DNA of 58,715 nucleotides. Source: a virus. Positions 1 through 58,715 of the stretch are shown here, piece by piece. The first letter of the stretch is position 1. Each line of letters starts with the position of its first letter. The notes beneath the pieces are model-generated. The model ran no database searches. It saw only the letters and a program-made list of their open reading frames with translations, and had not been told where the DNA came from. Position numbers and translations under genes: made by a program. The stretch lies in IMG/VR virus record IMGVR_UViG_3300032561_000025, positions 1 through 58,715 of that record; one strand, written 5' to 3'.

Positions 1-158
1 TCGGGGGCGATGGACTCCTTGTCACCGGCCACGCCGCGCAGGGATTCGGCTAGGCTCCAGTCCTTAGGAAGGCCGAAGGCGTCTGAGACGGAGACTCCGG
101 GGAGTCTTCCAGAATCTGCGGGAGGAGTTGCGGCAGCGGATGGCGGCATGGTTGGCAT
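1..158 (-). CDS. Scaffold-like protein, N-terminal fragment (contig-end copy)
   Basis: The ATG at 158 opens the same frame as the full gene at 57502-58701, and the fragment runs off the contig end after about 52 codons. It is not a second gene but the overlapping end of the circular assembly. It differs from the full copy only by Ala38 to Glu. Confidence 0.85.
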   Translation of the reverse strand, partial: MPTMPPSAAATPPADSGRLPGVSVSDAFGLPKDWSLAESLRGVAGDKESIAP

Positions 159-172
159 GAGTTAAGGTTTCC
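1..172. repeat. Left copy of 172-bp terminal overlap
   Basis: These bases match 58544-58715 with a single mismatch (T at 46, G at 58589). This is what an assembler leaves when a circular or circularly permuted genome is closed, and it makes the unique genome about 58543 bp. The mismatch changes residue 38 of the scaffold protein from Ala (right copy) to Glu (left copy), so it is either a real variant or an error near a contig end. A true short terminal repeat is possible but less likely, because the repeat lies inside a coding region. Confidence 0.9.
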
Positions 173-401
173 GGTTCAAAATGCCCTTGGCTATGTTTAA
201 ACCCTCGATGACGCCTCGATTGAAATCGAAGTCGGCTTGGGTTTTCGGATCGAAATTCATCCTTCGGTCGAGGACGGTTTTCTCAAGCTGGTACTCGATG
301 TACTTCTTGAGCGGGCTGTCGGGCATCACGCGGCAGATCTCTCGGATCTGCGAGTCGGACATTCCGGTAGCCTCGGTTGCGGTCTTGACCAAAATTGACA
401 C
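162..401 (-). CDS. Small protein between portal and scaffold
   Basis: A 79-residue, charged, soluble protein that I do not recognise. It sits between the portal gene and the scaffold gene, so a role in head assembly is plausible but only inferred from position. The start is a GTG with no Shine-Dalgarno sequence in front. A TTGACG box lies 35 bp upstream, which would put transcription initiation on the GTG itself. The stop lies 3 bp before the scaffold ATG, so the two are co-translated or co-transcribed. The copy of GTTTAAAC at 195-202 is read here as Leu-Asn. Confidence 0.75.
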   Translation of the reverse strand: MSILVKTATEATGMSDSQIREICRVMPDSPLKKYIEYQLEKTVLDRRMNFDPKTQADFDFNRGVIEGLNIAKGILNRKP

Positions 402-430
402 GCGGGAAACTTTTGAGCAAAGTCCGCTTG

Positions 431-441
431 CGTCAATACTA
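431..441 (-). promoter_or_regulatory. TTGACG promoter-like box before 79-aa gene
   Basis: On the minus strand this reads TAGTATTGACG, a variant of the 11-mer AAGTATTGACA found at 6582, 11945 and 23008. It overlaps the end of the portal gene and lies 35 bp before the GTG at 401. No convincing -10 hexamer follows. It may give the scaffold/capsid genes their own promoter. Confidence 0.4.
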
Positions 442-2685
442 AACTGGCCGTGCTTCTGGAGGTGCGGCTGGCTTGATGATGGGGATCATCGGCCTGCTTC
501 TGGGACCGCCCTGATTGGGGGGGCCGGGCCTGCGCTGGGTTGCGCTGGGAGCCCTTGGCATACCGGGCATTGGGCGAGGGGGAACCTGACCGGGAGGGAC
601 GATGGGGACCGGCGGCATACCGGGCTGCATGAGGTGGGGTTCGTGAACGTCGATCTTTCCCATGATCTGAACGCGCTCCTCCGGGGTAAGCTGCTCCCAC
701 TTGACGGCGACGTTCATGCTGGGCCGGATCTGTTCGGGCGGCTTCTGCATGGAAGCTGCCTGCTGCTGCTGGGCCTGCTGCATCGCCTGCTGGGCCTCTG
801 CCATCTCCTGATCGCTCCAAGTATAGCTCTCGGGCTTCATTCCGGCGATGCGGAACATATCGATGAAGACGCGCTTGGGGTTGATGTTGGTCTTGCCGGG
901 CTGGAAAAGCTGCGGGAAGGTGGGCATCGACTCGATGACGCGGGTGAGTGCGGCGACCCTGCGTGCGTCCGGACCCGGCAGGGTTCCGTCGTGCGGTCGG
1001 TAGTCGAACTCGCCTTGGATGACATCCGGCGTGATCGTGATGGTGTCCTCCTGACTGCCGTCGATTTCGAGAAGGTCGGGACCCTCGATGCGCCGGATAA
1101 GCTCGCCGTCGTAGAACTGCTGGAAGTTGGCGACGATGCGCTTGGTCTGGGGGACGATTCCCTGCACGGAGAGGAGTCGGGCGATGGCAGACATCCGGCC
1201 CTGCGCCATGTGGAGCGAGCCTTGGAATGCGGTCGCGGTGGCGTCGGACTGGTTTAAACCGCCCTGCATCGACTGGGTTGCCCCGGAGGTGCTTTCGGCG
1301 AAGTTAATGAACTCCCGCATCTCGTTGATGAAGTTCGCCGTGGTGTCCACGATGGGGACCTGACGGATGATCTCGCTGATGGGAAGGTTGCCCGCCTCGG
1401 GGAGGATGGAGATGAATTTCCCCTCCTTGTCCGGGTCCTCGAAATCCTGAATGTCGATCAGGTGGCTTTTGGCGAGGAAGACGTTGCCCACGGTCCTCGT
1501 AACCGCATCCATGTGGCGGTTCTTGAGGTAGTCCACATAGTCCTGAATGTTCTTCAGGAGCATGATGTAGGACGGGGTGTATTGGTAGAAGGGTGACGGC
1601 CTCGGCTCTCCGACCGAGTACGGGAACATATCGTGCTCGTACACGGACTCATTCATGGCGAGGACTTCGCGCTCGTTGCCCATGACCACTTGGTACATCA
1701 CAGGCTCGGTGCGGTCATCGATGTCGTAGTCCTTCGGAATGATCCTTACCCAGAGTTCCACCATGCTGACAACGCCGGGATCCTTCGCGTCGTAGCGGGA
1801 ATCGAGCGGGGTGTTGATGCGGGTGCGCTCGTAGGCGGTGCGGCTGACCAGTTCCATCGCCGTGCCGCCCGTGATGGTTCCGGGTGTCGGGTAGCCCAGC
1901 GACTTCGCTGGCTTCATCTTCAATTCCTTGACCGCCCTAGGGGAAATGTAGCGCGGGTCATCGACGGGCAGCTTGGAACGCTGGTCTAGGTCGTTCCACG
2001 CGACGTTGATGCGGTGGCCGCAGAAGCGGCCCTCCTGCATCCGGTACATCGGCATATTCTGGTCGATGTAGAAATCATAGGGGCTGACCACCTCCATGCG
2101 GCAGTATCCCCCAACCCGCTTGCGGACCTTGCGAAGCTCGGTCTTGGGCTGCTGGGTTGCCGGGTCGATGACGGGCTGGCCCTCCTCGTCAACCATCGGC
2201 TCCTCGCTCCATTGCGCCTTGTAGATCGACTGGTAGCAGTCGTAGAAGATTCCCCGGTTGTAGGTCAGCGCGTTCTCGACCCAGAACCATCCAAGCTGGT
2301 AGATCCCGGCCTGCTGCTGCTCGGCGTTCCAGCAGAGCAGTTCGTTCATCGCACGCGATGCGCCCTCGTCCTTCGGAGTCCCCGGATCAACCTTGTGCGG
2401 ACACTGGTCGCCAAACAAAGTCTGGGTCAGGAACGAGGTCATCGTGTGGATGTGCGTCGTTGTGACCGGCAGGACGTAGCGGCGGGGATGGCCCTTCGCC
2501 AGCTTCACATAGTCCTGCGTTGTCATCATGTTGTAGCATTGCAGGATATCGTGAGCCACATCGTAGTCCGATGTGTAAAAGTCCAGTTGGAAGCGAGAGT
2601 TCTGCACATAGTCCGTGCAGAGTTTAAACATACGCCTGCGAAATTCTTCGTCGGCGTCTATTCTCGCTGTGAGGCTTAGTGGCAT
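439..2685 (-). CDS. Portal protein
   Basis: A 748-residue protein with the size, position and style of podovirus-type portals: it follows terminase and the capsid-associated gene and precedes scaffold and capsid. The portal forms the dodecameric ring at one capsid vertex through which DNA is pumped. The N-terminal two thirds is a mixed alpha/beta body. The C-terminal 150 residues are Gln-, Met- and Pro-rich, running from about residue 630 into a proline/glycine-rich tail, as in the barrel and disordered tail of large portals. The ATG at 2685 is the first in frame. GTTTAAAC occurs twice inside, once read as Phe-Lys (2622) and once as Leu-Asn (1252). Identification rests on context and family resemblance. 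Confidence 0.82.
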   Translation of the reverse strand: MPLSLTARIDADEEFRRRMFKLCTDYVQNSRFQLDFYTSDYDVAHDILQCYNMMTTQDYVKLAKGHPRRYVLPVTTTHIHTMTSFLTQTLFGDQCPHKVDPGTPKDEGASRAMNELLCWNAEQQQAGIYQLGWFWVENALTYNRGIFYDCYQSIYKAQWSEEPMVDEEGQPVIDPATQQPKTELRKVRKRVGGYCRMEVVSPYDFYIDQNMPMYRMQEGRFCGHRINVAWNDLDQRSKLPVDDPRYISPRAVKELKMKPAKSLGYPTPGTITGGTAMELVSRTAYERTRINTPLDSRYDAKDPGVVSMVELWVRIIPKDYDIDDRTEPVMYQVVMGNEREVLAMNESVYEHDMFPYSVGEPRPSPFYQYTPSYIMLLKNIQDYVDYLKNRHMDAVTRTVGNVFLAKSHLIDIQDFEDPDKEGKFISILPEAGNLPISEIIRQVPIVDTTANFINEMREFINFAESTSGATQSMQGGLNQSDATATAFQGSLHMAQGRMSAIARLLSVQGIVPQTKRIVANFQQFYDGELIRRIEGPDLLEIDGSQEDTITITPDVIQGEFDYRPHDGTLPGPDARRVAALTRVIESMPTFPQLFQPGKTNINPKRVFIDMFRIAGMKPESYTWSDQEMAEAQQAMQQAQQQQAASMQKPPEQIRPSMNVAVKWEQLTPEERVQIMGKIDVHEPHLMQPGMPPVPIVPPGQVPPRPMPGMPRAPSATQRRPGPPNQGGPRSRPMIPIIKPAAPPEARPV

Positions 2686-2712
2686 CGTACAGCGGGCCGC
2701 AGAGCGGCCTTG

Positions 2713-3321
2713 TTAGTCGAGATTTGCTTCCTCGGGGGAAACGGGCTTTTTCTTGAAGCCCACACCGGTATTCTTCTTCTTTCCTCCGGAATTGGTCTTG
2801 GTGGTGCCTTGCCCCTCGTCGTTGGAAGCATTCGTCTCGGTGTCTGCCTCCTCCTTCTCGCCCTCGCTCTCCTCGTCTGCGGAGCTTTCCTCGTCGGCGT
2901 TGGCACCCTTGCCCTCGGGCTCCTCCTCGGTCCCGGACTCCTCCTCGGCATTCTCCTCATCCGGGGTTTCCTTCTCCTCGTCCTCGGGCGTCTCCTCGCT
3001 CTCGGGAGTCTCGTCCGCGCCGCCCTTGCTCTCGTCCTCGGCGGTGCAGTGGGTGCAGGAAAGGGTCATCTCGGACTTGCCCGGATTTCCCGCGTCATAG
3101 CGGTCACCGGCAGACATCGCCTTGACCACGCCGTGAATCGTGGCGGTGAACTTGTCACCCACCTTGGCGTCCTCAAGGCCGAACGCGGCGATCTGCTTGC
3201 CGACCAAATCAATCCTTGGGCAAGATTTCTGCTCGCTGGGTTTCTTTCCTGAGAAAGAAGCGGTGGGTGATATGTCCCCGTATTTTTCCTTGTCGGAAAT
3301 TTCTAGCGATGTCTTTTTCAT
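2713..3321 (-). CDS. Acidic capsid-associated protein
   Basis: A 202-residue protein taken from the ATG at 3321; an upstream in-frame extension looks non-coding. Residues 1-95 form a compact domain with a metal-binding-like CTHC pair near its end. The rest is an extremely Glu-rich, Ser/Thr/Pro-rich low-complexity tail ending in a Lys-rich patch. Similar proteins beside terminase and portal in other phages are annotated as capsid decoration or capsid-associated proteins. The acidic tail may mimic DNA or shield the capsid interior, which is speculation. Confidence 0.65.
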   Translation of the reverse strand: MKKTSLEISDKEKYGDISPTASFSGKKPSEQKSCPRIDLVGKQIAAFGLEDAKVGDKFTATIHGVVKAMSAGDRYDAGNPGKSEMTLSCTHCTAEDESKGGADETPESEETPEDEEKETPDEENAEEESGTEEEPEGKGANADEESSADEESEGEKEEADTETNASNDEGQGTTKTNSGGKKKNTGVGFKKKPVSPEEANLD

Positions 3322-3380
3322 CTTGGGAAATAAGTGTGGCCTTTGGGACCGAAATGACCTCAAAAAAACACAGAGTCAAT

Positions 3381-4979
3381 TCAATACGATTTCTTACGGT
3401 TTAAACTGCGCGGCTTGGTGCGGATGGGACCGGAGAGATTCTTCGCGGCTTCGTCCATCATTTTTCGGGCAAGCTGCATACAGTTGATGATGGCGTACCG
3501 CCATGCGTCGGCGATGTGGTCTGCTCCGTTCGCCCTCGGTCCCTTGACCGGTTCCCCGGAGGAATATCCGGGCTCTCCCTTGAACGGGTATCGGTATTCC
3601 CCGGCGAGGGCGCGGTGCAGGCGCGGGCAGTGAAGGCGGTCGATGCGGTACTGGTAGCGTCCTGACGGGTCCTTCATCTCCATCAGCCGGTTTCCTATGG
3701 CGATGGTGGTGTGGAGGGACCTGACGTATGTCTGGTACTTAGGGAAGAATCCGTTCGCATTGAGGACCGGGATCGAGGCTCCCGTATCCTTCCTCGCCGC
3801 GCCAGCCGGGTCGCAGAAGTCGAGGACGCCGCTGCAAATGCTCCTGTCTCCGACGAACGGGAACTGGGCCTCGGTTATCTCGATCACTGCGCGGCACTGA
3901 CGCTCAACGTCGCTCTGCTCGTCGTAATATTCGTGCAGGTCCCACCAGTATTCGAACGGGACCTGCCTGCCCCCAAGGTCGAAATCCAGCTTGAAGTACG
4001 CGCTGAATGTGACGGCGTGGGTGGATCCAAAGTCCCAGCCGCGAATAAGGTAGGCACCCTTCGGGAATGGAAGATCGACGGCGCAGTGCTTGTCCGTCTT
4101 GTAGGCGAAATAGACGGGCTTCCCCTCGAAAAGGTCGGCGTATTCCCCAAGCAGATACCGCCTGTAGTGGGCGGGCTTGTCGGCATACTGCAACTCTAGG
4201 TTCTCGATGTAGCCCTTGGGCAGGTTCTGGCGGTTCTCATGGGTGGGGATGTGCCAGAAAGCGTACCGGTCGGAGGAGGAATGCTTCTTCTCAAGGTCGG
4301 CGATCCAGTGGTCCGGGTCCGGGGGATTGGTGTCGAGGATGATGCAGTAGTCGGGGATCTCGTCCCCGTAGGCGTCCTTCCACCTCAAACACCCCACCAT
4401 CAGGTCAACGTCGCGCTCCTCCATCAGGTCGGCCTCGACCAAGATGCCCATCGAGCACTCGTAGCCGCGCAACTGCCCCTCCGACTTCTGCTCGTCCTTC
4501 AGGCCGCGAAACTCGATGTAGCTGCAAAGCCGGTCCCCCTCGTTGTCGATCCAGCTTACGATCTGCTGCCGGGTGTGGTGGCCGGAAGCCATGAACTCGT
4601 TGTAGGCATCGACCGCCGCAGCGGACGGGATCCGGACGCGCAAGCCGCCGTTCCACTTACGGAACAGGCTCAACTCCTCGTCAATGGCGATCCGGTAGCC
4701 GTACCGGTCGTAGGTGTCATTGAAGGTCTTTACCGATGTGTCCTGATTGCTGACCTGAGTCTTCCTCACGCACAGCACCTTTGCCCCCGCGAAGTTTAAA
4801 CAGTGCCTTATCGCCTCGACCGCGCACCCCGTGGTCTTTCCGCTCCCGCGCCCACCGATCAGAACCCGGATCAGCGCGGAGGAGTTGTGGAACTCGCGGA
4901 TGGACTTTCCCGGCTTGTACCAATCCTTAGGGGTGTTTTCCCTGCGCGAGGCTAGGGGTTTAGTTAGGGTTGCGGGCAT
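3381..4979 (-). CDS. terL: Terminase large subunit
   Basis: A 532-residue packaging motor. The Walker A motif GGRGSGKT lies at residues 42-49, after a short adaptor-like N-terminus. A Walker B-like stretch, ILVEADLMEE, follows near residue 177. The C-terminal half carries nuclease-domain features: the RGWDFGS segment, a CDPAG segment, and DHIADAWRYA near the end, consistent with an RNase H-fold nuclease. It overlaps the small subunit by 20 bp. Two GTTTAAAC copies lie inside (3399, 4794), both read as Leu-Asn. Confidence 0.93.
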   Translation of the reverse strand: MPATLTKPLASRRENTPKDWYKPGKSIREFHNSSALIRVLIGGRGSGKTTGCAVEAIRHCLNFAGAKVLCVRKTQVSNQDTSVKTFNDTYDRYGYRIAIDEELSLFRKWNGGLRVRIPSAAAVDAYNEFMASGHHTRQQIVSWIDNEGDRLCSYIEFRGLKDEQKSEGQLRGYECSMGILVEADLMEERDVDLMVGCLRWKDAYGDEIPDYCIILDTNPPDPDHWIADLEKKHSSSDRYAFWHIPTHENRQNLPKGYIENLELQYADKPAHYRRYLLGEYADLFEGKPVYFAYKTDKHCAVDLPFPKGAYLIRGWDFGSTHAVTFSAYFKLDFDLGGRQVPFEYWWDLHEYYDEQSDVERQCRAVIEITEAQFPFVGDRSICSGVLDFCDPAGAARKDTGASIPVLNANGFFPKYQTYVRSLHTTIAIGNRLMEMKDPSGRYQYRIDRLHCPRLHRALAGEYRYPFKGEPGYSSGEPVKGPRANGADHIADAWRYAIINCMQLARKMMDEAAKNLSGPIRTKPRSLNRKKSY

Positions 4980-5691
4980 CGGAAGTCTCCAGAGTCAACT
5001 GCTCGGATCCATCGCCCTCCTCGGGCAAGCCCTGCTCGATCTTCTCGTTGATCTTCTCGACGGTTTCCCTGACGCGCTTGAGGTGCCTCGGGGCGGCGAC
5101 GATGGCCGGGATGTTGATCTGGAGCATGGGTACGAGGTTATTGCTTCCCGGCCTCGGCTGGCCAACCCCTCCCTTGACAGCGTACTCGTCCCCGTGCGCC
5201 ACCATCGAAATCTCTCCCAGCAGCTTCACGGACCGGGCAAGGTCTGAAATGGTTTCCGGATCCATGAAGGCGTCTGGGTTCTGCTCCTGCTTCGTTGAGA
5301 TCTGGTCAATGATGTGCTGGATCTGCTGCATGAGCCCGGTCGCTGCGCTGATCGTGCGGTCCCGGTTCTCCTCGATCTTCTTGAGCTTCTTCGCAATCTC
5401 GTCCGGGGACTGCTCGGGGATCGGGATCTTCCTCTGGAAAATCTCACCGTACTTGCGGATGAGCCCCGGCCAGTCCTCGTCGGAGCACCGCCTCAACAGC
5501 TTCAGGTAGGAGCAGTTCCACGCCTTCGATATTTCCCTGAGGCTTATGCCCTTCGCCGCCATGACGAAACAGGCTGCGTGGTTGATGCCGTGGTCGGTGT
5601 GCTGACGGATCTCGGGATCCGAGAGGATGACATCCTTCTTCGTGTCGCCCGTCAGTTCGGTCGGCACGGTGTTTTTCCTTACTTCACCCAC
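4960..5691 (-). CDS. Terminase small subunit (putative)
   Basis: A 243-residue protein immediately upstream of and overlapping the large terminase. Residues 35-75 contain a helix-turn-helix-like segment (ISLREISKAWNCSYLKLLR), followed by a long charged helical region and an acidic tail, the usual plan of a small terminase that binds packaging-site DNA. The start is GTG at 5691, just downstream of the preceding gene's stop. Assignment is by position and HTH; the protein is somewhat longer than many small subunits. Confidence 0.7.
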   Translation of the reverse strand: MGEVRKNTVPTELTGDTKKDVILSDPEIRQHTDHGINHAACFVMAAKGISLREISKAWNCSYLKLLRRCSDEDWPGLIRKYGEIFQRKIPIPEQSPDEIAKKLKKIEENRDRTISAATGLMQQIQHIIDQISTKQEQNPDAFMDPETISDLARSVKLLGEISMVAHGDEYAVKGGVGQPRPGSNNLVPMLQINIPAIVAAPRHLKRVRETVEKINEKIEQGLPEEGDGSEQLTLETSDARNPN

Positions 5692-5694
5692 GGT

Positions 5695-5913
5695 TTAGTT
5701 TCGGGTCAGGGACGATGCGCGTGCAAAGGGATAGTCGGCTGGGGATCCTCCCCGGACGGCGGGGAGAGGGGTCTTGGCCTTGTGGACAACGCGCTCGGGC
5801 AGCTTCAGCCCCTTACTCGCCTTGTCGAACTCGGAGACAATTTTCGGGGAAATCTTCCCCTGCGCCTCAAGAACGTGGAACTTCCCCCGCTGCTTTTTTG
5901 AGACGTAGGGCAT
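5695..5913 (-). CDS. Conserved small phage protein (YVSKKQRGKFH type)
   Basis: A 72-residue basic protein from the ATG at 5913. The N-terminus (MPYVSKKQRGKFHVLEAQGK) resembles a family of small phage proteins with a lysine-rich opening and a following helix, often found near terminase or structural genes. No enzymatic motif is seen. It fits between the stop at 5916 and the GTG at 5691, so it is part of the terminase operon. Confidence 0.72.
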   Translation of the reverse strand: MPYVSKKQRGKFHVLEAQGKISPKIVSEFDKASKGLKLPERVVHKAKTPLPAVRGGSPADYPFARASSLTRN

Positions 5914-5915
5914 GG

Positions 5916-6122
5916 TCAGCCTTCCCTCGACACCTCGCGCAGCCTGCTGGCGGTGTCGGACTTGAGCCACTTCGATCCGCTGTCCTCGCACGCGCCCTCG
6001 GCGGAAGACCCGCAAGGCGTCCCCTCGGGGGCGTCATTGTGCTGGGCCTGAGGCTTGTCGGGACGGGAGGTGAACTGGTGGATGGGTGGGTTTTGGGGGA
6101 GATGGTCGGGATTGTTGTTCAT
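5916..6122 (-). CDS. Hypothetical protein, 68 aa
   Basis: I do not recognise this gene. It is hydrophilic, with a Pro/Asn/Gln-rich N-terminal half and a charged C-terminus. It ends 2 bp before the next ATG, which supports translation as part of the operon. A GTTTAAAC lies 2 bp upstream of its start codon, at 6124-6131. Confidence 0.6.
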   Translation of the reverse strand: MNNNPDHLPQNPPIHQFTSRPDKPQAQHNDAPEGTPCGSSAEGACEDSGSKWLKSDTASRLREVSREG

Positions 6123-6136
6123 GGTTTAAACGGGGA

Positions 6137-6298
6137 CTAGCCCTTGACTTTTTTTAGCGCGGGGTTGGCGTGCTTGGCCTTGGCACTCGCATTGTGAGCA
6201 CCGGAAGCGATGATTGCCGCCGCCCTTGCGAACGGCATTCCCTCCTTCGACGCGACCTTTTCGGCGACGGCCTTGAAGCCGGGATGTGCTTTGCTCAT
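6137..6298 (-). CDS. Small conserved basic phage protein, 53 aa
   Basis: A short Ala/Lys-rich protein that begins MSKAHPGFKAVAEKVASKEG. It resembles a recurrent family of small phage proteins with the pattern HPGFKAV...A..I and an Ala/Lys-rich end. Its ATG overlaps the stop of the upstream gene as ATGA, which strongly supports this frame. Function is unknown; the basic composition would suit nucleic-acid or capsid binding. Confidence 0.72.
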   Translation of the reverse strand: MSKAHPGFKAVAEKVASKEGMPFARAAAIIASGAHNASAKAKHANPALKKVKG

Positions 6299-6546
6299 AG
6301 GATGATCATCTGTCCCGATTTATTCGGAAACGCAAGTCTGACAGCCGATTTTGGCGGGCGACCGGGGTAGCCGGGTTGCCACGGCTTCCGGTTCGTGATC
6401 GACCTCCAGCACTCGTCGCAATGCTGCGCGTAGTGCTCACGCGGCTTGCCGCAAATGATGCACCGGCCAGATTCCTTCATCTTGATCTGCCAGCGTCTCT
6501 GCCGGGAGACTCCCTTTCTCGGGTTCTTTGGAATGGGTGATGCCAT
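6295..6546 (-). CDS. Small zinc-binding-like protein
   Basis: An 83-residue basic protein with a four-ligand motif: CIICGKPRE, then HYAQHCDEC. This spacing looks like a small zinc ribbon or treble-clef knuckle, as seen in many phage proteins of unknown role. The first gene after the promoter-like box at 6582-6592, it overlaps the next gene by ATGA. DNA or RNA binding is a guess from charge and zinc motif. Confidence 0.68.
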   Translation of the reverse strand: MASPIPKNPRKGVSRQRRWQIKMKESGRCIICGKPREHYAQHCDECWRSITNRKPWQPGYPGRPPKSAVRLAFPNKSGQMIIL

Positions 6547-6581
6547 GTGCTTTCACACCATTCCCTGCCATTTTCCGGCAG

Positions 6582-6592
6582 TGTCAATACTT
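6582..6592 (-). promoter_or_regulatory. AAGTATTGACA promoter-like box
   Basis: On the minus strand this is a perfect copy of the 11-mer also present at 11945 and 23008. Its TTGACA lies 41 bp before the ATG at 6546. The 17 bases after TTGACA form a dyad (CTGCC/GGCAG). It directly abuts a GTTTAAAC at 6593-6600. No clear -10 box is visible. Confidence 0.45.
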
Positions 6593-6594
6593 GT

Positions 6595-6909
6595 TTAAAC
6601 CACAGCGAGTTGACGGTGCTGATCCTCTACGTTCTCGATCCCTTGGTATGCCTGCACGGGCTCCTGCAAAAACCCCTTGGCGCGTTCCTTGGTGGGAGCC
6701 GCGTGGGACTGCCTCATGTGGTGCCGGTTACCCGCCCAGACCCTCGTTGAGACAATCCTGACCCCGTGGAAGGGTCCGCGATGCCAAGCCATGATAGCAC
6801 CCCTCACCGTTGTCCCAAGGCTCCACGTTGTGAAGACAACCTCGTTACCGAACCCGTCAACCCCACTGTACTTGATTTCGACCAGAAACCGTTTCGTCCA
6901 GTGGTTCAT
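6595..6909 (-). CDS. Hypothetical protein, 104 aa
   Basis: I do not recognise this gene. It has an alternating beta-like N-terminus, many aromatic residues and a helical C-terminus, and no metal or catalytic motif stands out. Its stop codon TAA is supplied by the GTTTAAAC palindrome (Val then stop). The ATG at 6909 follows the end of the preceding gene by 13 bp. Confidence 0.6.
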   Translation of the reverse strand: MNHWTKRFLVEIKYSGVDGFGNEVVFTTWSLGTTVRGAIMAWHRGPFHGVRIVSTRVWAGNRHHMRQSHAAPTKERAKGFLQEPVQAYQGIENVEDQHRQLAVV

Positions 6910-6921
6910 CGGGGTGCCCGT

Positions 6922-7239
6922 TTAAACTTGGGACGGATCCGGCTTTGGCTTTGGCTCCAAGGGCCGGTAGTTCCACTCAGCCGCAAGCTCGCTGATCACG
7001 TTCGTCAGGCGCGTGTAGAAATCTCTTTCTTCCCAAGTCGGGGTATGAAATGGGGCCGAGATGCTGACATCTTTCATAATCGACGGCCCCACCTTACAAT
7101 TGACCGTGCGCTGGCACGCAAGCGTTATCCGAACCGTGTCCACTTGTTTCATCGGGTTGTTTGAAAACCCGTTGTCGAACGAAAATCCGGCCTGATGTCC
7201 GCAGAACGGGCAGCATTTGACGATGGGTAGGCTGTTCAT
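6922..7239 (-). CDS. Lar-like zinc-knuckle protein
   Basis: A 105-residue protein opening with KCCPFCGHQ. A second cysteine pair lies in the region ACQRTVNC, and the end is AAEWNYRP. The order CPFCG, VxC..C, then A..WN.R is the signature of the Lar family (restriction alleviation proteins) and its relatives, common in phages. A true anti-restriction function is not shown by sequence alone. The start overlaps the stop of the 39-residue gene as ATGA, and the stop comes from a GTTTAAAC. Confidence 0.65.
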   Translation of the reverse strand: MNSLPIVKCCPFCGHQAGFSFDNGFSNNPMKQVDTVRITLACQRTVNCKVGPSIMKDVSISAPFHTPTWEERDFYTRLTNVISELAAEWNYRPLEPKPKPDPSQV

Positions 7240-7355
7240 GTCAGTTTGTACTCCCAGATTTCACGACCGTTCGAAACCCTGCGCTGCGACTTCTTGTGCG
7301 CCCCGGTTTTCTTGATTATCTTTCTGACGATCAGCGACCGGACAGGCGCGCTCAT
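7236..7355 (-). CDS. Tiny basic protein, 39 aa
   Basis: A small ORF (begins MSAPVRSLIVRKIIKKTG) with ten Lys/Arg in its first 30 residues. Its ATG overlaps the stop of the upstream repeat protein as ATGA, and its own stop overlaps the ATG of the Lar-like gene the same way. Two such overlaps make it very likely to be translated. Function is unknown. Confidence 0.7.
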   Translation of the reverse strand: MSAPVRSLIVRKIIKKTGAHKKSQRRVSNGREIWEYKLT

Positions 7356-8233
7356 TTCTTCACCTCCGTCGCGCTCGCGGCCTCCTTCGGCCTGTTGTCT
7401 TTAACGATGGTCGCGCCACTGTAGATCCCCCCTATCAGGCCAGAGAAGTATCCCCGAATCTCGTTCACGGTGCCGCCACAAATCTTGTTCACGGTGCCGC
7501 AACAAATCGCGTTCACGGTGCCGCCACAAATCTCGTTCACGGTGCCGCCACAAATCGCGTTCACGGTGCCGCCCCAAATCGCGTTCACGGTGCCGCCCCA
7601 AATCGCGTTCACGGTGCCGCCACAAATCGCGTTCACGGTGCCGCCACAAATCTCGTTCACGGTGCCGCCACAAATCGCGTTCACGGTGCCGCCCCGAATC
7701 TCGTTCACGGTGCCGCCACAAATCTTGTTCACGGTGCCGCCCCGAATCTCGTTCACGGTGCCGCCACAAATCTTGTTCACGGTGCCGCCCCAAATCGCGT
7801 TCACGGTGCCGCCACAAATCGCGTTCACGGTGCCGCCACAAATCGAGGAAATAACCATCGCGTGCGCACATTCGATCTTCGCGGAAGGAGCGATCACAAA
7901 TTGGCCGCCGATCAGGAGCGCAACGTCGCCTGTAACGATGATGCCCGAGACGTATTGCTTCATGCGCTCGATCACGGCGTCCTGGATTTCGTCCGTGAAC
8001 CATTCGGGTTTTCGCTCCTCGTCGAGATTGAATTTGTAGGTTTCGACCTGATGCGCTGTGGCAAGGCTTTCGGGCGAGAACTCGATCTTGGCGTAATTCA
8101 GGCGCGGACCGTAGTTGAGTTTGAAGATGGTCTCCAATTCCGAATGGGATTCGGTCCAGGGAGACAGCAGAAGGCGAAAACCGCCCTTTGCGGATTCGTC
8201 TTGAACGGCGATGGCTGACTTGTAATTGCACAT
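7352..8233 (-). CDS. GGTVN octapeptide-repeat protein
   Basis: A 293-residue protein in two parts. Residues 1-130 are a globular domain (begins MCNYKSAIAVQDES, with RLLLSPWTESHSELE) like those fronting other phage repeat proteins. Residues about 130-258 are sixteen tandem copies of the octapeptide I-x-G-G-T-V-N-x, where the variable positions are Cys/Trp/Arg and Ala/Glu/Lys. The regular turn spacing suggests a beta-solenoid. The first residue pair after Ile and the one before Ile vary independently, as if units are shuffled. It lies in a block lacking GTTTAAAC. Function is unknown; a binding scaffold is an inference. Confidence 0.72.
   Translation of the reverse strand: MCNYKSAIAVQDESAKGGFRLLLSPWTESHSELETIFKLNYGPRLNYAKIEFSPESLATAHQVETYKFNLDEERKPEWFTDEIQDAVIERMKQYVSGIIVTGDVALLIGGQFVIAPSAKIECAHAMVISSICGGTVNAICGGTVNAIWGGTVNKICGGTVNEIRGGTVNKICGGTVNEIRGGTVNAICGGTVNEICGGTVNAICGGTVNAIWGGTVNAIWGGTVNAICGGTVNEICGGTVNAICCGTVNKICGGTVNEIRGYFSGLIGGIYSGATIVKDNRPKEAASATEVKK
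7463..7846 (-). repeat. 16 x 24-bp tandem repeat
   Basis: Sixteen consecutive 24-bp units of consensus GTTCACGGTGCCGCCACAAA plus TCGC (plus-strand reading) encode the octapeptide repeat. Units differ at a few positions only (the Cys/Trp/Arg codon and the Ala/Glu/Lys codon). There are no spacers, so it is not CRISPR-like. Copy number could change by slippage or recombination without breaking the frame. Confidence 0.95.
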
Positions 8234-8245
8234 AGTGGGAGTGGG

Positions 8246-8425
8246 TTAAGGTGTTTTATCCGTCGCGCTCGCGGAGAGGGCGGCGTCGTGCGAGAGGAGG
8301 TCGCGGCGTTCATAGATAACGCTCCACCCTTCCAATTCTTCGGGAGGAAGCGAAACGGCGTGTTTGGCTATCTCAGCCAGTCTCTCATCCGTCATTCTGT
8401 CCGGTTGCGAAGCGGGGGTTGTCAT
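8246..8425 (-). CDS. Small protein, 59 aa
   Basis: This short ORF begins MTTPASQPDRMTDERLAEIA. It has an amphipathic helix followed by a Ser/Ala-rich end, a layout seen in many short phage proteins that carry a TDERLAEI-like stretch. It fills the gap between the repeat protein and the antitoxin-like gene. Its function is unknown. Confidence 0.55.
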   Translation of the reverse strand: MTTPASQPDRMTDERLAEIAKHAVSLPPEELEGWSVIYERRDLLSHDAALSASATDKTP

Positions 8426-8455
8426 GGGGTTATGTCTCCTATTGAAATAAGGTGA

Positions 8456-8677
8456 TTATCCCTTGGCGACAGGTATCCGCCGAAGCGCGGCCCCAAGTTC
8501 AAGGGCGTTAGGCTCTGGCGAGTGAATCACGGCAACGGGCTTCCCCTGCTTAGTGACGGTGAAGGTTTTTCCCTGCTGAACCTGTGCAATCAGGTCGCCC
8601 GGTTGGGCGCGTAGATCGGACATCGTTATTGTTTCCGTTTCGCCTTCAAGGAGACGTAGGTATCGGAGTCGTTTCAT
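8456..8677 (-). CDS. Phd/YefM-like antitoxin
   Basis: A 73-residue protein with the hallmarks of the Phd/YefM family: ITMSDLRAQPGDLIAQVQQG, then a beta hairpin (KTFTVTKQGKPVAVI). In this family the N-terminal domain binds operator DNA and the C-terminus neutralises a toxin. No toxin gene of the Doc, RelE or PIN type is visible next to it, so it appears orphaned. It could act as a repressor or counter a host toxin; both are inferences. Confidence 0.75.
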   Translation of the reverse strand: MKRLRYLRLLEGETETITMSDLRAQPGDLIAQVQQGKTFTVTKQGKPVAVIHSPEPNALELGAALRRIPVAKG

Positions 8678-8710
8678 AATTTACGTGTCGCAATGGGATA
8701 CTCGCCTAAG

Positions 8711-9388
8711 TTATTTGGCCCTCCCGGTGATGGGTGTTTTCTCTGATAGTCTTTTTTGAATCCACGCCTCGATCTTGGATAGGGTGGCTTCTAAAGCCGC
8801 CGCGTTAGCCGCCGCGTTAGCCGCCGCGCTAGCCGCCGCGTTAGCCGCCGCGTAAGCCGCGTGAGCCGCGTTAGCCGCGTGAGCCGCCGCGTAAGCCGCG
8901 TTAGCCGCCGCGTAAGCCGCCGCGCTAGCCGCCGCGTGAGCCGCCGCGTAAGCCGCGTTAGCCGCCGCGTAAGCCGCCGCGCTATTTTTCTCAGTCGGAT
9001 CAGCCAGCCACTTCTTTGCGGCCTCAATTGCCTCTCTCGGGCGATCCTCGCCGGGGTATTTCTTCTCGTAAATTCCAATGACCAGTTTCGCCGCGAAGAT
9101 GGCAAGAGAAACCGAGTCCTCCTTCTTCCATTCCCAGACTTCGACCAGCCGCATCTTCTGATGCACGCTCTTGTCAGCTTGGGCTAGACTTTCTCCAGCG
9201 ACTTCGACTCTCGCAATGAATGCGGTCCAAATATAGCCCATCGCGTCCAGCACTCGCTCGCTGCAATGAAAGCCGTTCTCGCAAAGGACTGGCTTGCCCT
9301 TGACTTGCTTCCACTCGCCAATTTTCCAAGCGCAGTTGCCGTGCGCTGACTTGAGACCATTTGCCAGCGTCTTGAATAGGGTTTTCAT
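8711..9388 (-). CDS. DUF7666-like protein with Ala-rich repeat
   Basis: A 225-residue protein. Residues 1-145 look like the domain found at the front of Ala-repeat phage proteins (CAWKIGEW, LCENGFHCSERVLDAMGYI, an ADKSVHQ stretch). Residues about 140-205 are a low-complexity helix built from AAYAAANA and AAHAA units, then a short charged end. The domain family is known in phages and bacteria without an assigned function; I recall it as DUF7666 but could not search. The start ATG at 9388 has a GGGAGGG stretch upstream. No GTTTAAAC is present. Confidence 0.65.
   Translation of the reverse strand: MKTLFKTLANGLKSAHGNCAWKIGEWKQVKGKPVLCENGFHCSERVLDAMGYIWTAFIARVEVAGESLAQADKSVHQKMRLVEVWEWKKEDSVSLAIFAAKLVIGIYEKKYPGEDRPREAIEAAKKWLADPTEKNSAAAYAAANAAYAAAHAAASAAAYAAANAAYAAAHAANAAHAAYAAANAAASAAANAAANAAALEATLSKIEAWIQKRLSEKTPITGRAK
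8797..8985 (-). repeat. Ala-coding low-complexity tandem repeat
   Basis: Irregular 9- and 12-bp units of GCCGCCGCGTTA/GTAA type encode Ala with interspersed Tyr, Asn, His and Ser. Unit lengths are multiples of three, so copy changes would keep the frame. It lies less than 1 kb from the 24-bp repeat array. Confidence 0.9.
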
Positions 9389-9433
9389 AAGTTTTTAGCC
9401 CTCCCGGCGTCTCTACGTTGATGATTGAGACGG

Positions 9434-10072
9434 TCATGCCGACTTGAGTTTGGCGGATTGCGAGTGGTTGGCGTAGGTGTCCCACGTCGGATAATAGGCA
9501 TCTGCCTGATCGCCCCATACAGACCATCGCGGGCGGGGGCCACGCGCAAACAGTTCAAGATACGGGCCGGGGCTGCATGCCTCGATAACATCGTAAATCT
9601 CATCGGGCTTCCGCGAATGCTCCCGCTTCATAGTCCTGATGATGTTTACCTGTCGGCGTCCTGGAGCGAGCGTCCGAGCGTTCTTGCCGCGAACGCCGAA
9701 TAAGACTAATTCCGTGGTGTTGCGAAAATAGAAGCCTACACCGCGCCCGTCTGGTCCGCCGTCCTTTCTGACTTTGTGCCAGACGATGTTGCTCTTGTAT
9801 TGGAACCCCCATGCGCGAAGTGTTTCAAGACCCTCTGGCAAAAGGGCATTGGGAACCCACAGATACAAATGGGCGGTTTCAGTCAGGACCGAAGCCACCG
9901 GCATCGCCTTGATATCACTAAGATTCATAGTGCAATACCGATTTAGACGACGGTGTTCAGGCGCGATCTTTCCGGTACGATTCTGGAACTGCCATGGCGG
10001 ATCGGCCAATACTGTTGAAAACTTGTGCCGGCTCGCCACGCGCAGGAGACTTTGGTGAAGTGTGCTAGGCAT
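9434..10072 (-). CDS. MT-A70 family DNA adenine methyltransferase
   Basis: A 212-residue SAM-dependent methyltransferase. The catalytic motif DPPW is at residues 24-27. The conserved YLWVPNALLPEGLETLRAWG and NIVWHK segments follow, and then EHSRKPDEIYDVIE and ELFARG near the C-terminus, all typical of the MT-A70 family. Phage members methylate the N6 position of adenine in DNA, often to evade restriction; the target site here is unknown. It is followed downstream by the Ala-repeat gene and preceded by the Rha/P63C gene 6 bp away. The block lacks GTTTAAAC, so a link between this enzyme and that palindrome is not supported by position. Confidence 0.88.
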   Translation of the reverse strand: MPSTLHQSLLRVASRHKFSTVLADPPWQFQNRTGKIAPEHRRLNRYCTMNLSDIKAMPVASVLTETAHLYLWVPNALLPEGLETLRAWGFQYKSNIVWHKVRKDGGPDGRGVGFYFRNTTELVLFGVRGKNARTLAPGRRQVNIIRTMKREHSRKPDEIYDVIEACSPGPYLELFARGPRPRWSVWGDQADAYYPTWDTYANHSQSAKLKSA

Positions 10073-10078
10073 GGCGTA

Positions 10079-11002
10079 TCACTCAATTGCATCGTCGAAC
10101 TCATCCCATTTTTGCTGTTTCCCGCCCCCAAAGAGCGCGACAAAGGATTCGATGAAATCCTGGCGACTCTTGGCGATCTGCAAAAATCCCGTGATCTTGC
10201 TGAGGTGATCCCGCAATTCCTCTTTGGCGTTTTCCTCAATGAATTGATGCAGTCTCATCCATTCTGCGTCTTTTCCAGAATCAGAGGAATACTGCGCCCT
10301 CTTCGCTTTTAATTCAGAGGGAAGTCCGGAAAAAATCGGCTCATAGATAAATCGGTTCGTCCACTTACCAACCCAACTTGGTTTGTTCCTGCTAGCTTTG
10401 AATGAATCACCATAGAGGCGAAGCAGCGAGATGTAGAACTCATCCTTGAATGTTTTTTTCCATTTTTCAGGGATAGAAAGGAGAAGGGTATCGACCGGCC
10501 GCAGTTTCTGGCGAGCGTTGCGGAACGCGATGACGAGGCGGAGTCGGTATTCGCGAGTTGCCGCATTCGGTTTACTCAGGGTTAGGAGCAACGCAATCTG
10601 GTCAAAGTTGAGCCAAGCGAACTTTTGCGGATTTCCTGACGTAAGTTGCGCTCTCTTGCCAACTAGCGTTTCAAACGCGAGTTGTCCTAGCTGAGTCAAC
10701 GACTCTTCATTTTTGTAAATCTGGTCTAGAAGATTCTTGTGCTGGATTCCGAACAGCTTGGCGATCTCCCTAGAATCGACATAAATCTCGCTCCCCTGAT
10801 TTATGGCATGGTTAAATTCGTTCATGGGCTTTGGGCGATAGGCGAGGACCGTATCGGCAATCTTGTCCAGAATTTCGAGGTGGTGATTCACGCCGTTAGT
10901 TGTTTGTAGGTGAGCCGATGGCCAGCCGTCGCAGAGACAAGGCTCGAAAGCCTTTCCCTGCGGTTTCGCGGTCATGGCTGGTCCTTGGGTTGGTGTGCTC
11001 AT
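10079..11002 (-). CDS. Rha-like / P63C-domain regulator
   Basis: A 307-residue fusion. Residues about 65-165 resemble the N-terminal DNA-binding half of Rha regulators (IYVDSREIAKLFGIQHKNLL, later REYRLRLVIAFRNAR). Residues about 170-290 match the P63C domain: WKKTFKDEFYISLLRLYG, WVGKWTNRFIYEPI, LREHL-like repeats and a C-terminal helix. Rha proteins control phage development in some hosts, and P63C domains are found on plasmids and phages without a settled role. An internal Met at residue 51 is another possible start. Regulation of host or phage genes is the best guess. Confidence 0.72.
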   Translation of the reverse strand: MSTPTQGPAMTAKPQGKAFEPCLCDGWPSAHLQTTNGVNHHLEILDKIADTVLAYRPKPMNEFNHAINQGSEIYVDSREIAKLFGIQHKNLLDQIYKNEESLTQLGQLAFETLVGKRAQLTSGNPQKFAWLNFDQIALLLTLSKPNAATREYRLRLVIAFRNARQKLRPVDTLLLSIPEKWKKTFKDEFYISLLRLYGDSFKASRNKPSWVGKWTNRFIYEPIFSGLPSELKAKRAQYSSDSGKDAEWMRLHQFIEENAKEELRDHLSKITGFLQIAKSRQDFIESFVALFGGGKQQKWDEFDDAIE

Positions 11003-11006
11003 AAAC

Positions 11007-11474
11007 TCATTCAGCCCTCGTTTCCTTTGGCCCTTCGATTTGCAGTCCCTTGAATTTCGATTCGATCATTCGCTGGTATAGGGTTTCTCCTGTTTCAGTG
11101 TGCGCGTAGGGCAGGAATACTTGGTCCAGAGTGGCCATCTCGGTTTCGATCAGGGCCATTTGCGCCTCTATCCAGTCTTTCAATATCCTCCACGCAACGC
11201 GCCGCGCATAGTCAGAATCGTTGAGAAGCCTGCGCGGAACTTTGCCTTCCCTGACGGCCCGGTTGAGAACGGCGCAGACCTTCTGAACATCGCACGGGAG
11301 CTTAAACGCCATGATACCGCATTGGGTAACGACCTTGAAGCTGATGGCCGTGACGTTCCCTCCAGCGTCGTACTCAGAGAGAATCGCCTGTGCTTTCGCC
11401 TTCACAAGCGCCTGCTGTACCTCGGCGATCGTGCGGAAGGTTGGAACGGTGGTCGTGTAATTCAGCAGCGGCAT
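11007..11474 (-). CDS. Conserved hypothetical phage protein, 155 aa
   Basis: An alpha/beta protein that opens NYTTTVPTFRTIAEVQQALV and has a central FKLPCDVQKVCAVLNRAVRE. This pattern (NYTTTI.....T..EI...L..AGA) recurs in phage and prophage proteins of unknown function, often near replication or single-strand-binding genes. Its ATG overlaps the next upstream gene's stop by one base. No catalytic motif is recognised. Confidence 0.68.
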   Translation of the reverse strand: MPLLNYTTTVPTFRTIAEVQQALVKAKAQAILSEYDAGGNVTAISFKVVTQCGIMAFKLPCDVQKVCAVLNRAVREGKVPRRLLNDSDYARRVAWRILKDWIEAQMALIETEMATLDQVFLPYAHTETGETLYQRMIESKFKGLQIEGPKETRAE

Positions 11475-11911
11475 TAGGGCTCCTTTGCGCTTTCGATCGG
11501 CGGGGCGAGCTTTCTCAAGGCGTTACCGCTAGTGAAGGCTCGGAATCCATCCTCAAATTCAACCTCAACGGTGTTCATTTTCCCGCGTGCCAAAATCCGA
11601 CAGCGTTGGCCATTGCGGTCGCCTAGGCGCCTTTTCCATCGCCAAACCAGCGGGTAAATCGACTCTCGTCTTTCGTCTTTCGCGGTTTGCTGATCGGCGG
11701 TGGCGGCGGTTGTGCTCATGCGACTTCCTCCATCAGTTTCTTTTCCTGCCACGTCCAAAACCCCTCCCTCGGCGATCTTCTCGCTCGCCCTGTTCCACAT
11801 CGCCTCAACACCCTCCCAGAAGAAATGCCCCCGCGTGAACACCTCGCGCACCAACATCTCGTCGCTCATCCCCTCCAGCCCGCCCACCCCAAATTTCTCT
11901 TGGTTATCCAT
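11474..11911 (-). CDS. Hypothetical protein, first gene of leftward operon
   Basis: A 145-residue protein that seems to combine two parts. Residues 1-60 are an acidic helix. From Met65 (at 11719) onward comes a basic stretch (WRWKRRLGDRNGQRCRI) and then a beta-rich segment (NTVEVEFEDGFRAFTSGNALRK) that looks like a small barrel seen in short phage proteins. The ATG at 11911 has no good Shine-Dalgarno but has a TTGACA box 39 bp upstream. Translation from 11719 is an alternative start. Function is unknown. Confidence 0.6.
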   Translation of the reverse strand: MDNQEKFGVGGLEGMSDEMLVREVFTRGHFFWEGVEAMWNRASEKIAEGGVLDVAGKETDGGSRMSTTAATADQQTAKDERRESIYPLVWRWKRRLGDRNGQRCRILARGKMNTVEVEFEDGFRAFTSGNALRKLAPPIESAKEP

Positions 11912-11944
11912 AAGTCACTGGGTCTGTATCTATCGCGTCAAGTA

Positions 11945-11955
11945 TGTCAATACTT
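11945..11955 (-). promoter_or_regulatory. AAGTATTGACA promoter-like box
   Basis: A perfect copy of the shared 11-mer on the minus strand, 39 bp before the ATG at 11911. It is followed at once by a second half-copy, CTTGACG, giving the palindrome AAGTATTGACATACTT. The arrangement could be a promoter overlapped by an operator for the main leftward operon. Confidence 0.5.
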
Positions 11956-12197
11956 ATTTCGCTCTCCCTCTCATAAAAAAAATACCCTCCCACTTTTTCC
12001 ACTCCTTTTCTACCCAGAATTTCCTACAAAAAATTACCCTCCACTTCCCACAAATTATTATCCAGAAAATTTCCCCCGTCCCCAATAAATCAATTCCCCC
12101 AATATTATCCCTCACCAGTTCCCACCCCAGTTTCGAGACGCGCTAACCAATGCAAGGTGGAGCGTGACTCGGGCGTATGGGACCCGCTGGGCTGGTC

Positions 12198-12300
12198 GGG
12201 ACACGGTTGCCGGGACCGGTTGCCCCTCCGGAGGGTGTCCCTCTGAGCTATTTCGAAGGCACTTTCGACCTTCCGGACCGATCACCTTCACTTTTTAAAC
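12198..12300 (+). other. Structured intergenic element, possible small RNA 3' end
   Basis: GGGACAC at 12198-12204 pairs perfectly with GTGTCCC at 12235-12241, enclosing the 12-bp palindrome CCCTCCGGAGGG (12224-12235). A second stem GAAGG/CCTTC follows at 12255-12273, and then CTTTTTAAAC. The order of stems followed by a T run suggests a terminator or a small RNA end, but nothing here matches a known RNA family that I recognise. Confidence 0.3.
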
Positions 12301-12614
12301 AGAAACGAGGTTAAACCCTTGGGGCTCAACAAGTAGAATACAGGATTTAACATAATGGAACTTGTGCGAAGTAGGCTCACAATCCGCTGCGCCGCACTAC
12401 ATTAACCAAGTGCAACCGATTTGCTGCGCATCTGGTCCGGGTCGAATTTGCTGGACGGACTGAAAAGCGAGGGTAGAATCCGCAGGACGAGCCCCGAGGC
12501 TCGCCGAGGATGACTCAGGCTCCGGATGGAGTCCGGAAAGCGTTGGAATACCCCCACGAAGAGCAACCCTCGTTAAAATCCGGTACAGCGGACAGTGAGG
12601 GAAGACAGCATGGA

Positions 12615-12646
12615 GGGTCTGGGTCAGTGTGGGTCCGGAGGGAGGG
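12615..12646 (+). other. G-quadruplex-forming motif
   Basis: Five GGG runs at 12615, 12621, 12631, 12640 and 12644 are separated by loops of 3, 7, 6 and 1 bases. This satisfies the usual G3N1-7 quadruplex rule on the plus strand. It lies upstream of the rightward operon, in the purine-rich half of the hub. Confidence 0.55.
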
Positions 12647-12805
12647 AGTTGCGGGGAGAGCGGTCGGACGGGCCGGGAAACGGGAAGGATAAACCGGGAG
12701 GGTGCGGGCGGGGAGTGGGTCTGGGGTGTGTAAACTTTCCGGGGCGGACCGGGGTAGGTAGTTGCCGGGCTGGAAAGAAAGTGTGATTTTAAACGATATA
12801 TATGA

Positions 12806-12811
12806 TTGACG
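12806..12811 (+). promoter_or_regulatory. TTGACG box upstream of rightward operon
   Basis: TTGACG sits 93 bp before the ATG at 12899, just after an AT-rich stretch (TTTTAAACGATATATATGA). A possible weak -10 (TAGGGT) lies 18 bp downstream. This would give a leader of about 55 nt with a Shine-Dalgarno (AAGGAA) before the ATG. The same hexamer precedes the plus-strand genes at 15619, 23114 and 41016. Confidence 0.35.
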
Positions 12812-12898
12812 CCGGGCGGTGTGTTTTCGTAGGGTTTTGGTCGCCGGGGATCCCGGCCCGAAATTAATTCGGCAACCGATAACCAAAAAGGAAATACA

Positions 12899-13900
12899 AT
12901 GGAAACGAAAGCGACAAATCAACAACCCGCAGTGGGTGCGCCGAGCAGTGCGATAATTGCATGGATGAGCCAGATCGTAATCGACGCGGCGCAGCGGGGA
13001 AATATCAAATTATCGATGCCTGCGGAAGTGGTCCGGAAAGTGGTAGGCGAGCAGGTTGAAGTTGCGCGGAAACTACTCGCGCAAGGACTCGCCGAGCAGG
13101 CGGTCGAAGTAGCGAAGACATTAGTAACACGGGTCGAGATAAAGGTGGGGAATTTCCCGCCGGTTAAGCTGGATTCGATGCACTGTCAGGTGCCGGACTT
13201 GGTGCATATCGTGCAGAGTCTGAGGCCGGGAATGCGTAACGTGATGCTTGTGGGTCCCTGCGGATCCGGAAAGACCCGCGCCGTGATGCAGGTCTCTGAG
13301 TCTTGCGGTTTCGGCCCGGCATTCATTCAGGGTCAGACGGTGAGCCGGTTCGAATACGATGGATTCGTCGACGCTCACGGTGTGTATCACTCCAGCACGT
13401 TTAGGCGGTTTTGCGAGGCCCCGAAAGGTGTATACCTGCAAGACGAGATCGACTCGTCAGACAATTCCGCACTGCTTGCCCTGAAAGCGTTTCAGTCAAA
13501 TGGGTGCTTCACCTTTCCGGACGGCAAGACGTTTCAGCGGACCCCGGACCACTACATCATCGCGGCGGCAAACACCTACGGGACCGGAGCCAATCGCCGC
13601 TACTGCGGACGGACGCCCCTTGACGCTGCCACCCTTGACGAATACCGCATCCTAACGTGGAAGTACGACGAAGACCTTGAGGCCCGCCTCGTTGGCAACG
13701 CTGAGTGGCATAGCAGGGTCAAGAGCGTGCGCTGGGCGGTGGACAAGCTGGATCTGGCGCACCCCATCACACCCCGCAACGCCATGAGGGGAGCGGATGA
13801 GATCCGCGCTGGGTCGAATATCGCCGAGCAGGAATTGGCGCAACTGAGGCGCGGACTCATGGACTCGGATTGGCAAAAGGTGATTGCAAACGCCAAGTAA
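12899..13900 (+). CDS. AAA+ ATPase, MoxR/CobS-like
   Basis: A 333-residue ATPase. An N-terminal helical region (1-110) precedes Walker A GPCGSGKT at residues 119-126. Walker B is YLQDEIDSS, preceded by the substrate-loop-like segment RFEYDGFVDAHGVYH, and the sensor segment IIAAANTYGTGANRRY follows. These features match the AAA_5/MoxR-CobS group, whose members remodel or load metal-enzyme or virion complexes together with a VWA-domain partner. The next gene encodes such a partner, so a chaperone pair is likely. AAGGAA precedes the ATG. Confidence 0.85.
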   Translation: METKATNQQPAVGAPSSAIIAWMSQIVIDAAQRGNIKLSMPAEVVRKVVGEQVEVARKLLAQGLAEQAVEVAKTLVTRVEIKVGNFPPVKLDSMHCQVPDLVHIVQSLRPGMRNVMLVGPCGSGKTRAVMQVSESCGFGPAFIQGQTVSRFEYDGFVDAHGVYHSSTFRRFCEAPKGVYLQDEIDSSDNSALLALKAFQSNGCFTFPDGKTFQRTPDHYIIAAANTYGTGANRRYCGRTPLDAATLDEYRILTWKYDEDLEARLVGNAEWHSRVKSVRWAVDKLDLAHPITPRNAMRGADEIRAGSNIAEQELAQLRRGLMDSDWQKVIANAK

Positions 13901-13926
13901 ACGCTGAACCGAAAAAGGGCAATCCG

Positions 13927-14796
13927 ATGAAAACCGAAAACGAGTTTAAACTGGTCGAAACGATAGACCCTAATCCGGGTAGGTTCGGGGACCGCATGAT
14001 CCGCACTCTGGATTTTTGCGATTTGCCGCACCTTCTCCGGGTCGCCGAGGTTGATTCGCCGCAGTGGGCCGAGAAGGGGCACTACAGCAAGGGGGACGGA
14101 GACGCGCAATGGCGCGGGACGAATACGTGGGCCGAGGCAATGCAGCTAGTCCGGACCGGTTGGCCGGAAGGATTTGCCAAGGCGAACGCACTGCGCGGCA
14201 ATCTGGTTGCGAGCGTGTCCGGATCCCGAGCGATGAAACCGAAACTCAGGCGTGACATCGCGGGTTTTATGCCGTGTGTTCCCGCTGTCCTTGCCGGTGA
14301 GCCTGATTCGATGTATTCCATCAAATTAAACGAGGCCGAGAACAGGGGCCGCATCATCCGCATCGTCTATAATGTCTGCGTGTCCGCAGGGATTGACGCG
14401 GAGACAATGACGCTGCGCGGAGCCCTTGCCCTTGCCCTTATCGATTTGCTGGAGGGGTGCGGATTCAGGTGCGAGGTTATCCTCGCTATCGGCGACTCGT
14501 TCGGGGGGTTCAGAAATCAGATATTCGTTCCCCTGAAAAACTCTGACCAAAATCCGGAAATGGATTCCCTCGCTTTCTGGATCGCGCACCCAGCGGGATT
14601 AAGGCGAATCATATTCGCAATTCTGGAAAATTGCTTTCCGGATTTGCCCTATTCCTACGGGTCCCCGACCGAGGTATGCAAGGATCGGCAAGGGGACATC
14701 TACTGCAACGAGGCTTACCTCGGGGACGTTAACAACGAAACCGCAGTCCCCTTCCTAAAAAGTCAGCTTCAAAAGTTCGGCGTCGAAATTTCCTGA
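13927..14796 (+). CDS. VWA-like partner of the AAA+ ATPase
   Basis: A 289-residue protein from the ATG at 13927; an upstream ATG at 13870 overlaps the ATPase gene and looks less likely. The segments W.EA..L.R.GWPEG (residues 60-73), then RIIRIVYNVCVSAGIDAETM and a long helix before a DSLAFWIAHPAGLRRIIF block match a phage protein family usually paired with CobS/MoxR-like ATPases (I recall DUF7192). The position where a VWA domain has its DxSxS metal site reads NVCVS, so the metal site looks degenerate. It probably works with the ATPase in remodelling an unknown target. Confidence 0.65.
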   Translation: MKTENEFKLVETIDPNPGRFGDRMIRTLDFCDLPHLLRVAEVDSPQWAEKGHYSKGDGDAQWRGTNTWAEAMQLVRTGWPEGFAKANALRGNLVASVSGSRAMKPKLRRDIAGFMPCVPAVLAGEPDSMYSIKLNEAENRGRIIRIVYNVCVSAGIDAETMTLRGALALALIDLLEGCGFRCEVILAIGDSFGGFRNQIFVPLKNSDQNPEMDSLAFWIAHPAGLRRIIFAILENCFPDLPYSYGSPTEVCKDRQGDIYCNEAYLGDVNNETAVPFLKSQLQKFGVEIS

Positions 14797-14818
14797 TTGT
14801 TTAAACGAAAGGTCAAAA

Positions 14819-15505
14819 ATGGAAAAGCAAGTTGAACAGTCCACACCGAGCCCCGAGAACACCCCGGAGCCCGTCGAAATCGAGATCGAGATCGAAGGAT
14901 TTGAGACCAAGCCCGAGCCCGAGCCGGTCCCGGTCCCCGATAGCACCCCGGAGCCCCAGCGCAGCCCCGACAGCACCCCCAGCGAGCCTGTCCCGGTCCC
15001 GGAGATACCTGAGCCTAGGGACGACACCCCCTGGCCTGAGGAGGCAAAGAAAAACCGGGAGGCATGGCTCGCCGAGGCGGCACGGCGCACGGCGCGGCAC
15101 GCTGACTCCCTGACCCATGTCCTGTTTTCGACAGGCTACGGCAAGGGAGGCACGCGAGGCCATCGTCAAGTCTACATCATCGCAAACAAGTCCGGCGTCG
15201 GTTTCCAAGTTTTCATCCGTCCCACGGTTCATTCGAAAGACTTGGCAGCCGGTTGCGTGCGGGCCGCCCTCTCCGGTTTAAACATCCGGGCGCGGTTCGG
15301 TCTGGATGATATTGGCAATTGGCCGGACTACCCGCAGCCCGAGGCCAGCGAGGTTCACACCCCGCAAGCCACCCGGATGATCAAAGCCAAGTGCCCGGTG
15401 TGCGGTTGCACGCTCCGCATTTCCGACCACTGGATCGAGAAGTCCGAGGGCAAGCTGACCTGCCCGATGCCGGGGTGCGGCACCCGCATGGAGATCACCC
15501 GGTAA
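14819..15505 (+). CDS. SprT-like protein lacking the HExxH active site
   Basis: A 228-residue protein. Residues 1-65 are Pro/Glu-rich and disordered. Residues about 85-160 follow the order of phage SprT-like metallopeptidases: a FSTGYGKGG beta segment, then FQVFIRPTVHSKDLAAGCVRA. Where the family has HExxH this protein has only CVRAAL. The C-terminus has the family's zinc ribbon (CPVCGC, then CPMPGCG) after QATRMIKAKC. If the alignment holds, this is a catalytically dead relative kept for binding. It follows the ATPase/VWA pair. GTTTAAAC at 15276 is read as Leu-Asn. Confidence 0.55.
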   Translation: MEKQVEQSTPSPENTPEPVEIEIEIEGFETKPEPEPVPVPDSTPEPQRSPDSTPSEPVPVPEIPEPRDDTPWPEEAKKNREAWLAEAARRTARHADSLTHVLFSTGYGKGGTRGHRQVYIIANKSGVGFQVFIRPTVHSKDLAAGCVRAALSGLNIRARFGLDDIGNWPDYPQPEASEVHTPQATRMIKAKCPVCGCTLRISDHWIEKSEGKLTCPMPGCGTRMEITR

Positions 15506-15524
15506 CGTCCTACCGAAAACGAGC

Positions 15525-15570
15525 AGCCCGGCGCAGCATAATATATAAGCTTGACGCTCGCCGGGCTTTC
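15525..15570 (+). terminator. GC hairpin between rightward genes
   Basis: AGCCCGGCG (15525-15533) pairs perfectly with CGCCGGGCT (15559-15567), followed by TTC. The 25-nt loop contains ATAATATATAA and the TTGACG box at 15551. It could be a weak terminator or an mRNA-processing site, and the loop may hold a promoter for the next gene. Confidence 0.45.
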
Positions 15571-15618
15571 TCCCACCCTACAGTCAGTCGCAATCCAAAA
15601 CTCAACCAAGGAAAGACA

Positions 15619-15822
15619 ATGAAACGCCAGATTACAATCACACTGGTCCGGAGCACACCGCCGCCGAACTTCGAAGACAGTTACAAGGTGCGCAGCATCA
15701 CGAATGCTCTTGCGGTCGAGGTGTTGGGCAAAGTGTTCCACGCCGGGGACACGATGACCACGGTGCAAGCGGAACACCTTCTCATGGATCCCGCAGTGCA
15801 GATGAAGGTGCTTGCATCCTGA
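15619..15822 (+). CDS. Small hypothetical protein, 67 aa
   Basis: A beta-rich small protein (begins MKRQITITLVRSTPPPN). A good Shine-Dalgarno (AAGGAAAG) precedes the ATG at 15619. The plan of strands around EVLGKVFHAGDTMT looks like a compact sandwich, but I do not recognise a family. A TTGACG box lies 68 bp upstream. Confidence 0.65.
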   Translation: MKRQITITLVRSTPPPNFEDSYKVRSITNALAVEVLGKVFHAGDTMTTVQAEHLLMDPAVQMKVLAS

Positions 15823-15841
15823 ATACGGGCGCGGCCTCACC

Positions 15842-15865
15842 GAGCCCCGGCCCGCGCCGGGGCTC
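15842..15865 (+). terminator. Perfect GC hairpin between rightward genes
   Basis: GAGCCCCGG (15842-15850), a six-base loop CCCGCG, and CCGGGGCTC (15857-15865) make a 9-bp perfect stem. No T tract follows, so read-through or RNA processing is as likely as termination. It belongs to a series of such stems separating the small genes here. Confidence 0.45.
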
Positions 15866-15922
15866 CCCTGAGTCCACAACGGATTCACCCGAAACAAGGC
15901 AACCCACGAAAGAGGACACAAC

Positions 15923-16258
15923 ATGGACAACGAAGACCACAATATCGTCGAATCGCTTGTCAGGATCGACATCCGCAGGGCGCGGGAAATGGCTTGGCTT
16001 TTCCGCAACGTGAACCCGGCCAAACTGACCTGCGAGCAGCGGCAGCGGATGATGGCGACCCTCGTTTATCCGCTCTTTATCGACATTTGCCTTCCGCTGA
16101 TCAAGAGCATCGTCAAGCCCGGCACCGAGATCCGGCCCGACTGGTACACCGGCCTGGTCAACGCGGACGAGGACGGCGAGCACCCCTCGCCCTGCAAGTT
16201 TAAACTCCCCAGCGGCGCGGAGCAGATGCGGCGCATGAGGTTCAACGGGCGCAACTGA
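15923..16258 (+). CDS. Small hypothetical protein, 111 aa
   Basis: An alpha-helical protein, acidic at its start (MDNEDHNIVESLVR), with the central segment LTCEQRQRMMATLVYPLFID. A GAGGA ribosome-binding site precedes the ATG. I do not recognise it. GTTTAAAC at 16198 is read as Phe-Lys. Confidence 0.65.
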   Translation: MDNEDHNIVESLVRIDIRRAREMAWLFRNVNPAKLTCEQRQRMMATLVYPLFIDICLPLIKSIVKPGTEIRPDWYTGLVNADEDGEHPSPCKFKLPSGAEQMRRMRFNGRN

Positions 16259-16263
16259 CCCGC

Positions 16264-16321
16264 GATCCCACCCCGAGCCCCCGCCGCCCGATCCCCGGCG
16301 CGGGGGCTTCACGGTGGGATC
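16264..16321 (+). other. Nested double hairpin between rightward genes
   Basis: The outer stem GATCCCACC/GGTGGGATC (16264-16272 and 16313-16321) encloses an inner stem AGCCCCCGC/GCGGGGGCT (16276-16284 and 16300-16308), both perfect over 9 bp. There is no T run. The structure would block 3' exonucleases or mark a processing site. Confidence 0.5.
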
Positions 16322-16354
16322 CGGATCACCCGGAGCCCGTAACCAAGGAAATCC

Positions 16355-16576
16355 ATGAGCAACCCGACAAAGGAAACCATCCTCATCCGACTCAATCCGG
16401 CCCCGAAGCCGGGAGTCGCCGAGTACATCCACCTCGTCAACGGTGTGATCGTCGCCAAGTTCCCCGGCACCCTGTCCTTCGACTGGATAAAGGGCTTCTC
16501 CGCAGGGCGCGGTGCGGATCTGGTGAACATTGCCGACCAGCAGCCCCTGACGTACATGGAGCGGAACGCAGTTTAA
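16355..16576 (+). CDS. Small hypothetical protein, 73 aa
   Basis: A mixed alpha/beta small protein with the opening MSNPTKETILIRLNPAPKPG. AAGGAA precedes the ATG. The stop TAA comes from GTTTAAAC at 16571-16578. The function is unknown. Confidence 0.62.
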   Translation: MSNPTKETILIRLNPAPKPGVAEYIHLVNGVIVAKFPGTLSFDWIKGFSAGRGADLVNIADQQPLTYMERNAV

Positions 16577-16782
16577 ACGCGAGGTGCGCCGGGGCGTTCC
16601 CAAGGATCCCTCCAACAACGGAAACCCTTCCCGGTTCGTGTGTCCCACCGGGGGCGACCCGACAACGATGGTAGCCGCATCCAAACAAAGATCGTCTTCA
16701 CCGTGTTCTTTGTCCCACAACAATGCGTAGCGAGAGTAGTTGCCGGGAAGCCCACGAGGGCAGCGAACAACAACAACAACCC

Positions 16783-17034
16783 ATGACCCAGTTTAAACCA
16801 GTCAATTCGCTCGATCCTCCGCCTCCCGCGTTCTTGGGGTACAAGTTTTCCAAGGGCGGGAGCCTGATGATTTGCGTCTGCAAATGGTGCGCGTCGGCCC
16901 CGCAGGTCGAGGCATGGGCGGCGAGGCACAAGGCGCAGGTGACCCACGGAATTTGTCAGGCACACTATGCGGAGCAGTCCGCGAAATATATCGGAGAGAA
17001 AACCAATGGCACACAACCGACTGAAGAAAATTAA
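16783..17034 (+). CDS. Small Cys/His zinc-binding-like protein
   Basis: An 83-residue protein whose core reads ICVCKWCASAPQ, then a helix, then THGICQAHY. This C..C/C..H layout resembles short phage proteins with a WC..D/P..helix..THGIC signature and unknown function. The ATG at 16783 follows a (CAA)n stretch rather than a Shine-Dalgarno sequence; an in-frame ATG at 16723 is an alternative. It overlaps the next gene by 29 bp. Confidence 0.6.
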   Translation: MTQFKPVNSLDPPPPAFLGYKFSKGGSLMICVCKWCASAPQVEAWAARHKAQVTHGICQAHYAEQSAKYIGEKTNGTQPTEEN

Positions 17035-17278
17035 CGGTAGCGTTAAGACCTTTAACGGTATCGTAAGCGGCGACCACCTGAAAATCTACAGGTTCGCTTT
17101 AAACGGCAACCAAGCCCAGACGATCCTGAAGGCGATGCGGATGATGCTGGTCGCCAACCAAGCGGTGATGAACCAAGGGGCGTTGCCGCCGCCCGCGAAG
17201 ATGGCCCGGCAGACGGACATCGACGCGCTTCGGGACGTTTTGCAGCAGCTTGAGGAGCAGCTTTCCCAGCAGCCGTGA
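17006..17278 (+). CDS. Small hypothetical protein, 90 aa
   Basis: A basic N-terminus is followed by helices and a Gln-rich coiled-coil-like end (DVLQQLEEQLSQQ). The ATG at 17006 is chosen because GGAGAG lies at the right distance, although an earlier in-frame codon exists. I do not recognise the family. Confidence 0.6.
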   Translation: MAHNRLKKINGSVKTFNGIVSGDHLKIYRFALNGNQAQTILKAMRMMLVANQAVMNQGALPPPAKMARQTDIDALRDVLQQLEEQLSQQP

Positions 17279-17365
17279 ATCCGGCAACCCGCGACAAAGA
17301 TCTTCGGGGCGAAACTCCCCGTCTCCGCGACTGGCTTGGGTACGAAACGATGCCACCAGTACCGG

Positions 17366-17379
17366 CCCCCGAACGGGGG
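17366..17379 (+). other. Short GC hairpin between rightward genes
   Basis: CCCCCG, two As and CGGGGG form a perfect stem in the 168-bp gap between 17278 and 17447. It is the last of the series of hairpins spaced through the operon. The gap holds no ORF that I can support. Confidence 0.4.
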
Positions 17380-17446
17380 TGTATTTCCTGACTGCCCCGC
17401 GCCGAGCGGCCTGAATCGTTTCATCGGCGCACCAATTTAAATTACA

Positions 17447-17593
17447 ATGAGCAACGAAAGAAAAGTTACACACGCTTTTTCGGCACCGCTTTGCCGTCGA
17501 AGCAAATGTTTTCGTGTTTGCGAATATTACGGACCAACGGGAGGATTCTCGGTCCAATGCCAGAAACACAAATCTGGACGGTATCCGGCGTAG
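17447..17593 (+). CDS. Tiny Cys-rich protein, 48 aa
   Basis: A short ORF with cysteines at LCRRSKC, VCEYY and QCQKH, suggesting a small zinc-binding fold. It starts just after an ATTTAAAT element. No strong Shine-Dalgarno is present, so support is moderate. Confidence 0.45.
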   Translation: MSNERKVTHAFSAPLCRRSKCFRVCEYYGPTGGFSVQCQKHKSGRYPA

Positions 17594-17644
17594 GGCGCGG
17601 TACAGGATCCGCAAGGAAATGGCGGCGCACCAAAGGGGGGACGG

Positions 17645-17965
17645 ATGAAAGTCCATATCTGGCGGGTGAAGCGTTCCCGGCTCCCGCGCCGCGAGGCCGG
17701 TGGAATCACGAAGTTCTCGTCGGTCCAGCTTTACTCAACAAGGAGCGATGCGGTTTCCCGAGCCTCGCTTCTCGTCCTGACAAAGCACCGTGCGAGGACC
17801 GAACTAAAAAAGCATTTAAACAAGTTTATCCAAAGCACGGGGAAAGTTCCCGTCGAGATGTGGTACAGGGTGTGGACCGAAAAGTTTCACGGGATGCCCG
17901 GCTTCAAGGGGGTCCACTACGATCTCTACGTCGAGTGGCAGCAAGCAACCCGCGACCCGTCCTAG
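17645..17965 (+). CDS. Small hypothetical protein, 106 aa
   Basis: A basic, helix-rich protein with aromatic clusters at its end (VEMWYRVW, HYDLYVEWQQ). A strong purine ribosome-binding site (AGGGGGGA) precedes the ATG. It is the last gene of the rightward operon, and its stop codon overlaps the stop of the DnaB gene on the other strand (CTAG). Confidence 0.62.
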   Translation: MKVHIWRVKRSRLPRREAGGITKFSSVQLYSTRSDAVSRASLLVLTKHRARTELKKHLNKFIQSTGKVPVEMWYRVWTEKFHGMPGFKGVHYDLYVEWQQATRDPS

Positions 17966-19358
17966 TCGCCGTGGGGTAGCCGGGACTGTTCGGGCTGGGG
18001 AGATCCCTGCCGGGCAGTCTCCGAGATCGGGACGAACTTCGTTATCCTTCGGACAAACCTGAAGGACATCAGCGAGGTCCCGTCATCCCGTCCCTTGGCT
18101 TGGATTACGTTCTGAAAAAAGCTGGGGATCTCGTCCTTGTCCGATGCTTCTGGCTGGGCCTTGCCACTCTTGGGGTCTTCGCTTGGGCGGTGTATGAGGA
18201 TCACCTTGTCGGCGTCCTCCTCCAGCGACCCGCTATCCCGCAGGTCCGACATCCTCGGCTCCCGGTTCTGCTCATTCGCGGAGAGGCGGTTCAACTGCCA
18301 TACGAGGATGATCACGATGTTCAACTCACCGGCCAGCAGCTTCAGGGTCTTCGTGATGCGCCCGATCCCCTGCATCTTTTCATCCTTGCTCCCGGCTAGG
18401 GCGACATCCTCAAGCAATCCGCCGTGGTCGATGACGGCGAGATCAACCTTTCCACTTGCGTGAAGAGCTTTTAGCCGTGCAACGACTCGGGCTAGGGAAC
18501 GGTCGCGTGAGGACGGAACGATGCCCGCTTTTTCGAGATCGGAAAGTTTCTGTTTAAACAAGTTCTGGTCGCCCGGATGGGCTCGGGCCAGATCGCGCAG
18601 GCCGACTCCGGAAACCTCGGCGGCAATTTGCAGGGCGACTTGGAGCGGCCTAACCTCAAGGGTGTCGAGATAAACCTTCACGCCATTGTTTGCCGCGTGG
18701 GAAATTATCTGCCGGGCAAGCGAGGATTTTCCCACGGAAGGCCGGGCTCCCAGAACGACAAGCTGCCCGCGCTGCATGGGTTCGAATAAATAATCCATTT
18801 CCTTCCAAGGCCACCGGACAATTGTTTCGGGCGGCAACTCGCGGGCCTTGATTATCGTTTCTGCGGCCTTTAAAGCCTCTGAGACGATCAGGGGCCACCT
18901 CGGTTCATCTTTGGCGTCTGAGGCCGCTGTAAGCGAAAGGATGCGCCCCACGGGGCCGTCCAGCAGTTCGGACAGACCCTCGCCACGGTAGGATTTGCAC
19001 CCATCGACAAGGTTCAGCCCCTCCTTCAGGACGGAGCGGACCACGAAAAGGTCCCTCACGCGATGTAGGTAATCCTTTAAACCAGCGGTGGTTGGGACTG
19101 CGGATGAAAGTTCGGACAGAAACTGGAGCCCACCGATGGACTCCAGTTCCCTGTTCGCCGTCAGTTCTTGGGCGAGTACACCTACGTCCAAGGATTTCCC
19201 TGCACCCAGCATGGCAACCATGCGCTGAAAAATAATCCGGTGCGATGCTGTCCAAAACCAGTCGGGCATCATCCCCGCTCCGAGACAAATTCCAAGGCTC
19301 TCGCTTCCGTCAAGCAAGCAGCAACTTATGACAGCGGCTTCCGATTTTGGGTCTTGGA

Positions 19359-19362
<4 letters not shown>
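17962..19362 (-). CDS. dnaB: Replicative DNA helicase, DnaB-like
   Basis: A 466-residue hexameric-type helicase. The N-terminal helical domain opens with SEAAVISCCLLDG and includes the FLSELSSAVPTTAGLKDY block typical of DnaB. The RecA-like C-terminal domain has Walker A GARPSVGKS at residues 205-213 and the Walker B-like VDLAVIDHGGLL, then IVWQLNRLS and the RDSGSLEEDADKVILIHR block with the arginine finger region. It unwinds the fork in phage replication. The start overlaps the loader-like gene by ATGA. No polymerase gene is seen, so the host polymerase is probably used. Confidence 0.95.
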
Positions 19363-20141
<779 letters not shown>

Positions 20142-20207
20142 GGTCGTGGGAAAATGTCGCCACCAACCAACGAAAGGTTGACCCCCTGCCTTGGGCAGCG
20201 GCAATCG

Positions 20208-20240
20208 TTGGAGGGTGGCGGGAGGGGATTAACCCTCCAA
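20208..20240 (-). promoter_or_regulatory. Leader hairpin before the loader gene
   Basis: TTGGAGGG (20208-20215) pairs with CCCTCCAA (20233-20240). The stem lies in the leader of the replication genes, 67 bp before the ATG at 20141. A regulatory role is possible but unproven. Confidence 0.3.
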
Positions 20241-20284
20241 GTTGGGTTTGATGATTTCATCTGCCGGGGTCAACGACGGCATTG

Positions 20285-20309
20285 CCAGACGGGAAAATTT
20301 CCCGGCTGG
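20285..20309 (-). terminator. Hairpin downstream of muramidase gene
   Basis: An almost perfect palindrome (CCAGACGGGAAA...TTTCCCGGCTGG, one mismatch) lies 9 bp past the muramidase stop. No T run follows on the minus strand, so it may only attenuate transcription into the replication genes. Two TTGACC copies lie around it on the minus strand. Confidence 0.4.
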
Positions 20310-20318
20310 TGTGCAGGG

Positions 20319-20741
20319 TCAATTCAGGGGATTCGTTTGAAGGGATTCGCGGTAAAGGTTTCCTGCGCGGACAGCAACATCCGGAATGTCTCCGGAAAGG
20401 ATTCGCTTGCGCCCGGCCCCGAAGCCCATGTTCCAGACGGTTTCGATGTTCTCGGGTGTGGCGGGTATGTGCTTTTGATCGAGGAGTTTGAGGACGTACT
20501 TCAAATGTTTAAACGCGCATTCACGGGCCAACATATGCGAACGGCAGCAGGGATCGAACGGGTACATCCCCATGTGCTGCTTCCATGTCAGCTTGGAAAT
20601 TTGCCACGGCGACAACTCGCCCTCGGGGCCGCGCTTGTCCCATGAGTTCCCCGTTTCCACTTGGGCAATTACGTCCAGCATCCGGACGAAACTTGCCGGT
20701 GAGTCAACGACGATGACGATTGCTGGCGGGACAAAAATCAT
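20319..20741 (-). CDS. Lysozyme/transglycosylase-like muramidase
   Basis: A 140-residue protein from the ATG at 20741, which overlaps the stop of the small membrane gene as ATGA. A Val/Ile-rich start precedes VETGNSWDKRGPEGELSPWQI, the pattern of lysozyme-like transglycosylases with catalytic Glu in ET/SGN and a downstream G.YQI. It would cut peptidoglycan and is the likely endolysin. The small membrane proteins just upstream suggest a lysis cassette. Confidence 0.72.
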   Translation of the reverse strand: MIFVPPAIVIVVDSPASFVRMLDVIAQVETGNSWDKRGPEGELSPWQISKLTWKQHMGMYPFDPCCRSHMLARECAFKHLKYVLKLLDQKHIPATPENIETVWNMGFGAGRKRILSGDIPDVAVRAGNLYRESLQTNPLN

Positions 20742-20869
20742 AGGTAAATGAGGACGATGCAAAACAGGGATATGAGCCCGCAGATGATGGCGATGATAAG
20801 GATGTCGAGGTCGTGTATTAGAACGAATATTCTCAGCCGTCTCCTCAACTCCTCAAGGATCGCTTTCAT
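20738..20869 (-). CDS. Small membrane protein, 43 aa (holin-like)
   Basis: A basic N-terminus (MKAILEELRRRLRIF) is followed by a single strong membrane helix (ILIIAIICGLISLFCIVLIYL). Both its start and its stop overlap neighbours as ATGA. Size, charge order and place before the muramidase fit a holin or a pinholin-type protein, but many small membrane proteins look alike. Confidence 0.65.
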   Translation of the reverse strand: MKAILEELRRRLRIFVLIHDLDILIIAIICGLISLFCIVLIYL

Positions 20870-21159
20870 TGGGTGATCAGGTTGAACTTCACAAGGACGG
20901 CGCGGGCTTGGGTACAGTACTGAACCTTCATCAGTTCGCTGCAACACCGCATGGGGCATCCGGCAATCGCTTCGGCGGCATCATCAATCATCTTTCTCCT
21001 GCGCTCGCTGTTCACCTCGGGGCCAAGCGGGGGAGTGACGCCTTTCACGGGTGGCGTCTCCTGTTCGGGCTCCGGATCCGCAGCAACCCCCTCTTCGTCA
21101 AGAGGGATCACGCGCATTTTCCCAGACAACTTCAGGACGGTTTTCTTGGGCTCGCTCAT
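20866..21159 (-). CDS. Hypothetical protein, 97 aa
   Basis: I do not recognise this gene. The first half is Pro/Glu-rich, and the second half has four cysteines in CPMRCC...QYC. Its position in a chain of ATGA-overlapping lysis-region genes supports expression. Confidence 0.62.
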   Translation of the reverse strand: MSEPKKTVLKLSGKMRVIPLDEEGVAADPEPEQETPPVKGVTPPLGPEVNSERRRKMIDDAAEAIAGCPMRCCSELMKVQYCTQARAVLVKFNLITQ

Positions 21160-21266
21160 AGGTCATCCGTCTTGTCAGGGCCGTCACCACCCCAGATGAC
21201 GTAGCCAATTATGATCCCTAGAGCGAGGGCCACGCCTACGCAGGTGATCACGGATTCATTGGACAT
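21156..21266 (-). CDS. Tiny membrane protein, 36 aa
   Basis: One membrane helix (VGVALALGIIIGYVIW) with a short charged tail. Its stop overlaps the next ATG as ATGA. An in-frame ATG at 21281 would add five residues. It is probably part of the lysis/membrane cassette. Confidence 0.55.
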   Translation of the reverse strand: MSNESVITCVGVALALGIIIGYVIWGGDGPDKTDDL

Positions 21267-21423
21267 GATTGCTATGATCATGGCTTTTGTCGGCAAATAA
21301 AAATATCGCTAACAAGAGGAACAATGCTGCTCCCCAAATATCGTGCGCCGTCGCCGGGTGATCTTCAATGTAGGTGATCACAAACATGGAGACAAAAAAT
21401 CCCAACATGAAGATGCGTTTCAC
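21256..21423 (-). CDS. Small two-helix membrane protein, 55 aa
   Basis: Begins with GTG at 21423, overlapping the upstream stop as GTGA. Two hydrophobic stretches (IFMLGFFVSMFVITYI and AALFLLLAIFLFA) flank a short His-containing loop; the end is His-rich. The layout fits a class II holin. Confidence 0.6.
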   Translation of the reverse strand: MKRIFMLGFFVSMFVITYIEDHPATAHDIWGAALFLLLAIFLFADKSHDHSNHVQ

Positions 21424-21683
21424 GGCTTTTCCCCCTCCGCGAGCGCGGCCTCGTACTCCTTTAGTACCTGAACTCCAGCGTAGGCAGCATCTGATGTTTG
21501 CCCGGCGTACTGTCCCTGTCCAACGTACCAACGCTCCCACTTCCGAAGTGCATCTATAGCTTTTATGAGCAGCACCGACTTCTGCTCCAGACGGAGGTAT
21601 TCCAAACGCGCTTTATGTCCATCTGGTAAGTGTTCAACCACTTGCTTCAGGGACATTTCTTGCCCGGCTGTTACCTCACTCAT
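21420..21683 (-). CDS. Hypothetical protein, 87 aa
   Basis: An alpha-helical soluble protein with a central RLEYLRLEQKSVLLIKAID segment. Not recognised. It overlaps both neighbours, by GTGA downstream and ATGA upstream. Confidence 0.65.
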   Translation of the reverse strand: MSEVTAGQEMSLKQVVEHLPDGHKARLEYLRLEQKSVLLIKAIDALRKWERWYVGQGQYAGQTSDAAYAGVQVLKEYEAALAEGEKP

Positions 21684-22063
21684 GGCTTAATATTTTCGTA
21701 GAACCAGTTCGATCCCTTGCGTTGCACGGCGATAAAGTGGATGAACGGGTATGTCCGCGCTGCGACCTTGATCTTCACTCGGGCGTCATCCCTCCAAAAC
21801 CCTTTCACCTCGTAGGCCACCAGACCTCCCTCGTATAGGCGAACGAAGTCAGGGGTGTATCGGCAATCGTCCCCCAGCTTCAAGGTCATGCACTGGATCC
21901 CAAGGAAGGCGTGCGGCCATGACCGCAGCAGATCAAGGAATCGCTTCTCGGTCTTGTTTAAATTATCCTCGTCGGAGTTCGGCCTCATTGAAATTTTCAT
22001 CGGCTCGCCGCGCTTGGCGACCCGCGCCTGCAAGATCATAAACTCTGCCTCGGACATTCCCAT
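21680..22063 (-). CDS. Endonuclease-like protein (PD-D/ExK, DUF1064-like)
   Basis: A 127-residue protein. The core DCRYTPDFVRLYEGG followed by VAYEVKGFWRDDARVK gives the D...ExK pattern of the PD-(D/E)XK nuclease fold, as in DUF1064 and phage T7 endonuclease I-like proteins. These cut branched or recombining DNA. The start is ambiguous between ATG 22063 and GTG 22066. It may act with the helicase in replication. Confidence 0.72.
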   Translation of the reverse strand: MGMSEAEFMILQARVAKRGEPMKISMRPNSDEDNLNKTEKRFLDLLRSWPHAFLGIQCMTLKLGDDCRYTPDFVRLYEGGLVAYEVKGFWRDDARVKIKVAARTYPFIHFIAVQRKGSNWFYENIKP

Positions 22064-22066
22064 CAC

Positions 22067-22273
22067 TCAATTCCCCAGATCTTCAATCGTCTCTTGGCAT
22101 CCGTAGAGGGTGCTGTAAAATTCGCTCTGGGTAAGTTGCGACGGGCGGGGCCAATATCGGCTGATGTGCTTACCGCCAAACCGGAACTTCCACCAGTAGT
22201 AGGAATCCCCAACCTTTATTCCGTGGTCGGGAATTGCTTTCCGCGCCGATTTTACAAAGGTTGCGTGTGCCAT
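22067..22273 (-). CDS. Small conserved phage protein, 68 aa
   Basis: A basic, aromatic-rich protein with the core VGDSYYWWKFRFGGKHISR and then RPSQLTQSEF. This pattern recurs in small phage proteins near replication or recombination genes. No function is assigned. It starts 3 bp after the end of the HTH gene. Confidence 0.68.
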   Translation of the reverse strand: MAHATFVKSARKAIPDHGIKVGDSYYWWKFRFGGKHISRYWPRPSQLTQSEFYSTLYGCQETIEDLGN

Positions 22274-22276
22274 AAA

Positions 22277-22603
22277 TTATCCCTTCCTCCAGACGAAGAA
22301 CGTGCCGCCAGCCGGGTTGACGCGCTCCTCGACAATGATCGGGCCGTGCTCGGTTTCCATCGGCTTGTTGTCCTCGTCTAGCTTTATCGGGAACTGATCG
22401 ACGCTGTAGCGTTCTGCCTTGGAGTTCTGTAACCACGCGAGGGCGCGGCAGGTCTTTTCGTCAAAGGCGCGGTGTGGGTTGTTTAAAATCTTGGAAAGCC
22501 CGGAGGGGCTGATTCCAAGCATCTCAGCGGCCTGTGTCTTGCCGCCTCGGGGCATTGCCTCAAGCATGGCGCGGAGCCAGAAAGTAAGAAGTTCGCTGTT
22601 CAT
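22277..22603 (-). CDS. HTH (XRE-like) regulator, 108 aa
   Basis: From the ATG at 22603, overlapping the upstream gene as ATGA. The N-terminal half has a helix-turn-helix, KTQAAEMLGISPSGLSKIL, typical of XRE/Cro-type repressors. The C-terminal half is acidic and beta-rich. It is the second gene after a promoter-like box and may control this operon. Confidence 0.68.
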   Translation of the reverse strand: MNSELLTFWLRAMLEAMPRGGKTQAAEMLGISPSGLSKILNNPHRAFDEKTCRALAWLQNSKAERYSVDQFPIKLDEDNKPMETEHGPIIVEERVNPAGGTFFVWRKG

Positions 22604-22977
22604 TGTTCTACGATCTCCGGAGCCCCGCCCTTCGGTGCTGTATGGAAAATGTAACGACGCTGCATCTCGTCGAACTCGACGGCGACGATGTTTACTCCCT
22701 GCTCCTTGAACTGGTTCAGCCTCCTGCTCAGTTCCAGTGCGGGCTGACCAAGGCAGTTGAGCGAGCAGGACAGTTCGGTGACGATGTTCGTCCTGCGCCA
22801 CTCCACCTCGGGCAGGTGCTTGGCGATGATCCTGCGGAAGACTTCAGCCGAGAGCGTCAGGATCTCGACCGACTTCTCGGCGAGTTGATCCTGTAGCGGC
22901 TTCGCATCCGAATAAGTCCTTTCCATCAACGACAGCAGTGACTCCTTCGGCAATGCCTTTAGCTCTTCGGTGTCCAC
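22600..22977 (-). CDS. Hypothetical protein, first gene of lysis/replication operon
   Basis: A 125-residue, mostly helical protein starting with GTG and without a Shine-Dalgarno sequence. A TTGACA-N17-TCTACT promoter-like pair sits so that transcription would start at about the GTG. Not recognised. Confidence 0.62.
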   Translation of the reverse strand: MDTEELKALPKESLLSLMERTYSDAKPLQDQLAEKSVEILTLSAEVFRRIIAKHLPEVEWRRTNIVTELSCSLNCLGQPALELSRRLNQFKEQGVNIVAVEFDEMQRRYIFHTAPKGGAPEIVEQ

Positions 22978-22984
22978 GGGGCGC

Positions 22985-23018
22985 AGTAGAAATGTCCCTC
23001 AGTACGGTGTCAATACTT
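22985..23018 (-). promoter_or_regulatory. AAGTATTGACA promoter with -10 box
   Basis: On the minus strand the shared 11-mer is followed 17 bp later by TCTACT, a plausible -10 (4 of 6 matches). The first base of TTGACA is 36 bp before the GTG at 22977, so initiation would fall on the start codon, giving a leaderless transcript. This is the best-formed of the boxes. Confidence 0.5.
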
Positions 23019-23074
23019 AATTAGGAAACTTGTTCCCAACTTACTCCCAGTCAAGCCTATATTGCATGAAATTC

Positions 23075-23107
23075 CTTGACGTTTGGACAGATTGCCAAAG
23101 CGTCAAG
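23075..23107 (+). promoter_or_regulatory. CTTGACG...CGTCAAG dyad before 23114 gene
   Basis: CTTGACG and CGTCAAG are inverted copies 19 bp apart, extended by TTTGG/CCAAA with one bulged base. The dyad ends 7 bp before the ATG at 23114. TTGACG is 38 bp from that ATG. It could be an operator overlapping a promoter, or a leader hairpin. Confidence 0.45.
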
Positions 23108-23113
23108 ATCACT

Positions 23114-23530
23114 ATGTCACATACTCCTCGCTTCCTCCCCACCGCAATGCTGTTCGCTGACGGCAATGCGATCCTCACCTCCGAGACGATCACCACCGGC
23201 ACGAAGACCGTGATGGCCGACACCATCGCCCGAATCAACGTGGCGATCACCGAGGTCAATACCTATTACTGGCTGTACGGATACAGCGCGAGCCCGGCCA
23301 TCCCGGCAGTGCCGACCGTCGCAGCCGCGACCTCCTCCAATGCCCTCGCCAACGGCATCTTCTACCAGAGTGCCAATGCCGATGACGCTGGCCTCTCGGT
23401 AGAACTCGCCGACCGCACGATGTCCGAAGGGTTCACCCGCCCGCAGTCCGCGCTCGACGCGATCCTGACGGAGCCGAACCTGTCGAACATCAAGCTCGCC
23501 CGGTCGAACCTCGACTCGGGTAAGAGCTAA
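23114..23530 (+). CDS. Lone rightward hypothetical protein, 138 aa
   Basis: An alpha-helical, Ala/Thr-rich protein (begins MSHTPRFLPTAMLFADGNAI) with no motif I recognise. It is the only gene on its strand in this part, between two leftward operons. It has its own dyad/promoter upstream and a terminator downstream, so it is a monocistronic unit. No Shine-Dalgarno is present. Such isolated units in phages are often accessory or host-takeover genes, which is only an inference. Confidence 0.65.
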   Translation: MSHTPRFLPTAMLFADGNAILTSETITTGTKTVMADTIARINVAITEVNTYYWLYGYSASPAIPAVPTVAAATSSNALANGIFYQSANADDAGLSVELADRTMSEGFTRPQSALDAILTEPNLSNIKLARSNLDSGKS

Positions 23531-23540
23531 CCCCAGCTTC

Positions 23541-23561
23541 AGCGGGGCGCGATTCCCCGCT
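23541..23561 (+). terminator. Hairpin after the lone rightward gene
   Basis: AGCGGGG, loop CGCGATT, CCCCGCT form a perfect 7-bp stem 11 bp past the stop at 23530. No T run follows, so a second stem (23581-23623) probably does the terminating. Confidence 0.5.
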
Positions 23562-23580
23562 CGCTCAGAGGGTAAAGGCA

Positions 23581-23623
23581 CCCCTCCGGTACGCCATCTA
23601 CGACCGGGGGGGTTGCCGTTTTT
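23581..23623 (+). terminator. Rho-independent terminator, rightward
   Basis: CCCCTCCGGT (23581-23590) pairs with ACCGGGGGGG (23603-23612), with one G:T pair, and is followed by TTTTT at 23619-23623. It separates this gene from the convergent giant virion gene. Confidence 0.6.
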
Positions 23624-23639
23624 ACACGGTCCGCACCGT

Positions 23640-26600
23640 TTAAATTTCTCCCCTACGCTTGAGTTCTTCAAGCATGGGAGCGGCAACATCATCCGAAAGT
23701 TTCTTCTCTCGGATCAGATTCTGGATGTACTCCTCCCGCTTGGCGTGTGGCATGGCTGCCACCTCTTCGGCCATTTGGAAACCCTGAATCTGGTTTGCCA
23801 CGCTGTCGGTGATTGTTTTGACCTTGATGCCGTGGGCAACGATTTCCTCTGCCTTATCCGGAGCCCGGTTTATCAGAGTCAAAAGGAACCTTGCCCGGTC
23901 GCCGTTTTCCTCGGTCATGTTTCGGATGTTCCGGTCCGACCCAGTAAGCCCCTCGACTTCCCCGGTGACATCCTTCAGGAGACGCTTGATCTGCGGCTCA
24001 GTCATCTTGGAAAGGGTTTCCGTAGCCTCGTCTGCCGTCATGTCGCTGTTCCAGCGAGAAGCTAGGGTTTGGATCTTCTTGCCCTCGGCGTCTCTGGCCT
24101 GCTGCTGATTCCAGAGGGCCGATGAAGAAGCCCCCTTGAACTCGTCAACCGGACTGCTCGATTCGCTGTAGCCGACCGCCTTGCCAAGCGACTTTGCGAT
24201 GTTGGCCGCTCCAGATGCCGTGGGGCTTTGGCCGGGCCGTACCCGTGCGGAGCCCTGCATATACGCGGCGATCTGGGGCTGAATGGTTCCTAATGCAGCC
24301 TTGGCGTTTTCACCGAACTGAGCACCGGTCGGGAAATTTGTGCGATCTAGCGGGTTGGCAATGTCGGCGACACGGTAACCGTTCACGGTATGTCCGGAGA
24401 TCATCACCGATGCCGCGTTCACTGCCGGTCCGCACCACGGCTGGGTCATGCCGCCGATGATGTCCGTCATCGATTCTCCCGCGATGTGGTTGGGATCATA
24501 CCCGTCCTTGAGCCCGTTCACCACTGAGTTTAAACCAGTGATGCGCATTCCACGGCGAAGGTTCGTCCACTTCAGGGGATCCACGTAATGCAGTGTCCCC
24601 TCCTTGTCGGTCCATCCGATTGCCCCCACCGGGGTTCCGGGCGGTCCCATGATCTTGCCGCTGAGAAGGTAATTCAGTGTGAGCGGCACGGCGATGGTAC
24701 TGACCAATGTGCCAGCCAGATTCGATGCCATCATCTTAGCCATTGCCGATCCGCTCGCCGCCTCGACTCCCGGTGCTCCCACAAGGGCGCGGACCGCACC
24801 ACGGTTGAAGTTCTGACCGGCCACGATGAACGGGGCCACACCGGCTTCCTTTGCGAACTGCTTCACCCTGCCCATGAGCCGTGTGTCGTACTGTCCGATC
24901 TGATTGATAAAGTCGCGCCTGCTGGCTTCGCTGTCCTTTGCAAGCCCTTGATCAACGAGATTGTCGTACAGGTCATCCATCACCAGACGCCCGGCCCGGT
25001 CGATGGCTTGAATGATTCCGGGGTGGGTTGCGCGGAGGGCTCCGGTCTCGGCCATGTGCGTCAGCTTATCGGCCACCTCGCCCATCGTGATCGGGTCCTG
25101 CATCGAAGAAAGCTGTTTAAATCCGGGCAAACGATTGAGCTTCCCAAGAAGTTCCGGGTCGTTCGCGCAGACATCCCTTAGGCGTTTCATCAGACGGATG
25201 TTCGCGTCGGCAATGTTCACTCCGGGGATCCGGCTCGCAATGTCCCACGGTGAGTTGCGTCCCAGTGATCGGGCAATCGTCGCCTCGATGTTCGCAACGT
25301 GGAAGGTGGGATCGGTGATGCTCTTCAACTGAACTGTGTTCATCGCCTTTGCGAACATCAGCCAGCCGTTCGAATCGAGCGGGCTGTCGGTCTGCATCAA
25401 GTGCCGGTGCTCGCTCCAGATGTCCTTGCGGATGTAGAGCGGTTCGCCACGGGCGAGGTAGGGATGGGTTTCCTCCCTCTTCCAGTTCCCCATGTCCTCG
25501 GGATCCGGTTCGGTTGTAGCCAGCCCGGCATCTTGCAGGCGGTTGTAATACTCGACCTTGGCGGCTCGCTCCGCATTCGCGGACGCCATCTTGGCGACCT
25601 GATTCTTGTAGGAAAGGTCGTAGCCCTCGGCGGTCCCGGCGCGTTCCATGTTCGTCGAGCTTCCCTGCCTGCGAGGATTTAAAAGGTTTCCGCGCCGCAT
25701 TCCTGCGGTTTCCCCTGTGTTTGGGAACCCTCCCTTTTCCGCATCCATGTCCCGCAGCAATGCCTCGGTGTTCACAAATACACCCGTGTTCGGGCCAAGG
25801 GCCGCGATCTTCCCTCCAAGCAGTCTCTGCCGTTCCTCGGCAATCTGCTGGATCCCGGCCTTATGCTTCTCCAGCACTGCCTGAACTTCCGGATTCTTCA
25901 ACGCGGCATCAAATTCCTCTTGGGTATGAATCGCCGTTCCCGGCATATCGAACACCGGCTTAACCCTCGGGATCTGCGCCTCGACGCGCTTCAGATCCTC
26001 ACGGGCCATCTTCTTCGTCTCCGCGTCTGCTTTCGGGTCATCGATGGTGGCGCGGGCGGCATCGCGCTGCTGATAAAGCTGATCCAGCTTGGCAAGCTGC
26101 ATCTCATGCACGGTCACCGATCCGATCAGCCGGTCGAAGTCAGGATCGTCCCAGTGAGTGCCAAGGTTTTTGATAGCCTCGGATGCGCCCTGCATATACC
26201 CAAGCTGACGCGCACCAACCAAGCGAAACGCGCCATTGGCGGCATTCTCGTCCGCTGCGCGAATATGGGGGATTCCATCCTTCGTGATGGCATACCTCAG
26301 GTAGCGAAAAGCGTTCGCGGTGCCACCCGGATGAGACAGGGCGAAGATCCCTCCACCGGTCAACATTGCCGCAGCCGCACCGTACCCCAAAGCATTCCGC
26401 AGCTTCACCTCCGGATCGTCGCTGTCCGTGTGATACCACCCGTAGGACGCTCCGCTCGCCCCGGCAAGCAACATGGGGGAATACTTTAGGATGCGGGCAT
26501 CGATGAAGCCTGCGGTGTTCGGATCTGCGGCCTTGTCGGGCGGCAGCTTTTCCAGTTCGGACTCGCGCTTTAAACGCTCCTTCTGGGCTGCGGACTCGGC

Positions 26601-29600
26601 GGCGTCCATGACATCCCCGAACCCACCAGCATTTTCATCCATGCGAACCGGCATGATGACAGACGCCATTCTGTCCCCATCCGTCAAGACCATCGCCTTG
26701 TCCTCAGGCCCAATGTAAAGCCTAGGGTTGTTCGTACCCATTCCGCGTGCCTGCTCCAATCCGTCCCGCAGAAAGTCGGAATTGATCGAGAAGATCGGCT
26801 TGCTGCCCTTCGCTATTCCCGGAGCGGAGTATTCACCCGTCTCCAAATTTTGTACCCCGATAGCCAGCTTGCCGTTACCGATGTCGTAAATTCCGACCGC
26901 ATTGTGCTTTTCATCCAGCATCGCTGCGGCCCGGTCGATCTGCTTGATCAGATCCTCGGCATCCACCTTGTACGGCTTGTACGGACCCGTGTCCCGCTTG
27001 ATCGTGACACCATTCTTCCCAACGTCCATGACTTCCTTCGGGACAACCTCCCTCCAGTTCGGATATTTACCACCGTCCTTGTTCTTGGCGATGTCTGCAA
27101 TGTCCCTGCCCTTACCGCCGATAGCAAACGTCAAGCGGCGTCCATCTGTGGCAACCGTGAACGGTCCATCCTGTGCGACCTGATTCAGGACGTAGCGCGT
27201 TGAATCTGTGCTCTGCGAAAGGGCTACCGTTTTCGTGATACTTTCCGCCGTGGGGTTATCGTTTAAACGTGCTACCCCCTTGGGATTCGGAGCTTCCCTT
27301 CCTCCGAGTTCCTTTCCGAACGGAGGCTGAACGGTGACCCTTTCAGATTCCCTCGGATCGAACGGGAGCGTGAAGGACTTCCCGAAACGCTTGTTGATGA
27401 TGTCCCTGAAATTGGTGAGCGCAGCCTTGGAGTTTACGACCGAATAGGACCCGTCATCGGGAACATGGATGACAACCTTTCCCGCCGGTTCATCCGGAGC
27501 CTTGTCGATTAGTTGACCCAGAGCATCGTTGATGAATGCCTTCTGCGCCCCGAACTGCTTCTTGTCCACCAGACGCGAGACTGACTTCTCGCCGACTTCC
27601 GTGGTCTTGGCCTCAACCCCACCGTCCGGGGTTGTCTCGACATGGGCCGGTGCCTTCTCCTCGGGTGCTCCCTCGACCTCGACCGGGATGGGCTTTGCAG
27701 GCGTGCCTTCCGGTTTAAATTCACCAGCCGCTTCCTTCATCCCAGAGCGCAGCGCAACCCGGATCTGAGCAGCCACATCATCCGCAACCGACTTTTTGTT
27801 CTCAGAAATCTTTAGGATGTCGGCTAGATTGTCGTTGGAAATCAGCCCGTCCTGACCGTACTTCCGGGCCAGTTGCGCCATCTGCCAGCTAGTGACGTTC
27901 TCCGCTGCGGACCGCTCATCGACTTCGCCCAGTGCCTTCTGATATTGTTCGGCGGTTGGCGCGGGCTTTTCAATCCCCGGTGCCTCTTCCTCGTCAATGC
28001 TGACAGGAATCGTGGGAGGTTCCGCTTTCGGTGCTGCCTTCTCCGGAACAGGAGCGGGTGCCGCTTCGGCGGGTGCCGGGGCTTGGGGTGCTTCGGATGC
28101 TGGCGCAGCAGGCGCAGGGACAGCGGCGGGGGAGGGAACTGGAGCGGGGGCTTTCTGCGCGTTTTCCGCATTCGCCCGCAAGCTCATCTTGAGTTCGTTC
28201 CCAAGATCCTCAGGACCCATGTCCTTGTCCTTTGCCATGCGCTGAACCTCTGCAAGTCCGCGATCCGTGATCAGCCCGTTCTTCAACGCCTTGCGTGCCA
28301 ATGATATGATCTTGGACTTCTTAACCTCAGGATCGATCAAAGCGTTATCGACTTCTTCCTGTGCGGCATCGTGCGGGGACTGCTTCGCCTCAGGCTCCGC
28401 TTCGCCTTCCTTGGGCTTAACAATCTCCAGCAACTGATCCTGATATTCCTGACGGGTCAGTTCGTGCGCCCGCAACTGCTCCTTCATGTAGTCGAGCCGG
28501 TCGGGATCTGACGCCTTCAGCTTGGCCTCTGCCTCACGGATCATTGCGGGGGTCGGCCTTGGCGTTTCTGTGGCCGCTGCGGCTGGAACGGGCTCCTCGG
28601 CACCCTTGGGTACTGCCGGGGGACTGGTGGGCTTAAAAGCGGGTTTCTGGGCCGATGCGGGGGTTTCCTGCGCCGGGGTAGGCGGGACCTCATAACCGGC
28701 CCGCTCCAACTGTTGCGCGGTGACCGTCTGGCCCTTTGTCCCTCCAAGGATGTCTTCGTTTAAACGGTAAACCGGCTTTTCGCCATCGGCTCCAAAGGAC
28801 ATCGTTCCGGCGTAAACCGCAGGGGCGGTCTTGCGCGGGGCGGCGGGTCCGGTCGTGGGACGCTCGCTGGTCGCCGCAGGGGAAGTCGGGCCAGCCGGTG
28901 TGGTGGATTCTGCCGGGGGAGTCGGCGCGGTCGATTCACCGGCCTGCATCTTTTCCACCTTCTCCTGATCGTTCGGGAAGCTGGCGGGAACCGTTCCCTG
29001 CGGAAGCCCCGGCTGCTCAAGACTGGGTTTCTGAGACTGCTCGATCTTTTGCTCCAGTGCCGCCCGCTGCTTTTCCTGATCGGCTTGTGGTCCGGTCATC
29101 TTCCCCTCTTCCGCTCCGGGAACCATTGCCTCCCCCTCGCGCTGGGTCTTCAGCGCATTCTGCCACCACTCGATATAGGAGTCCCTTGCCTTGGCCGCGT
29201 CCTCGTCGGTTTTCGCGGCCTTGTCGAGCATATCGATGGCATCCACCGGATGCTTCCCCTCAATTGTCTTTGCGATGTCGGGAGGAACGTCGAGCGGGGA
29301 CATGGCGTGCGCTGCCGCTGCGGCGGCTCCGGTCAGGCCAAACAGCACGCTGCCCACCGCAGCGATCTTGTCGGCAAGCGTTGACTTCGGATTCTTAAAC
29401 ACCCCAACCACCTCCGGAATCTGGTCGAGAGCACCCTTCGCCATCTGCACGCCAAACCCACCGGAAATGATGTGTGACAGGAGCGGGGAAATTCCTGCGG
29501 CCCCAGAGGAGGCAAGCATCAATGCCGCGTTCTCCGGAGTCGCCATGCTCTGTGCGAAGTCGCCACCCGCACGGGCCATGCCCTCCGCTACTCCACCCTT

Positions 29601-30179
29601 CGGAGCGGCGGGGAATATGTCTCCGGGGTGTTCAGGCAGGGGAAGGAAATTGCGACCTCCGTCACCCGGCTTCTTGTCGTAACTCTGCTTGATCCAGCGT
29701 GCAACCGGAGCAAGCGGGAGCGGAACTGGCAATCCGGGGGCCACCATCGCGCCCTTCGAATAACTCTGGATTATCCGAGCCGCAACGTCTTCAGCCGGTT
29801 CCTTTACCGAATCCGGAATGCCTTTTGTGTTTCGATTCTTGAGCAGCGGATCCTGATCCAAAACTCCCTCAAGCGCGGTTCCCGTGGCCGAAAGAAGTTT
29901 GCCCGCCGTGCTTCGTTTAAACTCGTCAGTGATGCGCCCCAAGGCTCCTCGTCCACGGTAATTGTTCTCGTCGGGCTGCGCGGGTTCCTCCTGTTCAGGC
30001 TGGGGGCCAAGAAGGTCGGTGACACTTTGACCACCTTCCGGTCGCGGGGGCGGTCCAAGCAAATCATTGACGGACTGCTGCTGACGCTGCGCCGCAGACG
30101 GATCCGTACCCAATAGGTCGGCGACCGTCTTCCCTGCGGCGGTTTGGTCCGGGCCGAGGAGATCAGCGACGGTTGCCAT
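23640..30179 (-). CDS. Giant internal virion / polyvalent protein, 2179 aa
   Basis: The largest gene. Residues 1-60 hold four TVADLLG-like repeats, then a Pro/Ala/Glu-rich disordered region to about 930 with transmembrane-like helices near 200-280. Residues about 985-1180 resemble a DNA sliding clamp: a CVATDG-like TVATDGRRLTFAIGG start, then INSDFLRDGLEQARGM and ending SVIMPVRM. Membrane-like Ala/Gly helices follow (about 1235-1285). A region from about 1600 (LKSITDPTFHVANIEATIA) resembles the LPD38-type domain of large polyvalent proteins. It is probably ejected with the DNA. AGGAGA precedes the ATG. Several TTTAAA motifs lie inside. Confidence 0.7.
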   Translation of the reverse strand: MATVADLLGPDQTAAGKTVADLLGTDPSAAQRQQQSVNDLLGPPPRPEGGQSVTDLLGPQPEQEEPAQPDENNYRGRGALGRITDEFKRSTAGKLLSATGTALEGVLDQDPLLKNRNTKGIPDSVKEPAEDVAARIIQSYSKGAMVAPGLPVPLPLAPVARWIKQSYDKKPGDGGRNFLPLPEHPGDIFPAAPKGGVAEGMARAGGDFAQSMATPENAALMLASSGAAGISPLLSHIISGGFGVQMAKGALDQIPEVVGVFKNPKSTLADKIAAVGSVLFGLTGAAAAAAHAMSPLDVPPDIAKTIEGKHPVDAIDMLDKAAKTDEDAAKARDSYIEWWQNALKTQREGEAMVPGAEEGKMTGPQADQEKQRAALEQKIEQSQKPSLEQPGLPQGTVPASFPNDQEKVEKMQAGESTAPTPPAESTTPAGPTSPAATSERPTTGPAAPRKTAPAVYAGTMSFGADGEKPVYRLNEDILGGTKGQTVTAQQLERAGYEVPPTPAQETPASAQKPAFKPTSPPAVPKGAEEPVPAAAATETPRPTPAMIREAEAKLKASDPDRLDYMKEQLRAHELTRQEYQDQLLEIVKPKEGEAEPEAKQSPHDAAQEEVDNALIDPEVKKSKIISLARKALKNGLITDRGLAEVQRMAKDKDMGPEDLGNELKMSLRANAENAQKAPAPVPSPAAVPAPAAPASEAPQAPAPAEAAPAPVPEKAAPKAEPPTIPVSIDEEEAPGIEKPAPTAEQYQKALGEVDERSAAENVTSWQMAQLARKYGQDGLISNDNLADILKISENKKSVADDVAAQIRVALRSGMKEAAGEFKPEGTPAKPIPVEVEGAPEEKAPAHVETTPDGGVEAKTTEVGEKSVSRLVDKKQFGAQKAFINDALGQLIDKAPDEPAGKVVIHVPDDGSYSVVNSKAALTNFRDIINKRFGKSFTLPFDPRESERVTVQPPFGKELGGREAPNPKGVARLNDNPTAESITKTVALSQSTDSTRYVLNQVAQDGPFTVATDGRRLTFAIGGKGRDIADIAKNKDGGKYPNWREVVPKEVMDVGKNGVTIKRDTGPYKPYKVDAEDLIKQIDRAAAMLDEKHNAVGIYDIGNGKLAIGVQNLETGEYSAPGIAKGSKPIFSINSDFLRDGLEQARGMGTNNPRLYIGPEDKAMVLTDGDRMASVIMPVRMDENAGGFGDVMDAAESAAQKERLKRESELEKLPPDKAADPNTAGFIDARILKYSPMLLAGASGASYGWYHTDSDDPEVKLRNALGYGAAAAMLTGGGIFALSHPGGTANAFRYLRYAITKDGIPHIRAADENAANGAFRLVGARQLGYMQGASEAIKNLGTHWDDPDFDRLIGSVTVHEMQLAKLDQLYQQRDAARATIDDPKADAETKKMAREDLKRVEAQIPRVKPVFDMPGTAIHTQEEFDAALKNPEVQAVLEKHKAGIQQIAEERQRLLGGKIAALGPNTGVFVNTEALLRDMDAEKGGFPNTGETAGMRRGNLLNPRRQGSSTNMERAGTAEGYDLSYKNQVAKMASANAERAAKVEYYNRLQDAGLATTEPDPEDMGNWKREETHPYLARGEPLYIRKDIWSEHRHLMQTDSPLDSNGWLMFAKAMNTVQLKSITDPTFHVANIEATIARSLGRNSPWDIASRIPGVNIADANIRLMKRLRDVCANDPELLGKLNRLPGFKQLSSMQDPITMGEVADKLTHMAETGALRATHPGIIQAIDRAGRLVMDDLYDNLVDQGLAKDSEASRRDFINQIGQYDTRLMGRVKQFAKEAGVAPFIVAGQNFNRGAVRALVGAPGVEAASGSAMAKMMASNLAGTLVSTIAVPLTLNYLLSGKIMGPPGTPVGAIGWTDKEGTLHYVDPLKWTNLRRGMRITGLNSVVNGLKDGYDPNHIAGESMTDIIGGMTQPWCGPAVNAASVMISGHTVNGYRVADIANPLDRTNFPTGAQFGENAKAALGTIQPQIAAYMQGSARVRPGQSPTASGAANIAKSLGKAVGYSESSSPVDEFKGASSSALWNQQQARDAEGKKIQTLASRWNSDMTADEATETLSKMTEPQIKRLLKDVTGEVEGLTGSDRNIRNMTEENGDRARFLLTLINRAPDKAEEIVAHGIKVKTITDSVANQIQGFQMAEEVAAMPHAKREEYIQNLIREKKLSDDVAAPMLEELKRRGEI

Positions 30180-30183
30180 CGCG

Positions 30184-31449
30184 TTAGTCTCCTACATTGA
30201 ACCGCTTTTTGAGGACTGCGGCGGCTTGATCCCAAGTGATCTTTTTGGCCTTGTAATCGGCAACGACCTGATCGGTGGACTTGTAATTCGCGCCGAAGTC
30301 GGTGAGCCCTCCCTCTTCTTTGGCTGGGGCAGAAGTCTGCGGGAGAGGCTGGGCAGGCGAGGCTGGGTTCGGAGGAGGATTGCTGAATGTTCCCGTCCTT
30401 GAACTCGGTCCGTTTCCGGGGGCCGTTCCGCTGCCGCCCTGCGTTCCTGTGGCAGGCTGCGCGTTTCCGGCACCATTTTTCTTGGCCTGAATCGCGGCGA
30501 GCAGGGTATCTGTCGCCGAAGTCTTGGGCTGACCGGAAATCTTCACGGACGCCTGCCGTTTCTGAAGGGCATCAAGTTGCGCCTGCGCCTTCGCATATTC
30601 AGGGCTGTTCTGATCCATGCCCTCCATTGAGGTCGCAAGCTCGTCGATCTGCGCCTGATTCTGACGCCACTCAGACTGTGCAGGGGGCTTGGTGTTCTTC
30701 GGAGCCCCCGGAGCCGTGGCAGATGCGGCATTGATCAAACCCTGCGCCGTTGAATACTCAAGGGCCGCTTTCGTCTTTTCCTCCTGAGAAGCGTTCGGAT
30801 CCATGATGACCCCCATCGCGGCGTCCATGCGATTTTGGGCATTGTTCTGCCAAACGCTTCTCCCCGTCCGCTCGATCTTCTCGGTCGGAGCACCGAAAGG
30901 AACCGCCTCGCCCTTCTCATTAACTGCGGTGGGCTGTTCCGTCGAAGTCGTGATTCCCGGCGTCTTCGGGTTCTCGGGATTGATCGTCACACGCGATCCA
31001 ATCGGGGCGAGAGTGTTCGTAACATCTGAGGCGATATTGCGATTAATGACCTGACCGGTATTCGGATCCCTGATAGGAATCCCGGTCTGGACATTCAACG
31101 AAGTCGTTCCGGTATCCAGATTTCGGCTAGGCGTTGACGTTCTGCTTTCCGGAAGCTGACCGTTGTGGGTCGCCGCGTAAACCTTCAACTCTGGGGAAAG
31201 TTGATTGATCGCATTCCTTGCATCGGCTTCTGCCTGACGCCGCGCAACTTCTCCTGCGACCGCCGCAGCGACCGCTCGCGGATCGATGGTGGGCGCAGCT
31301 TCAGCACCCGCCTTCTGCGTGGCGATCTTCTGCTGCGCCAGTGCCTGCTTCTGAATCGCGTCCTGTATAAACGCCTGTTCAGCCTCGTTGCCCATCTTCG
31401 CCGTGTCGAAGAAGCCTGCGTCCCCTAGTGATACAAAGTTGCCGGGCAT
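30184..31449 (-). CDS. Internal virion protein, 421 aa
   Basis: A Gln/Ala-rich helical N-terminus (residues 20-100) is followed by a Thr/Asn-rich middle and a Pro/Gly/Ser-rich segment. The end is a small helical domain (STDQVVADYKAKKITWDQAA). This low-complexity plan, and its place between the 265-residue protein and the giant protein, fits a podovirus internal (ejection) protein. No enzymatic motif is seen. Confidence 0.6.
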   Translation of the reverse strand: MPGNFVSLGDAGFFDTAKMGNEAEQAFIQDAIQKQALAQQKIATQKAGAEAAPTIDPRAVAAAVAGEVARRQAEADARNAINQLSPELKVYAATHNGQLPESRTSTPSRNLDTGTTSLNVQTGIPIRDPNTGQVINRNIASDVTNTLAPIGSRVTINPENPKTPGITTSTEQPTAVNEKGEAVPFGAPTEKIERTGRSVWQNNAQNRMDAAMGVIMDPNASQEEKTKAALEYSTAQGLINAASATAPGAPKNTKPPAQSEWRQNQAQIDELATSMEGMDQNSPEYAKAQAQLDALQKRQASVKISGQPKTSATDTLLAAIQAKKNGAGNAQPATGTQGGSGTAPGNGPSSRTGTFSNPPPNPASPAQPLPQTSAPAKEEGGLTDFGANYKSTDQVVADYKAKKITWDQAAAVLKKRFNVGD

Positions 31450-31463
31450 GGTAGTTTAAATTC

Positions 31464-32261
31464 CTAGAACGCGAGAAGGTCTGGAAGGAATGAACTTAAC
31501 ATATCGGCGATGCCTCCACCAGCAGCAGACATTAACCCTGCCGTTCCTCCCGTGCCTCCGAGCAAATTGTAGATGCTTCCCGCACCTGTAAGCCCTCCGA
31601 GGATAGACTGAAGTTGGTTCGGCTGCTGAACCATCGTCGGATATCCGATTGTTGCTCCACCGGCAAGTTGCTGTGTGACCCCAGCCTGAGACTGGTACGG
31701 GGCGTACAGCGCATTGTTCACTCCGGACAGGTAGCTCAAGGGCTGGCTCACCGCACCCGAGATGATGCCCGGTGCGTTCTGCTGCTGCTGCCGCTCAAAC
31801 TCCTCGTTCTGGGTGAGGATCTGGCCGCGTGACAACGCGCCCTTCTGGGCCGCAGAGGCAATGTCGGCGTCCGTCGCCTGCTGGTTGGCCGTAGAGAATC
31901 CCATTCCCGCCCGAGACATTTGCGCCCTCTGGCGTGCCGCAGCGTCCTGCCCGGCTCCCAACTGGCTCTGATACGCCTGATTTGCGTAGTTGGAAACCAG
32001 CGGGCTCTGAAGGTAATTCCCGTTCAGTTCGTTTAAACCGTAGTTGTAAATCGAACCGAAGGCCGGATTGTTCGCTGCTCCCTGAAGGCGATTGGCAAAT
32101 GCGTTTGCCGAGTTCGTCGCGTTGCTGAGTCCCCCGTTGTTCAATGCGTCGAAGATCGACTGCATCGAAGTGATCGCACCCGTGTTCGGGGTGTTGCCCT
32201 GACCGTACATATTGTATACGGAGGGCTGAACGGTCGAGTAATTGGTCCCTAGGAAACTCAT
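31464..32261 (-). CDS. Internal virion protein, 265 aa
   Basis: Taken from the ATG at 32261. A Asn/Ala/Gln-rich protein (begins MSFLGTNYSTVQPSVYNMYG) with coiled helices in the middle (QMSRAGMGFSTANQQAT) and a Gly/Leu-rich C-terminal stretch that could insert in a membrane. Similar proteins precede the large ejection proteins in podoviruses. The assignment rests on composition and position. Confidence 0.6.
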   Translation of the reverse strand: MSFLGTNYSTVQPSVYNMYGQGNTPNTGAITSMQSIFDALNNGGLSNATNSANAFANRLQGAANNPAFGSIYNYGLNELNGNYLQSPLVSNYANQAYQSQLGAGQDAAARQRAQMSRAGMGFSTANQQATDADIASAAQKGALSRGQILTQNEEFERQQQQNAPGIISGAVSQPLSYLSGVNNALYAPYQSQAGVTQQLAGGATIGYPTMVQQPNQLQSILGGLTGAGSIYNLLGGTGGTAGLMSAAGGGIADMLSSFLPDLLAF

Positions 32262-32311
32262 GTGCCGGGCTTGAGTTTCTTGACAAAACTTTCCTACAGG
32301 CAACAAGAAAC

Positions 32312-32323
32312 GTCCTTTCGGAC
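32312..32323. terminator. GTCC-TTTC-GGAC hairpin between tail genes
   Basis: GTCC/GGAC with a four-base loop lies in the 86-bp gap between the tailspike stop and the next gene. On the minus strand it reads with a GAAA tetraloop and is followed by GTTTCTTG, a weak terminator at most. Confidence 0.35.
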
Positions 32324-32347
32324 ATTTCTAATTTGGAAAGAAACGCG

Positions 32348-35131
32348 CTAGGTTGCGACTGTGATGATCGCCTGATAAAATCCGGTCACGGTCCCGCCGC
32401 TGACGTTGCGAAGCGTCAGCTTCATCTGGTAGGCATCCGTTGCCGTGTCATCGACAATCGACTCGCAGATCACCCCGATGGCAGAGGTTGTGTTGACGCG
32501 GAACAGATTGCTCTTCCCGTCCAGCAAAGCCGAGTACGCATAGCAGACCTGAGTCGCCCCTGCTGCCATTCCTGACAGGGATATGTAAACCCCTAAAGTA
32601 TTGTTGTATCCTGCGTTGGCCCATTCTCCAGACGGGGATCCGGGGGTTGTCGGCATTGCGAGTCCTGCCGGCAATCCAAAAGACCCCACCGTGCCAAGGG
32701 AGATGATCTGGTTGAACCCAGAACCGGATGCGAAGGTGAATCGCGTGTAAGCCCCCGGAATGTCCGCTATGGCAAATTCGAACGTGCATCCGACGAAGTA
32801 TCCGTAAACGTAGCACGACGAATCGACGCACCCGCCAAACCACCCAGTGACCTTGAATACGTTCCTAGCAACAAAATATGGAGACTGGTTGAAAAACGCC
32901 TTCGCCCCAACGATGTTGTTTACATCGATGGCTATGAAATCCCAGATGTTTCCATCCCAAGAAACATTGGCTACGTTGTCGAACGAGACAGCATTATATC
33001 CCGTGTCGAAAAAGTTGCAGTGAAGCTCATTCCCCTGAAATACACATCCAGAACTTCCGTCCGAGGTGACAAGGGCTCCGATGGCGCAGTTTGAGATGTG
33101 CTGAACGAAAACCTTTGTGTCCAGAACCTCCTTGCCACCCGAAGCGTCCATCAAATACTTGACGGCGATGTGGCTTGTGGTGATCTCCTGAAGATCGAAA
33201 TTCCACACACCGCAGTTCCGTATCGTGATTCCGGCCCCTGAGGAAAAGCCGTGGATTCTCGGAAGGGTTGATTTTGCGATCCCGTTTCCGGAAAACAGAA
33301 AGGCATCTGTCGCCCCGGTTCCTGCGGTCAACGTCGAGTTCGGAGAAGCACTGATGGGTGTTCCGTAAAGCACCGTGATCACGCGGCTGGATCGAGTCGT
33401 GTAGGCTCCGTCCATTGCTATGATCTGCGTCGGATTCGCAGAGGTCCCCGTGCTGTTAATCGCCGCCTGAATTGAGAGGGAATCGTCGCCTCCGAGCCCC
33501 GCTCCGAACCATTCGACCGGGATCAGCGATGTCGCGGCTCCGATCTGGATTGTGTTTAAAATATACGAGCCGCTGAAAATCTGCTTTTTCGGGGCTTTGA
33601 TCGTTCCCGAGAAGGTGATTGTCTGACCGCTCTCTGGTTGGATCATGCCCTGAATCACAACTGGACTCGCAATGGTCAGGGCGGTTGCAACGTAGAATGT
33701 CCCGTATGGAAAAACAACTGTGCCTCCAACCGCTGCCGCAGCGGTGTCTGCCGCAGCAATCGCTGCACGGTCGTTGGTCAATCCGTTTCCGACCGCACCG
33801 TAATCCTTCACGTTGAAGTCATACGGTCCGTACCATCCAGCGTCGTAATTGGTCGCGCTGTTCTTTGCCAGCCGGGCGTACTTCGCGCCACCAGAAGGAA
33901 GACCGCCCCCACCTCCAGCGGGGGTTGACCAGTTTCCAGTTCCGTCCAGATACTTGCTCGCATCATTCGGAAGGACCGGCGCAACGCCAGAGCGGCCTGT
34001 CGAGACGGGCTGCTTGATGTTGTCAAAGGCCGTGGGAGCGTTTGCGACATCGAGCAAATTCTGGGCCTTGGACAGCTTGTAGGTGTCGGCATACGCTTCC
34101 GCTGCCGCAATTGCCGCAGCCTGTGCCGCCGCCGCCGCACCAGAAACATCGAACGAAGCCGCTGACTTTCCGCTATCCTTGATGAGTTTCCCGGTCACTC
34201 CATTATAGGACGCGAAATTGTCAGCTACCGCACCGGCTGGCCCTATGACATCCCCTGTCCCAGCCCCCGAAACGCTGATGGTCACGTTGCCCGTGCCGCC
34301 CGCAGGGCTGATGCTTATCCCAGTACCGGCGATGATTTGGGTAACTCCACCACCACCTCCTCCGGTCCCCAGCCCGCAGAAGCAGAATCCTGCGTTTTGC
34401 GCCCCGTCGAGAACAACGCCAGAGATCGGCGTGACCGTGAAATCAATGTAGCCCGTGTGCGGGGTTACGGTCGTGATCGCAAATATCGAGAACTTCGTCC
34501 CGTTGTTCTCCTCGAAAATCAGGATGTAATTCCCGGCAACAAGCTGACCCATGATTCCGGAAATATCATTCCCGCTTCGATCAAGAGTGCTTGCAAAGAC
34601 ATGGGTGATCGACCCAAAGGTGGCATTGTTGTACGCCACCATTCCTGCGCCGGGAGGGGCCGTGGTCCCGGCAGAAAACACTTGGTGAAGCGTGAACCCT
34701 CCAGCGAGTCCCGTTGTACCCTGAGGTCCCTGAATGTTGACCGCTAGGTTGATGTTGCTCGTCAGCCCGGACTCCGCGATGTAAAGGCCAGCGGCGGGCT
34801 TTGTCGTGCTTCCTCCGGTCCAATCGATGATCAGGGCAACGATCCCCACCCCGGATGGACCGGGGACCAAGGCGATGATTGGGCTCCAGCCATTGCCTCC
34901 AGCCGACACTCCGCTGGAAATGATAACCGGACTGGAAACCGTCGTGGGTGAAGATACGGACGATGCTGCCGGTACTGAAACGGTCAGGTTCTTAAACGCG
35001 AAGGAAACCTCCCTCGCCCATTTTTTAAACGTAGCCTCAACCTTTCCCGCATCACTGGAAGCATCGACTCCTGACGGTGCCGGTGACTCGTCAACCGGGG
35101 GCGAGATAACCGATAGAGTTTCGTCGGCCAT
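32348..35131 (-). CDS. Tailspike with pectate-lyase-like beta-helix
   Basis: A 927-residue protein from the ATG at 35131 (TGATG overlap with the upstream nozzle gene). Residues 1-430 are a modular N-terminal stalk that includes a short collagen-like GPQG stretch and Ala-rich helices near 310-345. The segment VKDYGAVGNGLTNDRAAI at about 440-457 is the signature start of the Pectate_lyase_3 right-handed beta-helix used by phage tailspikes to bind and often cleave capsular or O-antigen polysaccharide. Catalytic residues cannot be picked out by eye. It is the main receptor-binding candidate. Confidence 0.82.
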   Translation of the reverse strand: MADETLSVISPPVDESPAPSGVDASSDAGKVEATFKKWAREVSFAFKNLTVSVPAASSVSSPTTVSSPVIISSGVSAGGNGWSPIIALVPGPSGVGIVALIIDWTGGSTTKPAAGLYIAESGLTSNINLAVNIQGPQGTTGLAGGFTLHQVFSAGTTAPPGAGMVAYNNATFGSITHVFASTLDRSGNDISGIMGQLVAGNYILIFEENNGTKFSIFAITTVTPHTGYIDFTVTPISGVVLDGAQNAGFCFCGLGTGGGGGGVTQIIAGTGISISPAGGTGNVTISVSGAGTGDVIGPAGAVADNFASYNGVTGKLIKDSGKSAASFDVSGAAAAAQAAAIAAAEAYADTYKLSKAQNLLDVANAPTAFDNIKQPVSTGRSGVAPVLPNDASKYLDGTGNWSTPAGGGGGLPSGGAKYARLAKNSATNYDAGWYGPYDFNVKDYGAVGNGLTNDRAAIAAADTAAAAVGGTVVFPYGTFYVATALTIASPVVIQGMIQPESGQTITFSGTIKAPKKQIFSGSYILNTIQIGAATSLIPVEWFGAGLGGDDSLSIQAAINSTGTSANPTQIIAMDGAYTTRSSRVITVLYGTPISASPNSTLTAGTGATDAFLFSGNGIAKSTLPRIHGFSSGAGITIRNCGVWNFDLQEITTSHIAVKYLMDASGGKEVLDTKVFVQHISNCAIGALVTSDGSSGCVFQGNELHCNFFDTGYNAVSFDNVANVSWDGNIWDFIAIDVNNIVGAKAFFNQSPYFVARNVFKVTGWFGGCVDSSCYVYGYFVGCTFEFAIADIPGAYTRFTFASGSGFNQIISLGTVGSFGLPAGLAMPTTPGSPSGEWANAGYNNTLGVYISLSGMAAGATQVCYAYSALLDGKSNLFRVNTTSAIGVICESIVDDTATDAYQMKLTLRNVSGGTVTGFYQAIITVAT

Positions 35132-37494
35132 CAGTAGGTGTTTCCAAGGCGACCAAGGATCCGGCACTGGGAAATGCGGAAGGTAAGCCCCGGAGTTGCA
35201 GCCTGAATCTTAACCCTGAAGAAACGTCCCGCCGCCTTCACGTTCGTCTTGGTGACGTAATTCTTGTTCCCCTGAACCATCAGCACAATCGGAGCCGACC
35301 ACTTGATGTCATCATCATAGTTTGCCCGAGCACCGATATAGACAAAGATCGGCATCGCCACAGAACGCTTGGACTTGGTTTGGATCGAGAACCACTGGGT
35401 GTCCGCGTACTTCCATGTGAGAGGATCCCCTCCGTCGTGATCCACCGATTCGTAAACCGAGCAGATCGGATCGCCAATGCGGTCCGTGGCTCCGTTGTCA
35501 TAAACCATCAGGCCAGCGGCGTTGTTTAAATTGAGCGTTGCCGCAGGAGCTAGGAAATATGGATTTATCCCGGTCCCCGCCACATAGCCGAATGCCGCCG
35601 CGATTTGCTCGTCTGCCGTTGAGCGGGCCTGAAGAACCGACAAAGCGGGCCATGCGCCATTCGTGTACCAGTACGAGTTGAAGAAGTTCAAAAACTCAAG
35701 CGGATCCTGAGGACCCGTTGCCGTGGGATGCGCGGTATTGTAAAGATCCCTCGCAGCCGTAGGAGACATCGTAGGCTGTAGCGGGGGCGCATCCGTCTGT
35801 ACCGCCATAACCGGGTAGGCGGGATAGGCGTCCGATACCTCGTCTGCCCACTCCGCTGAAGCCGTAAATGACTGTGGGTTTGCCCATGTTCCGCTTACCG
35901 TGCTCCAGATGTAATCCTGATTCCAGTCGATCCTTCCCATCGCCGTGATCGCGCTGAATGCCGTCGAATAATCATCAATGGTGCAGGAGTTTTCGACGTA
36001 GTTGTAAATGAATACGCGAAGGGATCCGGTTCCAAACTGCGTCACCCGAGGGTAAATAAACCAGATTTCGAAGTCCTTCTCGTTGTGGAATCCGATGATC
36101 TCGCTCGCCCGAGACAGATCCAACTCCTCCTTTAACTGCTTGTAGTGCTGCTGGGCAATCGGAGTCAGCGTGCTGCTGCCTTGGTAGCAGTAGATTCCAC
36201 GGTTTCCCCAGAGGTAGATCCTGTCCTGACCCACCTTCACAAAGGAATAATCACCGACCAGACCCTCGTCGGTTATCTCCGGGCGAAGGAAAAAAGTCCC
36301 GTTGCCAACACCCGTGTACTGCAACGACTGGATCGAGCGGTTCTTGAAGATGTAGGCGTAGTCCGAAATCGTATCAACGTGCAGGATCGGACCGTTCACC
36401 AAGGATCCCGTGTTCACCAGTTCCCCCGCACCGTTCGCGTCCACGGTGAAAATCTGGGTCCCAATTGGGAATACAGTTCCTTCCGCTGCCGCGCCTGTCA
36501 GATCCTGAGGAACGACGGTGAATCCAAAGATTTCATTGATCGGCTCCGCGAACACGCTCACCGCATCGTTTAAACCGATGTTCGTCACGTTGACGTAGGA
36601 CTGGCCGACAATGAACTCTCCAGCGTTGTGTCCCCCGGTCCCAGAGGATCCGACGCCAACCCTCTTTAAGACCATCGTGTTGTTCACAGTGTCGATGCTG
36701 TTTACAACGTAAATGTCCTGCCCCGGAGATCCTACCGGGCCAATCGACACATAGACGCCGGGCTCAAAAAGCGGGATAGTGGAAACCGAAACAACCACCG
36801 TGTCCCCGGCATTTGGGTTCGCAAAATCAGCCGACAGGGCAAGCACCGCTCCAGATGCTGCAACCGCCGCCGTGTTCACCCGCATGATGTTGCTGGGATT
36901 TGATGCGAAGCAGATCCGAGTCTGTGCCTCGTAGGGGACGTAGGATTGCAGGAAAATATCCTTAGTGACACCGGCTGGGACGGTCTGGGTAAATCCGGAT
37001 GCGGTCCCCACGATACCGCTTGCAGGCAGAACGCTTCCAACTTGGAAGAACGTGAACGTGGGATCAGTGTCGATCCGAAGGAATTGCAACGCCTGAAGCC
37101 CCGTGGGATTCTGATCGACGTAGATGTAATCGCTCTCGACCCCAACCGCAGGAAGCGTGAATACTGCGGTCGTGTTGAAGACAAAGCTGCTCGCCGTTGT
37201 CCCCACCGGAATCCACATCGTAAAGTCATTCTGGTCGGACCACTTCAATATGTCTCTGCTCCACAGCAAAATGAATCCCTGAAACGCATTGACTCCCTTA
37301 TACGTTGTCCCGGCAGGAAGTCCGGGGATCACGGAAACGGACGGGGATGACGCATCCCACATCACGGGAGCAACATCCGGATGCGTTACAAGAACCTTGT
37401 TCAGGTAATTGCAGCAGACGAACCTTCGACCGGGGCGGGCAATTCGCCTTCCGAAATCAGTGATTGGACTGAGCGTGGCCGAGAGCGCACCCAT
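35131..37494 (-). CDS. Tail nozzle-like (tail tubular protein B-type) protein
   Basis: A 787-residue beta-rich protein. Repeating blade-like strands (ILHVDTISDYAYIFKNRSIQ, RIYLWGNRGIYCYQGSSTL, EKDFEIWFIYP) resemble the beta-propeller platform of P22 gp10/T7 gp12-type nozzle proteins. It would form the distal tail tube, to which the tailspike encoded next attaches. A perfect hairpin abuts its ATG on the 5' side. Family assignment is by pattern and neighbours. Confidence 0.65.
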   Translation of the reverse strand: MGALSATLSPITDFGRRIARPGRRFVCCNYLNKVLVTHPDVAPVMWDASSPSVSVIPGLPAGTTYKGVNAFQGFILLWSRDILKWSDQNDFTMWIPVGTTASSFVFNTTAVFTLPAVGVESDYIYVDQNPTGLQALQFLRIDTDPTFTFFQVGSVLPASGIVGTASGFTQTVPAGVTKDIFLQSYVPYEAQTRICFASNPSNIMRVNTAAVAASGAVLALSADFANPNAGDTVVVSVSTIPLFEPGVYVSIGPVGSPGQDIYVVNSIDTVNNTMVLKRVGVGSSGTGGHNAGEFIVGQSYVNVTNIGLNDAVSVFAEPINEIFGFTVVPQDLTGAAAEGTVFPIGTQIFTVDANGAGELVNTGSLVNGPILHVDTISDYAYIFKNRSIQSLQYTGVGNGTFFLRPEITDEGLVGDYSFVKVGQDRIYLWGNRGIYCYQGSSTLTPIAQQHYKQLKEELDLSRASEIIGFHNEKDFEIWFIYPRVTQFGTGSLRVFIYNYVENSCTIDDYSTAFSAITAMGRIDWNQDYIWSTVSGTWANPQSFTASAEWADEVSDAYPAYPVMAVQTDAPPLQPTMSPTAARDLYNTAHPTATGPQDPLEFLNFFNSYWYTNGAWPALSVLQARSTADEQIAAAFGYVAGTGINPYFLAPAATLNLNNAAGLMVYDNGATDRIGDPICSVYESVDHDGGDPLTWKYADTQWFSIQTKSKRSVAMPIFVYIGARANYDDDIKWSAPIVLMVQGNKNYVTKTNVKAAGRFFRVKIQAATPGLTFRISQCRILGRLGNTY

Positions 37495-37495
37495 G

Positions 37496-37519
37496 ATGGG
37501 GTCACTATCACGACCCCAT
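37496..37519 (-). promoter_or_regulatory. Perfect hairpin abutting nozzle start codon
   Basis: ATGGGGTC and GACCCCAT (8-bp perfect arms, 8-base loop) end one base before the ATG at 37494. No Shine-Dalgarno lies between stem and start. Structure this close to the start codon should affect ribosome access. Confidence 0.55.
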
Positions 37520-37544
37520 GCGATTTGCCAGTTTAAACGATCCC

Positions 37545-38144
37545 TCAGTCCCTGATGTCCGTACCGCGCTGCGAGATAATTCTGGGAAGAACGGTGTAAA
37601 CCCGCATCCTCGGGAAGCTGTCCAGAACCAACGCCAGATCAATCGGAGCCCAGATTTTCCTCTGGGTAGCTACCAGCATGGGAACTGCCTTCGGCCAGAC
37701 GATGTACCCGTGGGTGCATTGCGGCCAAGCAACATGAAACACCTCACCCTTAATCTGTAGCCTTGGTTTGTCGAACGTGTTGCAGGAACCGACCATAAGG
37801 ATGTCCGCATCCTTCGGGGTGTCCTCCAAGGCCATCTCCATCCGTTCCTTCCAGTCCTCGCAGAACAGAGCATCGTCCTCAAGGATCATCGTCGGCTCTC
37901 CCCATGCGGAAACGATCTGCCACGCGATATGGTGGCTCAACGCAAGCCCCACCGTCTTCGGACCCATGAGGTATCCGGATCCGGGGTTGTCTATCTCGTA
38001 GGGGATCGTGGTGCGCAATCCTGACATGGGACCGTTCACCCCATCCATGACATGAGGCATGGGAAGCCCAAGGGAAGCCATGTGCTTCAGGGTTTCGTCG
38101 CGGCGTCCGGTGCTTTCCGGAAGGGAAATCATCAGGCTTTTCAT
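37545..38144 (-). CDS. Glycosyltransferase family 25-like
   Basis: A 199-residue protein from the ATG at 38144 (ATGA overlap with the GT2 gene). MISLPESTGRRDET is the family's opening, followed by GLALSHHIAW and then ILEDDALF, where the acidic EDDA motif would bind the metal and sugar nucleotide. GT25 members transfer sugars to lipooligosaccharide. Here it lies with two more glycan genes, so it may decorate virion proteins or alter the host surface. It is shorter than many family members but has the key motif. Confidence 0.8.
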   Translation of the reverse strand: MKSLMISLPESTGRRDETLKHMASLGLPMPHVMDGVNGPMSGLRTTIPYEIDNPGSGYLMGPKTVGLALSHHIAWQIVSAWGEPTMILEDDALFCEDWKERMEMALEDTPKDADILMVGSCNTFDKPRLQIKGEVFHVAWPQCTHGYIVWPKAVPMLVATQRKIWAPIDLALVLDSFPRMRVYTVLPRIISQRGTDIRD

Positions 38145-39112
38145 AAATATTTCAAAGGTGTTCCAGTGAACCATTCGACTTCCGGCTTGGTTGGAACCGG
38201 GAACTTCGCACCGATCAGTGTTTCCTCGCGCAGGTATTTAAGATCCCTACCGTTTCCAAAATCATTCGGGCTCCATCCAGCCTCCGCTCGCACAAGTTCA
38301 AGAATCCTGTGGCTCTTGTCCTTTGGAGAAACGCCGGGATCTGAACGCACCATTGAATTTTTCTCAGCCCGCGCCATGTCCTCGCTTTCGAGAAGCCCCA
38401 TTTTCCTGTCGAAGCAAAACTTGGCACCGCTCATTTCAAGGGCGATTCCGGTAACGATGTCCTCGTATCCCATGCCGTCGCACCGCTCGTCCCACCCGTT
38501 GATCTTCAGGAATGCTGTGACGGGGGAAACGATGCAGCACCCATAGAACCACCCGGATCCGCAGGGCATGACATCCGGAAGATCCTTTCCGCTCAGACGG
38601 ATCCTTTTTTCTCGGTGATCCTCACCCTGCTCCGTTTGTTTAAACGAAGCAATGGTTCCCGCAGGATTCATCTTCAGGTCGGACACTTTCTGGAAATTAC
38701 CCAAGGTGATGATGTCCCCGCGTTCCGTCGCCATCCGCACCCGCTTCAGCCAGCCGATTCGGAGGATGCTCAGATCGTCAACGTAAACGATCCACCCGTC
38801 CCTTGCGCAGCACAAGGCCGTGTTCCGCGCATTCGCTGCTGCAAAATAATCCCGCTTGGTCAGCCGGTGCGGCCCCTGCCAGACGGTCGGCTTCGGAGGG
38901 ATGTGGATGAACGGGAGCCGGGTCATGTTCGCAAACGTGAGCTTGCGCTGAGTCACGTTGTATGGAGTCCATCCCTCCATGTCTTGCATCCAGAAATCGA
39001 CAACGACGATCTCGATGTTCGCCCGGTCGTTTCCTATCTCCCGCTCAAGCGAGCGGAAGAACCACTCGATCTGGGGGTTTAAACGGTTGGTGCAATATGC
39101 GATGGTCAACAT
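38141..39112 (-). CDS. Glycosyltransferase family 2-like
   Basis: A 323-residue protein from the ATG at 39112. The opening MLTIAYCTNRLNPQIEWFF is followed by the nucleotide-sugar region (NARNTALCCARDGWIVYVDDLS), where YVDD is the metal-binding DxD-like motif. GYEDIVTGIAL later fits the acceptor ED motif of GT-A enzymes. It probably acts with the neighbouring GT25-like enzyme. GTTTAAAC occurs twice (38638 as Phe-Lys, 39077 as Leu-Asn). Confidence 0.82.
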   Translation of the reverse strand: MLTIAYCTNRLNPQIEWFFRSLEREIGNDRANIEIVVVDFWMQDMEGWTPYNVTQRKLTFANMTRLPFIHIPPKPTVWQGPHRLTKRDYFAAANARNTALCCARDGWIVYVDDLSILRIGWLKRVRMATERGDIITLGNFQKVSDLKMNPAGTIASFKQTEQGEDHREKRIRLSGKDLPDVMPCGSGWFYGCCIVSPVTAFLKINGWDERCDGMGYEDIVTGIALEMSGAKFCFDRKMGLLESEDMARAEKNSMVRSDPGVSPKDKSHRILELVRAEAGWSPNDFGNGRDLKYLREETLIGAKFPVPTKPEVEWFTGTPLKYL

Positions 39113-40956
39113 AGGCTGATTCTTTGGAACATGGCACCGGTTCCCATCCGGAAAAGCATCTTGAATCCGAGTCTCTTTGTCAGGATTGCCGCCCCCTCGG
39201 ACACGTTTCCACCGGACCACATCAGATCGTCCATGTAGCAGAAACCACCGAGAATAACCTTGGGCGCGAAACGCTCGACATCGACGGTGGCTTGGCTCGC
39301 GTGATTCCCGTCGATCAGCAGGAAGCCTATCCCCTCCGGTGCGTCAACGGCGTCCGACCGCTTGCGGTGAACTTGAACGATGTCGGCGACCCTGAAACGG
39401 TCCAGCGCGGACAGGAAGGAACGGTAGATGCTTTCGTGATCCAGCTTGCCCCACCACTCCGCGTTGTTCTCGGTTTCTCCCTCGATGGAATCCTTCGGGT
39501 TCCACGGATCGATGCCGTGGATGGTTCCGGTCCCCACCGCACGCATCGCAAGGGCCACTGAAATCAGCGAGCGGCCACCGTACACTCCAATCTCGACCAC
39601 GACCTCCGGGCGGTAGGCCAGCACCAGCGAGGCGAAGACGATGTTGTTCTCGGTCAAAGACCAGCCGGGAAGGCGGGAGATTTCGTTGATGATCGTGTTG
39701 ATGATGTCGAGCGTCTTCGCAACGGTCCCCGTGGGAACGTCGATCATCCTCGGCGCGATCTCTTCCTTTTTCTCGGCCTGCCCGTTTACGAGCGCATCGT
39801 ACATTTCCTTGCTGATCTCGCTAACGCCTCCCCGTGTGACGCAATCATCGATCACCATCGGGTTGTCGGATGCGATCACGCCTCCGAATCCCTGCTTGGT
39901 CGGTGTCCACGGGACGCTGCGGATCTGGCTGGCGCGAAGCGGAATCGAAATGTCCTGACTGAAGAAATGGAAAACCTTTGGGAATCTCATTTCGCTGACC
40001 GGCTGGAACGGAAGCATCCGCAGGTCGAATGATCCAAGGGCGCAGTAGGAGTCGTTCACCCCCATAGAGACGAGCATCTGATCCGGGTCGCCCTCCTCAG
40101 GAACAAGGCCGCAGGGGAACACCACCAGCGGAAGACCGGCGTGATTCGGCGGCTCGAAATTCGTCGGGTCGTTCATGCTTCCCCTCAGGAGGGGCGGCGT
40201 GATGTCGATGATTTCGAATGGGGGCTTCTGGCTGAAGGTGTATGCGCCCATGTAGTAGCGGCGGCGGCGCACCGGATGGGGCATATAACCGTGGTAGAAG
40301 GACAGCATCTTTCCGCGCCACGGGACCGGCGGGGTGCCTCCCGAGAGCGGTCCCCACTGCCAGCAAAAATTCTTGTCATCGTGTGCGTCCCACCGTCCCA
40401 GCACCTCCCCGGTGTCCGGGTTCACCTCGACCACCTTGTGCGGGTAAGTCCAGTAGATGAAGTACAGATGGTCGCCGATGTAGAAAAACTGCCAGTTCTT
40501 CTGCTGCTTGTCCGGGGTTCCGTTCCCCTCGTACTTGATGATCGGGAGCAGTTCCGCAGACTGGATCGAATTTCCGTTCCGGATCCGCGCCAAGCGAACG
40601 CACGGGGGACGCTTCAGATCGTCGGTCGCGTGGACGAAGCAGATCAGCAGATCACCGTTCGGGCAGCGAATCACCCTCGGATCCTCGGCATGGCCGTCCT
40701 CCGGAAAACCCGGAAGGTCGATCTCATGCACCAGATTCATGTTGATTCCGTCCGGTGCGCCGGTCGGCTTTTGCCATGCCAGCTTGAATACCAGCCGCTT
40801 GCTGCCGTTTTCCTCGGCATACCGCACGATCCGCGTGCAGAGAAGAAGCTCGCCATTAATTCGAACCATCCCGCCGTTATATCCCCCGGCCTCGCTTTTC
40901 AGGAGCCGAACGGAAAATCCTTGCTGGGTTACGGATGGGATGGGGTCGGTTGTCAT
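39106..40956 (-). CDS. GH130-like propeller fused to SAM methyltransferase
   Basis: A 616-residue two-part enzyme. Residues 1-380 look like a five-bladed beta-propeller of the GH130/GH43 type (NGGMVRINGELLL, then HAEDPRVIRCPNGDLLICF with the EDPR acidic centre), as in mannoside phosphorylases. Residues about 440-610 are a class I methyltransferase: VVVEIGVYGGRSLISVAL (SAM loop), HGIDPWN, and LLIDGNHASQATVDVE. A glycan-cleaving or -transferring propeller joined to a methyltransferase is unusual. It heads the glycan cassette. Confidence 0.68.
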   Translation of the reverse strand: MTTDPIPSVTQQGFSVRLLKSEAGGYNGGMVRINGELLLCTRIVRYAEENGSKRLVFKLAWQKPTGAPDGINMNLVHEIDLPGFPEDGHAEDPRVIRCPNGDLLICFVHATDDLKRPPCVRLARIRNGNSIQSAELLPIIKYEGNGTPDKQQKNWQFFYIGDHLYFIYWTYPHKVVEVNPDTGEVLGRWDAHDDKNFCWQWGPLSGGTPPVPWRGKMLSFYHGYMPHPVRRRRYYMGAYTFSQKPPFEIIDITPPLLRGSMNDPTNFEPPNHAGLPLVVFPCGLVPEEGDPDQMLVSMGVNDSYCALGSFDLRMLPFQPVSEMRFPKVFHFFSQDISIPLRASQIRSVPWTPTKQGFGGVIASDNPMVIDDCVTRGGVSEISKEMYDALVNGQAEKKEEIAPRMIDVPTGTVAKTLDIINTIINEISRLPGWSLTENNIVFASLVLAYRPEVVVEIGVYGGRSLISVALAMRAVGTGTIHGIDPWNPKDSIEGETENNAEWWGKLDHESIYRSFLSALDRFRVADIVQVHRKRSDAVDAPEGIGFLLIDGNHASQATVDVERFAPKVILGGFCYMDDLMWSGGNVSEGAAILTKRLGFKMLFRMGTGAMFQRISLC

Positions 40957-40977
40957 AAATTAATTCCCTAATTAGAG

Positions 40978-41006
40978 CTTGACGCATCGGGGTCAAGTCT
41001 TAAATT
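40978..41006. promoter_or_regulatory. Divergent promoter/operator dyad
   Basis: CTTGAC and GTCAAG form a dyad at 40978-40997. On the plus strand TTGACG is 37 bp before the ATG at 41016, with TAAATT 16 bp later. On the minus strand TTGACC is 40 bp before the ATG at 40956. Two divergent promoters thus share one dyad, a natural site for a single regulator to control recombination and glycan genes together. Confidence 0.5.
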
Positions 41007-41015
41007 GGCCGGGCT

Positions 41016-42251
41016 ATGACTGAAATACCCTCCGAGTCAGAGAAAATCCCTGACGAGCCAAAGACCGAAATTGTTGAATTGTCCGCTCTGGAAACAATCG
41101 AGCGTGCTCAGATCGACTCCCAAATATCCACCGCACGGAAATTCCCCCGTGTGCTGTCCAAGGTAAAGGCCGATATGCTGACTTTCGCCACGCTGGACGA
41201 GGAAACCGCAGCCTCCTGCTTCTACACCCTTCCGCGAGGAGGGAAGGTAATTCAGGGGCCGAGCATCCGTCTGGCCGAAATTGCGGTCAGTTGCTACGGG
41301 AATATGCGGACCGGGGCTCGCGTGATCGACGTACAGGCGTCCGGGGACAACCCCCATGTCGTTGTCCAAGCCGTCGCGCATGACCTCGAAAGGAACCTCG
41401 CCATTTCCATCGAGAAACGGCGCAGGATCTTCAAGAAGAAGAACAAGCCGAATATTGACGAGGATGACATCAATCTCGCCTGCAACGCCTGCATCGCCAT
41501 CGCCTTCCGCGATGCCGCCTTCAAGGTGGTCCCCCTCGCCCTGATTAAGCCCGTTTTCGACCGGGCGAAGCGGGTTGCGGTCGGCGAGGTCAGCAGCCTT
41601 GTCGAGAAACGCGGGAAAATCATCGACCGCCTGAAGCAGATGGGCGTCATGGAAAACCGTATTTTGGCAGTCGTTGACTGTCAGAAGGTTGAGGATGTCA
41701 CCATCGACAAGCTCGAAATCCTGATCGGCCTCGGGACCGCTCTCAAGGATGGAGAGACAACCATCGAGGAGGCATTCCCCACCGCCCCCCAGACCGAACT
41801 TCGCAGGCCGTTGTTTAAACAAGCGGACTCGGCCCATCCCGCCGGAACCACGGGATCGCCACCGGCCAGCGGTTCTGCCCCGGCCACATCGGCGGCAGAC
41901 TCCCACCCGGATCTTGAGGCGCAGACTCCTCCCGCTGCCCCGCCGCAGCCTCAGGAACCGCCCAAGCGCGGCCCCGGTCGCCCGAGGAAGGTACAGGATG
42001 CCCCACCGGCTCCCACGGCCCCCAGCGAGCCTGAAATCACCCCGCAGGAGCGCGAGACGATGATCAACCGGATGCAGCAGGAGATGCTGAACGGGAACGT
42101 CAGCGAAACTCGCCTCTTCGCCTACGCCAAGAATCTGCCCGGCATGGTTCACGAAGGCGCGGCAAGCGTGTGGGAACTGAAATCCTCCGCTCTTGCCAAG
42201 CTGGAAAAGGCAATAACCGGGCTTTCGACAATTCCCCATCCCCCAGCCTAA
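41016..42251 (+). CDS. Single-strand annealing-like recombination protein with AT-hook
   Basis: A 411-residue protein. Residues 40-240 hold the segments ETAASCFYTLPRGG, IQGPSIRLAEIA and NACIAIAFRDAAFKVVP, which I associate with a phage family paired with RecB-like nucleases and thought to be annealing proteins. The C-terminal third is Pro/Ala-rich and contains KRGPGRPRKVQ near residue 320, a good AT-hook (GRP core) for the minor groove of AT-rich DNA, then a helical end. It is the first gene of the recombination operon and has no Shine-Dalgarno. GTTTAAAC at 41813 is read as Phe-Lys. Confidence 0.68.
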   Translation: MTEIPSESEKIPDEPKTEIVELSALETIERAQIDSQISTARKFPRVLSKVKADMLTFATLDEETAASCFYTLPRGGKVIQGPSIRLAEIAVSCYGNMRTGARVIDVQASGDNPHVVVQAVAHDLERNLAISIEKRRRIFKKKNKPNIDEDDINLACNACIAIAFRDAAFKVVPLALIKPVFDRAKRVAVGEVSSLVEKRGKIIDRLKQMGVMENRILAVVDCQKVEDVTIDKLEILIGLGTALKDGETTIEEAFPTAPQTELRRPLFKQADSAHPAGTTGSPPASGSAPATSAADSHPDLEAQTPPAAPPQPQEPPKRGPGRPRKVQDAPPAPTAPSEPEITPQERETMINRMQQEMLNGNVSETRLFAYAKNLPGMVHEGAASVWELKSSALAKLEKAITGLSTIPHPPA

Positions 42252-42252
42252 C

Positions 42253-43398
42253 ATGAGCGAGGAAAATCCTTCCGTCGAAGTCGGGGAAAATCCTGACTCC
42301 CGTCGTGGCCTGCCAAGCGCATCGGAGTACCCCCGGATACATGGGTGTCCGGGGTATCTCCAGCTAAAGAGAAAATTACCCCATAGGGATCCGGTGGTTT
42401 TTGACTACACCGAGAGCGGAAAACGAATTCACGCTTATCTGGCTGATCCATCGTCTGATAAGAAAATGTTGGGGCTCAAGGACGAGGAAATTGAATTCGC
42501 TGTCCGGTGCTGGGAGCAGTGGATCTCCATGCTCGACAAATATTTCCCGGCAGTCGATCCCGCGACTGCCGTCGAGGATATTGTCGAGCGCAGAATATTC
42601 CTGAAGGGTCCGGACGGCAGGGATATTTTCAGCGGACAACTCGACCGAATCATGGTCGCGCCGAAATTAATCATCGGCACCGACTGGAAAACCGGACGCA
42701 TACCGGTTGAAAGCGTCGAGTCGAATATGCAGATCAGAGCCTATGTCGTTCTGATCGCAGAACTTCTAGGTTATGATCGGACCATCCTGATGTCGATCAT
42801 TCAGCCGTGGATTTCCCAGACTCCAATCCTCGTTGAATACGGCCCCGAGGAAATCAAGAAGGCGAGGGAGGAATTATTTGCCACCCTGCGCCTTGCCGAG
42901 GAGCCCAATGCCCTCCGGATCCCCGGTGAGCACTGCCGTTACTGCCCATGCCGGGCAAACTGCGAAGAAGCGAAATTTGTCACTATGGAGCTTTCCAAGG
43001 TAGAGCCCGCTACCCTTACCTCAAACGACCAGATTGCGGCCTTCCTAGGCCGTGTATCGCTTGCGGAAAAGGTCATTGAGGCGGTAAAGGCAGAGGCCAA
43101 GCGCAGGATCGAGGCCGGTGAGGTAATACCCGGATGGTGCCTTCGCCCCGGTCGCAAGATGGATGAAATCACCGATGCCGAGTTGGTTTTCACCCGCGCC
43201 TCAAATCTCGGCGTAACCCCACAGCAGTTCATGTCTGCCGTCAAAATCGTAAAGGGATCCCTGAAGGATGCCGTGAAAGCGGCCACCAATCAGAAGGGTA
43301 AATCATTGGACGAAACGATGGCAGTCCTGCTCGATGGTTGCGTCACGGAAAAGTTGGCGGCTTCGTTCCTAGCGCAGGAAACCAAACCGTCTGTTTAA
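42253..43398 (+). CDS. RecB/Cas4-like exonuclease (DUF2800-like)
   Basis: A 381-residue nuclease of the PD-(D/E)XK fold. Residues 133-160 contain FSGQLDRIMV and GTDWKTGR, the D...DWK core. The C-terminal cysteines (GEHCRYCPCRANCEE) match the Fe-S clamp of Cas4/AddB-like proteins. It starts one base after the annealing gene's stop and probably resects DNA for it. Its stop TAA is supplied by a GTTTAAAC. Confidence 0.85.
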   Translation: MSEENPSVEVGENPDSRRGLPSASEYPRIHGCPGYLQLKRKLPHRDPVVFDYTESGKRIHAYLADPSSDKKMLGLKDEEIEFAVRCWEQWISMLDKYFPAVDPATAVEDIVERRIFLKGPDGRDIFSGQLDRIMVAPKLIIGTDWKTGRIPVESVESNMQIRAYVVLIAELLGYDRTILMSIIQPWISQTPILVEYGPEEIKKAREELFATLRLAEEPNALRIPGEHCRYCPCRANCEEAKFVTMELSKVEPATLTSNDQIAAFLGRVSLAEKVIEAVKAEAKRRIEAGEVIPGWCLRPGRKMDEITDAELVFTRASNLGVTPQQFMSAVKIVKGSLKDAVKAATNQKGKSLDETMAVLLDGCVTEKLAASFLAQETKPSV

Positions 43399-43401
43399 AC
43401 A

Positions 43402-43563
43402 GTGATCTACTATCATCCCATAATTGTTTCCATCGCGGTAATTCTTGTTTTGTGTCCTGCGGCTTTTTACCTGATTTTCAGGTTGATGGACAAATACCAA
43501 GAAATTGACGATCCAACTCGCCGCCTTGGAAATCCGTTCGATCCGGATGACCGAAGACCGTGA
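43402..43563 (+). CDS. Small membrane protein, 53 aa
   Basis: A GTG-started ORF with one hydrophobic helix (IIVSIAVILVLCPAAFYLIF), then a charged tail (DDPTRRLGNPFDPDDRRP). It is 3 bp past the exonuclease stop and is the last gene of the recombination operon. Unknown function; a membrane anchor or inhibitor is possible. Confidence 0.6.
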   Translation: MIYYHPIIVSIAVILVLCPAAFYLIFRLMDKYQEIDDPTRRLGNPFDPDDRRP

Positions 43564-43678
43564 CGATAAGTTTTGGCTTGATATTACCCTAAACTGCTAA
43601 TAGTCCGTCATTCAACATTGAATAATCCGGAAATCCACAGGGGTTTCTAGCTGTGCCGAGCCGATCACTTCAAGGGGA
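43564..43678. other. Gap after recombination operon
   Basis: About 115 bp with no ORF that I can support. It contains a short palindrome ATTCAACATTGAAT near 43612 and leads into the terminator. Confidence 0.5.
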
Positions 43679-43715
43679 GGGCTTGGGGGCGCACAACCCC
43701 CAAGCCCTTTTTGTT
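43679..43715 (+). terminator. Strong Rho-independent terminator
   Basis: GGGCTTGGGGG, loop CGCACAA, CCCCCAAGCCC: an 11-bp perfect stem followed by TTTTTGTTT. It ends the rightward recombination operon, facing the leftward adhesin/envelope operon that ends at 43746. No T run is present on the other strand. Confidence 0.9.
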
Positions 43716-43745
43716 TCTTGAGCCCCCCGATGCCGAGCCGGGAAA

Positions 43746-44153
43746 TCAATTCTGCGCCGTGCCCTTGTGCGTTCCGTCAAGCTCTAGGATCAGGTGGTCG
43801 AGCTTGCTCTCCATCCGGTCCTGCTTTTGGTTTCCTAAGGCGATCAGTTCCTTCAACGACGCCATTTCCTTGTCCCTACCCTGAACCTGCTGCTGCCATT
43901 CGGCGCGAGGAACAAATAGGGCCATGTCGTGCTCAGTCGTATTCGTCTGGACGTACTGCTCAAGCGGCTTGAATCGGAGATCAATGTCTTTGAACTCTTG
44001 GTCGAATTGACCGCGAGCGTAGCTAATGCTAACGACGGTCCCGGCGATCCCCATCAATATAGGGATCAATGCTGCCATGATGATTTCTGCCCACCTCGAC
44101 CGCTTTTCGTCCTGATGGGAGGAGTTTTCGCCGTGGTAGGTCGGAGGACTCAT
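43746..44153 (-). CDS. Membrane-anchored coiled-coil protein, 135 aa
   Basis: A charged N-terminus (about 20 residues) is followed by a membrane helix (IIMAALIPILMGIAGTVVSI) and a long coiled coil. One membrane helix plus a periplasmic-type coiled coil recalls spanins or XhlA-like hemolysin proteins. It overlaps the lipase gene by ATGA and ends the leftward operon. Confidence 0.62.
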   Translation of the reverse strand: MSPPTYHGENSSHQDEKRSRWAEIIMAALIPILMGIAGTVVSISYARGQFDQEFKDIDLRFKPLEQYVQTNTTEHDMALFVPRAEWQQQVQGRDKEMASLKELIALGNQKQDRMESKLDHLILELDGTHKGTAQN

Positions 44154-44761
44154 GGTGTACCTTTTGTTAGACTCGCTGCATAAGTTGAAAGTTCATGGCA
44201 GTAAACCACCCCTCCCGGCTTGGGAGGAAGGATGTGGGTCACGCTGGGAAGGTCGGGATACCCGAGCAGCGGCAGATGCGGGACAACATCGTTTGCCATC
44301 TGAAACGCCGTTCCCTTCAGGGTCTTGAGGACGTTGATTGCCCGGTCCGAAATCATCTTCGGGCAGGCGAACAGGCAGTATTCCTTGGAGCCGTACTCGA
44401 CCGCCCATAATGCGGCCAGCGGACCTCCACGCGAATGCCCACCCACAATCGCCCAGTCGTACTCGTTTAAACTCTTGCCCGAGGACGTTCTCAGGCTCTC
44501 GTATGTTCCCCAGATACCAGCGGCCACCTCGCCGTATGGCGTATCGTCAGGCTCGATCTCGCAGTCTAGGATCCATTCTTCAAGCGTGCGGGTGCCTGCG
44601 AAGCCAATCGTCAGGCACCCCGTATCGTCAAGGCACACGGCCCCGTAGGGAACCATCCTGTCGCCCATGTCCAGACCGAGGATCGTGTCGATCACATGGA
44701 CGTTCGCAGCGGGTAGGGCATACGCCGCTGCGATTGCGGACAGGTACGGGGCCGGGTTCAT
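44150..44761 (-). CDS. Lipase-like alpha/beta hydrolase
   Basis: A 203-residue protein with the class 3 lipase pattern: TIGFAGTRTLEEWILD (oxyanion region), the nucleophile elbow GGHSRGG with Ser in GxSxG, a FACPKM strand, and a later ANDVVPHLP segment with the Asp and the following His region. It would cleave ester bonds of lipids. A lipase in a phage is uncommon and suggests attack on a host membrane, perhaps the outer one, either at lysis or at entry. Confidence 0.78.
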   Translation of the reverse strand: MNPAPYLSAIAAAYALPAANVHVIDTILGLDMGDRMVPYGAVCLDDTGCLTIGFAGTRTLEEWILDCEIEPDDTPYGEVAAGIWGTYESLRTSSGKSLNEYDWAIVGGHSRGGPLAALWAVEYGSKEYCLFACPKMISDRAINVLKTLKGTAFQMANDVVPHLPLLGYPDLPSVTHILPPKPGGVVYCHELSTYAASLTKGTP

Positions 44762-44765
44762 GCGG

Positions 44766-45074
44766 CTACTTTAGCTGCATCGTGGTCGCCGCGCCCGCTC
44801 CGTTGACCACATCCAGTTGGAACACCGGATTCACGATGTCGTGGATGGTCACATGGAGTTCTTGGGCCGTGATCTCCGTGGAGGTCTTGGTGATGTTCTT
44901 CCCGGTGATGGTGCCTCCCGCACCGCCCGTCACGCCAACGACGAGGTTGAGTTGGCCGATGGTGCCGTTGGGGATGTGCTGGTTGATGAAGCCGTCAGGG
45001 GTGATGACGCAGCCGCCGAAGGCGAGGGCCAGAGGCAGCGAGATGAGAGTGGTCAGGATTCGTTTGATGTTCAT
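44766..45074 (-). CDS. Putative outer-membrane lipoprotein, 102 aa
   Basis: From the ATG at 45074 (ATGA overlap). An N-terminal signal (KRILTTLISLPLALAFGGC) ends in a lipobox-like AFGGC, so the mature Cys could be acylated. The rest is beta-rich and short. In lysis cassettes such proteins are outer-membrane spanin subunits, and the coiled-coil membrane protein two genes downstream could be the partner. Confidence 0.68.
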   Translation of the reverse strand: MNIKRILTTLISLPLALAFGGCVITPDGFINQHIPNGTIGQLNLVVGVTGGAGGTITGKNITKTSTEITAQELHVTIHDIVNPVFQLDVVNGAGAATTMQLK

Positions 45075-45346
45075 GGGGTGGGAAGGGTTGGCGGGGCGAA
45101 GATGTTGGGGAAGGGATGATTTTGAAGGTATCCCCTGACATCGGCCAGCCCGGTGAAGAAGGGAACCGCGCAGAGGTGGATCAATTCCACCTCGATTGTG
45201 TGGGGCTGTAGGTCGAGGTGGGCAGCACCATCGGCAACGGCAATGCCGCCACCAACGGGAGCACCCACGGGGAACCCATCGATAAAGCCCGTGAAGAAGG
45301 CGGCAAGAGCACCGCCGAACCAGACCTTGAATGCTGATGTGTTCAT
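45071..45346 (-). CDS. Small membrane protein, 91 aa
   Basis: From the ATG at 45346 (ATGA overlap with the protease gene). A membrane helix (FKVWFGGALAAFFTGFIDGF) is followed by a Gly/Ala-rich hydrophobic segment and a soluble end. Could be a holin or accessory membrane protein; not recognised. Confidence 0.6.
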   Translation of the reverse strand: MNTSAFKVWFGGALAAFFTGFIDGFPVGAPVGGGIAVADGAAHLDLQPHTIEVELIHLCAVPFFTGLADVRGYLQNHPFPNIFAPPTLPTP

Positions 45347-46125
45347 GTGATTTGGGCCAAATCGGACTGGAGGGTTGCGAGGTCGAATCCTGACGGGGAT
45401 TCCCCGTTTGCCTCGATCCACTCGGGGGTAAGGCAGGCGTAGGCTTCATCAAAATACCTGTTCCAGAAGTCCCATGTCATCCTCTGCTTCTGCCCCCAAG
45501 TGATGCAGGTGAGTCCGTCCTCGTCAGCCGCGACGATAATGACGCAGTGTCCTCCCCATGAGCCGGGGGATCCAGCCGGGGTGGGATCGATGTCCCATAC
45601 GCCGCCAACCTGAGCCTGAGCCGACACAGGAAGCGCAACCCCCGTGTAGAGGAATCCGAACAGGTAGAGGGCCTGCATCACCTCCACCTTGTTCAAGGGG
45701 TTCACAGCGGCATACGCAGCTATCCTGTGGCCCGTCCCAGCGATGCCGTTAGTCCTCCAGTAGTTGAGGACGTTCAACTCGATCCCCCCCTGATCCGTTG
45801 AGGGGTCTGCGGGGTTGAACCCGCAAGCCGCCTCGTAGGCCAGCAGGATGTCATGGTCCGAGATAGTCACCTCGGGGGGATTTGCGTTCGCCGTGATCGT
45901 CTGAACCGCATGGCCCATCCCTGAACAGGTGCAGCATCCGTAACGGTCGTTGTTCATCATTCCGCATGGGAAGGTGACAAGCTTAGTCCAATCCACGCTC
46001 GCGGGGGGAGGAGGCAATGCCCTAACGTACTTCGCTAGGCGCAGCGTGCGCGGATCATGGCGAGGGCTTTTCTTGCCCAGCTTCACCTTGAGGAAATCGG
46101 TACTCGCATGAGTTGGATTCGGCAT
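45343..46125 (-). CDS. Papain-like (C1-family) cysteine protease
   Basis: A 260-residue protein. NDRYGCCTCSGMGHA near residue 60 is the active-site Cys region of phage C1-like proteases, and GSWGGHCVIIVAADEDG holds the catalytic His. WGQ and a tryptophan-rich end complete the usual fold. No signal peptide is seen. In a phage it may act on virion maturation, or on host envelope proteins together with the lipase. The N-terminal 20 residues are disordered. Confidence 0.72.
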   Translation of the reverse strand: MPNPTHASTDFLKVKLGKKSPRHDPRTLRLAKYVRALPPPPASVDWTKLVTFPCGMMNNDRYGCCTCSGMGHAVQTITANANPPEVTISDHDILLAYEAACGFNPADPSTDQGGIELNVLNYWRTNGIAGTGHRIAAYAAVNPLNKVEVMQALYLFGFLYTGVALPVSAQAQVGGVWDIDPTPAGSPGSWGGHCVIIVAADEDGLTCITWGQKQRMTWDFWNRYFDEAYACLTPEWIEANGESPSGFDLATLQSDLAQIT

Positions 46126-46237
46126 CGTAGGGGGGAAGGTTGAGATAGAGGTGATGAAGGTGATCGTAGGTGGGATCGAATCGCTGGCAGGAGTCAGTGA
46201 AGGGGCATCCGGCTCCGTCGCAGCGGGGTTCGATCAT
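46055..46237 (-). CDS. Small Cys-rich protein, 60 aa
   Basis: From the ATG at 46237. Cysteines in CDGAGC, DSCQRFDP and SCEYRF suggest a small metal-binding fold. Its frame is the +1 frame of the upstream gene at a run of nine Cs, so the two might be fused (see findings). It overlaps the protease start by 71 bp, which lowers confidence. Confidence 0.45.
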   Translation of the reverse strand: MIEPRCDGAGCPFTDSCQRFDPTYDHLHHLYLNLPPYDAESNSCEYRFPQGEAGQEKPSP

Positions 46238-46523
46238 GGGTTGTCGGGAGGGGGTGGCGGGGGGGGGCGTAGAGATACCAGTCGCCCTTCCCATCGGCAT
46301 CCACAACCTCGTCAACGAGGACTAGGGAGGGGTTGGTGGAGGGGTCGCCGTAGACGGCCTGCACTTCGCTTGCCCAGTCTATGCCGTAGAGGGTGCCGTT
46401 CGTGGAGACGCCTGACCACTGGTTATATGACCCGTGGTAGGTGTCCCGCAGGTACAGGCAAACCTTGGCGTCGGCGTCCTGCGCGGCGGCGTAGCTGTTG
46501 AAGGTTAAGAAGGTGCGGCTCAT
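46194..46523 (-). CDS. Hypothetical protein, 109 aa, ending beyond a C9 run
   Basis: From the ATG at 46523 (ATGA overlap). A beta-rich protein (begins MSRTFLTFNSYAAAQDADAK) ending DWYLYAPP. Everything after the C9 homopolymer (Pro-rich and basic) looks unnatural, which suggests the real protein continues in the next frame. Unknown function. Confidence 0.6.
   Translation of the reverse strand: MSRTFLTFNSYAAAQDADAKVCLYLRDTYHGSYNQWSGVSTNGTLYGIDWASEVQAVYGDPSTNPSLVLVDEVVDADGKGDWYLYAPPRHPLPTTHDRTPLRRSRMPLH
46259..46267 (-). repeat. G9/C9 homopolymer at a gene junction
   Basis: Nine consecutive Gs on the plus strand (nine Cs in the mRNA) fall at the end of the DWYLYA frame. Loss of one base would join the 109-residue and 60-residue frames into one continuous protein. 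It may be a phase-variable site, a frameshift site or an indel error. Confidence 0.8.
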
Positions 46524-48562
46524 GGCGTGACGATCTTCCACTTGCTAATCTGATAATTTGCGATTTGGGCCTGTGTCGCTGCGCTGTCGGCTGCGCTGCG
46601 CAGGAGAAGTTCGCTGACTAGGATGTTCGTGTATTGGGACGATCCGGTTCCTGCACCGCTCCCGAGCGTCAGCCCGTTCATGTTGTTTGCGCCGGGGGTC
46701 ACGTTTACCGTAATGGGTGCGGTTAGGTTGACCTTCCCCGATGAGCTTGCCCCGTTGAATACAAACGCGGAAGCGCATAGGTTCTGGGTTGCCTTCGTGT
46801 TGGAAAAGCCGCTGGTGGCGTTTGAGCCAGCGTAAAGCCGAAGCGGCTTTGTGGGTGTGTCGGCCCCCACAACGAAAAGCGCACCCGTATTGTAGGTGCC
46901 GCCATCAAACACATCCTGATAGGTTGGCGTTGTGCCGGAATTTAGCAGGGAGAATGTCGCATAGATGGACTCCGGCTGCGCGTAGCTAAACGGCGCACTT
47001 GCCATGTAGCTGCTCGTCCCGTTGAAGTACGCGCAATTTTGGCCCACGACGCACGCGCCGCCGTTGATCGTCCAGACCTCGCCCGTAGTGGCAGTCCATG
47101 TCGCGCCCGAGGAGTAGCTGGCGTTCGGGTTGCAGGTGAGGGTTGCCACCGCGCTTGCCACCGTGACGCTGTAGATGCTGCCCGTCCACGGCCCCACCGT
47201 TGCAGTTACTGCGGCGTTTGTGAGCGTATGAACCGATCCAACCGTCCCTAGCGGGGTTGACCCGTTCTGCGTGAAGGTCGCGCCCACCCCGTCAGTCCAT
47301 GCGATTGCCAGCGTGCCGCGTGCGCCCGCCGTGATGGAGCAGGCAGAGGTCGAGTCCACGTTCGTCGCCGCGCTGCCATCGCCCACCACAAGGCGCACAA
47401 CTCCCGTTGTGAGCAGAAGCACGCGAATCCCGTTGTTGCCGCTCAACTTGTCAAAGAGGGTTACGTTCGATGCGGGCGCATAGCTGGACAGGGCCAAGTC
47501 AAAGGTGAGCGTCGTATTGCCCGTAATGGTCTGCGTTGGCGTGGTCAGCGTGTATCCCGCCGTGCCATTGTTGTAAGAGTATTTCGTCCCTGCATACGCC
47601 AGCAATAATGGCTCGCTGGCAGCTACTAATTGCACGAGGTCCCTCTCGCCTGCGATGCGTGCTCCTGTCGCGCCGGTGCTGGCGATCGTCACCGTCGCCT
47701 GCGCGTTGTTCGGATTGAACTCCGTGAACTGGGGTAACAGCTTTGCCACCCGCGAGAAGTCCGCGTCAAACACAAGGTAGGCGTTGCTGATCGGACCCGT
47801 GTTCGTCGTTCCGCTGGCGATGGAGTTGTAGACACAGGCGCGATACATGACACCGGCCATATTGCCGTTGTTCTGCTCCGTGGCCCCAAGCTCAAGCTGA
47901 TAGGTTCCCGCGTGGATCGCCCCGGAGGCTATTGTCTGCTGCGCCCCAAGCGTTGACCAAGAAATGCCGTCCGGCGAAATGTAGAAGTTGACGTGTCCCG
48001 ACGAAGCCTCGTATGTCACCCTGCACCACGAAACGGAATAGGCCGCAAGCCCGGTTGCGTTCTGTGAAGTCGCCGCCCGCGTCGAACTCCCGTTGGTGCT
48101 CGTCAAGAAAACGAACCTGCCGCTGGAGTTTATGTAGAAGGTGTAGTCCCGGCTCGTGGAGACATCGTCCTTCGAGATCAGGCTTGGGTTGTTCGGCTGG
48201 GATGACCAACTCGACAGCATGATCTGGCACCTTAGATCAATGTCGCCCGTTATTTGCAGCGCAGCGGAACTCGGCGCCCAAGCGTAGTTATATGTGACCC
48301 CATTCAGCACCAAGCAATTCGTGGAGCTGTTGCCGCTGCGATCCGCGATCAGCGAAATCTTCGGAGGAGACGAACTGTCGCACTGGTAGGTCGCGTCGGA
48401 CTTGCTGCCTTGAAGCGAATACAGAGCCGCGGCACCGCCCGACTTGCTGAACAGGTAGCCGACATTCGATCCGCTAAGAATCGAAGCCCATTGCGCCGAA
48501 ACAGGCAGGACCGCAGCCGCAAGCAGGGCGAGCAGAACTGCTAAACGGTGGAGGAATTTCAT
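46520..48562 (-). CDS. Large adhesin-like protein with signal peptide
   Basis: A 680-residue beta-rich protein. Residues 1-24 are a clear Sec signal (basic start, then LAVLLALLAAAVLPVSAQ with a SAQ cleavage site). The rest has several LamG/concanavalin-like sandwich repeats (DIDLRCQIMLSSW, ITGNTTLTFDLALSSYA, PWTGSIYSVTVASA). Such domains bind glycans. It is encoded among tail fibre genes but carries an export signal, which is odd for a virion protein assembled in the cytoplasm. GTTTAAAC is absent from this gene. Confidence 0.68.
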   Translation of the reverse strand: MKFLHRLAVLLALLAAAVLPVSAQWASILSGSNVGYLFSKSGGAAALYSLQGSKSDATYQCDSSSPPKISLIADRSGNSSTNCLVLNGVTYNYAWAPSSAALQITGDIDLRCQIMLSSWSSQPNNPSLISKDDVSTSRDYTFYINSSGRFVFLTSTNGSSTRAATSQNATGLAAYSVSWCRVTYEASSGHVNFYISPDGISWSTLGAQQTIASGAIHAGTYQLELGATEQNNGNMAGVMYRACVYNSIASGTTNTGPISNAYLVFDADFSRVAKLLPQFTEFNPNNAQATVTIASTGATGARIAGERDLVQLVAASEPLLLAYAGTKYSYNNGTAGYTLTTPTQTITGNTTLTFDLALSSYAPASNVTLFDKLSGNNGIRVLLLTTGVVRLVVGDGSAATNVDSTSACSITAGARGTLAIAWTDGVGATFTQNGSTPLGTVGSVHTLTNAAVTATVGPWTGSIYSVTVASAVATLTCNPNASYSSGATWTATTGEVWTINGGACVVGQNCAYFNGTSSYMASAPFSYAQPESIYATFSLLNSGTTPTYQDVFDGGTYNTGALFVVGADTPTKPLRLYAGSNATSGFSNTKATQNLCASAFVFNGASSSGKVNLTAPITVNVTPGANNMNGLTLGSGAGTGSSQYTNILVSELLLRSAADSAATQAQIANYQISKWKIVTP

Positions 48563-48568
48563 GGCTGA

Positions 48569-50056
48569 TTAAGCGCCGGAAGCCGCAGCCCAGGTGCCGA
48601 TGTAGCCAGTCCCGAAGGTGAAGCTCCAATGCACGCCGTCCGAAATCGCGACCGCGTAGTCGCCGACCGAAGGCGACGCATCTTGGAAATAGTAGTTTAC
48701 CGTGATGGCAGCGCCCGAGACGTAGAAGATGTCGCCGGAATAGGGCTGGAAGTTGATGTGATGCGCCCCGACAGCGGCAGCGACGATCATAACCGCCATG
48801 CCCTTGTTGCCCGCAGCAGCAGCCGGAAGCGTGTAGGTGCGATTAGCGGCGGTGCAGTCGGTGTAGACGATGGTCAGCGGAGCGACCAGCGTCATCGCGC
48901 CCGCAGTCGTGTCGGGAGCCGCAATCGTTCCGACGAAAGCAGCCCTGCCTGCAGCATTGGCGAAAGCGTCGGTCGCGACAGCAGTCGTATTATCCAGAAC
49001 CGACTGGGTTGTCGCCGTAGTCGTGCTAGGAAGGGCCGTTGTGCTCGACAGAACACCCAGCGAATTATTAACCACTACCCCAGCCGTCGAAAACGTGCTC
49101 ACTACCGGACTCACCGCGAACGTGGCCGTCCCCGTAGCCGAAGCCAGCGTGATCCCCGTCCCGAACGTACCCGTGCCGAGAGTCAGATCGCTCAACGCAG
49201 CCGATTTTACCGTGTTCACTCCCAAGAGCGATGTACCCGTGAACGTGTTCGTTCCCGCTGCCAGTTGCGGATAACGGGCGTCTAGCTGGGACAGGGCTAC
49301 GTCGTTGCTGACCGCATACCAGATGCCCGGTGTTCCCGCCGCGTACTGGAAGGAAACCGCCTGATTGACAAGAGGCATCGAATAGCTCGTCCCTCCCCCG
49401 ACCTTGTTGAAGACATCGGTCCCGCCCGTGTTGATCGTGACCCCGTTCGATCCTCCCATGATCACCAGCTTTGCCGCCACCCTTGTCTTGTCGGCAGGAG
49501 CGGTGGGAAGCGTGATCGTGATCGCGTTGCTCGTCGTGTCGCAGGGAACGAAGTCACCCGGCTGGGCCGCGTAGGTCGCCGCCGTCTTCACCGCAGTCGT
49601 GTTTAAACCAACCGAGAAATACTGCCCGGTCCCAACCGTGGGAAATGCCAGACCGTTTATCGATGTCAGACCTGTCGGCGTTAATGTCCACGATGCCGCC
49701 GATCCGTTGTTCGTAAGGATTGCATTCGCCGTACCCGCGCTCATTGATGGAAGGATGCTCGATCCGCTCACGATCAGCCCTCCGTTCGCGTCTACACTCA
49801 GGTACTGGAACTTCCCCGATGGATTCACAGCGGTCCCAAACACCGCGCTGGGTGCGCTTACCGTTGCGCCCGGCAGCGAAGAGGTTGCCAGCATCAGCGC
49901 ACCGTTCGCATCGACGTTCAGGTATTTAAACACACCTGACGGGTTCACCGCCAGACCCGCCACATCGGTCGGCGCGGGAGTTGTCGCCATGACCGGTATC
50001 CCCAAAGCAAGCAAGGCGACCGAGAAAAGTTTGTTCATCAGTGTTTTCATGGGCAT
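48569..50056 (-). CDS. Tail fibre/adhesin-like protein with signal peptide
   Basis: A 495-residue protein. The first 25 residues (MKTLMNKLFSVALLALGIPVMA after a short MP start) form a signal peptide ending VMA. Two copies of AVNPSG.F.YL.VDANG.L follow, then fibre-type stretches, and a C-terminal small beta domain (GMAVMIVAAAVGAHHINFQP). A second ATG at 50050 is an alternative start. It resembles phage fibre tips, but exported. Confidence 0.62.
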   Translation of the reverse strand: MPMKTLMNKLFSVALLALGIPVMATTPAPTDVAGLAVNPSGVFKYLNVDANGALMLATSSLPGATVSAPSAVFGTAVNPSGKFQYLSVDANGGLIVSGSSILPSMSAGTANAILTNNGSAASWTLTPTGLTSINGLAFPTVGTGQYFSVGLNTTAVKTAATYAAQPGDFVPCDTTSNAITITLPTAPADKTRVAAKLVIMGGSNGVTINTGGTDVFNKVGGGTSYSMPLVNQAVSFQYAAGTPGIWYAVSNDVALSQLDARYPQLAAGTNTFTGTSLLGVNTVKSAALSDLTLGTGTFGTGITLASATGTATFAVSPVVSTFSTAGVVVNNSLGVLSSTTALPSTTTATTQSVLDNTTAVATDAFANAAGRAAFVGTIAAPDTTAGAMTLVAPLTIVYTDCTAANRTYTLPAAAAGNKGMAVMIVAAAVGAHHINFQPYSGDIFYVSGAAITVNYYFQDASPSVGDYAVAISDGVHWSFTFGTGYIGTWAAASGA

Positions 50057-50071
50057 TATGCGTTTAAATCC

Positions 50072-50929
50072 TCAATAGGTCACAATTACAATCCCAGAAC
50101 CTCCAAACCCCGGAGCTACGTTTGTTTGGCTTCCTGAGTAACCGCCGCCACCTCCACCACCGGATCCAGTGTTGGGAGTTGCATCCGTGGCGACACCATT
50201 GTGGTCACCACCATGCCCAGCACCGGCTGTTCCGGGCGGCGTGGAATAATTACCTCCAACGCTGGCGACTCCGGTTGCCCCGCCTCCCCCACCGGCTCCA
50301 TAATACACACCGGCATAAAGATACCCGGTCCCACCATTGCCGCCAACTCCTCGGGTTGAGTAGACCCCATCTGAGCCTGTGGATGCCTGACCGCCGCCAC
50401 CACCTCCCGCCGAATTTGCCCCATTGCCTCCGGTATTTCCTTGCCCGGCTGTACCGGAACCGGGGTTCGAATAAGTTGCCGCTGCTCCACCGCCTGACCC
50501 ACCGGTTGCTCCAGCGGAGTTGTAATATCCTCCATGACCACCTCCCACCGCGACAAGGGTTCCAAATATCGATGACCCTCCATTCGTATCCCAAGAACCA
50601 TAATTTCCTACGGTTACCGTAATGGTTGATCCCGGCGTGACCGAATAGGTTGTGTTTCGGATTACGCCGCCGCCGCCGCCGCCGCCGCCAGCCTCACCGT
50701 CAGGAGTTGTTGCCTCTCCGCCACCACCACCGCCGCCCACCACAAGGACATCAACACTCGTTATACCCACAGGCACCGTCCAGCTTGTCGTTCCAACCGT
50801 GCTGAACGTGACTGTTCCGTGGGACACAACCTGACCCCACAGACCAAACGGGATCTGCTGAAAGGCGATAAGCGGGGCGCATACCGCCACCGCGCACGCG
50901 ATCAGGAATAGCTTAGTAGTTCTGGACAT
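50072..50929 (-). CDS. Glycine-rich adhesin with signal peptide
   Basis: A 285-residue protein. A signal ([19 protein letters not shown]) precedes a [19 protein letters not shown] strand that opens a polyglycine domain; glycine runs alternate with Ser/Thr/Asn loops, and [12 protein letters not shown] closes it. The fold matches the glycine-rich receptor-binding domain of some phage adhesins (T4-like gp38 style). It could be a fibre tip, but the signal peptide suggests export. The start overlaps the previous gene by 17 bp. Confidence 0.68.
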
Positions 50930-52547
50930 AGGAGCCTTGCAGATAACCGGATACGGCGTTGTATTTTACCGTGTAGGTGTCCGTGTGCGTCCCTGAAGTC
51001 ATTATCGGAGCGTTATTGCTGGGCCATTTCATTGTGGGCCAAGTAACCGTGTAGGCATTCGCACCCGTCTGGTGGATGTCGATGGTGATTATTTGCCCGT
51101 CCTGAACATGGGCGAAGGAAATCGTGCAGTTTCCACCGCCAACCGTGGTCAGGGTAAGGTCAAAGGAATTGCTCAGAGCCCAGTCGATTGTCGCCGCGCC
51201 ACCGCTTTCCGTAACTGTCACCGTACCCGGTGTCATGTTTTGGTTCGCCGCAGCCACCGTTGTCGCCCCGGTCCCGCCATTGCCCACTGCAAGCGTTCCA
51301 GTTACTCCTCCGCTGCCCGAGGTAGAGAGATTAATCGCGTTGACGGTGACCGTACCAGCCGTGTTCGTAAGGCCCGTAGAAAAGGTCAGAGCGGTCGGAT
51401 TAGGGATTGCGAACCATCCTTTAGTTCCTCCGCTGTTCGTCCCGTAATAATAACTGTTCCCCGGAGAAGCACTGTCGTTGGTCAGCGTGACCGTGCCTGA
51501 GGAATTGTAGACCGACTGGGAAAACGTGTACGCGGTCCCCGGAGGCGTTGCCCATGTCCCGTCTCCGCGCCAGTACGTCGATGCCGATGCCGATGTCCCG
51601 CTGTTTAAATTCCCAACCGGGAGATTCCCGGTCACCCCGCCGGATCCCGCGCTCGCAAGGCTGATTGCGTTTACCGTAATCGTCCCGAGGGTATTTGTCA
51701 GGCCGGTCGAGAACGAAAGTGCTGTCGGATTCGCAATGGCGAACCAGCCGCGAGTCCCGCTTGAATTTGTCCCGTAGTAGTACGAGGCCGCAGGAGTAGG
51801 GGTATCCCCGGTTAGGGTGATCGTCCCGGATCCATTCGTGACGGATTGGGCAAATGTAAGCGTCGATTGCTTACCGGCCAGCGCACTGCTCAAGTCCGTC
51901 TGTGCAGAAAGCGTTCCTCCAATCGATCCCCAGTTTGCACTGCCTGCCCCTCCTGACGCATTCAGCGTGCTGCCAGACATCGAAAGGTTTGTTCCCAGAG
52001 TCGCGTTCGCCCATGCCGATCCGTTCCAATAAAGAAAATTATTCAGGGACGGAGTGGCCGGTGCTGTGATCCTTGCGTTCAGTGCCGTGTTTAAATCGGT
52101 CTGGTTCGATAGGGTTCCCGTGATTGATCCCCACGTTCCGCTCCCACTTGCGTTAAGGGTCGCCCCGGCAAGGGAAAGATTCGTCCCCAGAGTAATATTT
52201 GTAAATCCACCGGATCCGTTTCCCGCGAGAAGCTGGCTCGTTGTTGCCGTCGTAACCGGTGCCTTGGTGCCAAGAGCAGAGACGAGATCGGTCTGGTTTG
52301 TAAGCGTTCCGGTGATCGCACCCCATGACGCGCTTCCCCCTGTCCCCCCCACAATCGTTACCCCGGTGAAATCCACAGTGATTCCGGAACTAAAATTGTA
52401 GTAGGTTATCCCCGAAGTGTTGATCGTTCCGATGTGTCCCGATGTCCCGTTTGGCAACACCGTGACCGCCTGATGCTGGGCTAACGCGCCGCCACAAATT
52501 GCCAGCGAAAACCAAACCGTAAAGATCAGTTTAAACAGATTTTTCAT
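50913..52547 (-). CDS. Repetitive fibre-like protein with signal peptide
   Basis: A 544-residue protein. Signal at residues 1-24 ([22 protein letters not shown]). Repeats of the type [16 protein letters not shown] and [20 protein letters not shown] run through it, as in trimeric tail fibres. GTTTAAAC or GTTTAAAT occurs at 51603, 52089 and 52529. It starts the exported fibre block, next to the gene at 52547 with a TGATG overlap. Confidence 0.65.
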
Positions 52548-52801
52548 CAGAGTGTCCTCACCCAGATCACGTTGTTGGTCATCGAGTCGTAATCGTTTGG
52601 AAGCAGGAAGGTGACTCCATCATCCGCCTCTCCCGCTCCCTTTGCCCGCAGCTTCCACTCCTGACTGTCATCGTTCAGGCTGAAAACATAGGCGCACGGG
52701 AATTGTAGGCCAAGCGTGGGGATTCCACGGATCCCGGCGATGCTGGTGATCTGGCCTTGGAATGCAACGACCTGTGCCTGTGGAAGCGGGAATTGGTACA
52801 T
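52547..52801 (-). CDS. Small protein, C-terminal paralog of its neighbour
   Basis: An 84-residue beta-rich protein. Its C-terminal half ([29 protein letters not shown]) matches that of the 192-residue upstream protein, so the two share a duplicated domain. Both join neighbours by TGATG. Function is unknown; tail or neck assembly is likely. Confidence 0.65.
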
Positions 52802-53379
52802 CAGCGGATCCTCACCCAGATTTTATTGTTTGAAACGAGGCCGTAATCGAACGGGAGAATGAAGCCATTGTCGTTGTCATCCTCGCCAACCGCACGCTGC
52901 CGCAGCTTCCAGATCTCCATGTCATCGCTGATGCTCACGGCGATGGTCTGAGGAATCACGGTTTGCGTTGTCGGCAACTGCCTTATGGCATCGTGCGTGG
53001 TCAGGTCACCCCGAAACTCCACCACCGACTGCTCCGGGAAAGCGAACACCGTCTCGCTCGCCTTCGTCAGCGAGTACAGCTTCTGCTCCGAGGCGATCAA
53101 CACCGCAACCTGACGGTTCATGCCGGTGGAAGGCATCACGTTGCACTGGAATATCAGGCACACCGGGCTGTCGAGAACCGATCCAAGAATCGGCTCGATA
53201 CCCGGAGCGGACCGCACAACGCCATCATCAAACCGCACGTTTGATGCCGCAGTCGCATAGCGCGGATCCGGCTGGTCACCGGGAATGCGCGTCATCAGCC
53301 CGAGGGTCGGCGACTTGATCACCACCTCAAACCGCCCCATGCCGGGGCGCATGAAATCTTTTTCGAGTTTACGTCTCAC
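52801..53379 (-). CDS. Tail/neck protein with shared C-terminal domain
   Basis: A 192-residue protein starting at GTG 53379 (GTGA overlap). Its N-terminal half (GDQPDPRYATAASNVRFDDG) resembles the opening of phage tail nozzle proteins. Its C-terminal 40 residues are paralogous to the next gene. Confidence 0.62.
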   Translation of the reverse strand: MRRKLEKDFMRPGMGRFEVVIKSPTLGLMTRIPGDQPDPRYATAASNVRFDDGVVRSAPGIEPILGSVLDSPVCLIFQCNVMPSTGMNRQVAVLIASEQKLYSLTKASETVFAFPEQSVVEFRGDLTTHDAIRQLPTTQTVIPQTIAVSISDDMEIWKLRQRAVGEDDNDNGFILPFDYGLVSNNKIWVRIR

Positions 53380-54080
53380 GACTTGATGATCATGCGAAGC
53401 CCTAGAGAGGGCTGAAGATTATTGTGCGAGGTGCCTCCTCCGGTCGATCCGGTCGCAGATGCGGAATGGTCGGCGAGAATGCCACCAGCAGCACCCACGT
53501 TTCCGTTTGCCTGCGCGTTATTCAAATTCGCCGAAACGCTGTGGGTGTGGGCGGGCATTTCGTCAACGGTCAGCGTGTGGGTTTCCTCGCCTTCCTCTCC
53601 GCCCAGAGTCCAGTTCGTCGCGTCGGGTGCGTCACCGGTCCCTAGGCCAACCGCTGTCCTACCCTTTAGGTTCGGGAGCCCGAAATTCGTAACCCCGTCG
53701 CCTCCGAAGGTTGTGCCTAAAATCGCGGCAAGGGCCGGATAGGTTGCAATCAATTCCAGGGATCCGTCGCACTCCAGCCACCCCGAGGGAACCGAGGCAC
53801 CGCCATACGGGGCGATTAAACCCACCGGAATGAAATTCCCCACCACATCCCATGAGGGGGTTGAACTCGGTCCCGTGGACCGCAGGATCGTCCCCGCCGC
53901 GCCATACGGTGTCGGAAGGCCGTTCGGGACAGCCGAGGCGTTCAGCTCCCCCGTGGTCATGTTGAACGACACACTCAGGAAATTCTGAAGGTACGTCCAA
54001 ATCTTGCGGATTTCTGATGCTCCCGCGCTGATCGCATTTGAGTCGGCGGGTTGGGTAGGATCGATGATGGGGAGAGACAT
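53376..54080 (-). CDS. Tail collar-domain protein
   Basis: A 234-residue protein with an N-terminal stalk (residues 1-85) and the phage tail collar domain: VGLIAPYGGASVPSGWLECDGS, FGLPNLKGRTAVG, and THTLTVDEMPAHTHSVSA, then a Gly/Asn-rich segment and a hydrophobic end. Such proteins are fibre or collar tips. No signal peptide is present, unlike the next four fibre genes. Confidence 0.85.
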   Translation of the reverse strand: MSLPIIDPTQPADSNAISAGASEIRKIWTYLQNFLSVSFNMTTGELNASAVPNGLPTPYGAAGTILRSTGPSSTPSWDVVGNFIPVGLIAPYGGASVPSGWLECDGSLELIATYPALAAILGTTFGGDGVTNFGLPNLKGRTAVGLGTGDAPDATNWTLGGEEGEETHTLTVDEMPAHTHSVSANLNNAQANGNVGAAGGILADHSASATGSTGGGTSHNNLQPSLGLRMIIKS

Positions 54081-54097
54081 AAGAGTTCCTGTTTAAA

Positions 54098-54748
54098 CTA
54101 GAAGCCAGACATCCTGAACCTTCTTCCGCGAACCTCGCGGAAGCCGTCATCCGCAGCCGCAAGCTGGTACTGACGCTCAACTTCGGCCTGCGCAGCCTGT
54201 GCCATCTGCAAGGCGTCCGGGGTTCCAACGTGCCGGTAGGCGTACTGCTTCGCCTGTTCAAGCACCAGCATTGGATATTCCTTCGTCAGGTAATTCGAAT
54301 CCGTACCACCGGACAGGTCCGCAAAATAAAGGTAGCAGTCGAGTTGGAAGGTGGTCGTTGATCCGACCTGACCCAGAGTGTTTAAACTCCAGTTCGTGCC
54401 GTCGAAGTCGATGTACGCCTTCCGGTCCGGGGCTCCAACCTGAATCTCCAGCAGCCGCATCACCTCCTGCTTGCTGTAGAGAAACCAGTTCACAAACCCC
54501 TGCGGCGTTGTCGCATCCGTTCCGCGCAGTGGATTGATTCCGCTCTGCGGCTCCTTGAACGTAGCGGGCAGGTTGACCGATCCGTTCCCTCCGGGAATCG
54601 TCAGGCTGATCGTGTTCTTCATGCCGCGCCACGACCGCCTACGCTGTAGCTCGGACAGGGCCGTGTTGACCCATGTGGTCAGAATCCCGATCTGCGTGTC
54701 CTGCTTGGTGCAGTCGAGGAGAAGGGTCCGGTATTGGTCTAAGGTCAT
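54098..54748 (-). CDS. Adaptor / head-tail connector-like protein A
   Basis: A 216-residue, mostly helical protein (begins MTLDQYRTLLLDCTKQDTQI) with a KEPQSGINPL block that is shared in style with the next gene, and a C-terminal charged helix. Both gene pairs resemble tail tubular protein A-type adaptors. GTTTAAAC at 54380 is read as Leu-Asn. Confidence 0.6.
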   Translation of the reverse strand: MTLDQYRTLLLDCTKQDTQIGILTTWVNTALSELQRRRSWRGMKNTISLTIPGGNGSVNLPATFKEPQSGINPLRGTDATTPQGFVNWFLYSKQEVMRLLEIQVGAPDRKAYIDFDGTNWSLNTLGQVGSTTTFQLDCYLYFADLSGGTDSNYLTKEYPMLVLEQAKQYAYRHVGTPDALQMAQAAQAEVERQYQLAAADDGFREVRGRRFRMSGF

Positions 54749-54751
54749 GGG

Positions 54752-55390
54752 TTATTCCTTGTCGGGCCGGGGCGCGGCGTTCGCCGCTCCAACATCGACC
54801 CCGGTTATCCGCTGCATCTCAGTCTGCCACGCCTGCTCATGCTCCTGCCACACCGGATCGCTGATTGACTGGAAAATCAGGGAAAGCGTCTTCGACAGGA
54901 TTGCGTTCGGGTAAAACGTCAGCAATGGCGTACCCTTTGTCAGGTCGGTCACCACATCCGGGTAGGCGTAGTAATAGACGAGGATCGCCCATGCCGCCGA
55001 TGCCACCGCAGGAGGCAGCAAACCTAGCTGGAAGGCCGAGTTGTCCTGCGTGAATACCAAGTATGGGCTTGGAAGGAACGAAGCCGCCAGACGCTCTATT
55101 TCGCTCCTGCTGTAGACCGGGCAGGGTGCCTGCGTCCCGCTTCCGATCTTTGCAAACGACCAGAACCTCCCGTTCTGCGGCTCCTTCCAGTTCAGCGGAA
55201 GGGCAATCGTTCCCGCACCGGCTGGCAACGTCACCGTCGCCGTCGCCTTCATCTGCTCAAATGAATGCGCCGCCGCCGTGTCACGAACCGCCCGATTGAT
55301 GAAATCCGCGTAGCTCGGCGCAATATCCGGCCTGTTTACACTCGTATTCAGGATGGCGATTACGTCGTTGAAACTTTGGGGAATTGCCAT
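54752..55390 (-). CDS. Adaptor / head-tail connector-like protein B
   Basis: A 212-residue protein with the same layout as the next one downstream: an N-terminal DVIAILNTSVNRPDI region and LPLNWKEPQNGRFW in the middle, in the place of that protein's LPATFKEPQSG. The two look like tandem paralogs. It starts at 55390, after a strong terminator and a GTTTAAAC. Confidence 0.6.
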   Translation of the reverse strand: MAIPQSFNDVIAILNTSVNRPDIAPSYADFINRAVRDTAAAHSFEQMKATATVTLPAGAGTIALPLNWKEPQNGRFWSFAKIGSGTQAPCPVYSRSEIERLAASFLPSPYLVFTQDNSAFQLGLLPPAVASAAWAILVYYYAYPDVVTDLTKGTPLLTFYPNAILSKTLSLIFQSISDPVWQEHEQAWQTEMQRITGVDVGAANAAPRPDKE

Positions 55391-55408
55391 GTTAGTTTAA
55401 ACGAAACG

Positions 55409-55443
55409 AAAAAGGCGGCGGTCCCGCACCGGGAGCCGCCGCC
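55409..55443 (-). terminator. Strong Rho-independent terminator, leftward
   Basis: On the minus strand GGCGGCGGC, then CCCGG..., pairs with GCCGCCGCC across a short inner stem, and is followed by TTTTT (55413-55409). It lies in the capsid operon between the 64-residue gene and adaptor B, so it should cut expression of downstream structural genes relative to the capsid gene. Confidence 0.85.
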
Positions 55444-55488
55444 CAAGGACCGCGCACACCAACCTGACCGCGACGTAGAACCTGCGCG

Positions 55489-55683
55489 TCAGATGCCGTG
55501 GACGGCTCCCGGCGCGGACTTGGGGGTGTTTTCCTTGTCGATCTGGTCGATCTTCTTCGTGGGAGGCATCCCGCCGATGGTGGCGATCTGCTCCTCCGGG
55601 GTGTTGCTGGGCGAATGAACCTTGCCGCCGCTCGGACCCTTGGTGCTGCCGGGCTTGGAGGCTTCGGAATAGGACTTCTTCAT
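55489..55683 (-). CDS. Small basic/acidic protein, 64 aa
   Basis: A hydrophilic, Pro/Lys/Ser-rich protein (begins MKKSYSEASKPGSTK), probably disordered. Lies between the capsid gene and adaptors, so it may be a head-completion or decoration peptide. Not recognised. Confidence 0.6.
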   Translation of the reverse strand: MKKSYSEASKPGSTKGPSGGKVHSPSNTPEEQIATIGGMPPTKKIDQIDKENTPKSAPGAVHGI

Positions 55684-55696
55684 GGTGGTGTGGACG

Positions 55697-56032
55697 TTAT
55701 TGGATGACGATGCTGTAGCGGTCTGCTACTTTCAGAATCTGGGTTGCGATCTCAAAATCTTGGCACAGGTAGCTTTGGCCGGGAAAGACGAACTTCGTGC
55801 CGTCTTCGAAGGTTATTCGCTCCCTTGGGTTGGTGTTCTTGACGAATCGGATGGCCTTGAAGGTTTCCCTGTCGATCTTGACCGTCGCGGATAGCGGACG
55901 CTCGATGATCGGCTCGGGTTCCACAGGTGTCTTTTTCGTCCCCTCCTTTGTGCCCGCGACACCAGTTGGCGTGTCGCGGGGTGTGTTCAAGATTTCTTCA
56001 GGGCTTCGTACTTGGCGTGACGTTTCGATCAT
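55697..56032 (-). CDS. Hypothetical protein after the capsid gene, 111 aa
   Basis: A Pro/Glu-rich first half is followed by a small beta domain (TFKAIRFVKNTNPRERITFEDG), with LKVADRYSIVIQ at its end. Position downstream of the capsid gene suggests a head-completion or decoration protein. Confidence 0.6.
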   Translation of the reverse strand: MIETSRQVRSPEEILNTPRDTPTGVAGTKEGTKKTPVEPEPIIERPLSATVKIDRETFKAIRFVKNTNPRERITFEDGTKFVFPGQSYLCQDFEIATQILKVADRYSIVIQ

Positions 56033-56074
56033 TCCCGAATGCTTCGGCTCTTGATCGTTACGTCAATCCTAAAC

Positions 56075-57295
56075 TCAGCCAGCGATGATCTTCTGGAGGC
56101 TGTTCGCGTACCCGAAGGCTTGCGCGAACTTCAGCTTCAGGCCGTACTTGGCCCGGAACTGCTCCTTGTAGGCGTCCTGTCCGGGAGTCTGGACGTTCGG
56201 CTCCAAGAACAGGGGCTCCATCACCTTCATCACGACGTTCGGCAGATCGACCACGAACATCGAGGACTGGTAGGCGGTGGACTCCTGTAGGAGCGGGTGG
56301 AACGTCAGTTCCAGAATCCCGAACGGCGTGACGATGGTCGTGATGTTCATCCCGAACACCGTCTCGTTGTTCATGATGCGGAAGCCGCTCGCCGCGCTGT
56401 TCGCGTAGTTGCTGACCGCCGCAAAGGCATTCGGGCCGCAGAAGGCCAGCTTCGACGGGCTTCCGAACACCATGAAAGACTGGAGCCACGCGAGGAACGT
56501 GGACAGCGGGCATCCGGCGGCACCGAGGCCGTTCAGGATGTTGCTGGTGTACCCACCCTTGACGAGGGCATCACGGATGCCGCCCGTCGAGTAGATGTAC
56601 GCGCCGTTCGTCGCGCCGATCAGGCGGTTGCGCCGCCCGAGCAGGAAGCTCTTCTCGATGTCGCCGGAAACCTTTTCCAGCGCGTAGATCCGGCGTTCCC
56701 GCAGCGGACCCGCCATGTCCGTCCTCAGGACCGTCCCCTTGTAGGCGTTGGTCAGGAATACCGAGGCGTTGAACGTCTCGACGTAGTTCACCAACTCGTC
56801 CGGGGTCTCGTAGATCGAGGTCGTGGGGGCCGATCCCTCCTCCGCCGTCACCGCGATCCGCGTCCACAGGTCGCCGATCAGCACCGCTGCCGCCGTCGTT
56901 CCCGCATGGCCGCGCTCCACGCTAACCGCCGAACTCGTCGCGTCGGCGGTCACCCGCACGAACTCTCCCGTCCGCGAGTTCTCCAGCACCGTGTTCAGGG
57001 CCAGTCCCGGCCAAACCGCATTCGCCGGGGTCCCGCCGTCGTTCCACCCAAGGGTGGTCACGCTCGCGTTATACCCCGCGTCGGAGTAATAGTCGTTGCG
57101 AACCGGATTCCGCTCAAACCAGTGGAACTCCGTCGCCTCCGCGTTTTCTTTCCTCAACATCGTCATCAACGCGAAGAGGACGGCACCGCTTCCGATCCCC
57201 TTGGCATGACGGACAGTTACGTGCTGCTGCCACTCGCCAGTGAGATCATCCGGGTCCGCGTTCTGAACGGACAGTAGGCCAGAAATTAAAGACAT
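56075..57295 (-). CDS. Major capsid protein (HK97-fold, DUF5309-like)
   Basis: A 406-residue protein. Segments VETFNASVFLTNAYKGT, RRIYALEKVSGDIEKSFLLG and FHPLLQES are in the style of the DUF5309-type major capsid family. Its place is right after scaffold and portal, with strong translation signals (CAGGAG before the ATG). It self-assembles into the capsid shell. A hairpin in its leader sequesters the ribosome site. Confidence 0.8.
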   Translation of the reverse strand: MSLISGLLSVQNADPDDLTGEWQQHVTVRHAKGIGSGAVLFALMTMLRKENAEATEFHWFERNPVRNDYYSDAGYNASVTTLGWNDGGTPANAVWPGLALNTVLENSRTGEFVRVTADATSSAVSVERGHAGTTAAAVLIGDLWTRIAVTAEEGSAPTTSIYETPDELVNYVETFNASVFLTNAYKGTVLRTDMAGPLRERRIYALEKVSGDIEKSFLLGRRNRLIGATNGAYIYSTGGIRDALVKGGYTSNILNGLGAAGCPLSTFLAWLQSFMVFGSPSKLAFCGPNAFAAVSNYANSAASGFRIMNNETVFGMNITTIVTPFGILELTFHPLLQESTAYQSSMFVVDLPNVVMKVMEPLFLEPNVQTPGQDAYKEQFRAKYGLKLKFAQAFGYANSLQKIIAG

Positions 57296-57305
57296 GATTG
57301 GAACT

Positions 57306-57349
57306 CCTGTTTGGGTTTAAACTGTGCTACGATGCAGGACCCAAACAGG
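57306..57349 (-). promoter_or_regulatory. Leader hairpin covering the capsid gene's ribosome site
   Basis: On the minus strand CCTGTTTGGGT pairs perfectly with ACCCAAACAGG over 11 bp; the second arm contains the CAGG of the Shine-Dalgarno CAGGAG, 10 bp before the ATG. The 22-bp loop starts with the bases of a GTTTAAAC (57315-57322). Folding would hide the ribosome site. Confidence 0.65.
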
Positions 57350-57362
57350 AATATAGTCCTTA

Positions 57363-57368
57363 TGTCAA
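57363..57368 (-). promoter_or_regulatory. TTGACA box in the capsid leader
   Basis: TTGACA on the minus strand lies 73 bp before the capsid ATG. A matching -10 at the usual distance is not seen. If used, the transcript would start near 57332, inside the loop of the leader hairpin, and would lack its first arm; only longer transcripts could fold it. Confidence 0.3.
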
Positions 57369-57403
57369 CAACTTTCGTCCTTACGGAAAGTTTGGGATGT
57401 AAA

Positions 57404-57430
57404 CTATTGCGGCCTTTTAGCCTACAATAG
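57404..57430 (-). terminator. Hairpin after scaffold gene
   Basis: CTATTG and CAATAG enclose GGC/GCC in a 27-bp hairpin, with a third hairpin (AACTTTC.../...GAAAGTT) close by at about 57369-57391. The 206-bp gap between scaffold stop and capsid ATG holds no gene and looks like an attenuator-type leader. Confidence 0.4.
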
Positions 57431-57501
57431 ATCGTACCGACGCTCCGAGATAACGCCTATTTCCGAATGAAACGATTCAGAAAAACGTATCCCTACAATA
57501 A

Positions 57502-58701
57502 CTACATCAGCGATTCGATGGCCGACTTCTGGAATCCGCGATCCTTGCCACCTCCCTGCCCCGTGGGAGCGGGAACATTTCCCGCCGGGGGCTGCGGGGT
57601 GCGCCGTGCAGGCGCGGCAGCGGGTCTGGCAGCGGGTGCTGCTGGCTGTGCCTTTGCGGAAGCTGGCGCGGCGGGAGCGGCCTGACCGAATCCCTTGTCG
57701 TATTTTCGGATGTGGTTCACGGTGAGATCAACGGTCATCTTGTTGAACTCAGCCTGCGACATCTTGGCTACGGCCTCGGGGTTCTGCTTGATGAGAGCGT
57801 TCGCGTATTCTCGGACGAGATCCATGTGGGGCTCGATGTAGGGATATTCCGCAATGAGTTCCCCCTCGATGCGCTGCTCCTCGGCCTGAATGTGGACTGA
57901 GTTTAAACGGTCCACGGCTTCGATCATGGGCTTGAACTGGTTCACGATGTCCTTGCGAACTTCGATCAGTGCGCGGGCCATGTCCTTGCGGCGAACCTCC
58001 TCGAAAGCCTTGATGCCCTCGGGTCCCCCGGTGAGGATCTTGTCCATCGTCTCGTCATCGATGGGCGTGGGCTTGAGTTTCTTTGAGGCATCCTCGATCC
58101 AGTCGGATTCCTTCTTGGCAAGCTCGGAGGCGGCAGCGGCCTGCTGCTCCGGAGTCTTGTCGGAAGGCTTTGCTGCTGCGGCGGCAGCGGCGGCAGCGGC
58201 GGCGGCGGAGTCGATTTCCTCCTTGGTGGTAGCCTTGGCTTCCTTCTCGGTGAGGAGCTTCTGAAGTTCCTCGGCGGTGTACTCCTTGTCGCCAACCTTG
58301 ATCTTGGAGGGGGCTTCCGGCTCCTTCTTGGCGGCGGGCTTCGCGGGCTGCTTGGGAGCCTTGGCGGCGGGCTTTGCGGCGGGAGCCTCGGGCTTTTTGT
58401 CTGCGGGAGCCTTCTTTTCGGGCTCAACCGGGGGCTTTTCGTCGGCGGGGGGAGTGCTTGCCTTGCCCTCGTCGGGAGGCGTTTCCTCCGCGTGCTGCGT
58501 CTCCATCTTGTCCGGATCGGGGGTGCCGGGAGCCTTTTCGGGCTCGGGGGCGATGGACTCCTTGTCACCGGCCACGCCGCGCAGGGATGCGGCTAGGCTC
58601 CAGTCCTTAGGAAGGCCGAAGGCGTCTGAGACGGAGACTCCGGGGAGTCTTCCAGAATCTGCGGGAGGAGTTGCGGCAGCGGATGGCGGCATGGTTGGCA
58701 T
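57502..58701 (-). CDS. Scaffold-like protein
   Basis: A 399-residue, Ala/Pro/Lys/Glu-rich protein. Residues 50-190 are low complexity (Lys/Pro/Ala, then a run of 13 Ala near residue 175). Residues about 200-330 are a helical domain (AFEEVRRKDMARALIEVRKD), followed by a Ala/Pro-rich tail. Placed between portal and capsid genes, it fits a head scaffolding protein, though a protease-linked scaffold cannot be excluded. Its 5' end falls in the terminal overlap (Ala38 versus Glu38). Confidence 0.65.
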   Translation of the reverse strand: MPTMPPSAAATPPADSGRLPGVSVSDAFGLPKDWSLAASLRGVAGDKESIAPEPEKAPGTPDPDKMETQHAEETPPDEGKASTPPADEKPPVEPEKKAPADKKPEAPAAKPAAKAPKQPAKPAAKKEPEAPSKIKVGDKEYTAEELQKLLTEKEAKATTKEEIDSAAAAAAAAAAAAKPSDKTPEQQAAAASELAKKESDWIEDASKKLKPTPIDDETMDKILTGGPEGIKAFEEVRRKDMARALIEVRKDIVNQFKPMIEAVDRLNSVHIQAEEQRIEGELIAEYPYIEPHMDLVREYANALIKQNPEAVAKMSQAEFNKMTVDLTVNHIRKYDKGFGQAAPAAPASAKAQPAAPAARPAAAPARRTPQPPAGNVPAPTGQGGGKDRGFQKSAIESLM

Positions 58702-58715
58702 GAGTTAAGGTTTCC
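58544..58715. repeat. Right copy of 172-bp terminal overlap
   Basis: Matches positions 1-172 with one mismatch. See the left copy. It contains the beginning of the scaffold gene. Confidence 0.9.

Follow-up and report, generated by a model that had tools for sequence, protein, structure and literature searches.

A truncated beta-clamp module embedded in a giant, very probably polyvalent phage protein

The window analysed here, meaning the whole stretch of DNA under study, is an IMG/VR virus record of 58,715 bases whose ends are classed as linear in IMG/VR, so the record may be a fragment. Its minus strand carries a giant gene (23640..30179) that is open across all 2179 amino acids, with no internal stops. 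The product begins with four copies of a short repeat (VADLLG, VNDLLG or VTDLLG; residues 4-58; 30006..30170, minus strand). Further along lie a small conserved segment, VVIHVPDDGSYSVVNSKAAL...KRFG (residues 893-935; 27375..27503, minus strand), a truncated beta-clamp module after it (residues 976-1182; 26634..27254, minus strand) and a conserved C-terminal region (residues 1298-2008; 24156..26288, minus strand) that is common to giant proteins of other phages bearing other cargo. Membrane-like helices had been proposed in an initial annotation made from the sequence; one stretch, residues 272-290, reaches a Kyte-Doolittle value of 1.6 over a window of 19 residues, but no other stretch does so. 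The same annotation had described an LPD38-like region; the Pfam LPD38 model (PF18857) matched no record, and the controls were equally without a match.

Two smaller genes, of 280 and 421 amino acids (30184..32306, minus strand), lie directly upstream of the giant gene and, to judge by their position, probably encode other internal virion proteins. The replication genes of the record comprise a DnaB-like helicase and a DnaD-like helicase loader or primosomal protein (17962..20204, minus strand), both recognized with PHROGs; a phage exonuclease and an MT-A70 methylase are also encoded. No polymerase was detected among the proteins of the record that were scanned, in agreement with the earlier remark that this phage has DnaB but no recognizable polymerase, and no second clamp was found in the record. 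With a helicase and its loader but no polymerase found, the phage should depend on host Pol III. A scan for clamp-binding motifs in 20 genes of the record and in the giant protein returned a single, chance-like match.

Residues 976-1182 share homology with DnaN, the bacterial beta clamp. The strings that first suggested this resemblance are present in the translation: VATDGRRL at residue 1009, SINSDFLRDGL at 1131 and DRMASVIMPVRM at 1169. PHROG 947 (DNA polymerase processivity factor) matches residues 1071-1182 with an E-value of 2.8e-5, and a six-frame search yielded a second, collinear match at about residues 980-1018. The Pfam models for DnaN domain 3 (E 0.008) and domain 2 (E 0.13) gave matches in the correct order that are weak and fall under the curated cut-offs. 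The profile-profile comparison with DnaN that had been suggested as a check was performed with hhalign against ten DnaNs and gave E-values of 1.4e-11 for the whole 2179-aa protein and 1.3e-13 for residues 960-1185 alone. The clamp region scored 94.4, as compared with a maximum of 20.6 in 100 shuffles, 12.6 for the reversed sequence and at most 21.1 for 226-residue pieces clear of the clamp; two 226-residue pieces that each cover part of the clamp scored 61-63. Chance resemblance is ruled out by the shuffles, by the other segments of the protein and by a second embedded case described below.

The alignments and models show which parts of the clamp have been retained. The first half of domain 2 (TRYVLNQ ... 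TVATDGRRL; residues 976-1021; 27117..27254, minus strand) aligns with about residues 138-178 of E. coli beta. It is followed by the interdomain linker motif GKYPNWREVVP (residues 1037-1047; 27039..27071, minus strand), the counterpart in DnaN alignments of GRFPDYRRVLP in E. coli, and by domain 3 (residues 1066-1182; 26634..26984, minus strand), which is identified by PHROG 947 and PF02768, contains all of its secondary-structure elements in the model and ends in VIMPVRM. The initial reading of this region as DnaN domains 2 and 3 was thus right as to homology and as to domain 3, which is complete, but too generous for domain 2, of which the alignments show the first half alone; about 20 residues replace the roughly 60 of the second half (about 178-238 in E. 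coli). Domain 1 is absent. A complete clamp has three domains per subunit, and without domain 1 and half of domain 2 the module would be unable by itself to form a normal clamp ring.

Trimeric clamps exist, PCNA trimers being built of two-domain subunits, and half of domain 2 together with domain 3 could in principle oligomerize, such that copies of the module would assemble into a ring on the entering DNA. We regard a working clamp of this type as highly improbable, because of the six beta-alpha-beta halves that make up a DnaN subunit only three are present, because both ends of the module run on into a long chain and the channel residues are missing, and because no clamp loader was found in the record. 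When the DNA-contact residues of the E. coli clamp (PMC5042465) are placed on the alignment, the central-channel and loop I contacts R24, R73, R80, R197 and K198 fall in the missing parts. Most DNA-contacting residues have thus been lost with domain 1 and the R197/K198 stretch, and R152 and Y153 of loop II are the only loop II contacts left. A ring-forming or DNA-encircling role is unlikely for a module reduced to half of domain 2 plus domain 3.

Predicted structures agree with the profile searches. A first AlphaFold model (residues 860-1190) was built from an alignment with rows from the giant protein and its counterpart in a second contig, L042, only and contained no DnaN rows. Its mean pLDDT was 49.7 (about 59-87 in the domain 3 part), and in a Foldseek search against the PDB all 50 best matches were beta clamps (best E 2.4e-4); the VIA Z for this model was 9.0. 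A second model (residues 960-1190) included DnaN rows and reached a pLDDT of 80.8 and a pTM of 0.81; it superimposes on residues 130-365 of E. coli beta with a Z of 17.5 over 177 residues (rmsd 3.3, 25% identity). Through the DnaN rows in its alignment this second model was steered towards the clamp fold; the first is free of that bias. No non-clamp fold family appeared at the top of the Foldseek and VIA lists. A predicted structure devoid of a clamp-type domain, which would have counted against the initial annotation, was not obtained. Profile similarity and clamp fold together place the module in the DnaN/beta sliding clamp superfamily. The best viral fold match, in BFVD, was A0A6J7W9M3, which bears the UniProt name 'Large polyvalent protein-associated domain-containing protein'; by fold match and name it is a candidate, and a lead towards a third embedded clamp.

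A second embedded clamp was detected when contigs were scanned with a mixed alignment. This contig, L042 (IMGVR_UViG_3300042876_000313, 76.6 kb), has its clamp match inside a giant protein of more than 3400 amino acids; the frame, of at least 3777 codons, is still open where the contig ends, and two smaller genes precede the giant gene. The two giant proteins are 34% identical in the clamp region and different in the remainder, but the L042 clamp is without the same part of domain 2. They also have in common the segment before the clamp, with the pattern VP.DG......NSK.AL; its motif is absent from the other giant proteins, and the segment found no matches when used as a search query. In a phylogenetic tree the two embedded clamps pair as sisters with a support of 0.985, separately from the free phage mini-clamps, a grouping to be read with caution because the branches are long. 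Embedded cases with readable sequence therefore number two. Three matches to the L042 clamp (H76-H78) proved to be ordinary full-length DnaNs.

Judged from the alignment, the module appears to have kept chiefly the pocket between domains 2 and 3 in which clamps bind other proteins. Across the 18 peptide-pocket residues listed in a review (PMC11139829), 13 are identical to E. coli, as against 49 of 194 aligned positions overall (hypergeometric p 1.4e-5). The substitutions include H175R, R246E, Y323F and M364V, the first of which changes to Arg the residue that bridges the two subsites of the pocket. L042 has H175R and Y323F as well, with R246Q. Ordinary phage clamps keep 16-17 of the 18 residues, with one keeping 13. 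These changes in the pocket, and the small number of close relatives found, are what might be expected if the module were a relic or structural spacer, a captured piece of clamp that folds but has no binding role or serves virion assembly only. We consider this unlikely, since the same truncated form persists in the distant giant protein of L042 with the pocket motifs among the most conserved positions, and retention of VATDGRRL, YPNW and VIMP would be unnecessary in a mere spacer. As the module has lost the ring and channel and has mostly kept the pocket, the most plausible reading is that it binds proteins carrying clamp-binding motifs.

The carrier of this module has relatives through its C-terminal part. 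Residues 1298-2008 are 33% identical to a giant protein of phage G007, and the region occurs in five further contigs. Giant proteins sharing it bear different cargo, namely an SLT transglycosylase in L038 and matches to a helicase and an Eco57I-type methylase in L041. G006, a phage with a related terminase, encodes at the same gene position a 2551-aa protein with a radical SAM domain and with no detectable similarity to the 2179-aa protein. No clamp was detected in the C-terminal relatives or in G006. A gene of 280-284 amino acids and one of 302-437 amino acids precede the giant gene in the present record and likewise in G006 and G007. Single-sequence queries with the whole protein, the clamp alone or the C-terminal part against phage records, viral contigs, genome contigs and plasmids gave no relatives and chance-level matches at most. 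The protein is giant and multidomain, with variable cargo in a shared frame, and fits the description of polyvalent proteins given by Iyer et al. 2017 (PMC5512222), which names no clamp cargo. Because its relatives bear other cargo, it is very probably a polyvalent virion protein ejected together with the DNA, and its gene position and the exchangeable cargo of its relatives lend support to the earlier suggestion that it enters the cell.

We propose, with about even confidence, that the module is a non-encircling clamp mimic that would bind host proteins with clamp-binding motifs. The 2179-aa protein would be ejected with the phage DNA, the clamp module (976-1182) being one exchangeable cargo, and in the first minutes of infection the module could bind host Pol III alpha, the clamp-loader delta subunit, Hda, RecB and others. 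It might then bring host polymerase or loader to the incoming phage DNA, or else hold Hda, translesion polymerases or RecB away from it; recruitment and sequestration would fit the sequence equally well. More tentatively, at least two distant phage lineages may inject such a 'pocket-only' clamp mimic, which would seize polymerase, loader, Hda or RecB before phage genes are expressed, and the free mini-clamps may be similarly reduced through a different loss.

One form of this clamp-mimic reading is a nuclease decoy, in which the module would bind RecB or another repair protein by its clamp-binding motif and thereby shield the linear incoming DNA. In E. coli RecB binds the canonical clamp pocket via QVEMEF, the same pocket as is mostly retained here, and loss of the motif alters DNA degradation (PMC13254535). 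Protection would presumably be needed at time zero, which is the moment of ejection. We nonetheless hold this form to be quite unlikely, as nothing ties the module to RecB over other motif-bearing partners.

A further alternative, and an improbable one, is that the module acts as a poison subunit whose domain 3 docks on and caps domain 1 of the host clamp, leaving host rings unable to close. The module does have a free domain 3 face and no domain 1 of its own, and Twort Gp168 provides a precedent for a phage blocker of host clamp loading (cited in PMC11139829). However, the interface residues I272 and L273, loss of which turns E. coli beta monomeric (PMC3022782), are replaced by Ala/Met in the module and by Gln/Ala in L042, and capping would leave the retention of the pocket unexplained.

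Sliding clamps are usually thought of as rings. Here we have described a clamp fragment in another setting, which differs in specific ways from each of the systems that it resembles. With DnaN (PF02767/PF02768, PHROG 947; E. coli beta, PDB 3q4j) the module shares the first half of domain 2, domain 3, the linker and most of the pocket, but DnaN is a free ring subunit, whereas the module sits within the 2179-aa protein without domain 1, the second half of domain 2 or the channel residues. Twort Gp168 and similar inhibitors are also phage proteins aimed at the host clamp system; Gp168, unlike the module, binds the clamp channel and is no clamp homologue. The closest free relatives in kind are the phage mini-clamps of about 170-190 amino acids (Sodalis phage SO-1 gp7, Serratia phage Eta_0010 and their kin), some of which are labelled RusA-like. 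These proteins, too, are clamps in reduced form, with VATDGH, GRFPD and VIMPMRL as pocket motifs, but they form a separate clade and show the opposite deletion: a mini-clamp is encoded by a gene of about 180 amino acids in which domain 2 is complete and domain 3 has lost its first half, a form that the module does not have. Both reduced forms keep pocket motifs from both sides of the domain 2/3 boundary.

Polyvalent proteins of phages, such as P1 DarB/DdrB and the N4 virion RNA polymerase, are likewise giant, multidomain and of virion type, with a conserved frame and exchangeable cargo; Iyer et al. name no clamp among that cargo, and the 2179-aa protein is a very probable case of ejection, which we infer from its gene position and the cargo of its relatives. 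The literature searched, consisting of open-licence full texts, yielded no report of a clamp in polyvalent proteins. Phage clamp fragments and polyvalent proteins are each known separately; a pocket-keeping clamp fragment as polyvalent cargo, which the same texts do not describe, extends the range of known cargo to a replication hub. If the proposed function is correct, a pocket-only clamp that enters together with the phage DNA would represent a new way for a phage to commandeer or disable host replication and repair at time zero, through a site that is under study as an antibacterial target as well. Finally, the embedded module suggests that phages carry a broader class of clamp fragments that are not rings and that are mislabelled or unlabelled.

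Most giant proteins of the kind encoded in the window open with a short peptide in a few copies, the sequence of which differs from protein to protein. We compared the starts of the giant proteins in the window (30006-30170, minus strand) and in contigs L019, L021, L036 and L038-L042. The repeated peptide is VADLLG in the window protein, FDPNAPVD in those of L036 and phage G007, DPYA in that of the related phage G006, GPWxKY in L040, PTWxxT in L039, IEYLGPLE in L038 and FGGxxVDE in L042. This N-terminal repeat might serve as a signal for docking or for packaging. The G006 protein (2551 aa; L021, 1447-9099), whose gene position matches that of the window giant protein, contains a radical SAM domain (E 1.4e-8); cargo of this sort is unusual in virion proteins.

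Elsewhere in the window, a PHROG 3657 protein is directly followed by a phage exonuclease (PHROG 69; 41016-43398, plus strand), and together the two resemble a recombination module. Two minus-strand genes encode a protein with approximately 15 near-perfect decapeptide copies (ICGGTVNAI/EIRGGTVNK-type repeat; 7352-8233) and one with a low-complexity C-terminal part consisting almost entirely of Ala, Asn, Tyr, His and Ser (AAYAAANAAYAAAHAA...; 8711-9388).

Mini-clamps of approximately 170-190 aa also occur as free-standing proteins in phage contigs L022 (1483-2022), L023 (1579-2094), L024 (1444-2022), L025 (1435-1989), L026 (1471-1989) and L049-L052. Several are annotated as RusA-like Holliday junction resolvases, and head or tail genes adjoin some of them. 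These free mini-clamps lack domain 1 of the clamp, and their domain 3 is missing its first half.
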